64,000 nt of DNA from Oceanobacillus caeni (lineage in GTDB: Bacteria > Bacillota > Bacilli > Bacillales > Amphibacillaceae), in assembly GCF_019037185.1 (NCBI RefSeq), contig NZ_JAHHXM010000001.1, forward strand, positions 1 through 64,000, written 5' to 3'. The notes beneath the pieces are model-generated. The model saw only the letters and a program-made list of their open reading frames with translations. It made no database searches and was not told the origin of the DNA. Position 1 is the first letter of the stretch. Each line of letters begins with the position of its first letter. This document shows positions 1 to 64,000 of this stretch, one piece after another. Both the position numbers and the translations under genes were made by a program.

Positions 1-48
1 TACAAAATAAGACTTGGAATTTTTAGAACGACTCACTTTAATACGCAT
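1..48 (-). CDS. Truncated transposase N-terminus (IS1634-like?)
   Basis: On the minus strand an ATG at 48 is preceded by a GGGGGT ribosome site and opens a frame MRIKVSRSKNSKSYFV that runs off the window. This lysine/serine-rich start resembles what I remember of IS1634-family (IS4 superfamily) transposases, but 16 residues cannot prove it. A plausible promoter lies upstream on the minus strand (TTGCGT, 17 nt, TATAAT, about 85-113). The short sequence GGGTGTCAAACTCCC near 179-193 could be the element's end. It is either the start of an insertion sequence or another small gene. Confidence 0.45.
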   Translation of the reverse strand, partial: MRIKVSRSKNSKSYFV

Positions 49-300
49 AAAATTACCCCCAAAGCAGCTAATGTTACCTTAATTATAGTATATTACGAAA
101 TGTTACGCAATAAAATTATGAAAAATTTGACAAAAAAATAAAGCCGTACCAAGGCTTTTGCGCGTTTTTTTTATTTTAGGGTGTCAAACTCCCGTATAAA
201 ATATCACTATAAAGAACAAATATGTAGTTAACTTCACATCTTCCATGTTTTTCAAATCCTATATATAATGAAAAGTAGTACTAATGAGGAGTATGAACTT

Positions 301-897
301 ATGCGCATTTTTTCTATGTTATTAATCACTGCAGGAATTGTCTTTCTCGGTATTGGTTGTTATCAATGGTATACTACAGAAACTGCACAGAAAAATAGTT
401 TGGCAGAAGCGAAGGATTTAATTAACGACTCCACCGAAGAAATTCAATCGGAAGACGAAGTTAAAATCGATGGTTCTCATTTTTCACCATCAATGGGGGA
501 AACAGCTGGAATCCTACATATCCCAAAACTGGAATCCAATCTTCCTATAGTCGAAGGAACAGATGAGGATGATTTGGAAAAAGGTGTTGGTCATTATAAA
601 GGGTCGGCTTATCCGACACAAGGAGAACAAATTGTATTATCAGGTCATCGCGATACGGTATTTAAACGAATGGGAGAGTTAGAGCTTGGGGATATATTGA
701 CTGTAAAACTTCCTTATGGTGAATTTTCCTATGAAATTGTAGATACTAAAATAGTGGGTGCAGATGACCGAACGATTATTAAACCACAAGGGAAAGAAAT
801 TTTAACCGTTACTACATGTTATCCTTTTAACTTTATAGGAAGCGCTCCTGATCGTTATATTATCACTGCGTTACCAGTTGGAAATGGGGACAAGTAA
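301..897 (+). CDS. Class D sortase
   Basis: Membrane-anchored cysteine transpeptidase that links sorting-signal proteins to the cell wall. An in-frame ATG exists at 268, but GAGGAG at 286-291 sits nine bases before the ATG at 301, so I use 301 (198 aa). One N-terminal membrane helix (residues 4-21) is followed by a linker and the sortase barrel. The catalytic triad is visible: His116 in LSGHRD, Cys173 in TVTTCYPF and Arg185 in APDRY. The TLTC-like context and short length fit class D. No LPxTG substrate gene lies next to it. The following LCP and PBP genes suggest a cell-wall locus. Confidence 0.9.
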   Translation: MRIFSMLLITAGIVFLGIGCYQWYTTETAQKNSLAEAKDLINDSTEEIQSEDEVKIDGSHFSPSMGETAGILHIPKLESNLPIVEGTDEDDLEKGVGHYKGSAYPTQGEQIVLSGHRDTVFKRMGELELGDILTVKLPYGEFSYEIVDTKIVGADDRTIIKPQGKEILTVTTCYPFNFIGSAPDRYIITALPVGNGDK

Positions 898-1060
898 GTT
901 GTTCCTTTTTTTACTGGTTATTTTTTCATTTATAATTAATGCTTTCCCACATAATCTAAAGGAAAGTCAAAATTTCGTAGACGAGTTTCGACAATTCGGT
1001 TATAATTTATACAGGATTTTGTGGACGTGGCCTTCCCAGGGACAGGCTTTAATCAGCTGA
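884..1060 (+). CDS. Possible small secreted/membrane protein
   Basis: A 58-codon frame starts at an ATG overlapping the end of the sortase gene in another frame and runs to the LCP leader. It begins with a lysine and a 17-residue hydrophobic stretch, like a signal peptide or membrane anchor, followed by a short polar tail. No good ribosome site precedes it, so it would depend on coupling to sortase translation. I recognise no homolog. It may be spurious. Confidence 0.25.
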   Translation: MGTSKLFLFLLVIFSFIINAFPHNLKESQNFVDEFRQFGYNLYRILWTWPSQGQALIS

Positions 1061-1111
1061 TTTATTGAAATTTCTTAGTTCACAAAAATAAACAATCAGA
1101 GGAGAATTCGA

Positions 1112-2050
1112 GTGGATTCTAGAAAAAATAATCGTAAAAATAATAAGAAAAGAAAATGGCTCTATTGGGTAGGAGGAATCATCCTTGCCTTCATACTCGC
1201 AGTTGTTGGTTTTGGATTTTATGTGTGGAATCAACTTGGAAATACAGTAGAAACGATGCACAATCCTTTAGAAGGAAATGATGACCGTTACAAAGAAACA
1301 GAAGGTCGATTTAAACAAAAAGAAAGTATAAATGCACTACTACTTGGTGTGGACGAACGTGCTGGTGACAGAGGGCGTTCAGATACGATGATTCTATTAT
1401 CATTAAATCCGAATACGAACTCAATGGAAATGTTAAGTATACCAAGAGACACTTATGTGAACATTCCCGGTCGTGGTATGGATAAAATAAATCATGCTTA
1501 TGCATTCGGTGGACCTGAGTTATCCGTACAAACGGTGGAAGAAACATTTGATATACCGATTCATGTGTATGGTCGTATCAATATGGAAGGTTTCATAGAA
1601 GGTATAGATGCAATAGGCGGTGTAACTGTTAATAATACATTTGCTTTTAATCAAGGTGGGTATAGTTTCCCAGAAGGAGAAATTCACTTAGATGGAAAAA
1701 AAGCACTTGAATATACCAGAATGAGAAAAAACGATCCACGTGGAGACTTTGGACGTAATGATCGCCAAAGACAAGTTATTGCAGCTGCAATTGATGAAGC
1801 AGCAGACTTTTCGAGCATTACTAAATTTGGGGATATTTTAGGAATAGTTGGGTCCAATGTTCAAACCGATTTGGATATGAAAAAAATTCAAAACCTATTC
1901 TCAAATTATTTAGGTACAAGAAAAAATATTGAAACCCTACAAATCAAAGGTAATGGCCAAAAAATGAACGGAGTATATTACTACGTTGTACCTGAATCAG
2001 AGTTTAATCGGATAAATACTGAAATAACTAACCACATGGAAGCAAAATAA
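1112..2050 (+). CDS. LytR-CpsA-Psr (LCP) family protein
   Basis: LCP enzymes transfer polyprenyl-phosphate-linked glycopolymers such as wall teichoic acid to peptidoglycan outside the membrane. The gene starts at GTG 1112, seven bases after AGAGGAG. The 312-residue protein has a basic N-terminus (residues 1-15), one membrane helix (about 17-39) and the LCP domain. Typical elements are LLLGVDER, the arginine motif RSDTMILLSLNP and SIPRDTYV, whose arginines bind pyrophosphate in this family. Length is normal for TagU-like proteins. It follows a sortase and precedes a PBP on the same strand. Confidence 0.9.
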   Translation: MDSRKNNRKNNKKRKWLYWVGGIILAFILAVVGFGFYVWNQLGNTVETMHNPLEGNDDRYKETEGRFKQKESINALLLGVDERAGDRGRSDTMILLSLNPNTNSMEMLSIPRDTYVNIPGRGMDKINHAYAFGGPELSVQTVEETFDIPIHVYGRINMEGFIEGIDAIGGVTVNNTFAFNQGGYSFPEGEIHLDGKKALEYTRMRKNDPRGDFGRNDRQRQVIAAAIDEAADFSSITKFGDILGIVGSNVQTDLDMKKIQNLFSNYLGTRKNIETLQIKGNGQKMNGVYYYVVPESEFNRINTEITNHMEAK

Positions 2051-2058
2051 GTCATCTT

Positions 2059-2094
2059 TAAAGTCACCTGTTGCGAGACAGCGTGGCTTTTCAT
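2059..2094 (+). terminator. Weak terminator-like hairpin after LCP gene
   Basis: AGTCAC and GTGGCT arms flank a loop and are followed by TTTTC, just after the LCP stop codon. The stem is short, so this is a modest candidate. Confidence 0.35.
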
Positions 2095-2122
2095 TTAGAA
2101 GAAAACGGTTTAGTGTTATAAT
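2094..2122 (+). promoter_or_regulatory. Candidate sigma-A promoter of the PBP gene
   Basis: TTTAGA (2094-2099) and TATAAT (2117-2122) are separated by 17 bases, about 15 bases before the PBP ribosome site. The -10 is perfect and the -35 is weak. Confidence 0.5.
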
Positions 2123-2151
2123 GTTAAAAGAAATTTATGGGGGGTCACATA

Positions 2152-4158
2152 ATGAGAAAAAGAATATTTATGTTATTTATTCTTATCTTGCTTGTTGCTT
2201 GTTCCGATGATCGCGTCACTCCGAATGAACGTTTCGATTCGTTCGTTAGTGACTGGAATGAACAAAAGTATGAAAAGTTGTATGATATGTTTACTTCGGA
2301 AGCAAAATCTACTTTCTCAGCAGAAGAATCTGTGCTACGTAACGAAAAGTTATATAACGATCTTAACGTAACCGATTTAAAGGTTACCTTTAGTCCAATC
2401 AAAGATGATGATTTAGATGCTGCAATGGACAAAGGAGTTGCTAAAATCCCCTTCCGTGTTGAAATGAATACGATTGGAGGGCCAATCCAATTTAATTATA
2501 AAGCTACATTAAAGCTTGAAGGTGAAGGTGAAAATCGAAATTGGTTTGTGGACTGGGATCCTGGTTTTATTTTTCCAGATTTGAAAAATGGTGGAGAAAT
2601 TAAATATACGACAACTGAACCAAAACGGGGAGAAATTTTAGACAGAAATCAAATGCCTCTAGCTCTGAATGATGATATTTATGAAGTCAGTGTTATTCCT
2701 GATAAATTAGGAGAATCGGCTGACCAAGCGAAAAAAGACATTGCAAAACTTCTAGGTGTATCGGTTGAAAGTATTGATGGGAAATTAAATCAAAGCTGGG
2801 TACAGCCAGAATGGGCAGTACCGATTGCGAAAATCACAAAAGATAATGAAAAAGTAAAAAATCAATTATTACAAATTAGTGGCGTTCAAATTAATACTGT
2901 AAATGGACGAGTTTATCCAGGTGGTGAATCCACTGCTCATCTAACCGGTTATTTAAGAACAGTTCGTGCCGAAGATTTTGAGGAATTTGATGAAAGTAAA
3001 TATGCTGCCGACGACATGATTGGCGCTAGGGGTTTAGAAAGACTATATGAAGAACAATTAAAAGGCGAGCCTGGTGCTACTATTTATATTGAAAAAGAAA
3101 ACAATGAAAAAGTTGTTTTAGCTGAAAAAGAAGTTGAAAATGGCAAAAATCTTACTCTCACTCTAGATATTAACTTACAAGAAGAATTATATGATTCATA
3201 CGGAGAAGATGCGGGTACAGCTGCGGCTATTGATCCTAAAACGGGTGAAACACTGGCACTTGTGAGTAGCCCTAGTTTCGATCCGAATAAGGTGATGTAT
3301 GGCACAACTGAAGGCTATATGGAAGCTTTAGATAAAGATGAACAATTACCTTTAATCAATCGAATTGTTTCTACGTTTGCTCCAGGTTCTGCATTCAAGC
3401 CTATTACGGCAGCAATTGGATTAGAAAACGGAGTCATTAAGCCTAACGAAGGATTTGAAATCAATGGCTTACAGTGGGGCAAGGAATCTTGGGGAGATTA
3501 TAAAGTTACTCGTGTTTCCACTTCCAATGGTCCAGTTGATTTAAAAGATGCATTAGTTCGCTCTGATAATATTTATTTTGCCATGCAGGCATTAGAAATG
3601 GGTAAAGATAAATTCACAAAAGGCCTTCATAACTTTGGGATTGGCGAAGATTTTCCATTAACTTATCCAGTAACTGCTTCGACTATTTCAAAAAGTGGGG
3701 AAATCGATAATGAAGTAATGCTCGCTGACTCAAGTTACGGTCAAGGGCAAATTCAAATGACAGCTATTCACCTTGCTACAGCTTATACAACTTTCTTGAA
3801 TGATGGAAATATGCTAAAACCTACATTTTTCTCTGATGAAGAGACAGGGCAGTTCTGGAAGAAAGGTCTCATTACGAAGGAACAAGCAAGTACTATCCAA
3901 GATGCACTTAGAGCTGTTGTAACAGATGGAACCGCTAAAGAAGCAAACAACGATAAAGTTACGATTTCAGGTAAAACTGGAACAGCAGAGTTAAAACATA
4001 CACAAGAGGAAAAAGGTGCAGAAAATCAATGGTTTGTCGCATACCCTACAGACTCTCAAGATATCTTAATTGCCATGATGGTGGAAAATAGCCATGAATC
4101 TAAAACGGAAAGTCCTGTAAAAAAAGTAAGTAATCTTCTTATAAACATGAAACGTTAA
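2152..4158 (+). CDS. Lipoprotein class B penicillin-binding protein (PBP3/MecA-like)
   Basis: D,D-transpeptidase that cross-links peptidoglycan. A GGGGGG ribosome site (2139-2144) overlaps an earlier in-frame ATG at 2137, so the start is ATG 2152 (668 aa). The N-terminus carries a lipoprotein signal with lipobox LVAC (Cys17). Next come an NTF2-like MecA_N domain (about 25-140), the dimerisation domain and the transpeptidase domain. The active-site motifs are intact: SxxK at Ser413-Lys416 (PGSAFK), SxN at 471-473 (SDN) and KTG at 608-610. Architecture matches B. subtilis PbpC. Low beta-lactam affinity, as in MecA, cannot be judged from sequence. Confidence 0.92.
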   Translation: MRKRIFMLFILILLVACSDDRVTPNERFDSFVSDWNEQKYEKLYDMFTSEAKSTFSAEESVLRNEKLYNDLNVTDLKVTFSPIKDDDLDAAMDKGVAKIPFRVEMNTIGGPIQFNYKATLKLEGEGENRNWFVDWDPGFIFPDLKNGGEIKYTTTEPKRGEILDRNQMPLALNDDIYEVSVIPDKLGESADQAKKDIAKLLGVSVESIDGKLNQSWVQPEWAVPIAKITKDNEKVKNQLLQISGVQINTVNGRVYPGGESTAHLTGYLRTVRAEDFEEFDESKYAADDMIGARGLERLYEEQLKGEPGATIYIEKENNEKVVLAEKEVENGKNLTLTLDINLQEELYDSYGEDAGTAAAIDPKTGETLALVSSPSFDPNKVMYGTTEGYMEALDKDEQLPLINRIVSTFAPGSAFKPITAAIGLENGVIKPNEGFEINGLQWGKESWGDYKVTRVSTSNGPVDLKDALVRSDNIYFAMQALEMGKDKFTKGLHNFGIGEDFPLTYPVTASTISKSGEIDNEVMLADSSYGQGQIQMTAIHLATAYTTFLNDGNMLKPTFFSDEETGQFWKKGLITKEQASTIQDALRAVVTDGTAKEANNDKVTISGKTGTAELKHTQEEKGAENQWFVAYPTDSQDILIAMMVENSHESKTESPVKKVSNLLINMKR

Positions 4159-4184
4159 AAGCTACTCTCTTGAGTAGCTTTTTT
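4157..4184. terminator. Bidirectional terminator
   Basis: AAAAGCTACTC and GAGTAGCTTTT arms with a 4-base loop and T/A tracts on both sides. It lies between the convergent PBP and IDEAL-domain genes and can serve both. Confidence 0.85.
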
Positions 4185-4192
4185 AAATATTA

Positions 4193-4648
4193 TTAAAGAT
4201 ACTTTATAAGTTCGTTAAATGCTTGTTCATTTCTTTCGTCTAAGGCTTTGTCAATTAACCTTCTTACATTCATTTTCTCTAGTTCTTCAATAATGATTAC
4301 GCTTTCAAAACCATCTTCCTGAATATCGCCTTCGTTATTTTCCTCATCATCTTTTATATAATAAGAACTTGCTATAGAATGAAGTTGCTGTAAGAAATCT
4401 GGGAGAGTAATTAATTTTGCGAGAGTTAAGTATACTACCTCTTTCCCATTTTGAAATGCGAATTTAGCATCCACATTTTCCACCTTCTGAGTTCGTCGGT
4501 TAATACGGAACTCATTTGCTTCGATAGGGATAAATTGATAATCTTTTTCATTAATTACTACTGAAAAATATTGATATGCTAAAACGATACGTACATACTC
4601 TTTATCCGTTTTAATATAATAAGGCTTAAGCATTTTTACACTAACCAT
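4193..4648 (-). CDS. IDEAL-domain protein
   Basis: Small soluble protein of unknown role. The C-terminal segment RRLIDKALDERNEQAFNEL matches the IDEAL domain found in Bacillus proteins such as YpiB. It is preceded by an acidic linker rich in D/E (about residues 95-115). The frame is open upstream with TTG and GTG codons overlapping the GGGAGG ribosome site. I prefer ATG 4648, 12 bases after GGAGG (151 aa), though GTG at 4657 is possible. It converges on the PBP gene across a shared terminator. Confidence 0.65.
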   Translation of the reverse strand: MVSVKMLKPYYIKTDKEYVRIVLAYQYFSVVINEKDYQFIPIEANEFRINRRTQKVENVDAKFAFQNGKEVVYLTLAKLITLPDFLQQLHSIASSYYIKDDEENNEGDIQEDGFESVIIIEELEKMNVRRLIDKALDERNEQAFNELIKYL

Positions 4649-4777
4649 CCAACTCACCAACCTCCCAAATTTTTCGATAGACCCTATCTAAATTTTCTGT
4701 TAACTCATTTTACATCAGATTTTCAAATATATCAAGTGAAATTTTTTAGAAAATTTTGTCGATTGGTTTACTTATGA

Positions 4778-4808
4778 AAAAAAGACAGTACTCTATTGAG
4801 TGCTGCCT
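4778..4808 (-). terminator. Terminator of the P-loop ATPase gene
   Basis: On the minus strand GGCAGCACTC pairs with GAGTACTGTC and is followed by a run of T. It lies just past the stop codon at 4817. Confidence 0.8.
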
Positions 4809-4816
4809 CCCTTTTC

Positions 4817-5854
4817 TTATTGGATCACTTGTTGATTTATACATTCAACTATCGCATTCTTATCTTCTTCCGTAAAAATAAACTGGCTTTCATATTTCTC
4901 ACGATATTCTCCAGCTTTCTTTAATTCTTTAACACCTTGTTTCATAAAAGATTTATAATGATTATGAACTTTAGTTATTTGTTCTTCATATTTTTCATCA
5001 GTTCCGGGCTTTACTGCTTCTTCATAAAGGTCAATGATTTCTTCCCCCTCTCGTGTAGGGAAAAATTCATGTGGATCGGTACTGTCAAACATACAAAATT
5101 CAAGTTCCGGAACTAAAACCATATCCATACTTCCTGGATCGAAACTACAATGATATACCTCTATATCGAATCCATATTCTTTACATGATTTTACAACTTT
5201 ACGCATAAAAGTAGACTTACCTGTTCCCGCCCGACCTTTAATATAATAAACCTTTTTCATTCGTTCGGTAATATGTGGTACTTCATTCACGACGCCATCG
5301 GCAGTGTTCGTTCCAAATAATCGGTGATATGTTGTTGATTTACGGTTTTGTTTCTCCTGATTCTTCATAATCCGTTGAATAAATTCTTGTGCAAGTTCAT
5401 TCGCACGGTCAAAATCCATCTCATTAATATAAATTGCTTCTAAATCATCATGTATGGATAATCCTGTTCTAAAATTTTTGTATGCCTTTTCTGTATGATG
5501 AATGATTTTTTCCTTTAATTCTGTATTAATGGCTGGTTTATCTTTTGTAAATAAGCTACAATCAATTTCGACTGCATTAGGTATTTTATTGTTTTTTGCC
5601 ACTCGGTCACAAATAACAGCAAGTGATTTTTCTCTAATGATAACACCATCTAAATACTTAGAACTAAGTGCACTTAATAACACTTCGATTTCGTAGTTAG
5701 ACTGATAAGAATCTATAACTTGTTGAATTAAACTTGTTTTCAAAGAATCAGATGGATGCTTAAGAATAATGGTTTGTTTTATGTTTTGAAGATTCGAAGA
5801 GATGTAATTGACTAAACCTTTTGCAGTATTTCCAGTCACGTAATATTTCTTCAA
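4817..5854 (-). CDS. P-loop ATPase of the PRK06851 type
   Basis: Cytoplasmic protein of unknown substrate with two nucleotide-binding halves. The C-terminal half has a clear Walker A motif, GRAGTGKST, at residues 207-215. The N-terminal half has a degenerate counterpart, TGNTAKGLVN, at residues 7-16, as in the PRK06851 family. Length (345 aa) fits that family. No operon partner is evident, and a repeat-rich gap separates it from the next gene upstream. The function is not known to me. Confidence 0.65.
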   Translation of the reverse strand: MKKYYVTGNTAKGLVNYISSNLQNIKQTIILKHPSDSLKTSLIQQVIDSYQSNYEIEVLLSALSSKYLDGVIIREKSLAVICDRVAKNNKIPNAVEIDCSLFTKDKPAINTELKEKIIHHTEKAYKNFRTGLSIHDDLEAIYINEMDFDRANELAQEFIQRIMKNQEKQNRKSTTYHRLFGTNTADGVVNEVPHITERMKKVYYIKGRAGTGKSTFMRKVVKSCKEYGFDIEVYHCSFDPGSMDMVLVPELEFCMFDSTDPHEFFPTREGEEIIDLYEEAVKPGTDEKYEEQITKVHNHYKSFMKQGVKELKKAGEYREKYESQFIFTEEDKNAIVECINQQVIQ

Positions 5855-6095
5855 AAAGACACATCCTTTATTTATGTTTATAATAAAATATGATATTTAT
5901 GGGCTATATGTGAATTTAGCCCATTAGAAAACTTGGCATTCGCTAGGCTTTAGCGAATGCCTTAGTTGCACTTATGCAAATCTTTACGGTGGGGCGAGTA
6001 ATCGGAGCCCCAGACGGAAAAGATTTTTATGCTTTCCTACCTGCTAAAAAAGAAAAACCCCGGTATCCTTAACCAAGGTTTCTAAGAAAAACATA
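5855..6095. repeat. Intergenic mosaic with family C fragment and repeat D
   Basis: No gene is supported here. Bases 5976-6016 are the reverse complement of an internal part of the family C element (52784-53039), including the shared GGGGCGAGTAATCGGAGCCC. Around it, CGAATGCCTTAG at about 5955 and a TTTTATGCTTTCC...CTGCTAAAAAA stretch at about 6027-6052 have close relatives near 9910-9985 (short repeat D). These are remnants of dispersed repeats. Confidence 0.6.
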
Positions 6096-6247
6096 ATAAA
6101 GAAGACTTCCGTCAGTGGGGGTTTCCTTCATCTCCCACTGATGGTTAGTCTTACTTATCGGACCTTTACAAACAGTTGATACCTACCTTCTTTGTTTCTT
6201 CAGAAGCTTGAGGTAAGAGTCTTACTGCTCATTTAGGTTGGATAAAA
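6096..6247 (+). repeat. Interspersed repeat family A, copy 1 (full length)
   Basis: About 150 bp from ATAAAGAAGACTTCC to TTTAGGTTGGATAAA. It carries the left hairpin (CAGTGGG and CCCACTG) and the right nested hairpin (CAGT to ACTG around CTACCTTC and AGAAGCTTGAGG). It sits downstream of a minus-strand gene. Confidence 0.85.
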
Positions 6248-6283
6248 CTTTTATTCTGTTTCTATATTTAATGATGGAGATAC

Positions 6284-6466
6284 TTACTTTATTTCGGGAA
6301 GTACACGTACTTCTAGCTCCATATTGGAATGACATAGTGGACATTCTGGCTCGGTTTGAAAGCTAAATGACTCTCGCATCCATCCTTGACATTCCTCACT
6401 AGTGCATGACCATACATTTGTTTCCACCTCTGGAACCGGTTCTTTCGGTCCACGTGAAAAAGCCAT
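6284..6466 (-). CDS. YdjO-like cold-inducible family small protein
   Basis: A 60-residue protein with a zinc-ribbon-like arrangement: CTSEEC near the middle and CPLC toward the end. The phrase TNVWSCTSEECQGWMR resembles B. subtilis YdjO, described as cold-inducible with unknown function. An in-frame ATG exists 54 bases upstream, but AAAGGGG lies eight bases before the ATG at 6466, giving start MAFSRGPKEP. It stands alone, with a family A repeat after its stop. Confidence 0.7.
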   Translation of the reverse strand: MAFSRGPKEPVPEVETNVWSCTSEECQGWMRESFSFQTEPECPLCHSNMELEVRVLPEIK

Positions 6467-6556
6467 GAAAGCATCCCCTTTCTTGTTCCTACTTTCATTA
6501 TACACTTTATTATCTGACAAATAAAGGGCACTAAAAATGTGATATAAAGCACGTGT

Positions 6557-7432
6557 TTAAGCGAATTCCTTAACTATCTCCTGAAATACTTGTAATGTCT
6601 TTGGTTGAAAAACTTGATCATATTTAATGATAGAAAAATTCCGCTTTATTGGTGTTCCTGAGGTAGAAAGTTTAACAATCCGATGTAACTCTAATTCCTT
6701 TTGAAATGTAAGTTGAGAAAGTAAACTAATACCTAAACCAGATTCTACTCCTTCCTTAATCGTTTGTGTACTTCCTAGTGTTATTACCCGTTTGGGATTT
6801 ATTTTATTAAATTTCAAAAACTCCTCAAGCATTCTACGAGTACCAGAACCCTCTTCACGAATGATCCACGTTTGATTTTCAAGTTCTTTATGTGTGATCT
6901 TTTGTTCAGAAATAAATTCTTCGCTACTTCCAATAAGGTACATCACGTCTGTAGCAAAAGATTCAATATGAATCTGTTTATGAAAAAAATCCCCCTCGAT
7001 TAAACCAATATCAATGTCACGTTGTAGTAGTTTTGACCCAATATCTTCTGTATTCCCTATTGTTATATAAGGGATAATAGAAGGATACTGTTCTTGAAGT
7101 TTTGCTAATAATTTGGGTAAAAGATATTCCCCTATCGTATAACTAGCACCTATTTGTAATTCCCCGCCTGGCTCGCTTTTCATATCAGAGATAAGTGATT
7201 TCATATGCTCATATTCTTTCACAATGGATTTCGCATAAAGATAAACCATTTCCCCGGCTTTATTTAATTCTACTGATTTATTCGTTCTTTCAATTAACTT
7301 TACTCCTATCTCCTTTTCAAATGCGGCTATATACTGACTGATAGCAGGTTGGGTCATGTGAAGTGCTTCCGCAGCTCGAGTGAAATTCTTTCGTTCCGCT
7401 ACTTCTATGAATACGATGAGATGTTGGTCCAT
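6557..7432 (-). CDS. LysR-family regulator (YeiE/CysL-like)
   Basis: Transcription regulator with an N-terminal winged HTH (about residues 1-60, FTRAAEALHMTQPAISQYIAAFE) and a periplasmic-binding-protein-like effector domain (about 88-291). AGGAGGAG lies four bases before ATG 7432 (start MDQHLIVF), so the longer frame to 7480 is rejected. It is divergent from a YeiH-family exporter gene, the arrangement of E. coli yeiE-yeiH, and probably controls that gene. Sulfur compounds such as sulfite are plausible effectors by analogy with YeiE and CysL; this is inference. Confidence 0.85.
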   Translation of the reverse strand: MDQHLIVFIEVAERKNFTRAAEALHMTQPAISQYIAAFEKEIGVKLIERTNKSVELNKAGEMVYLYAKSIVKEYEHMKSLISDMKSEPGGELQIGASYTIGEYLLPKLLAKLQEQYPSIIPYITIGNTEDIGSKLLQRDIDIGLIEGDFFHKQIHIESFATDVMYLIGSSEEFISEQKITHKELENQTWIIREEGSGTRRMLEEFLKFNKINPKRVITLGSTQTIKEGVESGLGISLLSQLTFQKELELHRIVKLSTSGTPIKRNFSIIKYDQVFQPKTLQVFQEIVKEFA

Positions 7433-7551
7433 TTTACTCCTCCTATGGATACAATAAAGAAGACTTATTATCACCATCATTATAATTTATTTTCCTTATA
7501 ATAAAATATAATTTACAATAAAAGCAAGCGGAGTTGAAAGGATAGATAAAA

Positions 7552-8559
7552 ATGATGAATGAAGCTTCAGGTAAGAAGAAATTTATCTTAGGAATTGGAT
7601 TTACATTTTTATTTGCTTTCATCGGTTATTTACTTGCTCTTCTACCTATATTTAATCGTGTTGGTCCCCTTGCTGTTTCCATCATTCTTGCCATTGTTTA
7701 TAGGCAAATTTGGGGATACCCAGAGTTTTTTCGTCCGGGAATACAATTTTCATCTAAATATTTATTACGTTTTGCGATTATTTTATATGGTCTTAAACTA
7801 AATATGGATGTAATTTTTCATGATGGTCTTGGATTAGTATTAAAGGGAGCACTCACAATAATCTTTGCTATTCTTGTCACTGTATTATTGGCGAAATTAT
7901 TAAAAGCTGACTCAAAAATCTCTCTTCTTTTAGGTATCGGTACGGGGGTTTGCGGTGCAGCGGCCATCGCAGCTGTAGCTCCAATCCTTAAACCAAAAGA
8001 TGAAGATACCGCAATTAGTGTGGGAATCATTGCATTAGTAGGAACTGTTTTTTCCATTGTTTATGCCTTGCTTTTGCCATTTCTGCCTATTTCAGATGTT
8101 CAATACGGAATTTGGTCAGGACTTAGCTTGCACGAACTTGCTAATGTCGCTTTAGCGGTAGAACCAGCCGGGGAAGATGCCTTAGCTATCGCTTTATTGG
8201 CAAAACTAGGTCGTGTATTTTTACTCGTTCCATTATGCTTTGTCATCATTTTTTGGAAAAGACGGCAAAATCGTTCCGTAAACGAACCGACAAAAGTGCC
8301 ATTTCCATGGTTCTTACTAGGATTTATTGCTATGAGTTTATTAGGTAGTTATGTATTAGGAGTATATATCCCAGTAACGCAATCGGTAATGAGTTTTATA
8401 AGTATCGCTACTACGTTTATTTTGACTTCAGCGATGGTAGGGCTAGGATTAAATGTAAGTTTAAAAGATTTGAAAGCAAAAGCATTAAAACCTTTTTATG
8501 CTATGTTAATAACCTCGGTTCTTGTTTCCATTTTGATGTATTGGGTTGCAGGAATTTAA
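7552..8559 (+). CDS. YeiH/UPF0324-family putative sulfate exporter
   Basis: Integral membrane protein (335 aa) with about ten hydrophobic segments and the family motif LGIGTGVCGAAAIAAVAPILKP near residues 126-147. The family is annotated as putative sulfate exporter (PSE) on limited evidence. GAAAGGA precedes the ATG at 7552; ATG 7555 is also possible. Divergent pairing with the LysR gene implies co-regulation from the 119-bp intergenic region. A terminator follows. Confidence 0.85.
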   Translation: MMNEASGKKKFILGIGFTFLFAFIGYLLALLPIFNRVGPLAVSIILAIVYRQIWGYPEFFRPGIQFSSKYLLRFAIILYGLKLNMDVIFHDGLGLVLKGALTIIFAILVTVLLAKLLKADSKISLLLGIGTGVCGAAAIAAVAPILKPKDEDTAISVGIIALVGTVFSIVYALLLPFLPISDVQYGIWSGLSLHELANVALAVEPAGEDALAIALLAKLGRVFLLVPLCFVIIFWKRRQNRSVNEPTKVPFPWFLLGFIAMSLLGSYVLGVYIPVTQSVMSFISIATTFILTSAMVGLGLNVSLKDLKAKALKPFYAMLITSVLVSILMYWVAGI

Positions 8560-8566
8560 TATTGAG

Positions 8567-8595
8567 AAAAAGACTTGCACTTACGCAAGCCTTTT
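8567..8595 (+). terminator. Terminator after the YeiH-family gene
   Basis: AAAAAGACTTGC and GCAAGCCTTTTT arms with a six-base loop, eight bases after the stop codon. Confidence 0.8.
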
Positions 8596-8648
8596 TCATG
8601 GTTTAGAAAGTTATAAAATTTGTTGCATGTCGAAAATTATTCAGAATA

Positions 8649-8681
8649 GGCCACGTCCGGCTCCAGCGCCTTTGTTCTTAT
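8649..8681 (+). repeat. Family B repeat, copy 3 (ends only)
   Basis: GGCCACGTCCGGCTCCAGCG, the left end of family B, is joined directly to the TTTGTTCTTA right end, so the inner ~120 bp are missing. It touches the 3' end of the HAD gene on the minus strand. Confidence 0.6.
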
Positions 8682-9415
8682 TACAATACAAACTTTTCGA
8701 TTGCTTTAGCAACTCCATCATGATCATTCGTATCGGTAATATGATTTGCTACCTTTTTAATTGCTTCTTGAGCATTCCCCATTGCTACACCAATTTTAGC
8801 TTCTTGAATCATTTTAATGTCATTTAAACTGTCCCCACATGCCATTACTTCGTCCATCGTAATTCCAATTCTTTCACATAAAAAACGAAGAGCATTTGCT
8901 TTACTTACCCCTTTTGGATTTACTTCTATATTAGTTGGTAGTGAGTTCGTGAGTTCTAAGTTATTGTAATAGGATAATTCCTTCACCATTTTATCTAGCT
9001 TCTCTTTATCGTCCGATTGACAGCCAAATTTTAACCATTCATGATCATGTAAATTATCAGGAGCTTCCCCATAGAACACGTCATCAGTAGATATAAGCCA
9101 CATGTGGACCCCGATTTCCTTCCCAATGTTCCACATTCTATCTACCATCTCTGTTTCCAATGTATGTTGATCGAGTAACTCTTTATCTACCGTATAAATT
9201 TGTCCACCATTTGCAGTTATAAGATAAGACTGTAATTTTAATTCTTCCGCATATCGATAGGCTGTTTTTAATGCACGTCCTGTACTTAAAACAACATGTA
9301 CATCTTTTGCTAATGCTTCAGAAATTGCCTTTTTCGTTCTATCGGAAACCTCTTGATTGGATGTCAATAATGTCCCGTCCATATCTAATGCAATTAATTT
9401 TATATTACTATCCAT
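8681..9415 (-). CDS. Cof-type HAD-superfamily phosphatase
   Basis: Probable cytoplasmic sugar-phosphate or flavin-pathway phosphatase of the HAD IIB (Cof) group. Visible motifs are I (LDMDGTLLT, nucleophile Asp11), II (LSTGRA), III (KGVSKANAL) and IV (ACGDSLNDIKM). The large IIB cap lies between II and III. Length (244 aa) is slightly short. GGGAGG precedes ATG 9415 by nine bases. The 3' end abuts a family B repeat remnant. Substrate cannot be assigned. Confidence 0.85.
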   Translation of the reverse strand: MDSNIKLIALDMDGTLLTSNQEVSDRTKKAISEALAKDVHVVLSTGRALKTAYRYAEELKLQSYLITANGGQIYTVDKELLDQHTLETEMVDRMWNIGKEIGVHMWLISTDDVFYGEAPDNLHDHEWLKFGCQSDDKEKLDKMVKELSYYNNLELTNSLPTNIEVNPKGVSKANALRFLCERIGITMDEVMACGDSLNDIKMIQEAKIGVAMGNAQEAIKKVANHITDTNDHDGVAKAIEKFVL

Positions 9416-9725
9416 AACAACATTCCTCCCGATGCTCTTGCGAATTTGTTTCTGTTTTCCATTTTATCAAAGGTTGTGCTAAAAAGATAAGAAAACCATT
9501 TATCACCAAAAACATTAACGATGGTTGGGTAGTTCATCTTCTATGAGTTGTTTACTACTTTTATCCATGTTAGATATGATACATACGACGATCCTTTATA
9601 TCCTTTATAATCGTGTTGGCCTAACATAAGCATTTCCTGGGAAATATGAATCTTTTTACTGTTGAATTTTGTCTATTAATATCGATTAATATTTTTAATG
9701 TCATATTGTTGATGAAATACCATTA
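9416..9725. other. Intergenic stretch without recognised content
   Basis: AT-rich sequence upstream of the HAD gene. I see no supported gene or structured element here. Confidence 0.4.
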
Positions 9726-9879
9726 AACAAAAGCGCAAGCGCCCGTTTAGCGACGTACGGACTGGACTGAGCCGCAGGAGATAAAGGAAACACGACGAAC
9801 GGAGTGAGTCGATGTTGACTTATCGTACGGAGGTGAAGGAAGTCTCGCTAGTCGCTGGGCGCTGGAGCTGGACGCGGCC
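9726..9879 (-). repeat. Family B repeat, copy 1 (intact)
   Basis: About 154 bp of GC-rich sequence from AAAGCGCAAGCGCCC to GCTGGAGCTGGACG. It includes GACTGAGCCGCAGGAGATAA and CGGAGTGAGTCGATGTTGAC. Nearly the same sequence, inverted, occurs at 59703-59915. It contains several complementary GC-rich blocks and no open frame. Repeat D-like sequence follows to about 9990. Confidence 0.8.
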
Positions 9880-10072
9880 TTCCCTATGAAAAGATTTAAT
9901 AAGCTAAATTTTTATACTTTCTTCTCTGCTAAAAAACTAGGTAATGCCCCAAAAGCTTTCGCGAATGCCTTAGATGCACGTATTTTGGTAGAACTTCTAT
10001 ACTTTCCCAATAACAAAAAGAGTAATTTGATATAGGTTCCTAACCTTTATCAAACTACCTTTTATTCATGCT

Positions 10073-10531
10073 TTAATCGATTACTTCTTGAAGCTCATTT
10101 GTTTCCTCAAGGTTGATTATCGTTTCTAAATCTAGAATAATTAACAGACCGTCTTCTAAATTTGCTACACCACTGACAAATGTATCTTTTACACCACCTA
10201 CATAGGAAGGTGCGGGTTTAATTAATTCTTGGTTAATATCTTTTACTTCTGTTGCCGCATCAACGATTAGGCCGATTTGCATGTCTTTTATTTGTACGAC
10301 TAAGATTCTACTACTGTCTGTATAATCCTTTTGCTCCATTAGTAGTCTTTCCCGCAGGTCAACTACTGGGGTAGTCTCTCCCCTTATATGCGTAACACCT
10401 TTAATAAACTCGGATGTCCTTGGTACTTCGGTTATTTCTTGAATCCGCTCAATGGAAATAATTTGTTGAACATCCACTCCGAATGATTGATTTTGAAGTT
10501 TAAATATAATATATTTTGTCATCTCATCCAT
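10073..10531 (-). CDS. cheW: Chemotaxis coupling protein CheW
   Basis: Adaptor linking chemoreceptors to the CheA kinase in membrane-proximal arrays. The 152-residue protein is one CheW domain: FGVDVQQIISIERI, the conserved IRGETTPVVDLRERL and the final LEDGLLIILDLE. GAGGTGA precedes ATG 10531. It lies 19 bp downstream of cheA, so the two are probably co-transcribed. Other che and flagellar genes are absent nearby. Confidence 0.93.
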   Translation of the reverse strand: MDEMTKYIIFKLQNQSFGVDVQQIISIERIQEITEVPRTSEFIKGVTHIRGETTPVVDLRERLLMEQKDYTDSSRILVVQIKDMQIGLIVDAATEVKDINQELIKPAPSYVGGVKDTFVSGVANLEDGLLIILDLETIINLEETNELQEVID

Positions 10532-10550
10532 TTAATCACCTCATTTTTCA

Positions 10551-12554
10551 TCATTTAATCAAAGCATTTGGATCAATAATTAATGCTACTTCGCCATCAC
10601 CTAAAATGGTTGCGCCTGAAATGGCAAATACATCTTTTAAGTAGGAGCCGAGTGATTTTAATACGACTTCTTTTTGACCTATAAAAGAATCGACAATTAG
10701 CCCAGTTAATTTCTCACCTTTCTTCACGACAACTACAGCATGGTATTTTTCATTCTTTTCCTCTCGTATTGGAACCTCGAAAACTTCAGATAAAGAAACA
10801 AGTGGAACCACTTGTCCTCGAAAGTCCATCACTTTTCTGCCGTGTGCACTTAAAATTTGTTCATCTTGTAATAAGACTGTTTCAATAATAGAAGATAGAG
10901 GGATTGCATATGTTTCATGTTTCACCTTTACAAGTAAAGTAGCAATAATAGAAAGGGTTAACGGTAATTGAATAGAGAAAATACTTCCTTTCCCTTTTTC
11001 CGTTTTAATACTTATTTCCCCACCTAATGCTTCCATCTTGCTTTTTACAACATCTAAACCGACACCACGACCAGAAATATCCGATATTTGGTCGGCCGTA
11101 CTAAATCCTGATGAAAGGATAAAGTTTGCAATTTCATCATCGGATAATAATTCAGCCTCTTCTGCTAATATTAATCCTTTTTCAATTGCTTTCATTTGTA
11201 CTTTTTCACGATTAATTCCCGCGCCATCGTCTTCTATTTCGATAAAGACATGGTTCCCACTATGATACGCTCTTAATATTAAATGGCCTTCTTCTGATTT
11301 TCCCGCTTGCGCTCTTACTTCCGGTAGTTCAATTCCATGATCTATCGAATTACGGATTAAATGAACTAACGGATCACCAATTTCATCAATAACAGTTCGG
11401 TCTAATTCCGTTTCTGATCCGATTATTTCCAAATTTATTTTCTTATTCAGTTCTTTAGCAAGCCCACGAATCATTCTTGGGAATCGATTAAATACTTGTT
11501 CAATCGGAACCATACGCATGGACAAAATTAAATTTTGCATTTCTGAAGTCACTCGCCCCAGGTGTTCAACTGTATCTGTCAACTCTTGATTATCAAATAC
11601 CTCTGAAATAACTTCTAAACGTCCACGATCAATAATTACTTCTTCAAAAATATTTAATAAATCATCAATTCGTTCAAGATTCACACGGATAGTTTTAGAT
11701 GTATGGTGAGTAACTTCTGACTTTTCATCAGCTACTTTTTTACCTTTTTTTTCTACCTTTTCTTCTGTTTGTTTTTGCTGTTGAGAAGAGTTATTATCCA
11801 CTACAAAACGAACAATCTCAACATTTTTAACCTCAGAAACTTTTGAAACCTGTTCCTGTATATTTTCGGGAGGTTCACTAGATACATAGACGAAGGAAAA
11901 TGAATCGTCAAAGTTTCCTTCTTCTATATCTTCAATGGCAGGGTTTGTCTTAATGATGTCACCGTTCTTTTCCATAACATCGAAAACCATATAAGCACGT
12001 GCACCTTTTAAAATGCATTCGTCTTCTAAAGAGACTGTTAGTTGATAAGCATTGATTCCTAGTTCCTTTGCTTGTTGAACAATCTCTAATTGAAACTGAT
12101 CTAATTGTAATTCGGTGGGCGTCCCCGCTTCTAATGTAGCAGCAACCTCTTGGACACCCTCATTTTTTATAGACTTTCCTTTTTCAATCATATCCAAACG
12201 AGCCACTAGATCTGTAACGTCCTTTTTTCCATCATTTCCAGCGGCAATGGAATCCACCATATTTTCCAAATATTCAATGGCAACGAAAATAACATCGATA
12301 ACTTCTGTTGTAACATTTAATTTATAGTTTCTTATTCCGTCTAATACGTTTTCCATCTTATGCGTTAAAGAAGCAATATCTTCAAACCCCATAGTCGCTG
12401 CCATTCCTTTTAATGTATGAGCGGAGCGGAAAATTTCATTTACTAAATCTATGTTGTCTGGCTGCTTTTCTAATTCTAAAATATGATCATTAACTGTTTG
12501 CAAATGTTCACGACTTTCGTCCAAAAACATATCTAAATACTGATCTGTCTCCAT
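10551..12554 (-). CDS. cheA: Chemotaxis histidine kinase CheA
   Basis: Receptor-coupled histidine kinase (667 aa) that phosphorylates CheY/CheB/CheV. Domains in order: P1 HPt with phospho-acceptor His46 in SAHTLKGMAATMGFED; P2 response-regulator docking (about 150-255); a Lys/Glu-rich linker; P3 dimerisation (about 285-350); P4 ATPase with N box (HLIRNSIDHG), G1 (EDDGAG) and G2 (GRGVGLDVV); and P5 CheW-like domain at the end. All catalytic motifs are present. AAGGAAA precedes ATG 12554. It forms a two-gene unit with cheW. Confidence 0.95.
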   Translation of the reverse strand: METDQYLDMFLDESREHLQTVNDHILELEKQPDNIDLVNEIFRSAHTLKGMAATMGFEDIASLTHKMENVLDGIRNYKLNVTTEVIDVIFVAIEYLENMVDSIAAGNDGKKDVTDLVARLDMIEKGKSIKNEGVQEVAATLEAGTPTELQLDQFQLEIVQQAKELGINAYQLTVSLEDECILKGARAYMVFDVMEKNGDIIKTNPAIEDIEEGNFDDSFSFVYVSSEPPENIQEQVSKVSEVKNVEIVRFVVDNNSSQQQKQTEEKVEKKGKKVADEKSEVTHHTSKTIRVNLERIDDLLNIFEEVIIDRGRLEVISEVFDNQELTDTVEHLGRVTSEMQNLILSMRMVPIEQVFNRFPRMIRGLAKELNKKINLEIIGSETELDRTVIDEIGDPLVHLIRNSIDHGIELPEVRAQAGKSEEGHLILRAYHSGNHVFIEIEDDGAGINREKVQMKAIEKGLILAEEAELLSDDEIANFILSSGFSTADQISDISGRGVGLDVVKSKMEALGGEISIKTEKGKGSIFSIQLPLTLSIIATLLVKVKHETYAIPLSSIIETVLLQDEQILSAHGRKVMDFRGQVVPLVSLSEVFEVPIREEKNEKYHAVVVVKKGEKLTGLIVDSFIGQKEVVLKSLGSYLKDVFAISGATILGDGEVALIIDPNALIK

Positions 12555-12833
12555 TCCGTTTCCTTCTTTCTGCTATATGTATATCGTTTTTTCACCTAAC
12601 ATTGTTAACGTTCTTTATTCTAATATCGACATGATTTACGTACAAATCAAGAAGAATATAATTTTCTAGTTCTATCTTACTATATCGGAAAATTTTCTTC
12701 ATATATGAAGCCATTTTCATATTATTTCTTATGTAAGTTAATATTGTCCAAATAAAATGGGCTATTTATTTTTTATTTTGCATATACTCTTTTATGAAAT
12801 CGCTATCAGTCCAAAAAGGAGGAGTGTATAACG

Positions 12834-14156
12834 ATGAAAGCTTTAACATCGTTCTTTGATCGAATGGTTCAGCGTTATTTACCAGATGCCTTTCTTTTTG
12901 CTATCATTTTAACTTTTGTCGTGTTTATTCTAGGTATTATCTTTACGGATAGTGGACCGGTCCAAATGGTAGAACACTGGGGAACAGGTTTTTGGGATTT
13001 GCTTGCTTTTGCAATGCAGATGTCTTTAGTTGTTGTAACTGGTTATATTTTAGCTAGTACACCCATTGTGAAGAAACTATTAACGAAACTTAGTTCTCTA
13101 GCAAAAACACCTCCACAAGCAGTCTTTTTAGTTACGTTTGTTGCCATTATTGCTTGTTTAATCAACTATGGATTTGGACTTGTTGTTGGAGCACTTTTTG
13201 CCATTCACGTTGCGAGACGTGTTCCTGCTGTTGATTACCGCATTCTAATCGCAAGTGCTTACAGCGGGATGTTAGTATGGCATGGCGGTTTTTCTGGATC
13301 CATTCCACTTACAATAGCAACTCCCGGCCACTTTTTAGAAGATAAAATACAATTAATCCCCGTTGCAGAAACCATATTTAGTCCCTTCAATATTTTCGTT
13401 GTGATCACAATGTTAATTACCTTACCTATTTTTAATCGATTTCTTTTAAAAAGTTCTAACATAGGTGCTCAAACAAAGTTTTCTAATTTAAACATACCTG
13501 AGGAAGATGAAAAAGAAGATGACTTCGTTCCCGATACACCAGCCGAAAAATTAGAAAATAGCCAACTCGTATCCCTCGTTATCGGAATGATGGGATTGGT
13601 ATTTATTTTTTATCATTTTGTATGGAATGAGCTTGACCTAAACATTAATATTGTGAATTTTACATTCTTATTTTTAGGAATTCTTTTCCACCGTACTCCG
13701 AAAAGATTCCTTGATACTGTTACAGAAGGTATTAAAAATGCTGGTGGAATCATTATTCAATTTCCGTTTTATGCGGGGATTATGGGAATGATGATTGGTT
13801 CCGGACTCTCTCATATGATTTCTAATTGGTTTGTTAGCTTTTCATCAGACTATACTTTACCATTCTTTACCTTTATTAGTGCCGGTATTGTCAACTTCTT
13901 TATTCCCTCTGGTGGTGGACAATGGGCAGTACAAGGTCCAATTATGATAGATGCAGCAATTCTGCTTAATGCTGATATTGCGAAGACAGCGATGGCTGTG
14001 GCTTGGGGAGATGCGTGGACCAATATGATTCAGCCGTTCTGGGCATTACCTGTACTTGCCATTGCCGGTTTGAAAGTTCGTGATATTATGGGATTTTGTG
14101 TCATGATTCTATTATTTAGCTTTATTCCTATCGCATTGGGATTGTTGATATTTTAG
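12834..14156 (+). CDS. AtoE-family short-chain fatty acid transporter
   Basis: Polytopic membrane protein (440 aa, about 11-12 hydrophobic segments) of the AtoE/TIGR00366 family, which takes up short-chain fatty acids such as acetoacetate or butyrate. Typical stretches are FWDLLAFAMQMSLVVVTGY near the start and FFIPSGGGQWAVQGPIM near residue 360. AGGAGGAG precedes ATG 12834. It is a single gene facing the flavodoxin gene across a shared terminator. No acetoacetate catabolism gene is adjacent. Confidence 0.88.
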   Translation: MKALTSFFDRMVQRYLPDAFLFAIILTFVVFILGIIFTDSGPVQMVEHWGTGFWDLLAFAMQMSLVVVTGYILASTPIVKKLLTKLSSLAKTPPQAVFLVTFVAIIACLINYGFGLVVGALFAIHVARRVPAVDYRILIASAYSGMLVWHGGFSGSIPLTIATPGHFLEDKIQLIPVAETIFSPFNIFVVITMLITLPIFNRFLLKSSNIGAQTKFSNLNIPEEDEKEDDFVPDTPAEKLENSQLVSLVIGMMGLVFIFYHFVWNELDLNINIVNFTFLFLGILFHRTPKRFLDTVTEGIKNAGGIIIQFPFYAGIMGMMIGSGLSHMISNWFVSFSSDYTLPFFTFISAGIVNFFIPSGGGQWAVQGPIMIDAAILLNADIAKTAMAVAWGDAWTNMIQPFWALPVLAIAGLKVRDIMGFCVMILLFSFIPIALGLLIF

Positions 14157-14172
14157 AAAAAGAATAAGAGAT

Positions 14173-14205
14173 TCTCGAGCCAAATTCGGCTCGGGATCCT
14201 TTATA
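14173..14205. terminator. Terminator between atoE-like and flavodoxin genes
   Basis: TCTCGAGCC and GGCTCGGGA arms with a six-base loop between two convergent genes. Confidence 0.65.
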
Positions 14206-14659
14206 CTATTTCACCGACCAATTCACAAAATTCTTCCGCTAAGCGTTGACATTCCATAATTTCTTCCCCCTCAGGATCCATATCTACTTTCACCTTATGA
14301 GCAATCATCGTTGCTCCAACCTCTTCAAATTGTTCATACATGATGTCCACAGCTCCACAAAAATGATCATAAAACTGATCCCCTGAGCCGAACACCCCAC
14401 AAACTTTTCCAGTTAAATCTAGATCGGATACACCATCATAGAAATCCTCAACTTCAAATGGTAATTCACCATCCGTCCATGTATATACCCCCATTAAAAT
14501 GGCGTCATATTCTAAGATATCTTTTGCTTTTATTGGATCTTCATCAAATACTTTTACATCAAATTCTATATTCTTTTCCTTCAAGGAATCGATAATAATT
14601 CTAGCTATCATTTCCGTATTTCCACTTACGCTAGCGTAAAGAACTAAAATATCACTCAT
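14201..14659 (-). CDS. Flavodoxin
   Basis: Small FMN electron carrier (152 aa) that can replace ferredoxin under iron limitation. The FMN phosphate loop is LYASVSGNTEMIA at residues 7-19. Later FMN loops are GVYTWTDGELP and GSGDQFYDHFCGA. The protein is very acidic, as usual for the family. AAGGAGGAG precedes ATG 14659, and a perfect Fur-box-like palindrome lies 29 bases upstream. This parallels Fur control of ykuN/ykuP in B. subtilis. Confidence 0.93.
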   Translation of the reverse strand: MSDILVLYASVSGNTEMIARIIIDSLKEKNIEFDVKVFDEDPIKAKDILEYDAILMGVYTWTDGELPFEVEDFYDGVSDLDLTGKVCGVFGSGDQFYDHFCGAVDIMYEQFEEVGATMIAHKVKVDMDPEGEEIMECQRLAEEFCELVGEIV

Positions 14660-14687
14660 TAGTGTCTCCTCCTTAGATTTAGTTTAA

Positions 14688-14704
14688 TTGATAATGATTA
14701 TCAA
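14688..14704. promoter_or_regulatory. Fur box
   Basis: TTGATAATGATTATCAA is a perfect 8-1-8 palindrome matching the core of the Fur consensus GATAATGATTATC. It lies just upstream of the flavodoxin gene, so iron-dependent repression is expected. Confidence 0.85.
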
Positions 14705-14755
14705 TATCAAGATATAACGTAAATAATTTTTAACAAATTGATGACTCTTTTAATA

Positions 14756-14888
14756 ATAAAGAAGACTTCCAACAATGGGAGATTTCCTTCATCCCCCATT
14801 GATGTTTAGTCGCACTTCTCGGACCTTTACAGGCACTAAGACTCCCACCTACCTTCTTTGTTTCCCTAGAAGCTTGAGGAGGGATAAA
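14756..14888 (+). repeat. Interspersed repeat family A, copy 2
   Basis: Starts ATAAAGAAGACTTCC and ends GAGGGATAAA. The left hairpin is present. The last ~24 bp of the right arm (GGGAGTCTTACTGCCCG part) are deleted. It lies between the flavodoxin promoter and the glucosidase stop. Confidence 0.85.
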
Positions 14889-14912
14889 AAAAAGGAAGCT
14901 CCATAGGCCTCC

Positions 14913-16565
14913 TTAAACTAAGTATACACGCGCTTCATATGGTCTTAATTCCAATGGCTTCAAATCATGATGATAATTACTTAAGAGTAATTTCTTCTTT
15001 TTTGATTTTAAAGAAGCCGGTAAGTTAAACGTTGCATTATTTGCAAAAAGATTAGTCAACACCAAAACTTGTTCTTCTTCCAATTTTCTAGTGTAGGCAA
15101 ATATTTCGTTATGATTTTCTAAAATTAAATCATAGCTACCATAAATAAGCGCTTGATATTTCTTTCTAATCTCAATTAACTTTTTGTAATAATGATAAAT
15201 AGAGTTCTCATCCCTCAATGCCAATTCTACATTAATTTCCTTATAATTCGGATTCACTTTTAACCATGGCCTTCCAGTTGTAAAACCTGCATTCTTCTCC
15301 GCATTCCATTGCATTGGAGTTCTAGAATTATCACGAACAGTTTTCCATATAATTTCCATAATTTCTTGGTCAGACATACCTTCTTTACGTTTATTTCGAT
15401 ATAAGTTCTTTGCTTCCACGTCATTATAATCATCAATAGAAGGGAATTGAACGTTCGTCATCCCTATTTCTTGCCCTTGATATATAAATGGGGTACCCTG
15501 CATAAGAAAATACATCGTGGCAAGACTCTTAGCGGACATCTCACGGTATATCCCGTCATTTCCCCATGTCGATACAGCTCGTGGCTGATCATGATTTTCT
15601 AAGAATAATGCATTCCAACCAATACCATCAAGTCCTTCTTGCCATTTACTTAATATCTTTTTTAATTTATGAATTTCAATGCCGGTATTCGTATCTTTAC
15701 CCCAAAGATCCAAATGTTCAAACTGAAAGATCATATTAAAAATCCCTTTTTTCTCTCCGACCCATTCCTCTGCTTCCTCCGCTTGAACTCCGTTTGCTTC
15801 TCCAACCGTCATAATGTCATATTTATCAAACGTATTTTTCTTCAATTCCTGTAGAAAATCCAAAATCCCATCTTGATTCATATGCGCAGAATAGGAAGGT
15901 ACATATTTTAACCTTTTCGGATTTGGTAGGTCAGGTAATCCTGGTTTTTTCTTAATATGCGTGATGGCATCTACTCGGAATCCATCAATTCCTTTTTCAA
16001 ACCACCAATTGACCATGTTATATAAGTCTTTTCTTACCCTTTCGTTTTCCCAATTAAGATCTGGTTGCTTACTTGAAAATAGATGCAAGAAATATTCATT
16101 CGTCTTTTCATCATATTTCCAAGCGGATCCTCCAAAAATCGACTCCCAATTATTTGGTTCCTTTCCTTTTTTTCCCGGTCTCCAAATATAATAATCACGA
16201 AACGAATTTTCCTTTGATTTTCTAGATTCCACAAACCATGGATGTTCATCGGAGGTATGATTAATAACTAAATCCATAATTAGTTTCATATCGCGTTTAT
16301 GGGTTTCTTTCAATAATTCATCGAAGTCTTCCATTGTACCGAATTCATCCATAATCTCTTGGTAATCACTTATATCATATCCATTATCAGCATTTGGCGA
16401 TTTGTAAATGGGACTTACCCAAATGACGTCGATACCAAGATTTTTCACATAATCTAGTTTAGAAATGATTCCTTGTATATCACCAATTCCATCGCCATTA
16501 GAATCCATGAAGCTTCGTGGGTAGATTTGATAAGCTACTGCCTCTTTCCACCATTTCCTGTTCAT
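14913..16565 (-). CDS. GH13 oligo-1,6-/alpha-glucosidase
   Basis: Cytoplasmic retaining alpha-glucosidase of GH13, hydrolysing isomaltose-, sucrose- or trehalose-phosphate-type alpha-glucosides. AAGGAGGA precedes ATG 16565 (MNRKWWKEAVAYQIYPRSF), giving 550 aa, close to the ~560 of MalL-like enzymes. Family regions: DLVINHTSDEHPWF, nucleophile Asp in DGFRVDAITH, acid/base Glu in TVGEANGV, and FLENHDQPRA. It is the last gene of the sugar locus, separated from the DUF624 gene by a family A repeat. Substrate is not decidable from sequence. Confidence 0.9.
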   Translation of the reverse strand: MNRKWWKEAVAYQIYPRSFMDSNGDGIGDIQGIISKLDYVKNLGIDVIWVSPIYKSPNADNGYDISDYQEIMDEFGTMEDFDELLKETHKRDMKLIMDLVINHTSDEHPWFVESRKSKENSFRDYYIWRPGKKGKEPNNWESIFGGSAWKYDEKTNEYFLHLFSSKQPDLNWENERVRKDLYNMVNWWFEKGIDGFRVDAITHIKKKPGLPDLPNPKRLKYVPSYSAHMNQDGILDFLQELKKNTFDKYDIMTVGEANGVQAEEAEEWVGEKKGIFNMIFQFEHLDLWGKDTNTGIEIHKLKKILSKWQEGLDGIGWNALFLENHDQPRAVSTWGNDGIYREMSAKSLATMYFLMQGTPFIYQGQEIGMTNVQFPSIDDYNDVEAKNLYRNKRKEGMSDQEIMEIIWKTVRDNSRTPMQWNAEKNAGFTTGRPWLKVNPNYKEINVELALRDENSIYHYYKKLIEIRKKYQALIYGSYDLILENHNEIFAYTRKLEEEQVLVLTNLFANNATFNLPASLKSKKKKLLLSNYHHDLKPLELRPYEARVYLV

Positions 16566-16612
16566 AACAATCCTCCTTATTAACAAGTCATTCTTGTTTT
16601 AGATTCGAACTA

Positions 16613-16769
16613 GATAAAGAAGACATCCACTAGTAGGGTTTACCTTCATCCCCCACTGATGGTTAGTCGCACTTATCGGACCTTTACGGGCAGTTTGATC
16701 TCCACCTACCTTCTTTGTTTCCCTAGAAGCTTGGAATGGGAGTCTTACTGCCCGTTTAGGTGGGATAAA
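16613..16769 (+). repeat. Interspersed repeat family A, copy 3 (full length)
   Basis: Runs from GATAAAGAAGAC to TTTAGGTGGGATAAA. The right hairpin is complete: ACGGGCAGT pairs with ACTGCCCGT, enclosing TCCACCTAC and an imperfect partner. It overlaps the 3' end of the DUF624 gene on the minus strand and supplies its last codons and stop. Confidence 0.88.
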
Positions 16770-17434
16770 TTTACATACTGTCGATAAAAAGCTGAGAATG
16801 ATAAAAAGGTTATCAAAGCACCTGTAAAGAAAGGAATTAAAAATGTTAGTTTATAGATACTTATTACTAAGAGAAGAGAATTACTCAACAATATGATAAT
16901 GGTCAAAATTGGACTACCAATCGTAATAATCAATGACTTTTTTAAAAGTCCAGCTAAACTTAAGTGGAAATGGGCATTCAAGGAAAATATATTAATTGTA
17001 TAGACGTATAGAAGTAATCCTAAAAACCCAACCATAAACATTAATACAACACTTTCCTTACTAAAATAATAAAAATCGAAACCCCAGATACCCCATACAA
17101 CTGTTAAGATTATTCCTGTCTTCATACTCTTTTTATAATTTTCTTTATAATACTTAATATATGATTGAATGAGTCCTTTATCATCGTCCTTTATCAACCA
17201 GTCACGAACTGTTGAAAACATACTTTGAGTTGCTGGAAAAAGTAAAAAGGGTATCAAGATAATAAGAATTGGGAGTAGGATAATGATATCTTCTTTGCTA
17301 TTTGCATAAAGTATACTCACAACAATATAAATAATTGGTAATTGAAAGAGAAGCCACAGTAAATTTATAATGGAAAAACGCATCACCCACATACTTATAG
17401 CGTAAACTCCTCTCATAACCCCTGAATATTTCAA
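16745..17434 (-). CDS. DUF624 (YesL-like) membrane protein
   Basis: Protein with about six hydrophobic segments (229 aa) of the DUF624/YesL family, often found in carbohydrate-uptake loci; function unknown. An upstream TTG overlaps the ribosome site. AAAGGAGGAG leads to TTG 17434 (MKYSGVMRGVYAI), seven bases after GGAGG, so I use that. The last six or seven residues (SHLNGQ) and the stop are encoded by the end of family A copy 3, so the native C-terminus has been replaced. It follows the isomerase gene. Confidence 0.8.
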   Translation of the reverse strand: MKYSGVMRGVYAISMWVMRFSIINLLWLLFQLPIIYIVVSILYANSKEDIIILLPILIILIPFLLFPATQSMFSTVRDWLIKDDDKGLIQSYIKYYKENYKKSMKTGIILTVVWGIWGFDFYYFSKESVVLMFMVGFLGLLLYVYTINIFSLNAHFHLSLAGLLKKSLIITIGSPILTIIILLSNSLLLVISIYKLTFLIPFFTGALITFLSFSAFYRQYVNLSHLNGQ

Positions 17435-17497
17435 ATGTAACTCCTCCTTTCCTCCCAATTATTTTTAATAAATACGTATAGATACCTAATTAATGTT

Positions 17498-18466
17498 TCA
17501 TGCCCACCACATTTCTACAGGAGGTTCTTCGATATTTATAGATTTTAAATTTTTTACTGCTTGTTTGAACCCTTCGTTTATTGACATAATAGGATCCTCA
17601 TGTTCAATACTAATTACATAATCATATCCATAGGTTCTTAATGCGCTCACAATGTTGGTCCATTCTTGCAAACTATGACCATACCCAACAGAACGAAAAG
17701 TCCATGCCCTTGACTGTACGTCAGAATAAGGTTGCATATCCGTTAAGCCATACATGTTTACATTGTCTTGATCGATATACGTATCCTTAGCGTGGAAATG
17801 ATGAATGGCATTTTCTTTTCCTAATATTTTAATCGCTCCAACGGGATCAATGCCTTGCCACCATAAATGACTTGGGTCAAGATTGGCACCAATAGCATCA
17901 TTGGTTGCTTCCCTTAGTTTAAGTAAAGTATATGGTGTATGTACAAGAAAACCTGCATGTAATTCAAGTCCTATTTTAACACCATGATCCCTCGCTAATT
18001 GCGCTTGTTCTTTCCAGTATGGTATTAATCTTTTTTCCCACTGCCAATTTAGAATATCGGAGTATTCTGTAGGCCATGGAGTTACAGGCCAATTCGGGTA
18101 TTTTGAATTTTCATTTGAACCTGGGACACCAGAGAATGTATTCACAACAGGAACACCCATTAGTTCAGCTAATCTTATTGTTTTAACGAACGTTTCATGT
18201 GATTCTTCCGCATGTTGCCTATTAGGCGAGATAGGATTATCGTGACAGCTGAATGCACTAATCGTAAGTCCTCGTGATTGAATTTTTTCTAGGTATTCCT
18301 TTCGTTTATCTTCACTAGCTAGTAGTGCATCAAGGTCACAAAAATTATTACCCGGATTTCCACCCGTTCCTATTTCTACCGCATTTAGTCCTGCATTTTT
18401 CACATAATCGAGCATTTCCTCGAAAGTCTTACCAGCAAATAGAACCGAAAATACACCTAATTTCAT
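17498..18466 (-). CDS. Sugar phosphate isomerase/epimerase-type TIM barrel
   Basis: Xylose-isomerase-like/AP-endonuclease-2 fold protein (322 aa), a family that includes IolE, keto-sugar epimerases and 3-keto-glycoside lyases. Likely metal-binding residues lie in KIGLELHAGFL, GANLDPSHLWWQG, HHFHAKDT and ISIEHEDP. GGAGGG precedes ATG 18466 by seven bases (start MKLGVFSVLF). It sits directly after two Gfo/Idh/MocA oxidoreductase genes and a thuA-like gene, so it probably acts on an oxidised sugar made by them. The exact reaction is unknown. Confidence 0.82.
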   Translation of the reverse strand: MKLGVFSVLFAGKTFEEMLDYVKNAGLNAVEIGTGGNPGNNFCDLDALLASEDKRKEYLEKIQSRGLTISAFSCHDNPISPNRQHAEESHETFVKTIRLAELMGVPVVNTFSGVPGSNENSKYPNWPVTPWPTEYSDILNWQWEKRLIPYWKEQAQLARDHGVKIGLELHAGFLVHTPYTLLKLREATNDAIGANLDPSHLWWQGIDPVGAIKILGKENAIHHFHAKDTYIDQDNVNMYGLTDMQPYSDVQSRAWTFRSVGYGHSLQEWTNIVSALRTYGYDYVISIEHEDPIMSINEGFKQAVKNLKSINIEEPPVEMWWA

Positions 18467-18496
18467 ACCTATTCCCTCCATTAATTTTCTTTTTTA

Positions 18497-19522
18497 TTAA
18501 AATCGTACGCTCTTTCCTGATTGACTACTCTCATAGATTGCGTCAATAATCTTTGTTACTTTTAAAGATTCTTCTGGTTTTACAATTAAGTCCGATTCAC
18601 CAAGACAGCTTTCTATAAAATTTGCAGCCTGTAAAAGACCTGATTTTTCCTTTTCTATATTTGCAGTTGTTGTCATGTATGTTCCATATTTAGGTGTATA
18701 GAATTCATAAGGAAATACATTTATTCCCGCTTCTGATCCCGAAATACTTAAATGCGTAGTATCTTCTTTAATATTTGCCGCCCAAGAACATTCAAACAAC
18801 ATAGTACTTCCATTTGTAAAGGTTATGTATGCGGATACGTGATCATCCACATCAAAAGATTCATAGTCAAAAGTACCCCAATCATTGATTTGATTTGGTG
18901 TTTTACTAAGGCGATTATACATTTTACCAATTACTTCTACTGGCTCTATTTCCCCTAACAGCCATAGGGACAAATCGAGTAAATGACAACCGTAGTCAAT
19001 TAAACTACCTCCACCTTGTAGTTCCTTGTTAGTAAAAACCCCCCATCCCGGTACTTTTCTTCTTCTTAATGCTTGTACTCTTGTTACAAGTGGATCACCA
19101 ATTTCATGAATAGCTTGTTTAGCAAGTTGTCCTTCCGGCATAAATCGGTAATGATATCCAACTGCTAATTGTCTTCTAGTTCTCTTTGCGGCTTCAATCA
19201 TTTTTTCGCATTCAAAAGTATTCATCCCCATCGGCTTTTCACATAAAACATGGCAACCAGCTTCTAAAGCTGCGATTGTTATTTCCGCATGAAATTTATT
19301 TGGGGTACAGATCGTAACAGCATCAACTACTTTGAATAGATCATGATAATCCTGATAGACATTAGGGATATCATATTTTCTTGCTATCTCATTAGCACGC
19401 TCTATATTCACATCTTGAACAGCAAATATAGTTACTTTATCTTTTAATGAAAGGTAGGCGGGAATATGCCGTGAGACAGCAATTCCTCCCGCTCCAATAA
19501 TTCCCATCTTTAATTTATTCAT
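18497..19522 (-). CDS. Gfo/Idh/MocA-family oxidoreductase (second copy)
   Basis: NAD(P)-dependent sugar or inositol dehydrogenase. The Rossmann motif is GIIGAGGIAVSRHIPAY. The family signature EKPMGMNTFECEKM contains the conserved Lys, and the catalytic-region motif is GGSLIDYGCHLLDL, with the usual Asp/His. I prefer ATG 19522, eight bases after AGAAG. A GTG at 19531 that overlaps the previous stop (GTGA) is also possible (344 aa). It is translationally close to the preceding paralog, with which it probably works on the same substrate class. Confidence 0.85.
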   Translation of the reverse strand: MNKLKMGIIGAGGIAVSRHIPAYLSLKDKVTIFAVQDVNIERANEIARKYDIPNVYQDYHDLFKVVDAVTICTPNKFHAEITIAALEAGCHVLCEKPMGMNTFECEKMIEAAKRTRRQLAVGYHYRFMPEGQLAKQAIHEIGDPLVTRVQALRRRKVPGWGVFTNKELQGGGSLIDYGCHLLDLSLWLLGEIEPVEVIGKMYNRLSKTPNQINDWGTFDYESFDVDDHVSAYITFTNGSTMLFECSWAANIKEDTTHLSISGSEAGINVFPYEFYTPKYGTYMTTTANIEKEKSGLLQAANFIESCLGESDLIVKPEESLKVTKIIDAIYESSQSGKSVRF

Positions 19523-19527
19523 TTCAT

Positions 19528-20559
19528 TCACTTCTCTAATTTGTAAATAGTTTTTGTATTCACTGATTCTATTGCTGCTAGAATAATGTCTAATGATTTC
19601 ATTCCTTCTACCCCATCAATTAATGGTTCCTTATCTTTTACAATGGAATCAATAAAATGATCAATCACATGGGACTTTGATTGCCCACCGTCTTCATTTG
19701 ATTGTATTCCATCAAGTTCATATCTAACCGTATCCCCATTCTTATATTGCACGATTAACGAATATCTCGGATCATCTTCTAAACGTAAAATAGCCTTTTC
19801 TGCATAGATCACTGTTGAATTATCTTCTGCAGCCGTATAAGCCCAACTTGCGGCAAGGGTTCCAATAATACCGGTATCTGTTTTTAAAATAAATACAGCA
19901 TTATCATCAACATCCGCATTTTCTTTTGCACTAGTTTCAACAAACGCACCGACTTCTCTAATCTCATCGCTTAATAAATAACGAATTAGATCTGCCTTAT
20001 GTACACCCAAATCACCCATAGCACCGATAAATGCTTGGTCTTTCTTGAAGAACCAACTTCCCTTTCCTTCAGCGCTCCAACTTTCAGGTCCAGCGTGTCC
20101 AAAAGCGGTACGGAAACTATAAATTTTCCCAATTTCACCACTTTCAATAATTGCCTTTGCTTTTTGATGAGAGGATACGAATCGTTGATTATGTCCAATC
20201 ATTAGTTTTTTATTATTTCGTTGCGCCGCATCAATCATGTCTTCTGCTTCAGATCTAGAGGTTGCCATTGGCTTCTCGCATAAGACATGACACCCCGAGT
20301 CTAGTGCCTTTATCGATACAGGAGCATGTAAATAGTTTGGTAAGCATACACTTACCGCATCTACCTCTTCTAATTCAAGTAATTGTTCATAATTTGTATA
20401 CGGCTTAGCATTATACTTTTTCGGAGCTTCCTTAACCCTTTCTTCTACAATGTCACAAACAGCTACAATTTCTACATTAGGATTTTCATCATACTCTGGT
20501 AGATGACGATTCTGTGCAATGCTTCCAGTTCCTATAACAGCAATACGTACTTTTCCCAT
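19528..20559 (-). CDS. Gfo/Idh/MocA-family oxidoreductase (first copy)
   Basis: NAD(P)-dependent sugar dehydrogenase (343 aa). Motifs: AVIGTGSIAQNRHLPEY (cofactor loop), CEKPMATSRSEAEDM (conserved Lys) and GAMGDLGVHKADLIRYL (active-site Asp/His). It overlaps or abuts the second paralog by a few bases and starts 11 bp after the thuA-like stop. ThuB of rhizobia, a trehalose 3-dehydrogenase partner of ThuA, belongs to this family. This adjacency suggests oxidation of a disaccharide or glycoside to a 3-keto form. Confidence 0.87.
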   Translation of the reverse strand: MGKVRIAVIGTGSIAQNRHLPEYDENPNVEIVAVCDIVEERVKEAPKKYNAKPYTNYEQLLELEEVDAVSVCLPNYLHAPVSIKALDSGCHVLCEKPMATSRSEAEDMIDAAQRNNKKLMIGHNQRFVSSHQKAKAIIESGEIGKIYSFRTAFGHAGPESWSAEGKGSWFFKKDQAFIGAMGDLGVHKADLIRYLLSDEIREVGAFVETSAKENADVDDNAVFILKTDTGIIGTLAASWAYTAAEDNSTVIYAEKAILRLEDDPRYSLIVQYKNGDTVRYELDGIQSNEDGGQSKSHVIDHFIDSIVKDKEPLIDGVEGMKSLDIILAAIESVNTKTIYKLEK

Positions 20560-20570
20560 TATCTCATCCC

Positions 20571-21287
20571 CTATTTATCTAAGTTTTCTATTGGTTTATG
20601 ATTTCCATAAACATGTGTCGGTGTATTTTTATTTTTAGCCCATCTCACACCATTTTTTATAACTTGTTTAATATCTTCGTTATGATAGGTTGGATAAGTC
20701 TCATGTCCAGGCCTAAAATAAAATATCTTTCCTCTTCCACGTTTAAAGGTTGCACCACTTCGAAATACTTCCCCACCCTCGAACCAACTTATAAAAATTA
20801 ATTCATCCGGTGTAGGAATATCAAAATGCTCTCCATACATTTCTTCTTTTTCAAGTTCTATATATTCCCCAATACCTTCTGTAATCGGATGAGTCGGATC
20901 AACAACCCATAGACGTTCTCTTTCATCCGCTTCACGCCACTTTAAGTCGCAGCCTGTGCCCATTAACTTCTTAAATACTTTAGAGAAGTGCCCAGAGTGT
21001 AATACAACTAAGCCCATTCCATCTAAAACACGTTGCTTCACTTTTTCAGCTATATCATCTTTTACTTCTTCATGCGCTTTGTGCCCCCACCATACAAGAA
21101 CATCAGTTTCTTGTAGCAATTCATCTGTTAAACCATGTTCCGGTTCATCAAGTGTTACGGTTTTTACATTCATCCCATCCTCCCGTAAAAATGTGGCTAA
21201 TGTTTCATGGATTCCTTCTGGATATACTTCTTTTACAGCAGGGTTTTCTTTCTCATGTCTATATTCATTCCAAACTACTACATTCAT
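20571..21287 (-). CDS. ThuA-like (trehalose utilisation) protein
   Basis: Class I glutamine-amidotransferase-like fold protein (238 aa) of the ThuA family, associated with oxidation of trehalose and related disaccharides in rhizobia. Visible family stretches: [11 protein letters not shown] at the start, [26 protein letters not shown] and [21 protein letters not shown] precedes ATG 21287 (MNVVVWNEY); the earlier in-frame codons at 21317 overlap the operator. A GCAAACGTTTGC palindrome lies 27 bases upstream, so LacI-type control is expected. Confidence 0.85.
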
Positions 21288-21313
21288 TTTTAAGTCTCCT
21301 CTCCTAAATAAAG

Positions 21314-21325
21314 GCAAACGTTTGC
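21314..21325. promoter_or_regulatory. LacI-family operator upstream of thuA-like gene
   Basis: GCAAACGTTTGC is a perfect 12-bp palindrome with central CG, the typical LacI/GalR half-site pattern. It lies between the lacI-like gene's stop and the thuA-like start. A near match lies upstream of the importer's binding-protein gene. Confidence 0.8.
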
Positions 21326-21349
21326 ATTTATATCTAAAAAATATATATT

Positions 21350-22372
21350 CTATAACTTTGATACAGATTCTCTTTCTACGATAATAGCCGGTATGATCAC
21401 ACTTTTTCTAAACATTTCTGGATTTTTTATTAGTTCAATCACACTTTTTGCCGCCTCGAATCCCAATTGATAGGTTTGAATATCTATCGATGTTAAAGGT
21501 GGAGTAGATAATTTGGAAATAATAGTATTATTAAATGTAATGATACTCATTTCATTTGGTATTTTTATTTCTTTCTTACGTAATGCAGTAATAACCATTA
21601 AAGTATGGACATCAGACGAAGAGATGATTGCTGTTGGTCTATCTTTCGTTTCTAATAAAGCGCTTATCTTTTTCTCGGCAATCTCATCCACTTTCATAGG
21701 GAATGTCAAATAATGTTTATCAGGAATTTTTAATTCATGCTTTCTTGCCGCAATATCAAATCCGCTCATTCTATCTTGCACAACCTGATACTCTGGATCA
21801 TCACCGATAAAACAAATTCTCTTATGTCCACAATTAATTAAATACTCGGTTGCATCCGTTCCTGCTTGAACATTATCATTATCCACATACATAATTCGAT
21901 TTTGTTCTTTTGTTGGCTTTCCTATAACAACAAATGGAATTCCAGATTCAAGTAAATATGGAACAACTGGATCATCTTTTTTTGAATATATCACTATAAT
22001 TCCATCTACACGTTTACCCATTACCAACTTTTTTACTTCATCAAAAATAGCCTCTTCAGAATTACCTGTAGTAAGTAAGATACTGTATTCTTTTTCATTA
22101 CATTCCGCACTAATTCCTCTTAACAATTCTGGAAAGAAAGGATTCTCCAAGGTTTGACTTGCCGAGTGTTTCATTACAATACCAATAGTTTGTGTTGACT
22201 TTTGAACCAATACTCTTGCATTTAAATTAATATGATAGCCCATTTCCTCCATCACTTTTCTTACCCTTTTTTTCGTCTTTTCACTAATTTTATTGCTATC
22301 TGATATTACACGGGACACAGTTGATGGAGATACATTAGCCTGTTTTGCTACATCTTTTATTGTAACTGACAT
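21350..22372 (-). CDS. LacI-family transcription repressor
   Basis: 340-residue regulator. The N-terminal HTH is textbook ([19 protein letters not shown], residues 4-22) with a hinge helix near 45-60. A periplasmic-binding-like sugar-sensing domain follows. AAGGA precedes ATG 22372. It lies between the ABC permease genes and the thuA-like gene on the same strand. Matching operators sit on both sides of its gene, so it probably represses the whole sugar locus until a sugar binds. Confidence 0.92.
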
Positions 22373-22447
22373 TAAAATCTCATTCCTTCATTAATTACTA
22401 TTTATCCATTATATACTAACATTTCCTTTGCATCGCATAAATATAGT

Positions 22448-23266
22448 TTATTTTACCGCACCGTCAGTTACCCCTTTAATAATTTGCTTTTGAGCGAAGA
22501 AGTAAACAATAATTATTGGTATAATAGCTAACGTTAATCCTGCAAGCGCTAAATGCCATTGTTTCGTATATTGCCCAAAGAAAAAGAACATATTTAGCGG
22601 AATTGTTGCATTTTCTGCACTCAGTACAAGTGATGGAAGCAAATAGTCATTCCAAATCCAGATAATGTTCAAAATCATAACCGTTACAGAAATTGGTTTT
22701 AACATTGGAAAAATAATTTTCCAAAATATCTGCCATTTGTTTGCGCCATCAATTGTTGCTGCCTCATCCAACGAAGCGGGTATACTTGCCATTGCTCCGT
22801 GATATAAAAAAATGGAAAGACTACATCCAAATCCTAAATACATAAAAATTAGACCACCAGGATTAAGCATATCCACTTTACCAAAGAGCGATATAAGCGG
22901 AATCATTACAGATTGGAATGGTATTAACATTGCTGCAACGAAAACCATAAATAAGCCATTACTTATTTTACTTTTATTTCGAGCCAACGCATATCCAGCC
23001 ATAGACGAAAATAATATGATTATAGTAACACTGACCAGAGATATAAATAAGGAATTCATGAATGCATTTACAAAATCTAAGTCAATAAATGCTTGCTTAA
23101 AGTTTACAAATGTCCATTCCTCAGGTAAACCTAATACATTAGAAAATATACCTTTTTTTGTTTTAAAAGAATTCACAACCATTAAATAGAACGGGGATAA
23201 CCATAATAAAGCAAGAAGAATACCAATGGTTCCAATAACCAATTTATTTCTCCTTTTCTTCTTCAT
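22448..23266 (-). CDS. Carbohydrate ABC transporter permease (MalG type)
   Basis: Inner-membrane subunit (272 aa, six helices) of a CUT1 sugar importer. The EAA loop, which contacts the ATPase, is visible as ASIPASLDEAATIDGANKWQIFWKIIFP near residues 155-182. It starts where the other permease gene ends. No ATP-binding subunit is encoded nearby, so a shared MsmX-like ATPase elsewhere is expected, as for most CUT1 systems of Bacillus. Confidence 0.9.
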   Translation of the reverse strand: MKKKRRNKLVIGTIGILLALLWLSPFYLMVVNSFKTKKGIFSNVLGLPEEWTFVNFKQAFIDLDFVNAFMNSLFISLVSVTIIILFSSMAGYALARNKSKISNGLFMVFVAAMLIPFQSVMIPLISLFGKVDMLNPGGLIFMYLGFGCSLSIFLYHGAMASIPASLDEAATIDGANKWQIFWKIIFPMLKPISVTVMILNIIWIWNDYLLPSLVLSAENATIPLNMFFFFGQYTKQWHLALAGLTLAIIPIIIVYFFAQKQIIKGVTDGAVK

Positions 23267-24126
23267 TATAAATCAACCTCCCGTTTCTTATTGTAGTAAA
23301 CCTGTGTTAATGCAACTACAGCGACAAGAATAAAGAATATAACAGCCTTGGCCTGTGCATATGCCATATCATACTCCTTAAACGCCGAGTTATAAATATT
23401 CATAGCTACCATTTCTGTTGATCGAAATGGTCCACCATTTGTTAGCGCAAGGTTTTGATCATAAAGTTTAAATGCATTAGATAATGTCAAAAACAAACTA
23501 ATTGTAAATGCCGGTGCTACTAGTGGAAATTTAACATTCCAGAATCGTTTAAAGCTATTAGCTCCATCCATTTCAGCAGCTTCTAATAACTCCTCTGGAA
23601 CACTTTCCAAATATGCAATATAGATAATCATAATATATCCTGCGTATTGCCAAACATTTAGGATGACCATTCCCCAGAAACCTGTTTCTGAAGTAGATAA
23701 CCAACCACTTAATGCTTCAATTCCTAACGCATTACCAAATGCATCAAATGCACTAATGAAGATAAATTGCCAAATAAATCCTAAAATTAACCCTCCTATC
23801 AAGTTAGGCATGAAAAATACTGTTCTTAAGATATTACTTGATTTTATCTTTTGTGTAACCAGCAAGGCTAAACCCAATCCAATTATATTTACTAAAATGA
23901 TAGAGGCAACAGCAAATTTAATCGTAAACCAAATTGAACTTAAGAATGCTTCATCCTGTAATAATTCCGCATAATTTGCAAGTCCCATAAATTCTGTCGC
24001 TTTTAAACCGTTCCAATCAGTGAAAGAATAGAAAAAACCATAAATAAATGGTACAAAAACAACGAGTGCTAATGAAAGTAACGTTGGTGTAAGAAATAGC
24101 CAAAATGATACACTTCTATTTTTCAT
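23266..24126 (-). CDS. Carbohydrate ABC transporter permease (MalF type)
   Basis: Partner permease (286 aa, six helices) of the CUT1 importer. Its EAA loop reads LESVPEELLEAAEMDGANSFKRFWNVKFP near residues 172-200. It overlaps the next permease gene by one base. A long stem-loop separates it from the binding-protein gene upstream. Confidence 0.9.
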   Translation of the reverse strand: MKNRSVSFWLFLTPTLLSLALVVFVPFIYGFFYSFTDWNGLKATEFMGLANYAELLQDEAFLSSIWFTIKFAVASIILVNIIGLGLALLVTQKIKSSNILRTVFFMPNLIGGLILGFIWQFIFISAFDAFGNALGIEALSGWLSTSETGFWGMVILNVWQYAGYIMIIYIAYLESVPEELLEAAEMDGANSFKRFWNVKFPLVAPAFTISLFLTLSNAFKLYDQNLALTNGGPFRSTEMVAMNIYNSAFKEYDMAYAQAKAVIFFILVAVVALTQVYYNKKREVDL

Positions 24127-24167
24127 TTATAACAACTCCATTCGAAAATCAAAAACTTTGAAAGATG

Positions 24168-24205
24168 GCAACCAACAATAATGGAATTCTTATTTTGTTG
24201 GTTGC
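24168..24205 (-). promoter_or_regulatory. Intercistronic stem-loop after the binding-protein gene
   Basis: GCAACCAACAA (24168-24178) and TTGTTGGTTGC (24195-24205) form an 11-bp perfect stem with a 16-base loop and no strong T run. Such hairpins often protect the upstream binding-protein mRNA or attenuate the permease genes. Confidence 0.7.
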
Positions 24206-24215
24206 ACATATTACA

Positions 24216-25523
24216 TTACTTTCTATCTTTTTCCCATTCTTCTTTGGCTTGTTCTAGTACACCGTTCCAATCCATATCGCCACTAAGATAGCGTTGGAAA
24301 TAAACTCCTATAACATCCTCATTCCAACCAACAGGGGTTCCAAGGAATGTCCAACCAATCGTTTTTCCTTGTTCCGCATAGCTATATACTGCTTTTGATA
24401 GGGGATCAGCAATTTGCTCTGTATCATAACCTTCATATGCAGGGATAAACTTAAATTCATTTAGCACCATTTCTTTACCTTCATCTGAGGTATACATCCA
24501 ATCCAAGAAGTCCTTTGCAGCTTGTATCTCCTCATCACTACTATTGTTATTTACAACCCAGTATTGAGGTACACCAACAGGCAAATGACCTTCTAGACCT
24601 TCCACGGGCATTGGAATCATGCCAATATTGTTTTTGGCAAATTCACTATCCATTTGTTCAATTGTAGGATATACCCAATTCCCTTGCTGAATTATTGCAA
24701 CCTTCCCTAAAGAAAATAATTGTTCCACTTGTTGTGAATAGTCTAGACTTAATACCGGTTGAACAGAGTACTCACTTTGTAAGTCAAGCATTCTCTTCAT
24801 TTGATCACCATACTCAAAATCGACTGTTTTTGCTTCATATGCCTTTGTGACATCGTTATCAAATTCTGGTGCAATATACGTATTTGCTAAGTGGTTACCC
24901 ATTACCCATAATTCTTTTGCAGGAAAAGCAAATACTGCATCAATCCCTAAGTCATCTTTTTTACTATCTAATGTTTTAATAGCACTTTCAAGATCGTCAA
25001 AGGTTGTTAATTCATCCGGATTAATTCCCGCTTTTTCAAAAATCTCCTTGTTGTAAATCAGTCCATATCCTTCTTGGGCATAAGGAAGACCTAGAATTTT
25101 GTCCCCTTCTGTTACACCATTAAGCGTTCCTTCTAAAGCGGCTTTTGCTGCCGCTGTATCTGATAAATCTGTTAAATAATCATGATATTCTTCTACTTCT
25201 GTTGGACCACCAACGTTGAAAATATCCGGTTCATTTCCGGATGAAAACTGTGATTTTACTGCTGATGCATAACTATTTCCTCCGCCAACCGTTTGAACAT
25301 TGATTACTACATCAGGATTTTCTTCTTGATATTTTGCTATAAGGTTTTCAAATTGTTCTTTGAACTCAACCTTATACTGGAAGACATCTAAAGTAACTTT
25401 ACCTGAACCACCATTACCTTCTGATGCAGTTTTGTCATCTGAAGAACTGCAACCGGCAATAACAATTACTGTTAAAAAAGTAACGATTAAAAAGATTTTT
25501 GATAAAAACTTCCTTTCTCCCAT
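24216..25523 (-). CDS. Sugar ABC transporter substrate-binding lipoprotein
   Basis: Extracellular solute-binding protein family 1 (435 aa) of the CUT1 importer. AAGGAG precedes ATG 25523 (MGERKFLSK), so the longer frame to 25571 is rejected. The signal peptide ends in lipobox VIAGC (Cys25), so it is tethered to the outer face of the membrane. Binding-protein features include NVGGPTEVEEY and NGVTEGDKILGLPY. It is the first gene of the locus, downstream of a LacI-type operator. The sugar cannot be deduced. Confidence 0.92.
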   Translation of the reverse strand: MGERKFLSKIFLIVTFLTVIVIAGCSSSDDKTASEGNGGSGKVTLDVFQYKVEFKEQFENLIAKYQEENPDVVINVQTVGGGNSYASAVKSQFSSGNEPDIFNVGGPTEVEEYHDYLTDLSDTAAAKAALEGTLNGVTEGDKILGLPYAQEGYGLIYNKEIFEKAGINPDELTTFDDLESAIKTLDSKKDDLGIDAVFAFPAKELWVMGNHLANTYIAPEFDNDVTKAYEAKTVDFEYGDQMKRMLDLQSEYSVQPVLSLDYSQQVEQLFSLGKVAIIQQGNWVYPTIEQMDSEFAKNNIGMIPMPVEGLEGHLPVGVPQYWVVNNNSSDEEIQAAKDFLDWMYTSDEGKEMVLNEFKFIPAYEGYDTEQIADPLSKAVYSYAEQGKTIGWTFLGTPVGWNEDVIGVYFQRYLSGDMDWNGVLEQAKEEWEKDRK

Positions 25524-25646
25524 TTCCTCACTCCTTATTTTTTTCTTTCTCATCCTTGATAACGGTTTCATTATTTTAACAAAAAATAGTTTTATAGATT
25601 TCTTTTCTAGTAATTTGTTAAAATACTCTTGTTATCGAAAGATGGG

Positions 25647-25658
25647 GAAAACGTTTGC
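25647..25658. promoter_or_regulatory. LacI-family operator upstream of the importer operon
   Basis: GAAAACGTTTGC differs by one base from the perfect palindrome at 21314-21325. On the minus strand it directly follows a TATAAT, where repressor binding would block transcription. A further partial match, GCGAACGTTT, lies near 25757. Confidence 0.7.
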
Positions 25659-25812
25659 ATGATTATATTAACACACTATATCTATATTAGGCAAGAGTAT
25701 TTCATTTATTTATATGTCATTACTACCTATTTTCTACTAACATCTCTATTACATTGCGAACGTTTATTATGTTATACTGCTTAAATTCCGCTAGAAAAAA
25801 TTTTACATTCAT

Positions 25813-25928
25813 TATAAAGAAGTGGGGGACTCTCATCTACTACTGAGTCGGCACTTATCCCCCATCCTCTTTGTTCCCCAGAAGCTTGAGGTAGGCGTCT
25901 TACCGACCGTTTAGATGGGATAAAAAAA
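25813..25928 (+). repeat. Interspersed repeat family A, copy 4 (variant)
   Basis: Starts ATAAAGAAG and ends TTTAGATGGGATAAA, but the left half is shortened. In place of CAGT/ACTG the outer right-hand stem pairs GTCGG with CCGAC, so pairing is kept although the bases changed. Confidence 0.8.
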
Positions 25929-25965
25929 AGACCAAAATCCTATTTCGGCCTTAATATCACTTAAA

Positions 25966-26715
25966 TTATGGTTTAACAACTTTTAACTTCGCTTTAAACA
26001 CAATTCGATTATTTTTCTCGTTGATACCTTCGACATAAACCTGATTATCATGTAATGTAACATCTTTCTTTAATAAAATACTTTCACCAGGCAGTGCTTC
26101 ATGGATAAAATTCACTTCAATTGACATTACATCGTATTTTTTATGATCATTTATATCAAAACAGTCCATAATGTAATCAATGTATTTAGAATTATTCAAA
26201 TGTCCATTAAAATCAACATCACTATAACCTATTGTTTTTGTATAGACGGTTTCCACTTGCTCATTATGTTTTAATTTGCTAAAAGTGTCCTTCATTGCCC
26301 TATCTACTTTAGGAGTTGGAAATGAGAATGGAATAGATTTTGACCTTTTTAATTTCCTTTCCTTCAAATCTATTATCACCCAAGACGAAATAGCCCTTAT
26401 AATACTTTTCCCGTCTTGATCCCGTACAATGTAATCACGATCAAAGTTTAATTTTCCGGGTTCTAATGGCCACGTTTCTATTATTATTTCTTCTCCCCAG
26501 CTAGGTAAACGATCTACATCCACACGAATTTTCGTTAAAACCCAAGCAAGACCATTCCCTTTTTGTAACGTATCAATTCCAAGTCCTAAGTCTGATGCGG
26601 CTAGACTCGCAATTTCTTGAAAATAACTAAATAACGCACTCCATTTTAGCTCTTTTTTAAAATCAACATCGCGTAGATCAATATGATATTTACTCGTAAA
26701 TAATGATTCAGACAT
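25966..26715 (-). CDS. Acyl-ACP thioesterase
   Basis: Hydrolyses acyl-ACP to free fatty acid and ACP in the cytoplasm. The 249-residue protein has the double hotdog fold of the bacterial Fat family: N-terminal half with SYFQEIASLAASDLGLG and LAWVLTKIRVDVDRLP; C-terminal half with the catalytic-region motif YSDVDFNGHLNNSKYIDYIMD, where Asp/Asn/His are the expected active residues. A family A repeat lies after its stop. It is monocistronic as far as can be seen. Confidence 0.88.
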   Translation of the reverse strand: MSESLFTSKYHIDLRDVDFKKELKWSALFSYFQEIASLAASDLGLGIDTLQKGNGLAWVLTKIRVDVDRLPSWGEEIIIETWPLEPGKLNFDRDYIVRDQDGKSIIRAISSWVIIDLKERKLKRSKSIPFSFPTPKVDRAMKDTFSKLKHNEQVETVYTKTIGYSDVDFNGHLNNSKYIDYIMDCFDINDHKKYDVMSIEVNFIHEALPGESILLKKDVTLHDNQVYVEGINEKNNRIVFKAKLKVVKP

Positions 26716-26775
26716 TCTAAGTACTCCTTATACTAAATTGTAAGTTTAATTCTATCACAAAATGCAATTCCAATT

Positions 26776-26806
26776 AATAAAGACACCCCTTAGGGGTGTC
26801 TTTATT
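26776..26806 (-). terminator. Terminator of the purine permease gene
   Basis: AATAAAGACACCCC and GGGGTGTCTTTATT form a near-perfect palindrome immediately after the permease stop codon. Confidence 0.85.
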
Positions 26807-28101
26807 CAAGCAACAAAAATAAAATATAAAATAAATAACAAACTAAGTACGTACATTATCGGGTGAATCTCTTTGGAACGTTTTTGAGCAATTAACGCCA
26901 ATGGATAAAGTACAAAACCAAATGCTAGTCCCATCGCAACACTTGAAGTAAGAGGCATCATAATAATCGTCATAAAGGATGGGATAACGACTTCTAATTT
27001 ACTCCAATTAATATTCTTAATTCCCATTGCCATTAATGCCCCGACAATGATTAACGCAGGAGCCGTTACCTCTGTTGTAATGACAGAAAGTATTGGAGAA
27101 AAGAATAAAGCAACTGTAAAGCATAGTGCAATGATTACCGATGTAAACCCTGTTCTTCCACCAACCGCAATCCCGGCCGATGATTCCACACTTGTTGCCG
27201 GTGTAGAAGTTCCTAAAATTGCTCCGACCGCTCCTGCAGAAGAATCAGCTAACAATGCACTCCCGATTCGAGGGATTTCGTTATTTTTCATTATCCCCGC
27301 TTGGCTAGTTAAGGCAATTAATGCTCCTGCTGTGTCAAAAAATGCCACAAATAAAAAAGTAAAAATAACTGCTAACACGTCCGGTGTAAAAACTTCATGT
27401 AAATTTTCAAACACTACACCAAATGTTGGCTCAAGACTAGGGATGGATCCAATAATGGAAGTCGGCATCTTTACTAAACCAAAAATGATACCAATGATTG
27501 TAGTGATAACCATCCCATAAAAAATCGCCCCATTGACATTTCGAACCATCATCACGATAGTTAATACAAGACCTACAACAGCAAGTGCGGTCGTGGGGGT
27601 AGTTAAATTTCCTATTGTAACAAAGGTATCTGGATTTCCTACAATTATTCCGGAATTTTTCAATCCAATAAACGCGATGAAAAATCCAATTCCTGCAGCT
27701 ATGGCATGTTTTAAATCTTCAGGAATCGCATTAATAATTTTTTCCCGGATTTTCAATAAACTTAAAATCATAAAAATAATACCTGCAATAAATACACCAG
27801 TTAAAGCTACCGGCCACTCTATTCCCATCCCAATACAAACGGAAAATGTAAAAAAGGAATTCAATCCCATACTCGGTGCAATGGCAATCGGATAGTTGGC
27901 AAGCAATCCGATCAGTAAGGTTCCAATAATAGCAGTTAGAGCAGTTGCAGTAAATACAGCTCCCCTATCCATTCCTGCTTGACTTAAAATGAGCGGATTT
28001 ACCACTAAAATATAAGCGACTGAGAGAAAGGTCGTTATTCCTGCTAGTGTTTCCTGTTTATAAGAAGTTTTTCTTTCTGTAAACTGAAAGAAGTTTTTCA
28101 T
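26806..28101 (-). CDS. pbuG: Guanine/hypoxanthine permease (NCS2, AzgA-like)
   Basis: Membrane purine:proton symporter (431 aa, about 12-14 helices). Family features are the N-terminal TERKTSYKQETLAGITTFLSVAYI, SMGLNSFFTF in the substrate region and LGTSTPATSVESSAGIAVGGRTG. A guanine-type riboswitch and its terminator lie in the leader, which supports purine-base transport and matches B. subtilis pbuG. The symbol is by this analogy; pbuO is an alternative. Confidence 0.88.
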   Translation of the reverse strand: MKNFFQFTERKTSYKQETLAGITTFLSVAYILVVNPLILSQAGMDRGAVFTATALTAIIGTLLIGLLANYPIAIAPSMGLNSFFTFSVCIGMGIEWPVALTGVFIAGIIFMILSLLKIREKIINAIPEDLKHAIAAGIGFFIAFIGLKNSGIIVGNPDTFVTIGNLTTPTTALAVVGLVLTIVMMVRNVNGAIFYGMVITTIIGIIFGLVKMPTSIIGSIPSLEPTFGVVFENLHEVFTPDVLAVIFTFLFVAFFDTAGALIALTSQAGIMKNNEIPRIGSALLADSSAGAVGAILGTSTPATSVESSAGIAVGGRTGFTSVIIALCFTVALFFSPILSVITTEVTAPALIIVGALMAMGIKNINWSKLEVVIPSFMTIIMMPLTSSVAMGLAFGFVLYPLALIAQKRSKEIHPIMYVLSLLFILYFIFVA

Positions 28102-28193
28102 GATGACGATCTCCTATTCTGGTGAATTGACCTTGAATAGCTCATACATTTAACTTTCCACAGCCATTGCTTTTTATGACATTATTAAAAAGC

Positions 28194-28229
28194 AAAAAAA
28201 CTTTGACCACAGCATGCCAAAGTTTTATC
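28194..28229 (-). terminator. Riboswitch-controlled terminator
   Basis: On the minus strand AAAACTTTG and CAAAGTTTT flank a loop and are followed by T residues. It lies between the purine aptamer and the permease start and would be the OFF-state expression platform. Confidence 0.8.
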
Positions 28230-28259
28230 TAGAAATGAAAAAATATACATATTTTCACT

Positions 28260-28328
28260 CCTTGTAGACAGGCTATTTAAAGGTAGCTGGTAGAAACGTT
28301 CAAGCCATATTCTTGAACTTATACAAGG
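28260..28328 (-). promoter_or_regulatory. Guanine riboswitch aptamer
   Basis: Minus-strand sequence with the purine-riboswitch core. P1 is CCTTGTA with TACAAGG. The P2 arms are GTTCAAG and CTTGAAC around AATATGG. The J2/3 segment GTTTCTACC is intact. P3 follows, and J3/1 reads GTCTA. The C in J3/1, where adenine switches have U, points to guanine/hypoxanthine. With the downstream terminator it should turn the permease gene off when purine is plentiful. Confidence 0.92.
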
Positions 28329-28455
28329 CGATAACTATTATTTTATATAACAGATGAAATGATAACAAGATTATGCCATTACGTCAATTGGGAAAGCTCA
28401 TTAAAATTTCATTTGAATCCTTATTTCTAATGAGGTTCATTGACTTTATACCCAA

Positions 28456-28487
28456 AAAAAGCAAACTCACAAAAGAGTTTGCTTTTT
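28456..28487 (-). terminator. Terminator of the CNNM/CorC-type gene
   Basis: AAAAAGCAAACTC and GAGTTTGCTTTTT with a six-base loop, just past the stop codon at 28491. Confidence 0.85.
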
Positions 28488-28490
28488 CAA

Positions 28491-29780
28491 CTAACTTGTT
28501 ACGATTTTTATCCTTTTAACCTTATATTTATCCATTTCATCAATGATAAATTTATATCCATCGTGTACGATAGAACTACCTACTGTAGCTTCCATATTTT
28601 TTGAAAACACCCATCCTCCAATTGTTTCTACTTCTTCATTTGGAAGATTGATGCCCAGTAGTTTGTTCAAATCTACCAATTTTAATTTACCAGAAACTAC
28701 TTTTATTTTTTCATTTACTTCTTCAATCTCTGGTAATTCATCCTTATCAAACTCGTCACGGATATCTCCTACGATTTCTTCTAATATATCTTCTACCGTT
28801 ACAATTCCCGACGTACCTCCGTATTCATCATGTACAATAGCCATATGAATCCGTTCTTTTTGCATTTTTGAAAGAAGTTGTCTAATAGGAGTTACCTCAG
28901 GTACATGAATGATGGGGCGAATTAAATTCTCTATTGATACGGATCGATTACCTTCTAAATGACTTGTAAAAACTTCTTTTATATTAACAAGACCAATGAT
29001 ACTATCCTTTTCTCCGTCTGCCACTGGATATCTAGTGTATTGGGATTCTAGAATAATATCAATGTTATCTGTTAAATTGTCTTCCTTGTAAAAGCAAACC
29101 ACTTCATTTCGTGGTACCATAATCTCTCTTACAAGCGTTTCATCGAAGTCAAATATATTATTTACATAGGTCATTTCAGATAAATTGATTTCCCCATTTT
29201 TATAACTATCCGTCACAATCATTCGAACCTCTTCTTCCGAATGTGCTACATCGTGTTCTTTTACCGGTTTAAACCCTAAAAGTTGAACAAGCAACCTTGC
29301 CGATCCGTTTAATAACCAAATAAACGGATACATTATTTTATGAAAAAGAATAAGAGGTCTTGCAAATAACAATGTTACAGATTCCGCCTTTTGTATGGCG
29401 ATAGTCTTTGGAGCTAATTCCCCGATAACGACGTGTAAAAATGTAACAAGAAGAAAAGAAATTAGAAAAGATATGAAAGTAGCGACTGTTCCATTAATAC
29501 TTAGCCCATTAAATACCGGTTTTAATAAGCGTGTAACGGTTGGTTCACCTAGCCAACCTAACCCAAGTGCTGTTACCGTAATACCTAACTGACAGGCTGA
29601 TAAATAATCGTCCAGATTATCAATTAATTTCTTTGCATAAACCGCACTTTTATTTCCCTTAGCTACCAACTGATTAATTCTAGTCGTTCGTACTTTCACA
29701 ATAGCGAATTCGGTTGCTACAAAGAATGCTGTTAGCAATATCAATATAGCAACCAAAAACAAGTTAACAATATCGTCCAA
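28491..29780 (-). CDS. CNNM/CorC (HlyC) family membrane protein, MpfA-like
   Basis: Probable magnesium (or related cation) efflux protein; B. subtilis YhdP/MpfA belongs here. The 429-residue protein has an N-terminal DUF21 domain with about four helices (TAFFVATEFAIVKVR; LGWLGEPTV), paired CBS domains (about 205-330) and a C-terminal CorC_HlyC domain. Start is TTG 29780, six bases after AAGGA. That AAGGA lies in a hairpin and overlaps a short leader frame, so translation may be regulated. It could also be a paralog with unknown cargo. Confidence 0.88.
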   Translation of the reverse strand: MDDIVNLFLVAILILLTAFFVATEFAIVKVRTTRINQLVAKGNKSAVYAKKLIDNLDDYLSACQLGITVTALGLGWLGEPTVTRLLKPVFNGLSINGTVATFISFLISFLLVTFLHVVIGELAPKTIAIQKAESVTLLFARPLILFHKIMYPFIWLLNGSARLLVQLLGFKPVKEHDVAHSEEEVRMIVTDSYKNGEINLSEMTYVNNIFDFDETLVREIMVPRNEVVCFYKEDNLTDNIDIILESQYTRYPVADGEKDSIIGLVNIKEVFTSHLEGNRSVSIENLIRPIIHVPEVTPIRQLLSKMQKERIHMAIVHDEYGGTSGIVTVEDILEEIVGDIRDEFDKDELPEIEEVNEKIKVVSGKLKLVDLNKLLGINLPNEEVETIGGWVFSKNMEATVGSSIVHDGYKFIIDEMDKYKVKRIKIVTS

Positions 29781-29807
29781 TTAGTATCCTTGCATCACAA
29801 GATACAA
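29781..29807 (-). CDS. Possible 8-codon leader peptide before the CNNM gene
   Basis: GGAGGTG (29815-29821) is followed after seven bases by TTG TAT CTT GTG ATG CAA GGA TAC TAA, encoding MYLVMQGY and ending directly on the TTG start of the CNNM/CorC gene in the same frame. The downstream gene's AAGGA site is inside this frame and can pair with ATCCTTG (29805-29811). Translation of the leader would open that hairpin. This is inference from sequence only. Confidence 0.45.
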   Translation of the reverse strand: MYLVMQGY

Positions 29808-29821
29808 GGATTTTCACCTCC

Positions 29822-30000
29822 GTGATATTCCATTTTTAATATCTGGCATAATCGATTGTGATTCAAAACATAAGGTAAAACAAATGTTAATGAATCACAG
29901 TTGAAACAATTAAACTGATTTACCTTCCCATATGAATCACCTACCTTATTAGTTATATTATATTTATTTGAGGTGTAATTGTCTACATTCTACGCCCATA
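29822..30000 (-). promoter_or_regulatory. Possible structured leader of the CNNM gene
   Basis: On the minus strand TGTGATTCA and TGAATCACA can form a nine-bp stem around 29858-29898, and GGTAGGTGATTCATATGG lies further upstream. It has a faint likeness to the start of the magnesium-sensing M-box, but the M-box core motifs are not found. No gene is seen. Confidence 0.3.
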
Positions 30001-30032
30001 AACTTCACCTAACTTTCTTTAATTAACGTAAA

Positions 30033-30072
30033 AAAGCATTGTCCAGAGTTTAATCACTCTAGGCAATGCTTT
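30033..30072 (-). terminator. Terminator of ilvD
   Basis: AAAGCATTGTCC-GAG and CTC-GGCAATGCTTT arms, 14 bases after the ilvD stop codon. Confidence 0.8.
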
Positions 30073-30085
30073 GATTGTATATTTA

Positions 30086-31765
30086 TTATATTTTCATAAC
30101 TCCACCCGTATTAGCTGAAGTTACCAGAGCGGAATAGCGACCAAGCCAGCCTTTTTTCACTTTAGGTTCGAACCCTTTCCAGTTCGCCTTACGTTCTTCA
30201 AATTGTTCATCGGAAATTTCTAATGTAATTGTGCGTTTATTTAGATCAAGTTCGATCATATCGCCATCTTCAACAAAGGCAATTGGTCCCCCTTCAGCCG
30301 CTTCTGGAGAGATATGACCGATAGAAATACCCCGTGATGCACCTGAGAATCGCCCGTCTGTAATTAGACCAACCTTAGCACCTAGACCACGACCTACGAT
30401 TTGTGATGTAGGAGCAAGCATTTCAGGCATTCCCGGTCCACCTTTAGGTCCTTCGTAGCGAATAACGACAACATGTCCTTCTTTCACTTCCCCGGACTCA
30501 ATTTTTTCCATCGCTTCTTCCTGTGAATCGAAGCAAATAGCTGGACCTCTATGGTAGCCGCCAACCTTAGGATCTACCGCACCAACTTTGATAATAGATC
30601 CATTTGGGGCTAGGTTCCCAAATAATACCGCAAGTCCGCCACGCTCTGAATACGGATTTTCCAGTGTATGAATAACATCTGTATCCATAATTTCTGCGCC
30701 TTGTACTGTTTCACGAATGGTCTTAGTTGAAACACTTAGACAGTCCCCATTAAATGCACCTGGCTTTTTAAGTAGTTCATTAATAATTGCACTAATACCA
30801 CCCGCCCGATGCAGATCTTCAATATGATGGTCAGATGCTGGAGCAAGTTTAGCAAGATGTGGAACACGGTTAGCAACTTCATTAATTCTCTCAAGTGGAT
30901 AATCAACATCTGCCTCATGTGCTAGAGCCAGCGTATGTAATACTGTATTGGTTGAACCACCCATCGCCATATCTAATGCAAACGCATTATCAATAGCATC
31001 TTTTGTAACGATGTCACGTGGTTTAATATCTTTTTTAATTAATTCCATTAATTGTTTCGCCGATTTCTTAACAAACTCTTTACGTTCTTCAGAAACAGCT
31101 AAGATAGTACCATTTCCTGGAAGAGCTAGTCCTATTCCTTCTGCTAAACAGTTCATAGAGTTTGCAGTAAACATTCCTGAGCAAGAACCACAAGTAGGAC
31201 AAGCATTTTGTTCTATTTCTAATAATTTAGCTGCATCAATTTTACCAGATTGATAGGCTCCAACCCCTTCAAAAACAGAGGTTAAGGATAGAGGATTTCC
31301 TGCGCTATCCGTTCCAGCTTTCATCGGTCCTCCACTAACAAAGATTGAAGGGATATTAACACGTAAGGAAGCCATTAACATTCCCGGAGTAATTTTGTCA
31401 CAGTTCGGAATACATACCATTCCATCAAACCAGTGTGCATTTGCTACAGTTTCAACTGAATCGGCAATGATTTCACGACTTGGTAGGGAATATCTCATCC
31501 CAATATGGCCCATTGCAATCCCATCATCAACACCAATGGTATTCATTTCAAATGGGACTCCACCAGCTTCTCGAATTGCTTCTTTTACAATTTTCCCAAA
31601 TTCTTGTAAGTGTACATGTCCCGGAACAATATCTATATAGGAATTAACAACTAAAATAAATGGTTTACCGAAGTCTTCCTCTTTTACCCCTGCAGCATGA
31701 AGCAGGCTTCGATGAGGTGCTCGATCGACACCCTTTTTAATCATGTCACTGCGTAATTCTGCCAC
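30086..31765 (-). CDS. ilvD: Dihydroxy-acid dehydratase
   Basis: Converts 2,3-dihydroxy-isovalerate and -methylvalerate to 2-keto acids in valine, isoleucine and leucine synthesis. The 559-residue protein is full length. Fe-S ligands are probably the cysteines in [12 protein letters not shown] and [35 protein letters not shown] and [14 protein letters not shown] are family signatures. It is encoded about 25 kb away from the ilv-leu operon, as in B. subtilis, where ilvD is also separate. Confidence 0.96.
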
Positions 31766-31968
31766 TATAATCCCTCTTTCTAAAACTTCTATTAATTAAA
31801 GTTTTTAAACTTTTTCCTATTTTAACACTTTTGACGTAATAAGTGTAGGGGGAAAATTTCAATTTTTTCAATAGAATTCAGGATTTTGTCGAAAATTGAA
31901 TTAAGCTATCTATAATAATATTATGGTTGAACCGAATCTTATCGTTATACAGTCTGCTAATATGATAA

Positions 31969-32013
31969 TCTAAGCCAATTACTAAAACCTTTTTGGTGTG
32001 ATATTGGCTTAGA
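31969..32013 (-). terminator. Terminator-like hairpin after the CDF gene
   Basis: TCTAAGCCAAT and ATTGGCTTAGA (11 bp, perfect) with a 23-base loop, about 30 bases past the CDF stop codon. The T tract is weak. Confidence 0.55.
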
Positions 32014-32039
32014 CTATCTTCTATATGTCAACGTGAATT

Positions 32040-33029
32040 TCAGCTTTGTTGATTCCTTGGCTTCCAATCTAGATCCCCATCATCTTCAATAATGCCGATA
32101 CCTACATCAGCGATATCTGGATCTTTTAAAACATCTTCTGTTACTCTCATTTTTATATCATCTGCTTCAGCTAAAGAAAATCCTTGTCGTAACTCAATTC
32201 TTGCCTCTACATGATAATATCTACCCTCTTGAAGGATTCGCATCTTATTAATATCTGTGACATCTTTATCATCCAGTATTATTCCTGTAATTCTTTCCTC
32301 AATATCCTTTGGAGCGGCTATCCCAATTAATCCAACCATGTTATCGTAACCCACTCTAAAAGCGACACCGATCATTAATAATCCGATTAATATGGTAATA
32401 ATTCCATCAATGAGTACAAAATTTGTTAAAGATATTACGACAACTGCGATAAGCGCTAGGGCTGCACCAGAAACCGCAACTAAGTCCTCATAAAACACTA
32501 ATCTTGTTGGCGGAGCAGCCCTGCCAACATTTTTAAAAGCACCTGTTACAATGCCTAACCCTTTAGCATCTGCACGCGATTCTACATTAATTTCTTTCAT
32601 TGCCTTCACTAAAATGGATCCATCAATGATAAGATTTAGTACTAATACACCAACATTAATCCAAAAGCCACCTCCCGCTTCAGCAGGATGTTGTATTAAA
32701 TGCCAACCTTCACGAATAGTTTCGTAGGCCATAATCGTAACTACTATGACGGCAACCATACAGAAAATATTGATAACTCTTCCAAAGCCAGTTGGAAACC
32801 TTGGTGTCGGTTTCTTTTCAGATAGAATACTTCCAATATAAACAAAACCTTGGTTAACTGCATCTGCTGTAGAGTGCATTGCGGAGGCAAATAAGGCACC
32901 ACTACCGCTTATGGTCCCAGCAAAGAATTTAGCTATAGCTAAGACCGCATTACCTATTGCTGCAATTAACGATGACTTATTTCCTTTTTTGATTAAGCTT
33001 TTAAAGGATTCTGAATCATTTCTAACCAA
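32040..33029 (-). CDS. Cation diffusion facilitator (CDF) transporter
   Basis: Membrane divalent-cation/proton antiporter (329 aa). About six helices (25-240), with likely metal sites in SASMHSTADAVNQGF (His/Asp) and FYEDLVAVSGA (Asp), are followed by a C-terminal cytoplasmic ferredoxin-like domain. The start is ambiguous: GTG 33038 touches the GAGG site, while TTG 33029 lies nine bases after it, so I choose TTG. Metal specificity cannot be read with confidence. It is divergent from a ferritin-like gene. Confidence 0.85.
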   Translation of the reverse strand: MVRNDSESFKSLIKKGNKSSLIAAIGNAVLAIAKFFAGTISGSGALFASAMHSTADAVNQGFVYIGSILSEKKPTPRFPTGFGRVINIFCMVAVIVVTIMAYETIREGWHLIQHPAEAGGGFWINVGVLVLNLIIDGSILVKAMKEINVESRADAKGLGIVTGAFKNVGRAAPPTRLVFYEDLVAVSGAALALIAVVVISLTNFVLIDGIITILIGLLMIGVAFRVGYDNMVGLIGIAAPKDIEERITGIILDDKDVTDINKMRILQEGRYYHVEARIELRQGFSLAEADDIKMRVTEDVLKDPDIADVGIGIIEDDGDLDWKPRNQQS

Positions 33030-33325
33030 AACATTCACCCTCTTATATCAAATTACTATTTAATATTTGAAAAAAAGAGGAAATTAAACGGTACATCGCA
33101 ATAATGCTGCATTTTATTTTTTAGATTTAGTCAGAATATGATAAAGACTAGAAGGATGGTTAAATAGCACGTCCCATAATTCTGCATAAGGAAACGTATT
33201 TTACAAATCATAATAGTGATGTATGTTTACGACTTATTTTTTACTATGTGTATTAAATCAAGGGTAGGCATTCATGAAGATTCGTTTTAGTTATTTGTTT
33301 GACATCACAATGGGAGGATAAAATA

Positions 33326-33757
33326 TTGAACAATGAAGACGTTATAATTAAGGAATTAAACGCATACTTAAAGGGAGAGTTTATGGGAATTCACTCATAT
33401 GAACATTACATCCAGCAAGTGTCTGATCCAGAAATCAAAAAGGAACTACAGCGCATTCAACAGGAGCATAAGAACCACGCTACAAAAATAGCAGAAAGAA
33501 TACAAAACCTTGGCGGAAAGGCCGTCGAGGATAATGGGATCATGCTTTCCATAAGAGAGGGAATGATGAACCTAAAAGGTTTTCCTGATACAGTAGAAGA
33601 AATCTTAAAGGAAGCTATTGATGGACAAGAAAAAGGATTGAAAATGGCTGAAGAAATTGTGCGGGGCGACATCGATTTAGAAAGTAGGCAAATTGTAGAA
33701 GAAAACTTAAATGAGGACAGAGAACATATTAACCAATTAAACGACCTCATACAATAA
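33326..33757 (+). CDS. Ferritin-like DUF2383 protein
   Basis: A 143-residue helical protein with a four-helix-bundle pattern. Helix 2 has GIHSYEHYIQQV, and later helices have QQEHKNHATKIAERI and LNEDREHINQL, giving the repeated E..H signature of ferritin-like proteins. GGGAGG lies eight bases before TTG 33326 (MNNEDVIIKEL), so the earlier in-frame TTG at 33299 is rejected. Role unknown; iron or stress association is a guess. It is divergent from the CDF gene. Confidence 0.78.
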   Translation: MNNEDVIIKELNAYLKGEFMGIHSYEHYIQQVSDPEIKKELQRIQQEHKNHATKIAERIQNLGGKAVEDNGIMLSIREGMMNLKGFPDTVEEILKEAIDGQEKGLKMAEEIVRGDIDLESRQIVEENLNEDREHINQLNDLIQ

Positions 33758-33793
33758 CAATAGAAACTACGTAACTAGAACAGAAAATATCAA

Positions 33794-33831
33794 GGTATAG
33801 GGAAAGGGGTCTATTCTTTCCCTATACCTAT
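33794..33831. terminator. Bidirectional terminator
   Basis: GGTATAGGGAAAG and CTTTCCCTATACC, a 13-bp perfect stem with a nine-base loop, between the convergent ferritin-like and AEC transporter genes. Confidence 0.85.
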
Positions 33832-33856
33832 CATAATCTTCACGATATAATTTATC

Positions 33857-34795
33857 TTAATTCCCTAAAATATATACAATTATATAAAGTAAAGGGATGG
33901 TAATAATACATAAAGCAGTTGTTAAAAGTACTCCCATAGACGCAAAGTATGTATCTCCCCCATATCTTTGCGAATAAAGTGAAATCGTCGGGGCAGAAGG
34001 CATACCCGAAACTAAAACAGCAATTAAAAATACTTGAAATGGCACAGGTAAAGCTGCGAAGGGTAGTAAGAGTAATGGGATTATAATAAGCCTGGTTAGT
34101 GACGATTTCCATATATAAGTATTTTTCATTAATAAAATAAAAGTACTATTTTTTACATTTGCAATTAATATACCAATAAGCATCATGGAAAGAGGAATGG
34201 TCATTTTCCCAACACTCTCTAACCCAACTGATACAACTGTAGGCCACCTTATTGGTAACAAAAAAATTACCAATCCTGTTAAAGTGGACAGGATCCCCGG
34301 ATTTAAAAATATTTTTTTCCAATCGATCGATTCCTTACTTCTACTAAATAGATATATTCCATATGTCCATATAAGGACTAAATAACAGATATTAAAAATG
34401 GTTAAATAAACGACTCCCTGCTCTCCTAAGAGAATATAACTGACCGCGTAACCAATAAACCCTTGATTCCCAAAAATAATCAGACCTTCATAAACACTCT
34501 TTTGTTTTTCGGGAAGTTGAGAGCTTTTTCTCATCCAATATGCTAAAAAACAAGAAATGGCAAGAATATATGCGGACATCATAATAAACCACATAAATTC
34601 TTTTAGTAAGGTTGCAGAAAAGGAAATATCTAAAGAGTACAAAATAAGGGCGGGCAAAGTAATATATAAAATAAGTTGTGTTAGAACATCATTTGCATTC
34701 TCATTTAAGACTCCGATTTTCCTTACGATAAACCCTAGGATAGCAACTCCATAAAGTACTAGCATTTCTTGCATAAATGCGCTTAGAGACTCCAT
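33857..34795 (-). CDS. AEC family transporter
   Basis: Membrane protein (312 aa, about ten helices) of the auxin efflux carrier family, which in bacteria exports or exchanges organic acids such as malate. Characteristic stretches are NQGFIGYAVSYILLGEQG near residue 108 and PSAPTISLYSQRYGGDTYFAS near the C-terminus. A second, distant AEC gene lies at 44864-45757. Cargo unknown. Confidence 0.85.
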   Translation of the reverse strand: MESLSAFMQEMLVLYGVAILGFIVRKIGVLNENANDVLTQLILYITLPALILYSLDISFSATLLKEFMWFIMMSAYILAISCFLAYWMRKSSQLPEKQKSVYEGLIIFGNQGFIGYAVSYILLGEQGVVYLTIFNICYLVLIWTYGIYLFSRSKESIDWKKIFLNPGILSTLTGLVIFLLPIRWPTVVSVGLESVGKMTIPLSMMLIGILIANVKNSTFILLMKNTYIWKSSLTRLIIIPLLLLPFAALPVPFQVFLIAVLVSGMPSAPTISLYSQRYGGDTYFASMGVLLTTALCIITIPLLYIIVYILGN

Positions 34796-34908
34796 AATTA
34801 TCCCCTCCGCTTTACTATATGAAATAGGAGGCGGATGGTTAATTAAATCATGAAAGTTATATGTAGATGCAAGCCAATTTTAAATTTGATTATATTAGAA
34901 AAGCATAT

Positions 34909-35111
34909 TTACTTACCACAGCATTTTTTATACTTTCCCATTTCCACATAGACATGGGTTATTTCGAACTACATTGACTGCATTCACAACAGGCTGATTG
35001 GTTGAACGCAATTTCGTAGACTTCAATTTTGCTTTGTTACTAAACTTAGGTGCTTTTCGTTATTGTTTGTCCCTACGTTCTTCCAAAGCGTCTAGCTCTA
35101 ACGTAAAATCA
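34909..35111 (-). pseudogene. Remnant of a SEC-C motif protein
   Basis: On the minus strand one frame reads ...LELDALEERRDKQ, a stop, then RKAPKFSNKAKLKS...NNPCLCGNG, and after a frame change KYKKCCGK and stop. The expected family ending is PC.CGSGKKYKKCCG, a zinc-binding SEC-C motif. An internal TAA and a frameshift (about two bases lost after GNG) break it. No intact start was found. Confidence 0.65.
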
Positions 35112-35350
35112 TTCCCTCCCTACTCATTGGACTAACATCCTTCACATTCTTTAGAGTAAAGGGGATTTTTTTCGGAAACTGTTAATTAACCTGCTATTTA
35201 TAATTTAAGTACAATTTTAATATCCTTAAACCGTGATATTTGTTTATGCTTACTATCCATGTTCATTAACCTTATTGGGGTATTGGAGTTAGACCACGCA
35301 TTTGTATGTTAAATCAGCTATCTGATATAATTTAATAAAGGTGGTGGTCT
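35112..35350. other. Intergenic stretch without recognised content
   Basis: No gene, terminator or known repeat could be supported between the SEC-C remnant and the short frame that follows. Confidence 0.4.
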
Positions 35351-35575
35351 TTATGTTAAAATAGCCAAATAATGAGCCTCCAATCTTTTCAAATACTTTC
35401 CAGCACTTTCGGAGAAACGGATTTCAAACATTATCTTCACCGGCCTCGAATACTTCATCAAAAGTAGGTATTCTCCTTTTGAATACTCTTCCATTGGTTT
35501 TTCTATATTCTGTTTTAATTCAACATCCAAAGCCACCTCTTCATCTTGTTGTTTGTAATTATCTGTAAAAATCAT
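35351..35575 (-). CDS. Hypothetical small protein
   Basis: A 74-codon frame with an acidic first half and a basic end (RFSESAGKYLKRLEAHYL). No convincing ribosome site precedes its ATG and I recognise no family. It lies in a decayed region next to the SEC-C pseudogene, so it may itself be a gene fragment. Confidence 0.3.
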   Translation of the reverse strand: MIFTDNYKQQDEEVALDVELKQNIEKPMEEYSKGEYLLLMKYSRPVKIMFEIRFSESAGKYLKRLEAHYLAILT

Positions 35576-35733
35576 ATCACATTAAATCTTAATATTCAGT
35601 AAAAAAAAGGTACTAATCTACTTTTGAAACAATTGTAAAGGTTTAATATTTACTTCCACCCTTAATTTAGAATTAAATCGGTATATCGTGGTAAAGTAAC
35701 ATTAAATACATAAAGAAAGGCAGGTGATGCCCT

Positions 35734-37797
35734 ATGACAACTAACAGACAACCCAATAGATTAATCGATGAAAAATCACCCTATTTGCTTCAACATGCAC
35801 ACAATCCAGTTGAATGGTTTCCATGGGGAGAAGAAGCATTTGATAAAGCGAAACGAGAAGGTAAACCTATCTTCTTATCTATTGGGTATAGTAGTTGCCA
35901 TTGGTGCCACGTAATGGCCCACGAATCATTTGAAGATGAAGAAGTAGCAAAAATCTTAAAAGAAAATTACGTATCCATTAAAGTGGACCGTGAAGAACGC
36001 CCTGATATCGATTCTATCTATATGAAGGTTTGCCAAATGATGACTGGACAAGGTGGTTGGCCCTTAACCATTTTTATGACCCCAGATAAAGTTCCTTTTT
36101 ATGCTGGGACATATTTTCCAAAAACAAGCAAATACGGGCGTCCGGGTTTGATAGAGGCATTAACACAATTATATCAAAAATACGTGGAGGATACGAACCA
36201 TATAACAAGTGTTACTCAAAGTGTTACCGATGCCTTAACACGCTCCATCACTCCTAAAAGTAATAATCGACTTACAAAGGAAACATTAGATAAAGCCTAT
36301 GAACAACTGGCCAAAGGTTATGATTTTACCTATGGAGGATTTGGGGAGGCACCAAAGTTTCCGATGCCTCAAAATCTTCTTTTTCTATTACGTCATTACT
36401 ATTTCACTGGAAATACTGCTGCCCTTAAGATGGTGGAAAAAACCTTAAAGGATATGGCTGCAGGAGGAATATGGGATCATATTGGATATGGGTTTGCCCG
36501 ATATTCGACAGATGAAGAATGGCTCGTTCCACATTTTGAGAAAATGCTTTATGATAATGCATTGTTATTAATGGTTTTCACTGAATGTTACCAAATAACG
36601 AAGAACCCATTCTACCGACAAATCTCAGAACAAATTATTACTTTTATTAAGCGAGAAATGACGAGTAATGAAGGTGCTTTTTATTCAGCAATTGATGCGG
36701 ATTCGGAAGGTGTCGAAGGTAAATATTATGTCTGGGATTATGAAGAGATTTTTGATATTCTGGGTCATGATTTAGGTGGGCTTTATGTAGATGTGTATGA
36801 TTTAACACCAGAAGGGAATTTTGAAGGAAAAAATATCCCGAATCTCATTGATCAAGATTTGGAATACGTTGCAAGGGAAATTAACTTACCATTAGATGCT
36901 TTATTGAAGCAATTGGAAAAAGCTAGAACAAAACTATTGGAAAAACGGGAGCAACGTGTCTATCCACATGTTGATGATAAGATTCTGACTGCATGGAATG
37001 GTTTGATGATTGCTGCATTAGCAAAAGCCAGTCGGGTTTTTTCCAATCAAGAATATAAGAAAATGGCAGAAAATGCGATGGAATTTGTTGAGGAAAATCT
37101 ATTTGTTAAGAATCGCTTAATGGCAAGGTATAGAGAAGGCGAAGCAAAATATAATGCGTATATCGATGATTATGCCTTTCTTTTATGGGCATATATCGAG
37201 CTATATGAAACAACCTTTTCTAAAAAACATTTAAAACATGCACATTTTCTTTCGGAACAAATGCTAGAATTATTTTGGGATGAAGAACATGGCGGCTTTT
37301 ATTTTAGCGGAAAAGATAGTGAGCAACTAATTGCAAAAGATAAGGAAATTTACGATGGTGCGATTCCATCGGGAAATAGTGTTGCAGCAGTAATGCTTAC
37401 ACGACTAGGTTATTTATCTGGGAACACTTCATATCTTGATAAAGTAGAGGAAATGTATTTTACCTTTTTCAATGATGTAAATAGAATGGCTTCCGCAAGT
37501 CCTTTCTTTCTCCAAAGCCTACAACTGATGGAATACAAAACAAAAGAAGTTGTCATACTAGGTAAAAAGGACAACGATAAAGGAATTCATTTACTAAAAG
37601 AAGTTCAAACAGAATTTTTACCAAATGTTGTCTTCCTTTTCGGTGAAGCACCTGAGAATTTTTCGGAAGTTGCACCATTTGCTACAGCGTACAAGCAAAT
37701 AAATGATGAAACAACCGTTTATATTTGCGAGAACTTCGCTTGTAGACAACCAACTACCAATATAGAAAATGCGTTAAAAGCAATTAAGAAAAAGTAA
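35734..37797 (+). CDS. yyaL: YyaL/DUF255 thioredoxin-domain protein
   Basis: Large cytoplasmic protein (687 aa), related to mammalian SPATA20. An N-terminal thioredoxin-like domain carries [17 protein letters not shown] (residues ~50-66, CxxC). The rest is a six-hairpin-glycosidase-like barrel (about 190-600) with CHWC-distal motifs [12 protein letters not shown] and [38 protein letters not shown] precedes ATG 35734. The molecular role is unknown; a catalytic sugar or redox function is only inferred for the family. Confidence 0.88.
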
Positions 37798-37821
37798 CGT
37801 TTTCAATAGCGTTACTTTTTT
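37791..37821 (+). terminator. Terminator of yyaL
   Basis: AAAGTAACG and CGTTACTTT arms followed by T, overlapping the yyaL stop codon. Confidence 0.8.
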
Positions 37822-37875
37822 ACATAAAAGCGAAATCCAATCGCCAAAAAGATAAATCGGCCCCCATATAAAAAT

Positions 37876-37908
37876 CCCCGTTACACTCCTATTAGAAATG
37901 TAACGGGG
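37876..37908 (-). terminator. Terminator of the ferredoxin gene
   Basis: CCCCGTTACA and TGTAACGGGG, a 10-bp perfect stem with a 13-base loop, followed on the minus strand by ATTTTTAT. Confidence 0.85.
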
Positions 37909-37919
37909 ATATATATTTT

Positions 37920-38159
37920 TTATCTATTGGCAAAAAATTCTTCTGCCTTTTCTAAAAACGTTTCTTGATCCGGTGTTAAATCGTATTCTTCTTCTATTGC
38001 TGAAACAGGACAAACCGCCTTGCAAGCACCACAGTCAATACAAATATCTGGATCTATGTAAAATTGGTCTGGACCTTCCTCTATACAATCAACAGGGCAT
38101 ACACTAACACATTCGCCAGCCTTTTCTCCCCTACAAGGATCTAATATAACAAATGCCAT
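37920..38159 (-). CDS. fdxA: 7Fe/8Fe ferredoxin
   Basis: Small soluble electron carrier (79 aa) with two cluster motifs. The first is C9-x7-C17-x3-C21P..C25, the spacing of a 3Fe-4S/4Fe-4S (FdxA-like) protein. The second is C40IDCGACKAVCP (C40, C43, C46, C50). It closely resembles the 7Fe ferredoxins of thermophilic bacilli. The widened first motif suggests one 3Fe-4S cluster. It is a single gene with its own terminator, adjacent to but not obviously linked with topB. Confidence 0.9.
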   Translation of the reverse strand: MAFVILDPCRGEKAGECVSVCPVDCIEEGPDQFYIDPDICIDCGACKAVCPVSAIEEEYDLTPDQETFLEKAEEFFANR

Positions 38160-38319
38160 TTATGTCTACCTCCTTCATGTCAAAACTTATATTATACTAA
38201 ATGATAATGCTTTCTAGATTAGATGTAAACTATTTGGCTTACGTCTTATACATTTATCATAAACTTAGATTTAGATGCAAAAAGTCCCCTATTATACTAA
38301 ATAGAGGACTAGAGTAATA

Positions 38320-39392
38320 CTATTTTTTAAATTTCGCTGCTAAGGCTTCAGCAAGTGCATTATTTTTAAATCCATCATCTTGATCTTTCATGTATTTATT
38401 AATATCTTTTTTAGACACTTTATGCTGCTTCTCTTGACTTCTTCGTTTATTAAATGTTGATACCTTTTCTCGATGACCACATTTACAAACGAATAATTGA
38501 CCATCGCCTTCCCCACGAAGTTCCATTCGTTTATGACAGTTCGGGCATCTTGCATTGGTTTGTTTCGCAATATTTTTCTTATGGCCACAAGAACGATCTT
38601 GACAAACTAACATTCTTCCATGTTTATTTTTCACCTCAAGCATAAGCTTTCCGCATTCCGGACATTTCGTTCCTGTCATGTTATCATGCTTGAAAGTCTC
38701 GTCACTGCTTTTTATTTCTGTAACAATTTGTTTCGTATACCCTTTTATCTCAGAGATAAACTTCTCCTTTTTTAACTTACCTTCCGCAATGGCTTGAAGT
38801 TTTTGCTCCCACTCTGCGGTAAGTACTGGAGACCGTAAATCATCTGGTACAAGATCCAATAGCTGACGACCTTTCGATGTAATGAAAATATGTTTTCCTT
38901 TTAATTCCATATACATACTATTAAAAAGCTTTTCAATAATATCTGCACGTGTTGCAACCGTTCCAATCCCACCAGCTTGATTGATTGTTTTTACTAAATC
39001 TTTTTCTTTTGTATTCATGTATTTAGCTGGATTTTCCATTGCTTGTAATAAGGCACCTTCTGTAAAACGCTCTGGAGGTTTTGTTTCCCCCTCTGTTTGT
39101 TTAAGAACGACAGTAGTAAAAACTTCTCCTTTTTGAATCACCGGTAATCTCTGATCATCCGAAAATTCTTCATCATCAAAACGATTGTCATACACTTCTT
39201 TCCAACCTTGCTTTTTAACTACTTTCCCTTTTGCAACAAATGTTTCTCCATTTATTTCTGCAAAAACAGTAGTCTGTTCATATTCATGTGGATCCGATAA
39301 AACAGCTAAGAAGCGTTTTACAACTAAATCATAAATTTTTCTTTCTTTGTCATTAAGATCTTCTAATACCACTTGCTCTTCTGTTGGAATAA
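38320..39392 (-). CDS. topB: DNA topoisomerase III, exon 2 (C-terminal half)
   Basis: 3' exon of topB. The exon begins with TTATTCC at 39392. Joined to exon 1 it completes the conserved stretch HHAIIPTEEQ. It encodes the rest of the type IA core (LEDLNDKERKIYDLVVKRF; GIGTVATRADIIEKLF) and C-terminal zinc-ribbon pairs (CPECGKLM, CQDRSCG, CPNCHKRM, CKCG). Without splicing, only an internal GTG/ATG-started fragment could be made, lacking the active-site tyrosine. Confidence 0.93.
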
Positions 39393-39453
39393 ATAGGAAT
39401 AGGTAACTTTCTACTTCGGCATTATCCGTTAAGTGTACTCATTTTCCCCTCCT

Positions 39454-39492
39454 CCACACCGTACGTGAAAGTTTCCTCTCATACGGCGTTCC
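39454..39492 (-). ncRNA. Group II intron domain V
   Basis: Minus-strand hairpin with CCGTATGAGAGG, GAAA tetraloop region and CTTTCACGTACGG, the compact catalytic domain that is the best conserved part of group II ribozymes. Confidence 0.9.
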
Positions 39493-39493
39493 A

Positions 39494-39754
39494 TCAAGTA
39501 GTTACAAGATTGATTGGTTCAAGATTACATTGAGTTCGAAGTTTATTTAGCTTGTTAAGAGCTTTTTTATCTTCAATGAGATTGCTGTACTTTTCTATTG
39601 TTTCGGGTTTAGTAGCATGAATAAGTTTATGGACATCTTTATGAACAATTCTAAGATTTTGGTAGCCATCTGTTCCCCCAAGTTCTCTTGGTATGACGTG
39701 ATGACAATGTAGCGTGTCTATAGCAAGATCTATTTTTGTTACTTCACATTTCAT
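39494..39754 (-). CDS. HNH endonuclease domain of the intron protein (split off)
   Basis: 86 residues with LHCHHVIPRELGGTDGYQNL and VHKDVHKLIHA, the HNH fold that group II intron proteins use to nick the second DNA strand. In relatives this domain is the C-terminus of the same polypeptide. Here the reverse transcriptase ends at a TGA overlapping this ATG (ATGA), one base out of frame. One more A in the ACAAAATG run would fuse them into a ~608-aa protein. Either the endonuclease is made by coupled translation or frameshifting, or it is a recent lesion. Confidence 0.85.
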   Translation of the reverse strand: MKCEVTKIDLAIDTLHCHHVIPRELGGTDGYQNLRIVHKDVHKLIHATKPETIEKYSNLIEDKKALNKLNKLRTQCNLEPINLVTT

Positions 39755-41319
39755 TTTGTCATGGAAGCTCTTGAAATTCTATTGTCGTTGTATTCAGCCG
39801 TTTCATATGGATTATAATTTTTCATGAGTTGAATGATGTTATTATTAGTGCTGTTTTCCAATTTCTTAGAGGATTTGTTTCGCCCCTCTTGGGTGTAATC
39901 ACATATGTCTTGGCTGAAATTCATAACTGGTTTGTGTTGAACATGGTCGATTGGATAGATGAAAACCTTGTGAATCTTCCACGTTTTCGCTTTAGAATTT
40001 CCATAGAACTTTTTATACAAAGGTGATAATTCGCTACGTTTAGGTGTTCCATAGTTCGCTACATTTCTTAGTTTGTGGAGCATAAACTTATCCAAAGAGA
40101 AAGCTAATTTAGAGAAGTCAATATTAGCATAGGTAGCACAGCTATAATACTCATGCCAACCTAAAATCATGCTATTCAGCTTAGTCACATGTGAGGATTC
40201 AGGTTGTTTAGCAATTAGCTCAACCTGACTTCGGATTTCATCGCTCATTCGTTTAATTGCTTTGTCTGAAATGTGAGATTGTGCTACATATCCTCCGAAG
40301 GTTTTTCCCTTTTTGACGGCTTTTATTTTGACTCCTAAGAAATCTGAGTAATTTTTACGCAGATTAATAATTTTTGATTTCTCTTCACTTATTTCTAACT
40401 TTAATCTGATATTCAACCACTCTTTTACAGCGGTATAAATTCTTTTGGCGGTGTTGTAATTTCTACACATTATTTTGAAGTCATCGGCGTATCTCACAAT
40501 GTACATTTGTTTCAAGTTTGTTTTCTTTTGTTGATTGTACTGACTTGCATAAGCCTTGTACTTTTTCATAGTTTTAAATGTTTCCCATTGGGATGAAATC
40601 CACCAATCAAGTTCATTAAGGACAATGTTTGATAGTAGAGGGGATAAAATGCCTCCCTGTGGAGTTCCTTTATTTGGTATTCCTTCTCCTTGTATGGGGG
40701 CTTTTAGCATCGCTTTGATTATGCTAATTAGTTTCCTATCTCGAATACCTAATGCATACATTTGTTTAACCAACTTTGTATGATTTACATTATCGAAGAA
40801 TCCTTTTATATCAATATCCACTGTATAGTACATTTTTCCGATATTGATTAAGGACATCATACGAGATATTGCATGTTTGGTACTCCTATTTGGTCGGAAA
40901 CCATAGCTATGCGGATGAAATTTTGCCTCACATATTGGCTCAAGGACTTGTCGAATACTCTGTTGTACCAATCTGTCCACCATTGTCGGTATCCCTAATG
41001 GTCTTTTCTTACCATCTGCTTTTGGAATATAGACTCTTTTAACAGTATCAGGCTTGTAGTTACTTAGATTTGCTTGAACCATTTTAATATAAGAGTCCAA
41101 ATCCTTGTCTTTAATGTCTTTAATTGTAATGTTGTCAACACCCGCTGTTTGACTTCCAGTGTTAGTTTTTATCATTCTAAATGCCAATCGAATATTATTT
41201 TCACTGGTGATGGTGTTCATCAGATTACGAAACGAAAAGTTGTTTTTCGATTTTTGATACAAGTCGTCAAAGACTTGTGTCATCTCATAGTAATCATTAT
41301 ACCTGTATTTGTTCGCCAC
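39751..41319 (-). CDS. ltrA: Group II intron reverse transcriptase/maturase
   Basis: Intron-encoded protein (522 aa) that helps splicing and copies the intron into DNA. RT blocks are visible: VYIPKADGKKRPLGIPTMVDRLVQQ; SYGFRPNRSTKHAI; DIDIKGFFDNVNH; GTPQGGILSPLLSNIVL; and the catalytic YADD in MYIVRYADDFKIM. The maturase (X) and DNA-binding region follows (about 370-500). Start is GTG 41319 with AAAGGAG 13 bases before it. All RT residues look intact. The HNH domain lies in the next, overlapping frame. Confidence 0.95.
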   Translation of the reverse strand: MANKYRYNDYYEMTQVFDDLYQKSKNNFSFRNLMNTITSENNIRLAFRMIKTNTGSQTAGVDNITIKDIKDKDLDSYIKMVQANLSNYKPDTVKRVYIPKADGKKRPLGIPTMVDRLVQQSIRQVLEPICEAKFHPHSYGFRPNRSTKHAISRMMSLINIGKMYYTVDIDIKGFFDNVNHTKLVKQMYALGIRDRKLISIIKAMLKAPIQGEGIPNKGTPQGGILSPLLSNIVLNELDWWISSQWETFKTMKKYKAYASQYNQQKKTNLKQMYIVRYADDFKIMCRNYNTAKRIYTAVKEWLNIRLKLEISEEKSKIINLRKNYSDFLGVKIKAVKKGKTFGGYVAQSHISDKAIKRMSDEIRSQVELIAKQPESSHVTKLNSMILGWHEYYSCATYANIDFSKLAFSLDKFMLHKLRNVANYGTPKRSELSPLYKKFYGNSKAKTWKIHKVFIYPIDHVQHKPVMNFSQDICDYTQEGRNKSSKKLENSTNNNIIQLMKNYNPYETAEYNDNRISRASMTK

Positions 41320-42023
41320 TCTGTTGGGACAACTCCTTTCAAGGATGTTGCTTTCCCTGTCTTACCCGAAAAACAGAGTCATAGTTTGAATCAATCAACT
41401 TGTCCTTACTTGACTTGTGCCTATCCCTCTACAGCTTATTATCACTGCTTCATCGGTACTGTGGCACTACTTTCACCAAGATTAAGTAGCTTATTATACC
41501 ATCTGGCTTTTCGTCTACAACTGTCCTCGACTATGAGTTTCTGTCATGACAGATACAGTTCTTGGCTTCCCACGTTCCAAAGATTCCCGTTAACGCAATA
41601 CTTAGGTGCCTCCTTTGAGCCTGTTAGCTTAATACCGTCATTCGCTCGGTATAGAGTCTTTCATAACGCCAATTCTTACTCAACTCCGCTAACGTACCAA
41701 ATTGGTACTACGTTATCATCACAGATACCGTAACCACCTATAGACTCGTACATTCAGAGGTTCGTCAGTGTATAAACACATTCTCACCATATATTACAAC
41801 CACCCGACTACTCTAAGTGACAGTTCTTAATTCCTGTTCACTTTCGCCGACTTCACCCCGCTTTAAACAGTTCCACCATAGTCTGCTTCCCTGCTTAGGG
41901 GAGTATTAGTGTGAGGGTTTCAGCACAGCATGACGGCTTTCATTCCCCTCAAGGATTCTTCAGTTTTCTACTAAACCATCCCAACTGATATTTCTATCAG
42001 AATTTCAGGTTAACGTGTCGCAC

Positions 42024-43125
42024 TGGCATGGTGATCAGATACCTTTGCATTATCTACTACCGATTTTGGAAGTTTAAAATCCTTTTGCAATAGTTTTCCT
42101 GCCATTTTGGCGTATTGATCCACTCCACAAGCTTTTAAGCGATCCTTCAAGGTTGGAACAATATCCGTTGATATAACACGAGAATCTGTTCGTGGATATG
42201 TTAAAACTTTGTGTTGTTCATACAGTTTTTGCATGATGGATAACGTTTGTTTCCCTGAAAAGTTAAAGATACGGTTTGCATCTCGTTGTAATTCTGTTAA
42301 ATCATATAATTGGGGTGCAAATTTTTTCTTAGAAGTTTGATTAATTTGAACCACTTTTGCGGACTGGCTTTTCAATTTTTCTAGTAGTCTGTCGGCTTTT
42401 TCTTTAGAAAACATGCGTTGATTCTTTTTATCATCTTGCCAAATAAATTTGAAACCTTTATTCGTTTTCGCTTCAATTCCATAAAATTTCCGAGGCTGGA
42501 ATTCTTTAATCTCTTTCTCACGTTGGGCAACCATTTCTAATGTTGGTGTTTGAACTCGGCCACTAGAAAGCTGAGCATTAAATTTAGTTGTTAATGCTCT
42601 TGTAGCATTTAACCCTACATACCAATCCGCTTCTGACCGAGCTACAGCTGAAGCATATAAATTTTCGTATTGTTTACCTGGTTTTAAGTGTTTAAATCCA
42701 TTTCGTATCGCCTTATCTGTTACTGATGAAATCCATAAGCGCTTCACTGGTTTATTGACACGTGCTTTTTCCAAAATCCAGCGTGCAACAAGTTCTCCTT
42801 CTCTCCCTGCATCTGTAGCAATAACAATTTCTGAAACATCTTTTCTATTTAATTGTGTTTTTACCGCATTGAATTGTTTACCAGTTTTTTTCATGACTAC
42901 TAGCTTCAGATGATTCGGAAGCATTGGTAAGTCATCCAGTTTCCACGATTTATATTTATCATCATAGGCTTCCGGATCCGCTAATGTCACCAAATGTCCT
43001 AATGCCCACGTCACAATATATTTAGATCCTTCTATAAATCCGTTCCCTTTTTTATGACAATTTAATACTCTCGCTATATCTCGACCAACAGATGGTTTTT
43101 CTGCTAGTACAACTGTTTTACTCAT
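42024..43125 (-). CDS. topB: DNA topoisomerase III, exon 1 (N-terminal half)
   Basis: 5' exon of topB, a type IA topoisomerase that unlinks single-stranded or decatenates DNA. It has the Toprim domain (VLAEKPSVGRDIARVL; TDAGREGELVARWI) and the active-site tyrosine in LTYPRTDSRVIS. It stops at VSDHHA, where the intron begins. Start is ATG 43125 (MSKTVVLAEKPS), with AAAGGA about 12 bases upstream; the earlier in-frame ATG at 43155 lacks a site. Spliced length is 724 aa, as in B. subtilis (727). Confidence 0.94.
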
Positions 43126-43299
43126 AAATTTATTTTTCCTTTCTCCAAAAAACATTATATTTTACTTTATCACATTCATGAAAAACTTGCAGAACTTGTC
43201 TGACATCGAAAAATGTTATATTTGCCCAATTAATGAAGCACACCTGATCTTTTCCATCCATACAATATGTTAGTAATGTTGTAAAGGAATGAGTTATGA

Positions 43300-43926
43300 A
43301 TGCTATATTATACAGGATTGTTCTTATTAGTTATAGCAGTAAGCATCGATGGGCTCGGTGTGGGAATAACTTATGGAATGCAAAAAATTAAAGTACCAAT
43401 ATGGGCTATACTCATCATTATGTTGTGTTCTGGTACTGTATTGTTGGCCTCCATGACAATCGGTAATTTTCTCGAAAAATTTATTTCCGTTGATATCGCA
43501 CAATCGATTGGTGGAGTTATATTAATCTCTTTAGGATTGTTTTCTTTGATTAATATCATCCGGTCAAATTTAAACAAAGGGAAAAAAATGGAAGTGAATC
43601 ATTCAAGTAGTAAATTGAAGGATATAACAACTGTATTTGCAACTCCTGATAAGGCCGATTTGGATAAATCCGGAAATATCTCTATTGGAGAAGCTCTCAT
43701 ACTTGGTTTTGCACTTGCTCTAGATGCTTTTGGCGCAGGGATTGGCGCATCTTTATTAGGTTATATTCCTTGGGTAACTGCCTTATTAATCGCAACGATG
43801 AGTGGAATTTTCTTATTTTCTGGTATGAAAATTGGGATATTTTTAGCTAAACATGAGAAGTTACAAAAACTTTCTTTTCTTGCTCCGGCTATATTGATTG
43901 GATTAGGTGTACTAAACCTAATTTAA
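43300..43926 (+). CDS. ytaF: Sporulation membrane protein YtaF (MntP-like)
   Basis: Membrane protein (208 aa) with two three-helix halves, each with an Asp-containing first helix: AVSIDGLGVGITYG (13-26) and ALALDAFGAGIGASL (about 139-153). This matches YtaF, related to the MntP manganese exporter. A polar loop (about 88-130) joins the halves. AAAGGA lies 11 bases before ATG 43300; another ATG four bases upstream is in a different frame. A metal-export role in sporulation is inferred from the family. Confidence 0.85.
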   Translation: MLYYTGLFLLVIAVSIDGLGVGITYGMQKIKVPIWAILIIMLCSGTVLLASMTIGNFLEKFISVDIAQSIGGVILISLGLFSLINIIRSNLNKGKKMEVNHSSSKLKDITTVFATPDKADLDKSGNISIGEALILGFALALDAFGAGIGASLLGYIPWVTALLIATMSGIFLFSGMKIGIFLAKHEKLQKLSFLAPAILIGLGVLNLI

Positions 43927-43981
43927 GATAAACGTAAAGACAGGTTTCCTATTTCTTCCCGAATAAGAAACCTGTCTTATA

Positions 43982-44773
43982 TTATAACGCCCTTACCGAT
44001 CCACCATCCACAACTAAAGTTTGCCCAGTTATATACGTATTTGCTCCTGATCCTAAAAATATAATCGCTTTTGCAAATTCTTCCGGTTTTCCCAAACGCC
44101 CCATTGGAATTGTTTTTACTTCTTCTTCTATAACTTGATCAATGGACACACCTTGTTGTTCCGCAGTAAATTGATATAAATCGTTAATTCGATCCGTCTG
44201 AATGATCCCAGGGCCAACTGTATTAATTAGAATATTGTCCTCCGCAAGTTCGCGGGCTAATGTTTTCGAAAGTCCAACAACCCCTGGTCTCATCGTGTTG
44301 GATAGGACAAGATTATCTAAACTTTGAAACATTGATGAAGAAGCTATACTAACAATTGATCCGCGTTTTTGTTTCTGCATATATGGAACTACCTTTCGAA
44401 TTGTGCGAACAAAACTAAGTAAGTTCAATTCAAACGCATGGTACCACTCTTCATCTGTCATATCTAAAAATTTCCCAGCTGGTGGTCCCCCAGCATTATT
44501 GACTAACACATCGACTGTACCATTCCAAGATATGGCCTTTTCCACTAGGCGCTCAATATCATCTGCCTTTTTCATATCACAAACAATATAAGCCACGTGG
44601 TCATTTCCGGTTTCCCGTTTTATTTCTTCTACTGTTGACTTTAATTCATCTTTGCTTCGACTACTGATTAATACGTGTGCTCCCTCTTTTGCAAACTCAA
44701 GTGCTGAAGCTTTTCCCAAACCTTTACTTGCCGCAGTAACAATGACAGATTTTCCTTTTAACCCTAGATCCAT
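43982..44773 (-). CDS. Divergent SDR family protein (FabG-like, catalytic Tyr/Lys absent)
   Basis: Short-chain dehydrogenase/reductase fold (263 aa). The nucleotide loop reads TAASKGLGKA instead of TGxxxGxG. VNNAGGPPAG and the Ser-containing SIASSS stretch are present. At the usual YxxxK position the sequence is SNTMRPGVVGL, so both catalytic Tyr and Lys are replaced (Ser and Arg). A known BKR-like SDR subgroup lacks the full tetrad. AAGGGGTG precedes ATG 44773. Catalytic activity is doubtful; function unknown. Confidence 0.85.
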   Translation of the reverse strand: MDLGLKGKSVIVTAASKGLGKASALEFAKEGAHVLISSRSKDELKSTVEEIKRETGNDHVAYIVCDMKKADDIERLVEKAISWNGTVDVLVNNAGGPPAGKFLDMTDEEWYHAFELNLLSFVRTIRKVVPYMQKQKRGSIVSIASSSMFQSLDNLVLSNTMRPGVVGLSKTLARELAEDNILINTVGPGIIQTDRINDLYQFTAEQQGVSIDQVIEEEVKTIPMGRLGKPEEFAKAIIFLGSGANTYITGQTLVVDGGSVRAL

Positions 44774-44863
44774 TTCCTTCACCCCTTGTTTAAATTTATC
44801 CTATCCCCATTATAAACAAGCCTGTTCCAATACTCCTACTATTTGAATTCATTCTTCATTTCA

Positions 44864-45757
44864 TTACATAATATTTAACAAAATCGTGATGGTTAAAATA
44901 CTAGTAACGGTAGAAATAAACGTTATACTAGATACTAACTCAGGTTCCGTATCAAATTCAATCGCATACATCGTTGTCGTTGCTGCAGGGGGCATGGCAG
45001 AAATAATAATAAGGATTGCTCCAATTAATGGATTAATATCTAAGAAATAAACAAATCCAGCTGCAAATAAAGGTGCAACGATCATTTTTAATAGAACACT
45101 AGAAGTAATAACCTGCCAATCCAATTTAATTCCCATAATCGATCCTAGTTGCATTCCGAGTACGATCATCATAACAGGAATCGATGCGTCACCAACCATT
45201 GATAAAGTGGAATGAATGGAATCAGTTATTGGAATCTGGAAAAACTGAAAAATAAAAGCTAAAATCATCGCATAGGTTGTTGGCATTTTAAACACATTTA
45301 TCAAAGCTCTTTTGATTCCACTTGAACTACGTGAAGCATAGTAAACCCCGAAGAAGTTATTTTGTAATCCTTGTACAACCATAATAAAAACCGCGTATGG
45401 TAGAGCCGTTTGCCCTAAACTAAATAAAACAACTGGTAACCCATAGTTCCCAGAATTCATGAAACCTGTAGATAAAATCGATGCACTCTCTACATTTTTG
45501 GACCATTTGAAAATTTTGGCAAGTATTTTATTAAGAAAAACCATAAGATAAAATAAGACAATCATATAGACAAAAATCATGACATAAGCACTGTTAAATT
45601 CTGCATCATATAAAGAAATAAAAACCAACGCGGGTGATAGAATATAGATGGTTACAGCAGAAACTGATTTAACGTCTAAAACCCGAAGCCTTTGTAAAAT
45701 AAATCCGGATAAAAATACAAGCATAATTGGTAAAATAACATTAAAAAATAAGGACAA
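44864..45757 (-). CDS. AEC family transporter (second)
   Basis: Membrane protein of about 297 aa with ten helices, auxin-efflux-carrier family. STGFMNSGNYGLPVVLFSLGQ (near residue 100) and SAMPPAATTTMYAIEFDTEPELV near the end are family-typical. GGAG precedes TTG 45757 by nine bases, while ATG codons at 45772 and 45766 overlap or touch that GGAG, so TTG is my choice. Cargo is probably an organic acid. Confidence 0.82.
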   Translation of the reverse strand: MSLFFNVILPIMLVFLSGFILQRLRVLDVKSVSAVTIYILSPALVFISLYDAEFNSAYVMIFVYMIVLFYLMVFLNKILAKIFKWSKNVESASILSTGFMNSGNYGLPVVLFSLGQTALPYAVFIMVVQGLQNNFFGVYYASRSSSGIKRALINVFKMPTTYAMILAFIFQFFQIPITDSIHSTLSMVGDASIPVMMIVLGMQLGSIMGIKLDWQVITSSVLLKMIVAPLFAAGFVYFLDINPLIGAILIIISAMPPAATTTMYAIEFDTEPELVSSITFISTVTSILTITILLNIM

Positions 45758-45875
45758 TACTTTCATCTCCATCTTACTAGACTAATTCTTTTATAATGAT
45801 AAACTAAATAATAGTTTATCATAATTACATGATTTTGATAGAAACAAAATCTTGTATCCCTCTTATCTTTAAAAT

Positions 45876-45904
45876 TTGACATTAAAGTGAAATAAATGTA
45901 TAGT
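45876..45904 (+). promoter_or_regulatory. Strong sigma-A promoter
   Basis: TTGACA (45876-45881), 17-base spacer, TATAGT (45899-45904). It points toward the structured RNA region and cvfB. Confidence 0.75.
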
Positions 45905-45910
45905 TAATAA

Positions 45911-46232
45911 GTTGCACAAGAGTAACAACTAAGTGTTCTGGCATTCTACAATGTTTTTGAAGATGCTTATTCACACTGGCGCGTCTAAGGGGACGCAAGG
46001 ACGTAAGAGCAGGTAGGGCTTACGTTGTTAAGTTAGAGAACATAAAATAAATTAGCAAAAGCCCCTGTTATATAGGCAGAAGGATAGCTTAGCTATAACG
46101 GTGTAGATAATGTACCGCGGTTAATTAATGAATCATGCTGAATTTTCCTAAAAGAATCGGAATTAAAAATAAAAAAACTTATGTGTTACTTTTAATCAAA
46201 GGGGGTACTCTTATAATAGGGTACCCCCTTTT
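45911..46232 (+). ncRNA. Candidate structured RNA or leader upstream of cvfB
   Basis: About 320 nt lie between a strong promoter and a terminator with no open frame. Local pairings include GCGTC/GACGC at about 45980-45996, ACGTAAG/CTTACGT at about 46001-46025, and a possible long-range AAGCCC/GGGCTT pairing. The core of about 45970-46125 is GC-richer than its surroundings. It does not match the purine, SAM, TPP, FMN, c-di-GMP-I, c-di-AMP, M-box or T-box cores that I know. It could be a cvfB attenuator or a free-standing sRNA. Confidence 0.55.
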
Positions 46233-46234
46233 CC
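46199..46234 (+). terminator. Terminator before cvfB
   Basis: GGGGGTAC and GTACCCCC arms with a loop of about 12 bases, followed by TTTT, 40 bases upstream of the cvfB start. Confidence 0.85.
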
Positions 46235-46274
46235 AAATAGATTGAGATATACATACAGAAAGTAGGTTATAAAT

Positions 46275-47132
46275 ATGAATAGATTAAAACTTGGCACCGT
46301 ACAAACCATGACGGTGTTACGCAAAATTGATACAGGTTATGTCTTAGAAAAAGATGGTGAACAAGCTCTATTGCATGTGAATGAAACAGACAAGGAACAT
46401 GAAGAAGGGCAAGATATTGATGTTTTTCTTTATATGGATAAAAAAGGAAATATAACAGCAACAACTAGTTTTCCAAAAGTCCAAATGGATGAATACGGCT
46501 GGGTAGAGGTCGTTGAAAGTATTCCTCGGCTTGGTGTCTTTGTAGATATTGGTGTTACAAAAGACTTTTTAGTTTCTAGTGATGATTTACCATTGTATAC
46601 GAAGGTATGGCCAAAACCAGGTGATAAATTATTTGTTACGTTAGGTGTTGATAAAAAAGGAAAATTATTAGCTATTCCAGCAACGGAAGGTATTCTGTAC
46701 CGTGAATTTGAAACAGCTAAGGAAGATTTGTTAAATAAACAGGTGAGCGGGAGAGTTTATCATACGAGTAAAGAAGGTTCTGCTATCATTACCGAAGAAT
46801 ATTATCGGGGATTTATTCATCATACAGAACGAAAATCAGAACCCCGACTAGGTGAGTTGGTAACTGGTCGAGTGATTGAGGTAAAAGGAGATGGTACGTT
46901 AAATGTTTCCTTACGACCGTTTAAAAAACACGGAATGATTGAGGATGCAGAAACAATTCTTCAACATCTTGAAGAAAATGGTGGGATGATTCCTTTTGGA
47001 GATAAGAGTGATCCTGAGGATATTAGAGGGACTTTCCAAATTAGTAAAGCAGCATTTAAACGTGCACTTGGAAAGTTAATGAAAGAAGGAAAAGTGGAAC
47101 AACGAGATGGAAAGTCGTATTTAATAAAATAA
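46275..47132 (+). CDS. cvfB: S1-domain RNA-binding protein CvfB
   Basis: Cytoplasmic RNA-binding protein (285 aa), the YitL/CvfB family that affects virulence-factor mRNA in staphylococci. It contains an S1-type core, WVEVVESIPRLGVFVDIGVTKDFLVSSDDLP, a second S1-like part near 150-215 and a C-terminal winged helix (about 220-285, DPEDIRGTFQISKAAFKRALGKLMKEGKV). The ribosome site AGGTT is weak. It follows a terminator-bearing RNA region, so read-through control is possible. Confidence 0.88.
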   Translation: MNRLKLGTVQTMTVLRKIDTGYVLEKDGEQALLHVNETDKEHEEGQDIDVFLYMDKKGNITATTSFPKVQMDEYGWVEVVESIPRLGVFVDIGVTKDFLVSSDDLPLYTKVWPKPGDKLFVTLGVDKKGKLLAIPATEGILYREFETAKEDLLNKQVSGRVYHTSKEGSAIITEEYYRGFIHHTERKSEPRLGELVTGRVIEVKGDGTLNVSLRPFKKHGMIEDAETILQHLEENGGMIPFGDKSDPEDIRGTFQISKAAFKRALGKLMKEGKVEQRDGKSYLIK

Positions 47133-47135
47133 ACT

Positions 47136-47176
47136 AAAAACGATAGTCCCTTCCGTTAAGGTTCTATCGTTTTTTT
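47136..47176. terminator. Bidirectional terminator
   Basis: AAAAACGATAG and CTATCGTTTTT arms between the convergent cvfB and membrane-protein genes. Confidence 0.85.
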
Positions 47177-47179
47177 GTT

Positions 47180-47467
47180 TTACGCATTTTTCGTATTTGG
47201 TTGTTGATAAGCATCAATAACAGAAATAAGGATTAGGGTAACTGCAGCTGCGAACATACATGCAATTCCAATTCCACCTAATGGCGCGCCCATAACTTGA
47301 GCATGCGCTAAAGGAGATGCGAACAAACATAATAATCCGATTGCAGCAATAAGTATTCCAGGATAATATCCTATGTTCTTTTCTTTTGATGCTTTTACTA
47401 AAAATAAACTAATCACAAATGCGACAAATGCTAGGATACCACCAAATGTTAAAACTGATGCAACCAT
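47180..47467 (-). CDS. Small membrane protein of unknown function
   Basis: 95 residues with three hydrophobic segments (about 2-24, 33-52 and 62-83) separated by short basic and polar loops, and a polar tail. I do not recognise the family; it resembles small conserved Bacillus membrane proteins. GGGGTG precedes ATG 47467 by six bases; GTG 47476 overlaps that site. Single gene, convergent with cvfB. Confidence 0.65.
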   Translation of the reverse strand: MVASVLTFGGILAFVAFVISLFLVKASKEKNIGYYPGILIAAIGLLCLFASPLAHAQVMGAPLGGIGIACMFAAAVTLILISVIDAYQQPNTKNA

Positions 47468-47620
47468 CCTCTTCACCCCACTATAAAATAATCCTATAAC
47501 TTAGTCTACATTCGAACGCTTACAAAGTCAATTGTTTATCCTTTTTAGTCCATTTGAATGATCTTTCCTTGAATGTTAAAAGATCTAACATTTATAATAA
47601 TAGATAATCCAATCTACATT

Positions 47621-47676
47621 TACATAAAGAAGACTTCCATCAGTGGGGTCTTACTACCCGTTTAGGTGGGATAAAA
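47621..47676 (+). repeat. Interspersed repeat family A, copy 5 (short)
   Basis: ATAAAGAAGACTTCCATCAG is joined directly to GTCTTACTACCCGTTTAGG and GGGATAAA, keeping both ends and losing ~100 internal bases. It lies just upstream of the HAD gene's ribosome site. Confidence 0.85.
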
Positions 47677-47698
47677 TCAATCTTAAAAGGAGATAAAT

Positions 47699-48483
47699 AT
47701 GTCTTTTAAAGCGTTATTTTTAGATATTGATGGAACAATTTTAAGACCAGACCATTCGTATTCAGAAAAAACAAAAGATGCGATTCAACAACTAAAAAAC
47801 AAAGGAATAGAAGTATTTCTTGCGACTGGTAGACCTATTCATGAAATTAAAGAACTAGCAACATCGTTGAATATCGATTCTTTTATCGGCTATAATGGGG
47901 CACTTGCCATTTATAATAATGAAACCGTTGTAGATGAAACAATGAGTGAAGAATTAGTAAAAAAATGGTAGCTATATCCAAAGAGAAACAACATGAATTT
48001 GTTATGTATACGAATAAGAAGAGTTATTTTGCAAACGTGGATAGCCCTTCTTCCCGTTATTTTAGTGAAACCTTTCAAATGAAACACATCGAAAATTATA
48101 CATCTGATGTGGCGGATCAAATACTAGGAATAACCATCATGAACGTCAAAGAAAATGAAAAGGCACTTTATCAATTTGATCCTAGTATTGTGCTTGCTGA
48201 AGTTAAAGTCAATAATTTAAATGATACCTACGATGTTCTTCGTACGAATGTTAATAAAGGAGAAGCTATTAAAAAGACATTAGAGCGATTAAATATTACT
48301 GCTGATGAAACCATTGCTTTTGGGGACGGAATGAATGATAAAGAAATGCTTCAATTTGTCGGAGAAGGATTTGCCATGGGAAATGCAAACCCGAATCTAT
48401 TCCAATTTGCCAAGCATAAAACTACTTCCGTTACAGAAGACGGTATATTTAATGGTTTAAAAAAATTAGGTTTAGTACATTAA
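47699..48483 (+). pseudogene. Cof-type HAD phosphatase with frameshift
   Basis: AAAGGAG precedes ATG 47699. The first frame (to 47971) carries HAD motifs I (LDIDGTILRPDH) and II (ATGRP). It ends in VKKW and stop within a GT-A7-TGG run. The second frame (from about 47965) carries motifs III and IV (NKGEAIKKTL; FGDGMNDKEML). One more A would give an uninterrupted ~261-aa protein, normal for Cof phosphatases. It may be a true mutation, a sequencing error in the homopolymer, or slippage-tolerant. Substrate unknown. Confidence 0.85.
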
Positions 48484-48488
48484 TTCTT

Positions 48489-48528
48489 AAAAGAAAGCAA
48501 AGCCAAGGTGGAGGCTTTGCTTTCTTTT
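48489..48528 (+). terminator. Strong terminator after the HAD gene
   Basis: AAAAGAAAGCAAAGCC and GGCTTTGCTTTCTTTT, a 16-bp perfect stem with an eight-base loop. Confidence 0.9.
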
Positions 48529-48629
48529 CTCTCTTCGCTAATGAAACGCTCTTATCTCAAATGTCTCATCATGTTCCCAAAGGTTTGCGATTTCTTCTTA
48601 TGAAAGACGATTCTAAGATTTGTATCTAG

Positions 48630-48900
48630 AATGGTTACTCAACGATTTATGAGTGACCGTTCTTTCTATTTTCTACTCCAAACGGGCTCTCATTGGACTT
48701 ATGAGTGACCTTTCTCTTTGTTCCCCACTTCAAACGGGCTCTCATCGGATTTATGAGTGACCTTTCTCTTTGTTCCCTACTTTAAACGGGCTCTCATCGG
48801 ATTTATGAGTGACCTTTCTCTTTGTTTTCTACTCCAAACGGGCTCTCATCGGACTTATGAGTGACCCTTTCACTTAGATTTCTTACTAAATGGTCACTCA
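48630..48900. repeat. 52-bp tandem repeat array
   Basis: TTATGAGTGACC recurs with ATGAG at 48649, 48701, 48753, 48805 and 48857, exactly 52 bases apart. The inner units share AAACGGGCTCTCATCGGA and CTTTCTCTTTGTT. Each unit can fold, since CTCAT faces ATGAG, and the outer copies also offer GGTTACTCA or GGTCACTCA against TGAGTGACC. Unlike CRISPR, spacers are conserved. No frame runs through it. The rest of the 48529-49013 gap holds nothing else I can identify. Confidence 0.85.
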
Positions 48901-49013
48901 TTCAATATCATGAATAAACTACTGCTAAACAATAGAAATAGCATACCACCCAGTGATTTGGTATGCTATCGCTTTTTGAAGATTTTCCCATATCAACGAA
49001 CTTCCACCATACG

Positions 49014-50792
49014 TTATTCCGCTTTAAACGTTTTTTCTTGAGTTACACCAACTTCGTGTAATCCCATAAAGTCAGCTCCAATCGAATAGTTCACGACACG
49101 TTTGTTAATTGGTACCAGTTTAGAGCGGTAAAGCGTTGGGAATACAGGAATTTTATCTACCATTAGTTGTTGCCACTCACTGTACACTTTTTTGCGATAT
49201 TCCGGATCAAATGCTTTTTCCGATGTACCTTCTTCCAAAAGACGGTCATTTTCTTCACTAGCGTATCGCGAGAAGTTAAAAATTGCCTGGCGTCCATATA
49301 AACTAGATGGGTCTACATCTGTTGCAACACTCCAAGCACCTTGGTACATATCAACTTCTGGGGCATCGTCTCCGTTTTGTCCAATTTTGTCATAAAAGCT
49401 ATTAAGCTCAATTAAACGACCATCTAATAGTTGTACGTTTAATCCAACCTCTTTCCAAGCTTGAATATAGTAATTGGTTAGCGGTTCAGCAATATCTCCT
49501 CCACCAGACATAGAAGCGAAGTTGATGATTAATTCTTCTCCATCTGGATTTTCACGCATTCCATCATTGTTCGTATCCAAGTATCCGGCTTCATCTAAAA
49601 TTTGCTTAGCCTTTTCTGGATCATAGGTTGGAGCCTCAATCGATGAGTCATGATAATCAGGATGAGAAGGCGGAATTAGCGTATTAGCATTCCATCTAAG
49701 TCCATTATAAAACTGTTTAGCTACCGCTTCATTATCGACTGCATACCACATTGCACGACGTAAGTTTACATCTGCCATTTTTGCATCTGGATTTGGTTTT
49801 ACTTCTTGCGCTTTCTTATCCCAAGTCCCTAACTTAAATCCGATGTAACTGTAAGACATATCAACAGTTCCTAAAAACTCTACATTCGTAAGTTCCGTTT
49901 CAACATCTGCATATTGATCAGTCGGGAAACTATCAACCGTGTCTACGTCCCCAGACTTCAGTGCCTGAACGATCGTTTGTGGATTGACTACTTTTACTGT
50001 CACCCCATCCAATTTAGGAGGTCCTTGCCAATAATCTTCATTAGCTGTCATACTTACAGATTCCCCTGGAACAATACCTTCCACTTTAAATGGACCAAAG
50101 CCTATTGGATTTTTACGAACTGCATCTGATGCAGACATATCTGCTACAGGGATATCTTCAAAAATATGTTTTGGTAACGCATATGGCCAAATACCTCCGG
50201 CTAACAGTGATGGCGTACCCTCTATATATGTAATTTTCAAAGTCTTTGCATCCACTACCTCAAGACCTGAAATCGAATCTACCTCTCCATTATGGTATTC
50301 TTCCATACCTTCTATATTTCTAAAGGAGGAGTCATAGCGCGGTCCATCATAATCTGGATGTCCAATTACTTCGATTGCATACGCCCAATCCTCTGCCTTA
50401 ACCGGCTCACCATCATGCCAATTGACATGATCACGAATGGTAAAAGTAAACGTACGATGATCCTCACTTACTTCAAATGTCGCTGCGCCATCTTGGGTAT
50501 ACTTATGGTTTTTATCAACCGAAAGCAGTGATTCATCGAACCATTTAATAATTTCATTATCAAATGATCCAGAATAAAAATTATAGTTTAACGTTCCCTC
50601 AAAAGTTGTATCTGTCACTAAACCATAATTCAACGTACCACCATCGATAGCTTCACCTTCTGTTGATGCGTTTTCAGAGAAGTCTTCTATAGAATATATG
50701 GCGTCCCCTGAACCATTACCACATGCAGCCAATACTAAAAACATAAAAAACATGAGGGCTAGAAGCCATTTACTAACGTGTGTCGTTCTCAA
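49014..50792 (-). CDS. oppA: Oligopeptide ABC transporter substrate-binding lipoprotein
   Basis: Extracellular family 5 solute-binding protein (592 aa) that captures peptides. The signal peptide ends in lipobox LAAC (Cys24). Family features: LNYGLVTDTTFEGTLNYNFY, the WHDGEPVKAEDWAYAIE motif and YNGLRWNANTLIPPSHPDY. It is the last gene of a five-gene operon on the minus strand, 79 bases after oppC. Length and motifs are normal. Confidence 0.92.
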   Translation of the reverse strand: MRTTHVSKWLLALMFFMFLVLAACGNGSGDAIYSIEDFSENASTEGEAIDGGTLNYGLVTDTTFEGTLNYNFYSGSFDNEIIKWFDESLLSVDKNHKYTQDGAATFEVSEDHRTFTFTIRDHVNWHDGEPVKAEDWAYAIEVIGHPDYDGPRYDSSFRNIEGMEEYHNGEVDSISGLEVVDAKTLKITYIEGTPSLLAGGIWPYALPKHIFEDIPVADMSASDAVRKNPIGFGPFKVEGIVPGESVSMTANEDYWQGPPKLDGVTVKVVNPQTIVQALKSGDVDTVDSFPTDQYADVETELTNVEFLGTVDMSYSYIGFKLGTWDKKAQEVKPNPDAKMADVNLRRAMWYAVDNEAVAKQFYNGLRWNANTLIPPSHPDYHDSSIEAPTYDPEKAKQILDEAGYLDTNNDGMRENPDGEELIINFASMSGGGDIAEPLTNYYIQAWKEVGLNVQLLDGRLIELNSFYDKIGQNGDDAPEVDMYQGAWSVATDVDPSSLYGRQAIFNFSRYASEENDRLLEEGTSEKAFDPEYRKKVYSEWQQLMVDKIPVFPTLYRSKLVPINKRVVNYSIGADFMGLHEVGVTQEKTFKAE

Positions 50793-50871
50793 CTAAATAA
50801 CCTCCTTTTATGTTTTATCAGTCCTTTAATTACAAACGCTAAACTTTGGTGTAGATCTCAATAAGGAATTG

Positions 50872-51777
50872 CTACCCTCTCCTTTGTCTTGCATCTGTTG
50901 CACGCCGTAAAGCTTCACCAACGTTTCTAACCGCAAGCATTAATACTAAGATCATCACTGCAGCAGGAAACCAAATCCACCATCGATGCTCTAGTGTTTG
51001 TGGATTAGTGGCATAACTTAAAAGTGTCCCAAGGCTAGGTGTACTTTCTGGAAAGCCAAAGCCTAAAAAAGAAAGGCCAGATTCTAAACCAATATTGGAC
51101 GCCAAATTTAACGTCATCGTAACAATAATTAAGGAACTAATATTCGGCATCACCTCTCTAAATATAATTTTAAAATGGGATGTGCCTAATGTTTTGGATG
51201 CTTGTACATAATCCAATTCCTTTTCTTGCAATGCCTTGGATCTAATTAACCTAGCTACCCCCATCCAACTGAACGCGGTAAAAATTAAAGAAAAAGCGAT
51301 AATTGTATAGTTTGGAACAATTGAAACAAATACGATTACTAGCATAATAAACGGTAATACTTGGAAGAAGTCTAATACACGCATAAGAATATTGTCAATA
51401 TGGCCACCAAAATATCCAGCAACCAAACCAAATGCTACTCCAATAACACCACTTAAAAATGTCACAAGAAACCCAATGGAGAGTGAATTCCGTGTACCAA
51501 TAATCAACTGTCCGAAAACATCTCTTCCACCATAATCCGTACCTAAAATAAATTCCTTTGATGGAGGTTTGTGAATAGAAAATAAATCTACTTTAGCAAT
51601 TTCATCCTGATTCATCACAAAAGAAATCCCATATACAAATACAACGATTACAATTAACAGAATGAGAGAGAAAAGGGCAAGTTTATCTCTCCTTAACTCG
51701 CTCCAAAGTATTTTTAGACCGGTTGGGTTATTTTCTGTATTTTGTTGACTTTGCGTTTCCTTTTTTCCTAATTCCAT
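50872..51777 (-). CDS. oppC: Oligopeptide ABC transporter permease OppC
   Basis: Membrane subunit (301 aa, six helices) of a peptide importer. After a polar N-terminus (about 1-35) come the first helix, the family motif FILGTDYGGRDVFGQLIIGTRNSL, and the EAA loop SKALQEKELDYVQASKTLGTS. GGGGTGA precedes ATG 51777 (MELGKKETQ); the longer frame to 51831 would overlap oppB and lacks a site. Confidence 0.92.
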   Translation of the reverse strand: MELGKKETQSQQNTENNPTGLKILWSELRRDKLALFSLILLIVIVVFVYGISFVMNQDEIAKVDLFSIHKPPSKEFILGTDYGGRDVFGQLIIGTRNSLSIGFLVTFLSGVIGVAFGLVAGYFGGHIDNILMRVLDFFQVLPFIMLVIVFVSIVPNYTIIAFSLIFTAFSWMGVARLIRSKALQEKELDYVQASKTLGTSHFKIIFREVMPNISSLIIVTMTLNLASNIGLESGLSFLGFGFPESTPSLGTLLSYATNPQTLEHRWWIWFPAAVMILVLMLAVRNVGEALRRATDARQRRG

Positions 51778-51802
51778 TAAATCACCCCATAGATCTAAGT
51801 CC

Positions 51803-52765
51803 CTACTTAATCCGTATACGCGGGTCAACAATACTTAGAATAATATCGGAAAGCAATGCGCCTACTATTGCTGCTGCACCAAATAAAAGGACAACCGCAT
51901 TTACCACACTAAAATCCCGTTGTAATACCGATTCAATAAATAACTGTCCCATACCAGGAAAACTAAAAATTTGCTCTATAAAGATAGTTCCAGTTATCAA
52001 CGTCGTAATTTCATAGCCGAAAAAAGCAGCAATTGGTAACAATGAATTTCTTAATATGTGTCTGTTATAAACTCTAGATTCAGAAGCACCTTTTGCCCTT
52101 GCTGTGATAATAAAATCTTTTTGTTTCGTATCTACTATTTCACTTCGTAAATATTGAACTGTTGATACTGTCTGAATAAGAGCGATGGAAAGTGCCGGTA
52201 ACAGAAGATGCTGGATTCTACTGAGAACATATTCCAAAGTTCCTGGCTTTAATTCAGGTGCAACGCTTCCACCAGTAGGGAACCATTGAAGATGATATCC
52301 AAAAATCCATAACATGACCAATGCAAATATAAATAATGGAGTAGCAAATCCGATATAAGTATATCCGGTAATAGAAGAATCAAGAATAGTATCATTGTAG
52401 CGACCACTTATCATACCAAGTGGAACAGCAATCATATACGTAAAAATCAATGTCGCAACAGATAACCAAAATGTATTCACGATTCGTTCCTCTATTAAAT
52501 CTGTAACTGGTATTTTATAACGGAAGGATTGACCTAAGTCACCTTGAAATACTCCACCAACCCATTCTATGTATTTTTCATACCATGGCTTATTTAAACC
52601 TAATTTTTCCCTTTGCTCGTCAATAGTTGCTGGATCTATATTCGGATCAACAAGACCGGTAAGAGCATCACCTGGCATAGCTTGTGCAAGCAAAAAAATA
52701 AGTACACTCAGTAAAATTAATTGAGGAAAAGTAATTACTAACCTTCGTACAATAAATTTCCACAT
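51803..52765 (-). CDS. oppB: Oligopeptide ABC transporter permease OppB
   Basis: Partner permease (320 aa, six helices). Start MWKFIVRRLVITFPQLILLSVLIFLL is typical. The EAA loop (RAKGASESRVYNRHILRN) and PGMGQLFIESVLQRD near the end are intact. Its ribosome site (AAAGGTTG) lies at the border of the family C element that separates it from oppF. Expression of oppBCA therefore depends on read-through of the element or on a new promoter. Confidence 0.93.
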   Translation of the reverse strand: MWKFIVRRLVITFPQLILLSVLIFLLAQAMPGDALTGLVDPNIDPATIDEQREKLGLNKPWYEKYIEWVGGVFQGDLGQSFRYKIPVTDLIEERIVNTFWLSVATLIFTYMIAVPLGMISGRYNDTILDSSITGYTYIGFATPLFIFALVMLWIFGYHLQWFPTGGSVAPELKPGTLEYVLSRIQHLLLPALSIALIQTVSTVQYLRSEIVDTKQKDFIITARAKGASESRVYNRHILRNSLLPIAAFFGYEITTLITGTIFIEQIFSFPGMGQLFIESVLQRDFSVVNAVVLLFGAAAIVGALLSDIILSIVDPRIRIK

Positions 52766-52783
52766 TTAAATCAACCTTTCTAT

Positions 52784-53039
52784 TACAGAGTGTGTTCAAA
52801 AAGGAGGATGAAAAGGACCGAGGTCGGCTAAGTGCGCAACGTCCTGGGGCTCCGATTACTCGCCCCACCGTAAAGATTTGTTGCAACGCCGACACTAGCA
52901 CGTCCTGTGCGTCGCAGTTCGAGGCGGCGAAGCTTTTAGGAACGGAACGTATGCAATTAATACGTGAGTATCCGAAAAGTGAGCCAACGAAGAAATGCGA
53001 AGTGTCATTTTCACCGGACTTTTTGAACATCCTCTTGTA
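52784..53039. mobile_element. MITE-like element (family C)
   Basis: 256 bp bounded by imperfect inverted repeats: TACAGAGTGTGTTCAAAAAG on the left and, reverse-complemented, TACAAGAGGATGTTCAAAAAG on the right. The interior is much more GC-rich than its neighbours (CTGGGGCTCCGATTACTCGCC) and encodes no known protein. An internal fragment recurs at 5976-6016. It is inserted between oppF and oppB and overlaps the oppF 3' end. Confidence 0.82.
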
Positions 53040-53949
53040 GAGCAACCAGATGGGTTTCGGAAATAGGCTTCAAACTGTACGCTAATCCCTCACTATCAAA
53101 ATAATCATGGTATCGTTGATCAAATTCTTGCTGTACCTTTTTTCGAATTCGGAATTGTTTATCTCGGTTACTAGGATTCATATCAGGTATAGCGGATAAT
53201 AATCTTTTCGTATAAATGTGTTGCGGATGATTAAATATTTCTTCTTTTGTTCCTTGTTCCACATACCTGCCTTTATACATAATGGAAATTTCGTCACAAA
53301 AATGCTTTACAATTCCTAAATCATGACTAATAAAAAGATAAGTTAGTCCCAATTCCTTTTGAATATCTTGCATAAAATTTAAAACCTGAGCTTGAACGGA
53401 CACGTCAAGTGCGGAAACAGGTTCATCAGCAATAATTAATTTTGGCTTTAACGCGATTGCCCTGGCTATACCAATTCTTTGTCGTTGACCACCTGAAAAT
53501 TGATGGGGATATTTCATCATACTTTCTTTTGATAAACCTACTAATTCTAACAACTCTTCTATCCGCTTTATTTCTTCCTTTTTCGTTAACCTTTCAAAAT
53601 TTCTTAATGGTTCAGCGATAATATCCAAGATTCTTTTTCTCGGATTTAAAGATGAATAGGGATCTTGGAAAATCATCTGTAAGTTCTTTCGTATTTCTTT
53701 TCCATTCTTGCTCGTAATATCTACTCCATTGAAGTACACTTTACCTGAAGTTATCTTCTCCAAGCCAATAATTCCTCTACCTATTGTAGATTTACCTGAA
53801 CCAGACTCTCCAACCAACCCATACGTTTTTCCTTGCTCTATTTGAAAAGAGACTCCGTCAACTGCCTTAATATGATCTACCGTTCGATTTAATAATCCAG
53901 CCTTTATCGGAAAATAAATCTTTAAATCCTTTACCTCTAGTATCGCCAT
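53011..53949 (-). CDS. oppF: Oligopeptide ABC transporter ATPase OppF
   Basis: ATP-binding subunit (312 aa). Walker A is GLVGESGSGKST (residues ~46-57), the signature is HQFSGGQRQRIGIARAIA, and Walker B is LIIADEPVSALD. The end of an OppF-type C-terminal extension follows. The last eight or so residues (QEDVQKVR) and the stop are encoded inside the family C element, so the natural tail was replaced. It starts four bases after oppD. Confidence 0.93.
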   Translation of the reverse strand: MAILEVKDLKIYFPIKAGLLNRTVDHIKAVDGVSFQIEQGKTYGLVGESGSGKSTIGRGIIGLEKITSGKVYFNGVDITSKNGKEIRKNLQMIFQDPYSSLNPRKRILDIIAEPLRNFERLTKKEEIKRIEELLELVGLSKESMMKYPHQFSGGQRQRIGIARAIALKPKLIIADEPVSALDVSVQAQVLNFMQDIQKELGLTYLFISHDLGIVKHFCDEISIMYKGRYVEQGTKEEIFNHPQHIYTKRLLSAIPDMNPSNRDKQFRIRKKVQQEFDQRYHDYFDSEGLAYSLKPISETHLVALQEDVQKVR

Positions 53950-53952
53950 GTC

Positions 53953-54948
53953 TTATGCCTCCTTGGATTCATCTTCTTGTAAGGAAAAATTCTTATAGCA
54001 AGTACAGCGTACATAGTGGCCAGGTTCTACTTCATGCAAAATCGGATTTTCTTCATGATCGCTAGCATCCATCCAAGGTATTCGGTGGGCGAATCGACAA
54101 CCTTCTCTTGGCAGATGTTTTAACGATGGTACAATTCCATGTATAACATGCAATTTATCTTGACCATCCGCAGGTACCGAATGAAGTAAGGATCTCGTAT
54201 ATGGGTGTAATGGCTTCTTAAACAGGGTGTATACATTCGCTATTTCTACAATTTGCCCTGCATACACAACAGCAACCCTATCTGCCATTTCAGCAACAAC
54301 ACCTAAGTCATGGGTTATCAAAATAACTCCCGATTCGATTGTCGCTTTTAATTCCCGAATCAAATCAAGAATTTGTGCTTGTATCGTTACATCAAGGGCT
54401 GTTGTCGGTTCATCCGCAATCAATAATTTCGGTTGATTGGCAATAGCAATTGCAATCATAACACGCTGCCTCATGCCGCCCGATAATTCATGTGGAAACT
54501 GACTAAAAACATATTCAGGGCGGGGAATCCCGACCATCTTTAGAAGCTCAATTACTCGATCTTTACGTTCTCTTCTGGTCATGGTTGGTCTATGCAAAAT
54601 GAAAGTTTCACTAATTTGTGCACCTATTTCCATTAGGGGATTTAACGCAGTAAGGGGATCTTGGAAAATCATCGCCATTTCATTTCCGCGCATTTTATTT
54701 AATTCTGACTTTGAAACGTTTACAATATCTTTCCCATTAAAAAATATATTTCCTTCCATTTTTGCTCGAGTATGTAAACCCATAACAGAAAATGCTAGAG
54801 CGCTTTTTCCTGAACCAGATTCTCCAACAATACCTAATATTTCATTTTTATTTACCGTCAATGTAACATCATCTACAGCTGCATAGTACCCATCATTTAT
54901 ATAAAAAGATGTTTTTAAGTTCTTAATTTCAAGTAATTTATTACTCAT
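53953..54948 (-). CDS. oppD: Oligopeptide ABC transporter ATPase OppD
   Basis: First gene of the peptide importer operon (331 aa). Walker A is GIVGESGSGKSAL, signature HELSGGMRQRVMIAIAIA, Walker B LLIADEPTTALD. The C-terminal oligopeptide motif contains cysteines (GCRFAHR and VRCTCYK), which in this family can hold a cluster or metal; two of the usual Cys may be missing. A family A repeat lies just upstream of its start. Confidence 0.94.
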   Translation of the reverse strand: MSNKLLEIKNLKTSFYINDGYYAAVDDVTLTVNKNEILGIVGESGSGKSALAFSVMGLHTRAKMEGNIFFNGKDIVNVSKSELNKMRGNEMAMIFQDPLTALNPLMEIGAQISETFILHRPTMTRRERKDRVIELLKMVGIPRPEYVFSQFPHELSGGMRQRVMIAIAIANQPKLLIADEPTTALDVTIQAQILDLIRELKATIESGVILITHDLGVVAEMADRVAVVYAGQIVEIANVYTLFKKPLHPYTRSLLHSVPADGQDKLHVIHGIVPSLKHLPREGCRFAHRIPWMDASDHEENPILHEVEPGHYVRCTCYKNFSLQEDESKEA

Positions 54949-54968
54949 GGAATCCCTCCAGCATCTTT

Positions 54969-55076
54969 GATAAAGAAGACTTCCAACAGTGGGAGTTCTC
55001 CTTCATCCCCCGTCTAGCTTTGTTTCCCCTAAAGCTTGAGGTGGGAGTCTTACTACCCGTTTAGGTAGGATAAATT
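54969..55076 (+). repeat. Interspersed repeat family A, copy 6
   Basis: GATAAAGAAGACTTCCAACAG to TTTAGGTAGGATAAA, with an internal deletion that removes the middle linker and the left arm of the right-hand hairpin. It lies between ilvA and oppD. Confidence 0.85.
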
Positions 55077-55276
55077 TTTAAAAGGTACTTAACCATTCCC
55101 ACAATAGGTGTTAGGAAAACTTATCGATCTAAATCATTAACAGTATATGTAAATATTTTTGATTAAGCAATCAGGATAGGGTTCTTATTGTTCCACATTT
55201 TACCTAAAATAAAACATGAAGAGCGCAAAAAAGAGCCTACTACCCTTTAAAAAGGATAACAAGCCCTTTATCTCTT

Positions 55277-56287
55277 TCATAATGCAATGGAGGTCTTCTT
55301 GGTTTCCATTGGGTGTGATTGATTTGCAAGTTCTTGAATCTTGGCCATCTTACCGATATCCAAATTCCCGCCACTTACAATTACTCCACAATGCCTGGAA
55401 TGTATCTTATCATTATGGGCAAACAAAGCGGCTAATGCAGCTGCTCCAGCACCTTCCATTAATGTCTTGTTTCGTTCAAGCATATAGACTATTGCCGATG
55501 CTATTTCTTCATCCGTTACGGTTACGACATCATCTACATAATTTCTAATAATCGGCAGTGTTAATTCACCAGGTTCTTTAACAGCTATCCCGTCAGCAAT
55601 GGTTGATACTGTATTTAACTTTTTCACCGAATTACTGTGATAACTTTGAAAAATAGCAGGTGCACCGCTCGCTTGTACACCGATCACCTTAATATTTCTA
55701 TTCACGTGTTTTGCGGCAACGGCAACGCCACTTATTAAACCCCCTCCGCCAATTGGCACGAGAATGGTATCTATTCGATCCTCTTGACGAAGCATTTCCA
55801 TAACCATCGTTCCTTGACCAGTCATGACATCATAATCGTCAAACGGATGAACATAAGTAGCTCCAAGTTCCTTTTGATGCTCAACAGAAGCCTTATATGC
55901 TTCTTGAAAACTCTCTCCAGTAAGTACGACATCAGCCCCATAATTTCTAGTAGCATTTACTTTTGCTAATGGAGTTCCCTCAGGCATAAATATAGTTGCT
56001 TTTGCTCCTAATTTTCTAGCAGCAAGAGCTACACCCTGTGCATGATTTCCTGCTGAAGCAGTGATAACTCCCTTTCTTAACTGGGATTTTTTCAATTGCA
56101 TAAGCTTATAACTTGCTCCACGGAACTTAAATGCACCAGTTTTTTGTTGGTTTTCCATTTTAAAATAAACATGCTTTCCTAATAAATTATCTGTTGTTGC
56201 TGATGTTAATAGTGGTGTACGGTGAACAATATGCCCCAAACGCTTCCAGGCGTTGTGGACTAACTCACCTTTTAGGCAATCCCCAAT
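55277..56287 (-). CDS. ilvA: Threonine/serine dehydratase (PLP), probable ATT start
   Basis: PLP enzyme that deaminates threonine to 2-ketobutyrate, feeding isoleucine synthesis. The PLP lysine lies in TGAFKFRGASYK and the phosphate-binding loop is PIGGGGLISGVA. No regulatory ACT-like domain is present, so it is the short type (~336 aa). The first standard codon, TTG 56239, would drop residues that normally precede HRTPLL and has no ribosome site. AAGGAG (56297-56302) lies nine bases before an in-frame ATT at 56287 that restores them. It closes the ilv-leu operon. Confidence 0.85.
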   Translation of the reverse strand: MGDCLKGELVHNAWKRLGHIVHRTPLLTSATTDNLLGKHVYFKMENQQKTGAFKFRGASYKLMQLKKSQLRKGVITASAGNHAQGVALAARKLGAKATIFMPEGTPLAKVNATRNYGADVVLTGESFQEAYKASVEHQKELGATYVHPFDDYDVMTGQGTMVMEMLRQEDRIDTILVPIGGGGLISGVAVAAKHVNRNIKVIGVQASGAPAIFQSYHSNSVKKLNTVSTIADGIAVKEPGELTLPIIRNYVDDVVTVTDEEIASAIVYMLERNKTLMEGAGAAALAALFAHNDKIHSRHCGVIVSGGNLDIGKMAKIQELANQSHPMETKKTSIAL

Positions 56288-56355
56288 TAAGTCACACTCC
56301 TTAGTTTTTAGATGAATTATATTTCATAAAGTATGGTCTAACGTTCTTTTAAAAC

Positions 56356-56943
56356 CTATGCTTGTGTTGCTTCTTCGTATGCTTTAATTTTATCTTCATT
56401 CAATAAAGTTAAAGCAATGTCATCCCATCCATTGATCAATTTTTCTTTATGATAAGAAGGGATATCAAAATGTACGGCATTTCCTTCGTCATCCTGAATT
56501 TCTTGTTTTTCCAAATCAATCGATAGATAAAAAGCACCGTTTTCTGCTTCTTTCATCCATTCTGTAATTTGGCTCTCTTCCATTTTAATCAAAATTATGC
56601 CATTTTTCAAAGCATTGTTATAAAAAATATCCGCAAAGCTTGGTGCAATGATTACTTTAAACCCGAAATCAAGTAATGCCCAAGGTGCATGTTCACGAGA
56701 AGAACCACAACCAAAATTCTCACCCGCGAGTAAGACGGACGTTCCAGCAAATTGGGATTTATTTAGAGCGAAATCCTCTCTTTTATTCCCATTATCATCA
56801 AAACGCCAGTTATAAAATACAAATTGACCAAAACCTGTTCTTTCAATACGTTTTAAAAATTGTTTCGGGATAATTTGGTCTGTATCAACGTTTGTGCGAT
56901 TTAAAGGAAAAACCAATCCTTTATGTTCTTTGATTGCTTCCAT
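56356..56943 (-). CDS. leuD: 3-isopropylmalate dehydratase small subunit
   Basis: Swivelling domain subunit (195 aa) of isopropylmalate isomerase, acting with LeuC in leucine synthesis. Signatures: NVDTDQIIPKQFLK, GENFGCGSSREHAPWAL and KNGIILI. Normal length. It starts 13 bases after leuC ends and is followed by ilvA. Confidence 0.96.
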   Translation of the reverse strand: MEAIKEHKGLVFPLNRTNVDTDQIIPKQFLKRIERTGFGQFVFYNWRFDDNGNKREDFALNKSQFAGTSVLLAGENFGCGSSREHAPWALLDFGFKVIIAPSFADIFYNNALKNGIILIKMEESQITEWMKEAENGAFYLSIDLEKQEIQDDEGNAVHFDIPSYHKEKLINGWDDIALTLLNEDKIKAYEEATQA

Positions 56944-56956
56944 TGCTAACTACCCC

Positions 56957-58369
56957 CTAGCTCAATACTCCAGATTTGAATTTACGAACATCAACGAAAT
57001 GTCCTTCTACTGCAGCAGCTGCTGCCATTTCAGGACTTACAAGATGTGTACGAGCACCATTACCTTGCCTTCCTTCGAAGTTTCGGTTAGAAGTTGATGC
57101 ACAACGTCCTCCTGCCGGAACAATGTCATCGTTCATTCCTAAACACATACTACATCCTGAATCACGCCATTCAAAACCTGCATCAATAAAGATTTTATCA
57201 ATACCTAGTTTTTCTGCTTCTAGTTTCACAGTAAATGATCCTGGAACAACGATTGCTTTAATACCATCTTTCACTTTTTTACCTTTAATAATTTCTGCAG
57301 CATTTTGCAAATCTCTTAATCTAGAGTTGGTACAAGAACCAATAAATACATGATCGATTTCAATAGAAGTGATTGGTTGATTTTCCTCTAATCCCATATA
57401 CTCTAGTGCACGTTTGACATCTTCTTTATGTTCTTTTACACTCTCTAAACTTGGAGTAGTTCCACTAATTGGTACACACATACTTGGATTGGTTCCCCAA
57501 GAAACTTGTGGCTCTACTTCTTCTGCATTGATAACAACCGTTTTGTCGTAAACAGCATCTTCATCCGTTGCTAGAGCTAACCATTCTTCGGCTTTTTTAT
57601 CGAAAGCTTCCCCTTTTGGAACATACTCTCTACCTCTCAAGTATTCTACCGTCTTTTCATCCGGACTAATTAGACCTGCTCTTGCTCCACCTTCAATAGA
57701 CATATTACAAACAGTCATACGGCCTTCCATAGAAAGGTTACGAATCGCTTCACCTGTATATTCCATGACATATCCTGTACCAAATTTTACGCCAAATTTT
57801 GCAATAATAGCCAAGATTAAATCCTTCGCTGTTACGCCTGGACCTAGATCGCCTTTAACATGTACATTTAACGTTTTTGGTTTTTCTTGCATCAACGTTT
57901 GTGTGGCAAGAACGTGTTCTACTTCACTTGTTCCAATACCAAATGCAAGGGCTCCAAATGCTCCATGGGTGGATGTATGACTATCTCCACAAACGATTGT
58001 TTTACCTGGCTGTGTTAAACCAAGCTGTGGACCTATAACGTGAACAATCCCTTGGTCAGGATGAAACATATCTGCCAACTTAATACCAAAGTCTTCACAA
58101 TTCTTACGTAGTGTTTCCATTTGCTTTCTAGAAATCTCGTCTTTTACAACATCTCTATTTTTTGTCGGTACATTGTGGTCCATTGTTGCAAAAGTTAAAT
58201 CTGGTCTACGTACTTTTCTATTATTTAATCTTAACCCTTCAAAAGCCTGTGGCGATGTAACTTCATGTACTAGATGTTGGTCGATATATATTAAATCTGG
58301 TTTATCCTCTTCTTGATGAACAACGTGTTTTTCCCAGATCTTTTCAATGACTGTCTTTGGTTTACTCAT
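56957..58369 (-). CDS. leuC: 3-isopropylmalate dehydratase large subunit
   Basis: Aconitase-family catalytic subunit (470 aa) with a 4Fe-4S cluster. Probable ligand cysteines are in IGSCTNSR and [36 protein letters not shown] is the aconitase signature. GGAGGCGA precedes ATG 58369 ([10 protein letters not shown]), so the longer frame is rejected. It lies between leuB and leuD. Confidence 0.96.
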
Positions 58370-58445
58370 AAATCTCGCCTCCATTCATACTTACCGTTTC
58401 TCTTGGCAGATAAAAATCTCCTCCATCTGCGTTAAGCGCAACTAA

Positions 58446-58485
58446 GGCCTTCCTTCGCCTAACCAAATAGAGAAGGCCATGTTTT
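58446..58485 (-). promoter_or_regulatory. Hairpin between leuB and leuC
   Basis: AAGGCCTTC and GAAGGCC arms inside the operon, without a strong T run on the minus strand. Possibly an mRNA-processing or stability element. Confidence 0.4.
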
Positions 58486-58503
58486 CTTATTACTTTATAC
58501 ATT

Positions 58504-59571
58504 TTATTTTAAGTATTCTAATACAGCATTTGTCATCTCAATAGTTCCCACTTGATGACCATTTTTAATTGCCAAATCAGCTGTATGATATCCTTCTTCT
58601 AAACAAGCATTCACAGCACTTTCGATTTCTTTTGCTTCCTCATCTAATCCAAACGAATGTCTTAACATCAAAGATGCGGAAAGAATTATCCCTAATGGGT
58701 TTGCTATTCCTTTTCCCGCAATATCCGGAGCCGATCCATGAACTGGTTCATATAATCCTACTCCATCTGTTCGAACACTTGCAGAAGGTAACATTCCTAA
58801 TGATCCAGTAAGTACTGATGCTTCATCACTTAAGATATCTCCAAATAAATTTTCCGTTACAATAACATCAAATTGACTTGGACTTGTTATCAGTTTCATA
58901 GCGGCTGCATCTACTAATAAATGTTCTACTTGAACGTCAGGATATTCCTTTGCTTTTTCTTCCACTATTTCTCGCCATAGTCTACTGGATTCTAAAACGT
59001 TAGCTTTATCAACCGATGTAAGATGTTTATTACGAATTCTTGCACTCTCAAAGCCTTTTTCTACAATTCTCTCAATTTCTTCCCTCGTATAAAGAAGTGT
59101 ATCTACTGCACTATTTCCGTTATCTCTACGTTCACGAGGTTCACCAAAATATAGTCCGCCGGTTAATTCACGGATAATTAAGATGTCACTACCTTCAATG
59201 ATTTCCTGTTTTAGAGGGGATGCATGAAGTAATGCCTTAAATCCTAGGATTGGTCTTAAGTTAGCAAATAAACCGAGTGCTTTTCTTATTCCTAATAGAC
59301 CTTTTTCAGGACGAATATTTGGTGAGACAGTATCCCATTTCGGACCACCAACAGCTCCCAATAGAATAGCGTCTGCATTTTGACATGCTTGAACTGTTTC
59401 TTCTGGAAGAGGAATACCGTGCTGATCAATAGCATCTCCACCGATTGCATGTTTTTCAAAAGTAAATTCATGATTATATTTTTTTGCTATTGCTTCTAAT
59501 ACTGCTTTTGCTGATTCCATGATTTCTCTCCCAATTCCATCCCCTGGAAGAAGTACAATTTGCTTTTTCAT
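58504..59571 (-). CDS. leuB: 3-isopropylmalate dehydrogenase
   Basis: NAD-dependent dehydrogenase/decarboxylase (355 aa) of leucine synthesis. Signatures: LLPGDGIGREIM, RELTGGLYFGEPR (substrate arginines), the NLFGDILSDEASVLTGSLGMLPSAS motif and GLYEPVHGSAPDIAGKGIANP. It is separated from leuA by 421 bp containing family B and A repeats, which is unusual within this operon. Confidence 0.96.
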   Translation of the reverse strand: MKKQIVLLPGDGIGREIMESAKAVLEAIAKKYNHEFTFEKHAIGGDAIDQHGIPLPEETVQACQNADAILLGAVGGPKWDTVSPNIRPEKGLLGIRKALGLFANLRPILGFKALLHASPLKQEIIEGSDILIIRELTGGLYFGEPRERRDNGNSAVDTLLYTREEIERIVEKGFESARIRNKHLTSVDKANVLESSRLWREIVEEKAKEYPDVQVEHLLVDAAAMKLITSPSQFDVIVTENLFGDILSDEASVLTGSLGMLPSASVRTDGVGLYEPVHGSAPDIAGKGIANPLGIILSASLMLRHSFGLDEEAKEIESAVNACLEEGYHTADLAIKNGHQVGTIEMTNAVLEYLK

Positions 59572-59625
59572 GACGTCCCCCTAAATCTACTAATCCACTC
59601 GTGCCTCCGTTTTATTAATCTAGCA

Positions 59626-59653
59626 ACCGTCCAGAGACTAGCGAGGCTTTCTT
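59626..59653 (+). repeat. Family B repeat fragment, copy 4
   Basis: ACCGTCCAGAGACTAGCGAGGCTTTC resembles the CCAGGGACTAGCGGACTTCC part of the neighbouring copy 2. Partial and weak. Confidence 0.45.
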
Positions 59654-59702
59654 TATGAGATAAGAAAGTATAAAACTTTGACGTATTTAATTTTCTTACA
59701 AG

Positions 59703-59915
59703 ATTAGCCACGTCCAGCTCCAGCGCCCAGGGACTAGCGGACTTCCCTCACCTCCGTACGATAAAGAAGACTTGCCGATTGGTGAAACCAGAGGCTTAGT
59801 CGCACTTATACCCTTGTGGTGAAAGTCAACATCGGCTCACTCCGTTCGCCGCGTTTCCTTTATCTCCTGCGGCTCAGTCCAGTCCGTACGTCCCTAACCG
59901 GGCGCTTGCGCTTTT
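59703..59915 (+). repeat. Family B repeat, copy 2, interrupted by family A
   Basis: GCCACGTCCAGCTCCAGCG to GGGCGCTTGCGCTTTTG, inverted relative to copy 1 at 9726-9879. Between CCGTACGATA and AAGTCAACATCG, contiguous in copy 1, about 60 bp of family A-like sequence are inserted. It lies between leuA and leuB. Confidence 0.82.
59762..59821 (+). repeat. Interspersed repeat family A, copy 7 (nested, truncated)
   Basis: ATAAAGAAGACTTGCC at its left end and TTAGTCGCACTTAT inside match family A; the right half is missing. It sits inside a family B element. Confidence 0.7.
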
Positions 59916-59925
59916 GTTCTATAAA

Positions 59926-59963
59926 TGCCGATAACGCCACTTTTTTGTGGCGTTTCATCGGCA
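59926..59963 (-). promoter_or_regulatory. Long hairpin between leuA and leuB
   Basis: TGCCGAT...CGCCAC and GTGGCG...ATCGGCA arms with a T/A loop, 30 bases after the leuA stop. No T tract follows on the minus strand, so it is more likely an mRNA-stability or attenuating structure than a full terminator. Confidence 0.6.
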
Positions 59964-59992
59964 AACACCCGCTTAATGGAGTGGTTAGATTA

Positions 59993-62561
<2,569 letters not shown>

Positions 62562-62610
62562 TTATTCTCCCTTTCCTATTTCAATAATTAGTCTGTATTT
62601 ATATTAATAT

Positions 62611-63129
62611 TTAAAATATTAATGCATTCATTTCTTGAACGTTTTCCGGCTGTCTTCCTCTTTGGAAAGCCGTTACTCCCGTTCTAGTTAATTCTTTAAT
62701 TCCATAAGGTTTTAATAAATCAATAAGTGCGTCTATCTTTTCAGGGTTACCTGTTACTTGAATGATCAAGCTATCTTTACTTACATCAATGACACTTGCA
62801 CGAAACGGAGTAATAACTCCTTGAATTTCTGCACGATTTTGACTAGAACTTCCGACTTTGATTAGTGCTAGTTCTCTCGCTACAATTGCTTTATCCGTAA
62901 TATCAGTAACTTTCAAAACATCAATTTGTTTGTTTAATTGTTTGGTTAGTTGTTCTAATTTCTGTTCATCACTAACCTCTACAACAAATGTCATTTTAGA
63001 AATTCCTTCTGTTTCAGAGGGACCTACCGAAATACTTTCTATATTAAATTGACGTTTTACCATCATACCTGTAACACGATTTAATACCCCGCTACGATTT
63101 TGTACAGTAGCTGTTATAATCCGTTTCAT
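62611..63129 (-). CDS. ilvN: Acetolactate synthase small (regulatory) subunit
   Basis: ACT-domain subunit (172 aa) that confers valine feedback on the catalytic subunit. [36 protein letters not shown] is the ACT signature. GGGGTGA precedes ATG 63129, which overlaps the ilvB stop (ATGA), so translation is probably coupled. The longer frame to 63189 is inside ilvB and rejected. Confidence 0.94.
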
Positions 63130-64000
63130 CTTGTCACCCCGATCATTTCGTGGTTCCCTGTACCTGGTGCAACCATCGGAAATACACATTCTCTTTTGAC
63201 AACACGACAGTCAACAACAACAGGTCCATTATAAGAAAATACGTCTTCTAGAACCTTTGGTACATCATCTTCATTATTTACTCTGACCCCTTTAACTCCA
63301 TAACTTTCTGCAAGTTTAACAAAGTCTGGATTTTCAGTTAATAATGATTCTGAATATCTTTCTTCATAGAATTTTTCTTGCCATTGTCTTACCATACCAA
63401 GTGCTTCATTATTAATAATGATGACTTTGACTGGTAAGTTGCGTTCCTTAATAACGGAAAGTTCTTGCAATGTCATTTGAAATCCACCGTCACCCACAAT
63501 GGATACAACTAGTTCATCGGGTCTACCAAGCTGCGCTCCAATTGCAGCTGGGAATCCAAATCCCATTGTTCCTAGTCCTCCGGAAGTGACCCATTTATCT
63601 GGATTATCAAATTTATAAAATTGTGCAGCCCACATTTGATGTTGCCCTACATCAGTTGTTACAATTGCTTCACCATTAGAGGTTTCATATACTTGTTCAA
63701 TTAACCATTGTGGTGAAATTAATTCTTTAGAACGATCATACCAAAGTGGATAATCTTCCTTCTTAGACTTAAGTGAATGTAGCCATTCATCATGGTTAGT
63801 AGACTTAACATTAACATCTAATAATTGTTTAAGAGCTTCTTTTGCATCCCCTACAACTGGAATTTTGGTTTTAATGTTTTTCCCGATTTCGGCTGGATCA
63901 ATATCGATGTGTGCTACTTTTGCGTTTGGTGCAAAATGTTTGATAGCTCCTGTTAAACGGTCATCAAATCTTGCCCCAATATTTATAAGCAAGTCACATT
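63126..64000 (-). CDS. ilvB: Acetolactate synthase large subunit (5' part outside window)
   Basis: ThDP enzyme joining two pyruvates, or pyruvate with 2-ketobutyrate, at the head of branched-chain synthesis. About the C-terminal 290 residues are present: [34 protein letters not shown], the ThDP motif [17 protein letters not shown] with NN in [15 protein letters not shown], and the usual ending CVFPMVAPG. The frame is open to the window edge. A leader T-box, if any, would lie outside. Confidence 0.95.

Follow-up and report, generated by a model that had tools for sequence, protein, structure and literature searches.

A group II intron lineage splits topB at one exact site and carries a guide that looks built to accommodate synonymous codon changes

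We analyzed a 64,000-nt stretch of the Oceanobacillus caeni genome (the window) and found that its chromosomal topoisomerase III gene, topB, is split by a group II intron, one of a lineage found again and again at a single residue-exact site of this conserved gene of DNA topology, in different families and in two TopB types. Judged from its sequence, the guide of this intron looks built to accommodate synonymous codon changes and would in effect recognize a protein motif. We consider it highly likely that the element is a mobile retro-intron that homes to the TopB motif VSDH(H/Y)A-IIPTE (the hyphen marks the insertion point) via a synonymous-tolerant exon-binding sequence (EBS) and splices to restore TopB.

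All features lie on the minus strand. Exon 1 (42024..43125), with the Toprim and YPRTDS region, comprises 367 codons to HHA plus the first base of an Ile codon; the 2631-nt intron (39393..42023; GTGCG...AT) is a phase 1 insertion, cutting topB between GCC-A and TT-ATT, i.e., after TopB residue 367; and exon 2 (38320..39392) was used in the joined-frame and exon dN/dS analyses. The joined exons amount to 2175 nt, or 724 codons plus a stop codon, and read VSDHHAIIPTEE, with the junction sequence that an earlier sequence-only reading had given. The joined TopB of 724 residues scored 875.9 bits against TIGR01056 (cut-off 515.75), whereas the unspliced frames scored 508.6 and 340.1 bits, each under the cut-off; translation of unspliced RNA would yield 371 residues. 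Together with the intron ends and the matches to RF00029 and RF02004, these results confirm the observation that a group II intron splits topB at an exact, frame-restoring site.

Following the suggestion that close relatives be searched for an empty site, we found one in every congener: in all 27 relatives topB is uninterrupted and encodes the motif (S/T)DHHAIIPTE; topB is present in 28/28 genomes of the genus and interrupted in the window genome only. In the nearest relative, G023, the flanks align right up to the insertion point on both sides, with no loss or duplication; this and the 27 uninterrupted genes exclude chance. An assembly artefact, or a contaminant joined into topB, could be imagined in a draft assembly of 87 contigs. 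The insertion, however, is base-exact, its flanks are collinear, and the contig that carries it is 312 kb long; introns of this type also occupy the site in other assemblies, making this explanation extremely improbable.

The same lineage sits at the same topB position in six genomes: the window genome, L037, L038, L039, L040 and L144. The joined topB frame was restored in four of the other five (L037, L038, L040 and L144); L039 was left out of this count, its contig stopping inside the intron. The window and L037 introns are identical at 2584 of 2624 compared positions (98.5%), whereas their host proteins are 54.5% (exon 1) and 40.3% (exon 2) identical, which shows horizontal transfer of the lineage between hosts. 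The hosts of L039 and L040 encode another TopB type, 33–35% identical to that of the window and 47% identical to each other. Five topB intron proteins formed one clade (SH-aLRT 99 in a quick tree), and dnaE and the RT gene of another intron harbor sister introns. At E 1e-172 the lineage is rare in the genomes surveyed: it was detected in at least 1 of 397 genomes of the order (the window genome), at least 2 of 398 of the class (the window genome and one with a dnaE intron) and at least 2 of 261, 1 of 354 and 1 of 193 in three families, each that of one carrier. The carrier itself is included in every count, and all are lower bounds because scoring covered only the top few candidates of each genome.

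The RNA has the expected anatomy. Its 5′ domain (41793..41968) matched RF02004 (group-II-D1D4-5) with 77.6 bits, and domains 5 and 6 (39393..39491) matched RF00029 over the full model (1–77/77) with 62.9 bits (gathering 40), ending exactly at 39393 and with no non-standard pair marked; domain V is thus intact, as had been read from the sequence. The termini agree with the group II consensus (5′ GUGYG, 3′ AY), domain 5 is accompanied by domain 6, and the 5′ domain is accompanied by EBS–IBS pairing. With regard to the domain 6 branch point, inspection of the alignment by eye places an A 8 nt upstream of the intron 3′ terminus. The window intron is probably a self-splicing RNA, and it would be expected to splice in vivo. 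EBS1 (TGGCGT; 41666..41671) pairs with IBS1 (ATGCCA; 42024..42029), and EBS2 (GGTGGTT; 41732..41738), identified by complementarity scans, pairs with IBS2 (GATCACC; 42030..42036), both IBS elements lying in exon 1. Across 9 introns with topB, dnaE and RT targets, EBS1 covaried with IBS1: on average 5.78 of 6 positions were paired, compared with 4.22 for the next column, and 0 of 500 random sets matched the EBS1 column score.

We then asked how EBS1 faces the codons of its targets. The discovery set started from 31 introns; nine were dropped, as their ungapped 6-mers paired at fewer than 5 positions, and removing repeats of the same EBS1 and motif reduced the remaining 22 to 15, three of them topB variants. 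The nine dropped introns all have DPKG or DPKS targets; eight carry 1–2 extra EBS1-loop bases, and L085 was unaligned there. For validation we took 100 loci, namely 60 earlier ones and 40 of 80 IMG/VR loci (the 40 weaker were left out). No 5′ end with an EBS1 paired at 5/6 positions or more was obtained for 78 of these. Of the 22 that gave one, 14 lay in phase-1 frames 35 or more codons long and yielded 9 unique new cases; the other 8 yielded 7 unique controls, including the phase-0 L103, scored as phase 1. Over 24 EBS1–motif pairs, the EBS1 base was G or U in 32/33 cases facing a two-fold third position, as against 41/72 at non-third positions (Fisher p 8e-6) and 0/4 facing the third position of Met or Trp. 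In the discovery set, the ratio of wobble to Watson–Crick pairs was 13:1 where EBS1 faced two-fold third positions and 1:18 where it faced non-third ones; the validation set gave 5:0 and 0:12. Four-fold positions fell off this rule (G or U in 6/10), and the single Ile position examined did not follow it. The G or U opposite two-fold third bases would allow the guide to tolerate synonymous change.

In the window, the third base of the Asp codon and that of each of the two His codons face a G in EBS1 or EBS2. The 27 empty sites show 14 differences at these positions (−5, −8 and −11), every one of which remains paired with the window guide. The sole position to fail was −2 (Ala GCN), where EBS1 is unpaired in 19/27 empty sites of the genus. 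In L039 and L040, EBS1 is paired at 5/6 positions, and EBS2 of L040 at about 4/6. Joint scoring of EBS1 and EBS2, a post hoc analysis set by hand and covering the topB, dnaE and RT targets only, gave G or U at 12/12 third positions versus 12/26 others (p 0.001). An EBS2 column was found across the 31 introns; its use as a second wobble test in all of them was abandoned, the pairing being shorter and shifted in many.

Passive wobble could generate the same pattern: after insertion, the host would drift synonymously, and only changes that keep a G–U pair would be tolerated, as splicing is needed, with the guide itself unadapted. Such drift would likewise yield G–U pairs at third positions, and topB varies at exactly these positions among the empty sites. 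Host drift alone, however, should not shift the base composition of the guide, and the G/U frequencies of 32/33 versus 41/72, with 0/4 at Met and Trp positions, run against this explanation, which we regard as possible but doubtful. On balance we lean toward a codon-aware guide: two-codon boxes would be faced by G where they end in a pyrimidine and by U where they end in a purine, and the Met and Trp codons, whose third base never varies, would be faced there by C. Bound to one codon phase, such an RNA would in effect read an amino-acid motif and could spread in an intein-like manner from one orthologue or paralogue of a conserved gene to the next. Examples of such genes would be topB, dnaE, ribonucleotide reductases and conjugation ATPases. 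Survivorship of suitable guides, instead of active adaptation, may underlie the G/U bias. We found no description of this codon rule in the portions of the group II intron literature searched.

For topB, we suggest that lariat RNA would find the site via EBS1 and EBS2, with the G residues opposite the Asp and His third bases preserving pairing through synonymous changes; once inserted, the intron would splice and restore TopB, and the insertion would therefore be tolerated. Homing and splicing in the living cell are what the sequence leads us to infer. Were guides of this code-matched kind general, they would account for the way base pairing keeps track of a target despite synonymous drift, and might let an intron spread between distantly related bacteria. 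Protein motifs could then also serve, by rule, to predict homing sites, which is directly testable on database introns.

Ll.LtrB encodes an endonuclease-bearing protein, and the bases that matter most in its target correspond to conserved residues; Staddon et al. reportedly described in 2004 its homing into relaxase motifs. Like the topB intron, it lies in a coding gene (the Lactococcus relaxase gene ltrB) and its EBS–IBS elements pair with the mRNA (PMC6003770); unlike it, Ll.LtrB has a host gene carried by a conjugative plasmid, whereas here a chromosomal topB is occupied in several hosts and two TopB types. As the sequence-only reading had held, bacterial group II introns mostly lie outside housekeeping genes, in agreement with PMC4424553, PMC3522654 and PMC6003770. 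In Bacillales, another housekeeping gene that carries a group II intron is Geobacillus kaustophilus recA (Chee and Takami 2005, as cited in PMC4424553 and PMC3522654). Group II introns also interrupt the topoisomerase III genes of enterococcal Tn7086 (PMC13055272) and pE35048-oc (PMC6142821); these are plasmid or transposon topB genes cut at about residues 115–120, in contrast to residue 367 of a chromosomal gene here, and the Tn7086 paper regards its topB as disrupted. Elements discussed by Swithers et al. 2009 similarly survive by targeting conserved protein sites, yet their group II introns showed no such preference (combined p = 0.49; PMC2814812), opposite to the behavior of the topB lineage.

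The window intron protein is split into two frames, a point absent from the sequence-only reading. An open RT/maturase part of 522 aa (39751..41319; PF00078) scored 355.9 bits against TIGR04416 (cut-off 300), placing it with the RT/maturases of mobile group II introns, and a detached HNH endonuclease piece of 86 aa (39494..39754; PF01844, 27.6 bits, cut-off 21.4) lies in another frame, so that this copy lacks the single-frame arrangement of the ML, CL or B lineages. The two parts share one continuous frame in L037–L040, and L144 has a premature stop within the HNH part. The RT/maturase is under purifying selection (dN/dS 0.149, window versus L037). The split makes full mobility of the window copy doubtful, and we infer that it now mostly splices and moves poorly. 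Separate endonuclease-part lesions occur in 2/6 topB introns (the window and L144), and RT/maturase lesions in none. Endonuclease decay as a sign of splicing-only selection is suggestive only: several non-topB copies (L053, L058 and L125) also break near the RT/endonuclease border. Among 92 loci, a set biased by its retrieval with an RT query, 68 were intact by the criterion used and 24 were not, 4 of the latter being at contig edges and some having a single stop, maybe the terminal one.

The sequence-only reading further held that the cell probably depends on splicing for TopB, and that a second intact topB would speak against this. A genome search found three type IA topoisomerases: topA, the split topB and, on contig C16, a topoisomerase-III-like gene of full length (721 aa) with 32% identity to TopB and a score somewhat under the TIGR01056 cut-off (483.9 bits). 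The second gene is thus partly what had been envisaged, and it weakens the dependence claim, as does the viability of E. coli topB null mutants and of B. subtilis lacking both topA and topB if it overproduces topo IV (PMC7140829); topB in every genome of the genus and its conserved-looking exons support the claim. If the intron spliced poorly, topB would be broken and its work taken by the C16 paralogue. The split intron protein fits this, and Ll.LtrB reduces expression of its host gene (PMC6003770). We nevertheless judge a broken topB unlikely: the ribozyme parts and RT/maturase are intact, both exons are open here and in L037, L038, L040 and L144, and the C16-type gene occurs in 25/28 genomes of the genus (24/27 relatives), with topB kept intact in the 24 relatives having both. 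Exon dN/dS versus G023 is also low (0.026 for exon 1 and 0.040 for exon 2); as proof of splicing this is weak, because the intron probably entered topB after the window genome and G023 had diverged, dS being 0.065 between the window and L037 intron proteins and 0.69 and 0.58 for the topB exons versus G023.

The neighbors of the C16 paralogue, named by eye from sequence starts, are catalase-like, NADH-dehydrogenase-like and cytochrome-oxidase-like; since they look chromosomal, we dropped the idea that this gene is a mobile-element copy.

The interrupted topB gene occupies 43125..38320 on the minus strand and encloses a 2631-nt group II intron (42023..39393, minus), which starts with GTGCG and ends with AT. 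The intron splits a codon in phase 1 (GCC-A / TT-ATT); with it removed, the flanks form a frame of 724 codons and a stop that contains the TopB motif VSDHHAIIPTEE. The joined protein scored 875.9 bits against TIGR01056 (cut-off 515.75), and the unspliced halves scored 508.6 and 340.1 bits. Within the intron, the group II 5′ domain was matched by RF02004 (77.6 bits) and domains 5/6 by RF00029 (62.9 bits), with the RF00029 match stopping precisely on the final base of the intron. The coordinates, numbers and joined frame given by the sequence-only reading were correct, as was its claim that domain V is intact.

That reading had also proposed looking for an empty topB site in close relatives. Among the 28 genomes of the genus (own included), all have topB, and the gene is uninterrupted in all 27 others, with (S/T)DHHAIIPTE at the place of insertion. 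In the nearest congeneric relative, G023, the flanks meet in the DNA exactly where the window has its intron, and the spliced TopB is 96% identical to its protein over 724 residues without a gap.

The further claim that the cell probably depends on splicing is weaker than first stated. Contig C16 of the same genome encodes a 721-aa topoisomerase-III-like protein, 32% identical to TopB, and genes of this type occur in 25 of the 28 genus genomes. Also, E. coli survives without topB, and loss of both type IA enzymes is tolerated by B. subtilis given extra topo IV (PMC7140829). In favour of dependence, topB is present in all genus genomes searched and both exons are conserved. Weighing the paralogue and the viable nulls against this conservation, we think from the sequence that splicing takes place and yields TopB, possibly in reduced amounts by analogy with Ll.LtrB (PMC6003770), but that the cell would not die without it.

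Genome contigs yielded 55 relatives. The four closest, from Bacillus sp. 522_BSPC, Metalysinibacillus jejuensis, Paenibacillus terrae and Domibacillus indicus (98, 79, 75 and 68% identical), all occupy the same topB position, and a sixth case (G954) comes from the Metalysinibacillus family, where 2 of 261 genomes, the Metalysinibacillus genome included, carry the lineage. The five topB intron proteins then available formed one clade (SH-aLRT 99, quick tree). The Paenibacillus and Domibacillus hosts have another TopB type (SDHYA). Over exon 1, these two proteins share 47% identity with one another, 33-35% with the window's TopB and 31-32% with the C16 paralogue. Between the window and Bacillus sp. 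522_BSPC, the introns agree at 2584 of 2624 compared positions, whereas the host proteins are 54.5% (exon 1) and 40.3% (exon 2) identical and the opening 160 nt of exon 2 match at 106 positions; introns so similar in hosts so diverged indicate recent horizontal transfer. The lineage is rare. With the best few candidates per genome scored, and group samples partly taken from larger groups, no second match exceeded 52% identity in 159 genomes of the window's family (E 1e-150), the window was the sole match among 397 genomes of the order (E 1e-172), 398 genomes of the class yielded only the window and a dnaE case (E 1e-172), and two carrier families (354 and 193 genomes) yielded only the carriers (E 1e-172). 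Paenibacillus terrae holds a second intron-protein relative (L142, G901:C44; 60% identity over residues 3-349) within a 699-codon open frame.

The intron protein of the window consists of an RT/maturase open frame (522 aa; TIGR04416, 355.9 bits) and an HNH endonuclease part (86 aa; PF01844) in a different frame, the two sharing four bases (39751-39754). Its nearest relatives have one uninterrupted frame of 607-608 codons (625 from an earlier start), and the topB intron at L144 has a premature stop within the HNH part. The endonuclease is thus damaged in two of the six topB introns and the RT/maturase in none; with loci sampled in a biased way, this is no more than a hint that the introns drift towards a state in which they splice but do not move. 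At two same-site loci (L038:7862-7928 and L144:2836-2902 (minus)), the reading frame of topB exon 2 stays open back into the intron end, where domain 5 offers a GTG start, so that unspliced RNA could in principle yield a C-terminal TopB half.

The branch next to the topB introns is formed by one that interrupts dnaE in G624 (60%), whose joined frame reads KMDFLGLRNLS and whose pieces scored 489.9 and 462.3 bits against TIGR00594, followed by Priestia megaterium plasmid introns (58%) inserted in another group II reverse-transcriptase gene (upstream piece, TIGR04416, 140 bits). We linked each intron start to the interrupted upstream frame, permitting every phase. Targets in the wider family differ, and phase 1 was found at 29 of the 31 listed loci, which suggests that codon phase may be inherited when the intron is retargeted; of the remainder, L103 is in phase 0, and L120, misassigned in that list, is in phase 1. 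An additional, weaker phase-0 frame occurs at L054. Upstream pieces of ten introns, nine from this list plus L175, were scanned for domains, revealing a Toprim topoisomerase (L175), ribonucleotide reductase (L084), helicase (L083), anaerobic ribonucleotide reductase (L087), NlpC/P60 (L069) and, just above cut-off, an FtsK/HerA-like ATPase (L077) and a conjugative coupling protein (L086); three (L057, L045 and L076) gave no domain match. The L175 intron (1244-1754, IMG/VR contig) splits this topoisomerase-like gene with its Toprim domain at a motif other than that of topB (SDWIIGM|).

To locate EBS1, the 5′-end columns that could be aligned across nine introns were scored for how well they pair with the final six bases of the exon. 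A single column stood out (mean 5.78 of 6 paired; runner-up 4.22), matched by none of 500 random sets. It covaries with the target, from TGGCGT/ATGCCA and TCGCGT/ACGCGA in topB to GTCCTA/TAGGGT in dnaE and CGAAGC/GTTTCG in the RT gene, with five of six positions paired in L039 and L040. This covariation identifies the column as EBS1, at 41671..41666 in the window; EBS2 lies at 41738..41732. In eight introns with DPKG/DPKS motifs (L052, L054, L055, L059, L060, L079, L082 and L088), one or two extra EBS1-loop bases possibly face exon position -2, as if this synonymous position were skipped.

The empty topB sites of the 27 relatives show 14 differences at the third positions -5, -8 and -11, and every one stays paired with the window EBS because it has G there; position -2, in a four-fold Ala codon, alone loses pairing (19 of 27). 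For exon bases T and G, we counted wobble against Watson–Crick pairs in a discovery set of 15 unique EBS1-motif pairs, which includes the introns that raised the question, and a validation set of nine new ones. The ratio was 13:1 at two-fold third positions versus 1:18 at non-third positions in discovery (p 3e-7), and 5:0 versus 0:12 in validation (p 2e-4). Introns of one family are not fully independent in these counts, and the discovery set excludes nine of 31 whose EBS1 was looped or did not align. EBS1 presents G or U to two-fold third positions in 20/21 (discovery) and 12/12 (validation) cases, to non-third positions in 26/45 and 15/27, to the first base of the split codon in 8/15 and 3/9, to Met/Trp thirds in 0/3 and 0/1, and to an Ile third in 0/1 (validation). 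Four-fold thirds do not obey the rule (4/6 and 2/4). At loci without a clear phase-1 frame, identical scoring gave G or U at 3/8 two-fold thirds and a wobble to Watson–Crick ratio of 1:5.

Cases of group II introns interrupting housekeeping genes are already known as exceptions (PMC4424553). Enterococcal plasmid topB also holds group II introns, but at another position (PMC13055272, PMC6142821). As far as the literature was searched, two things are new: the codon-aware guide, and a chromosomal topB lineage that occupies the same site in each of six genomes. Related earlier work by Staddon et al. 2004 reportedly dealt with Ll.LtrB and conserved relaxase motifs. Elsewhere in the window, RNA matches were found to a purine riboswitch (28245-28346, minus), BsrC RNA (45951-46037, minus) and Bacillaceae-1 RNA (52809-52911, plus).
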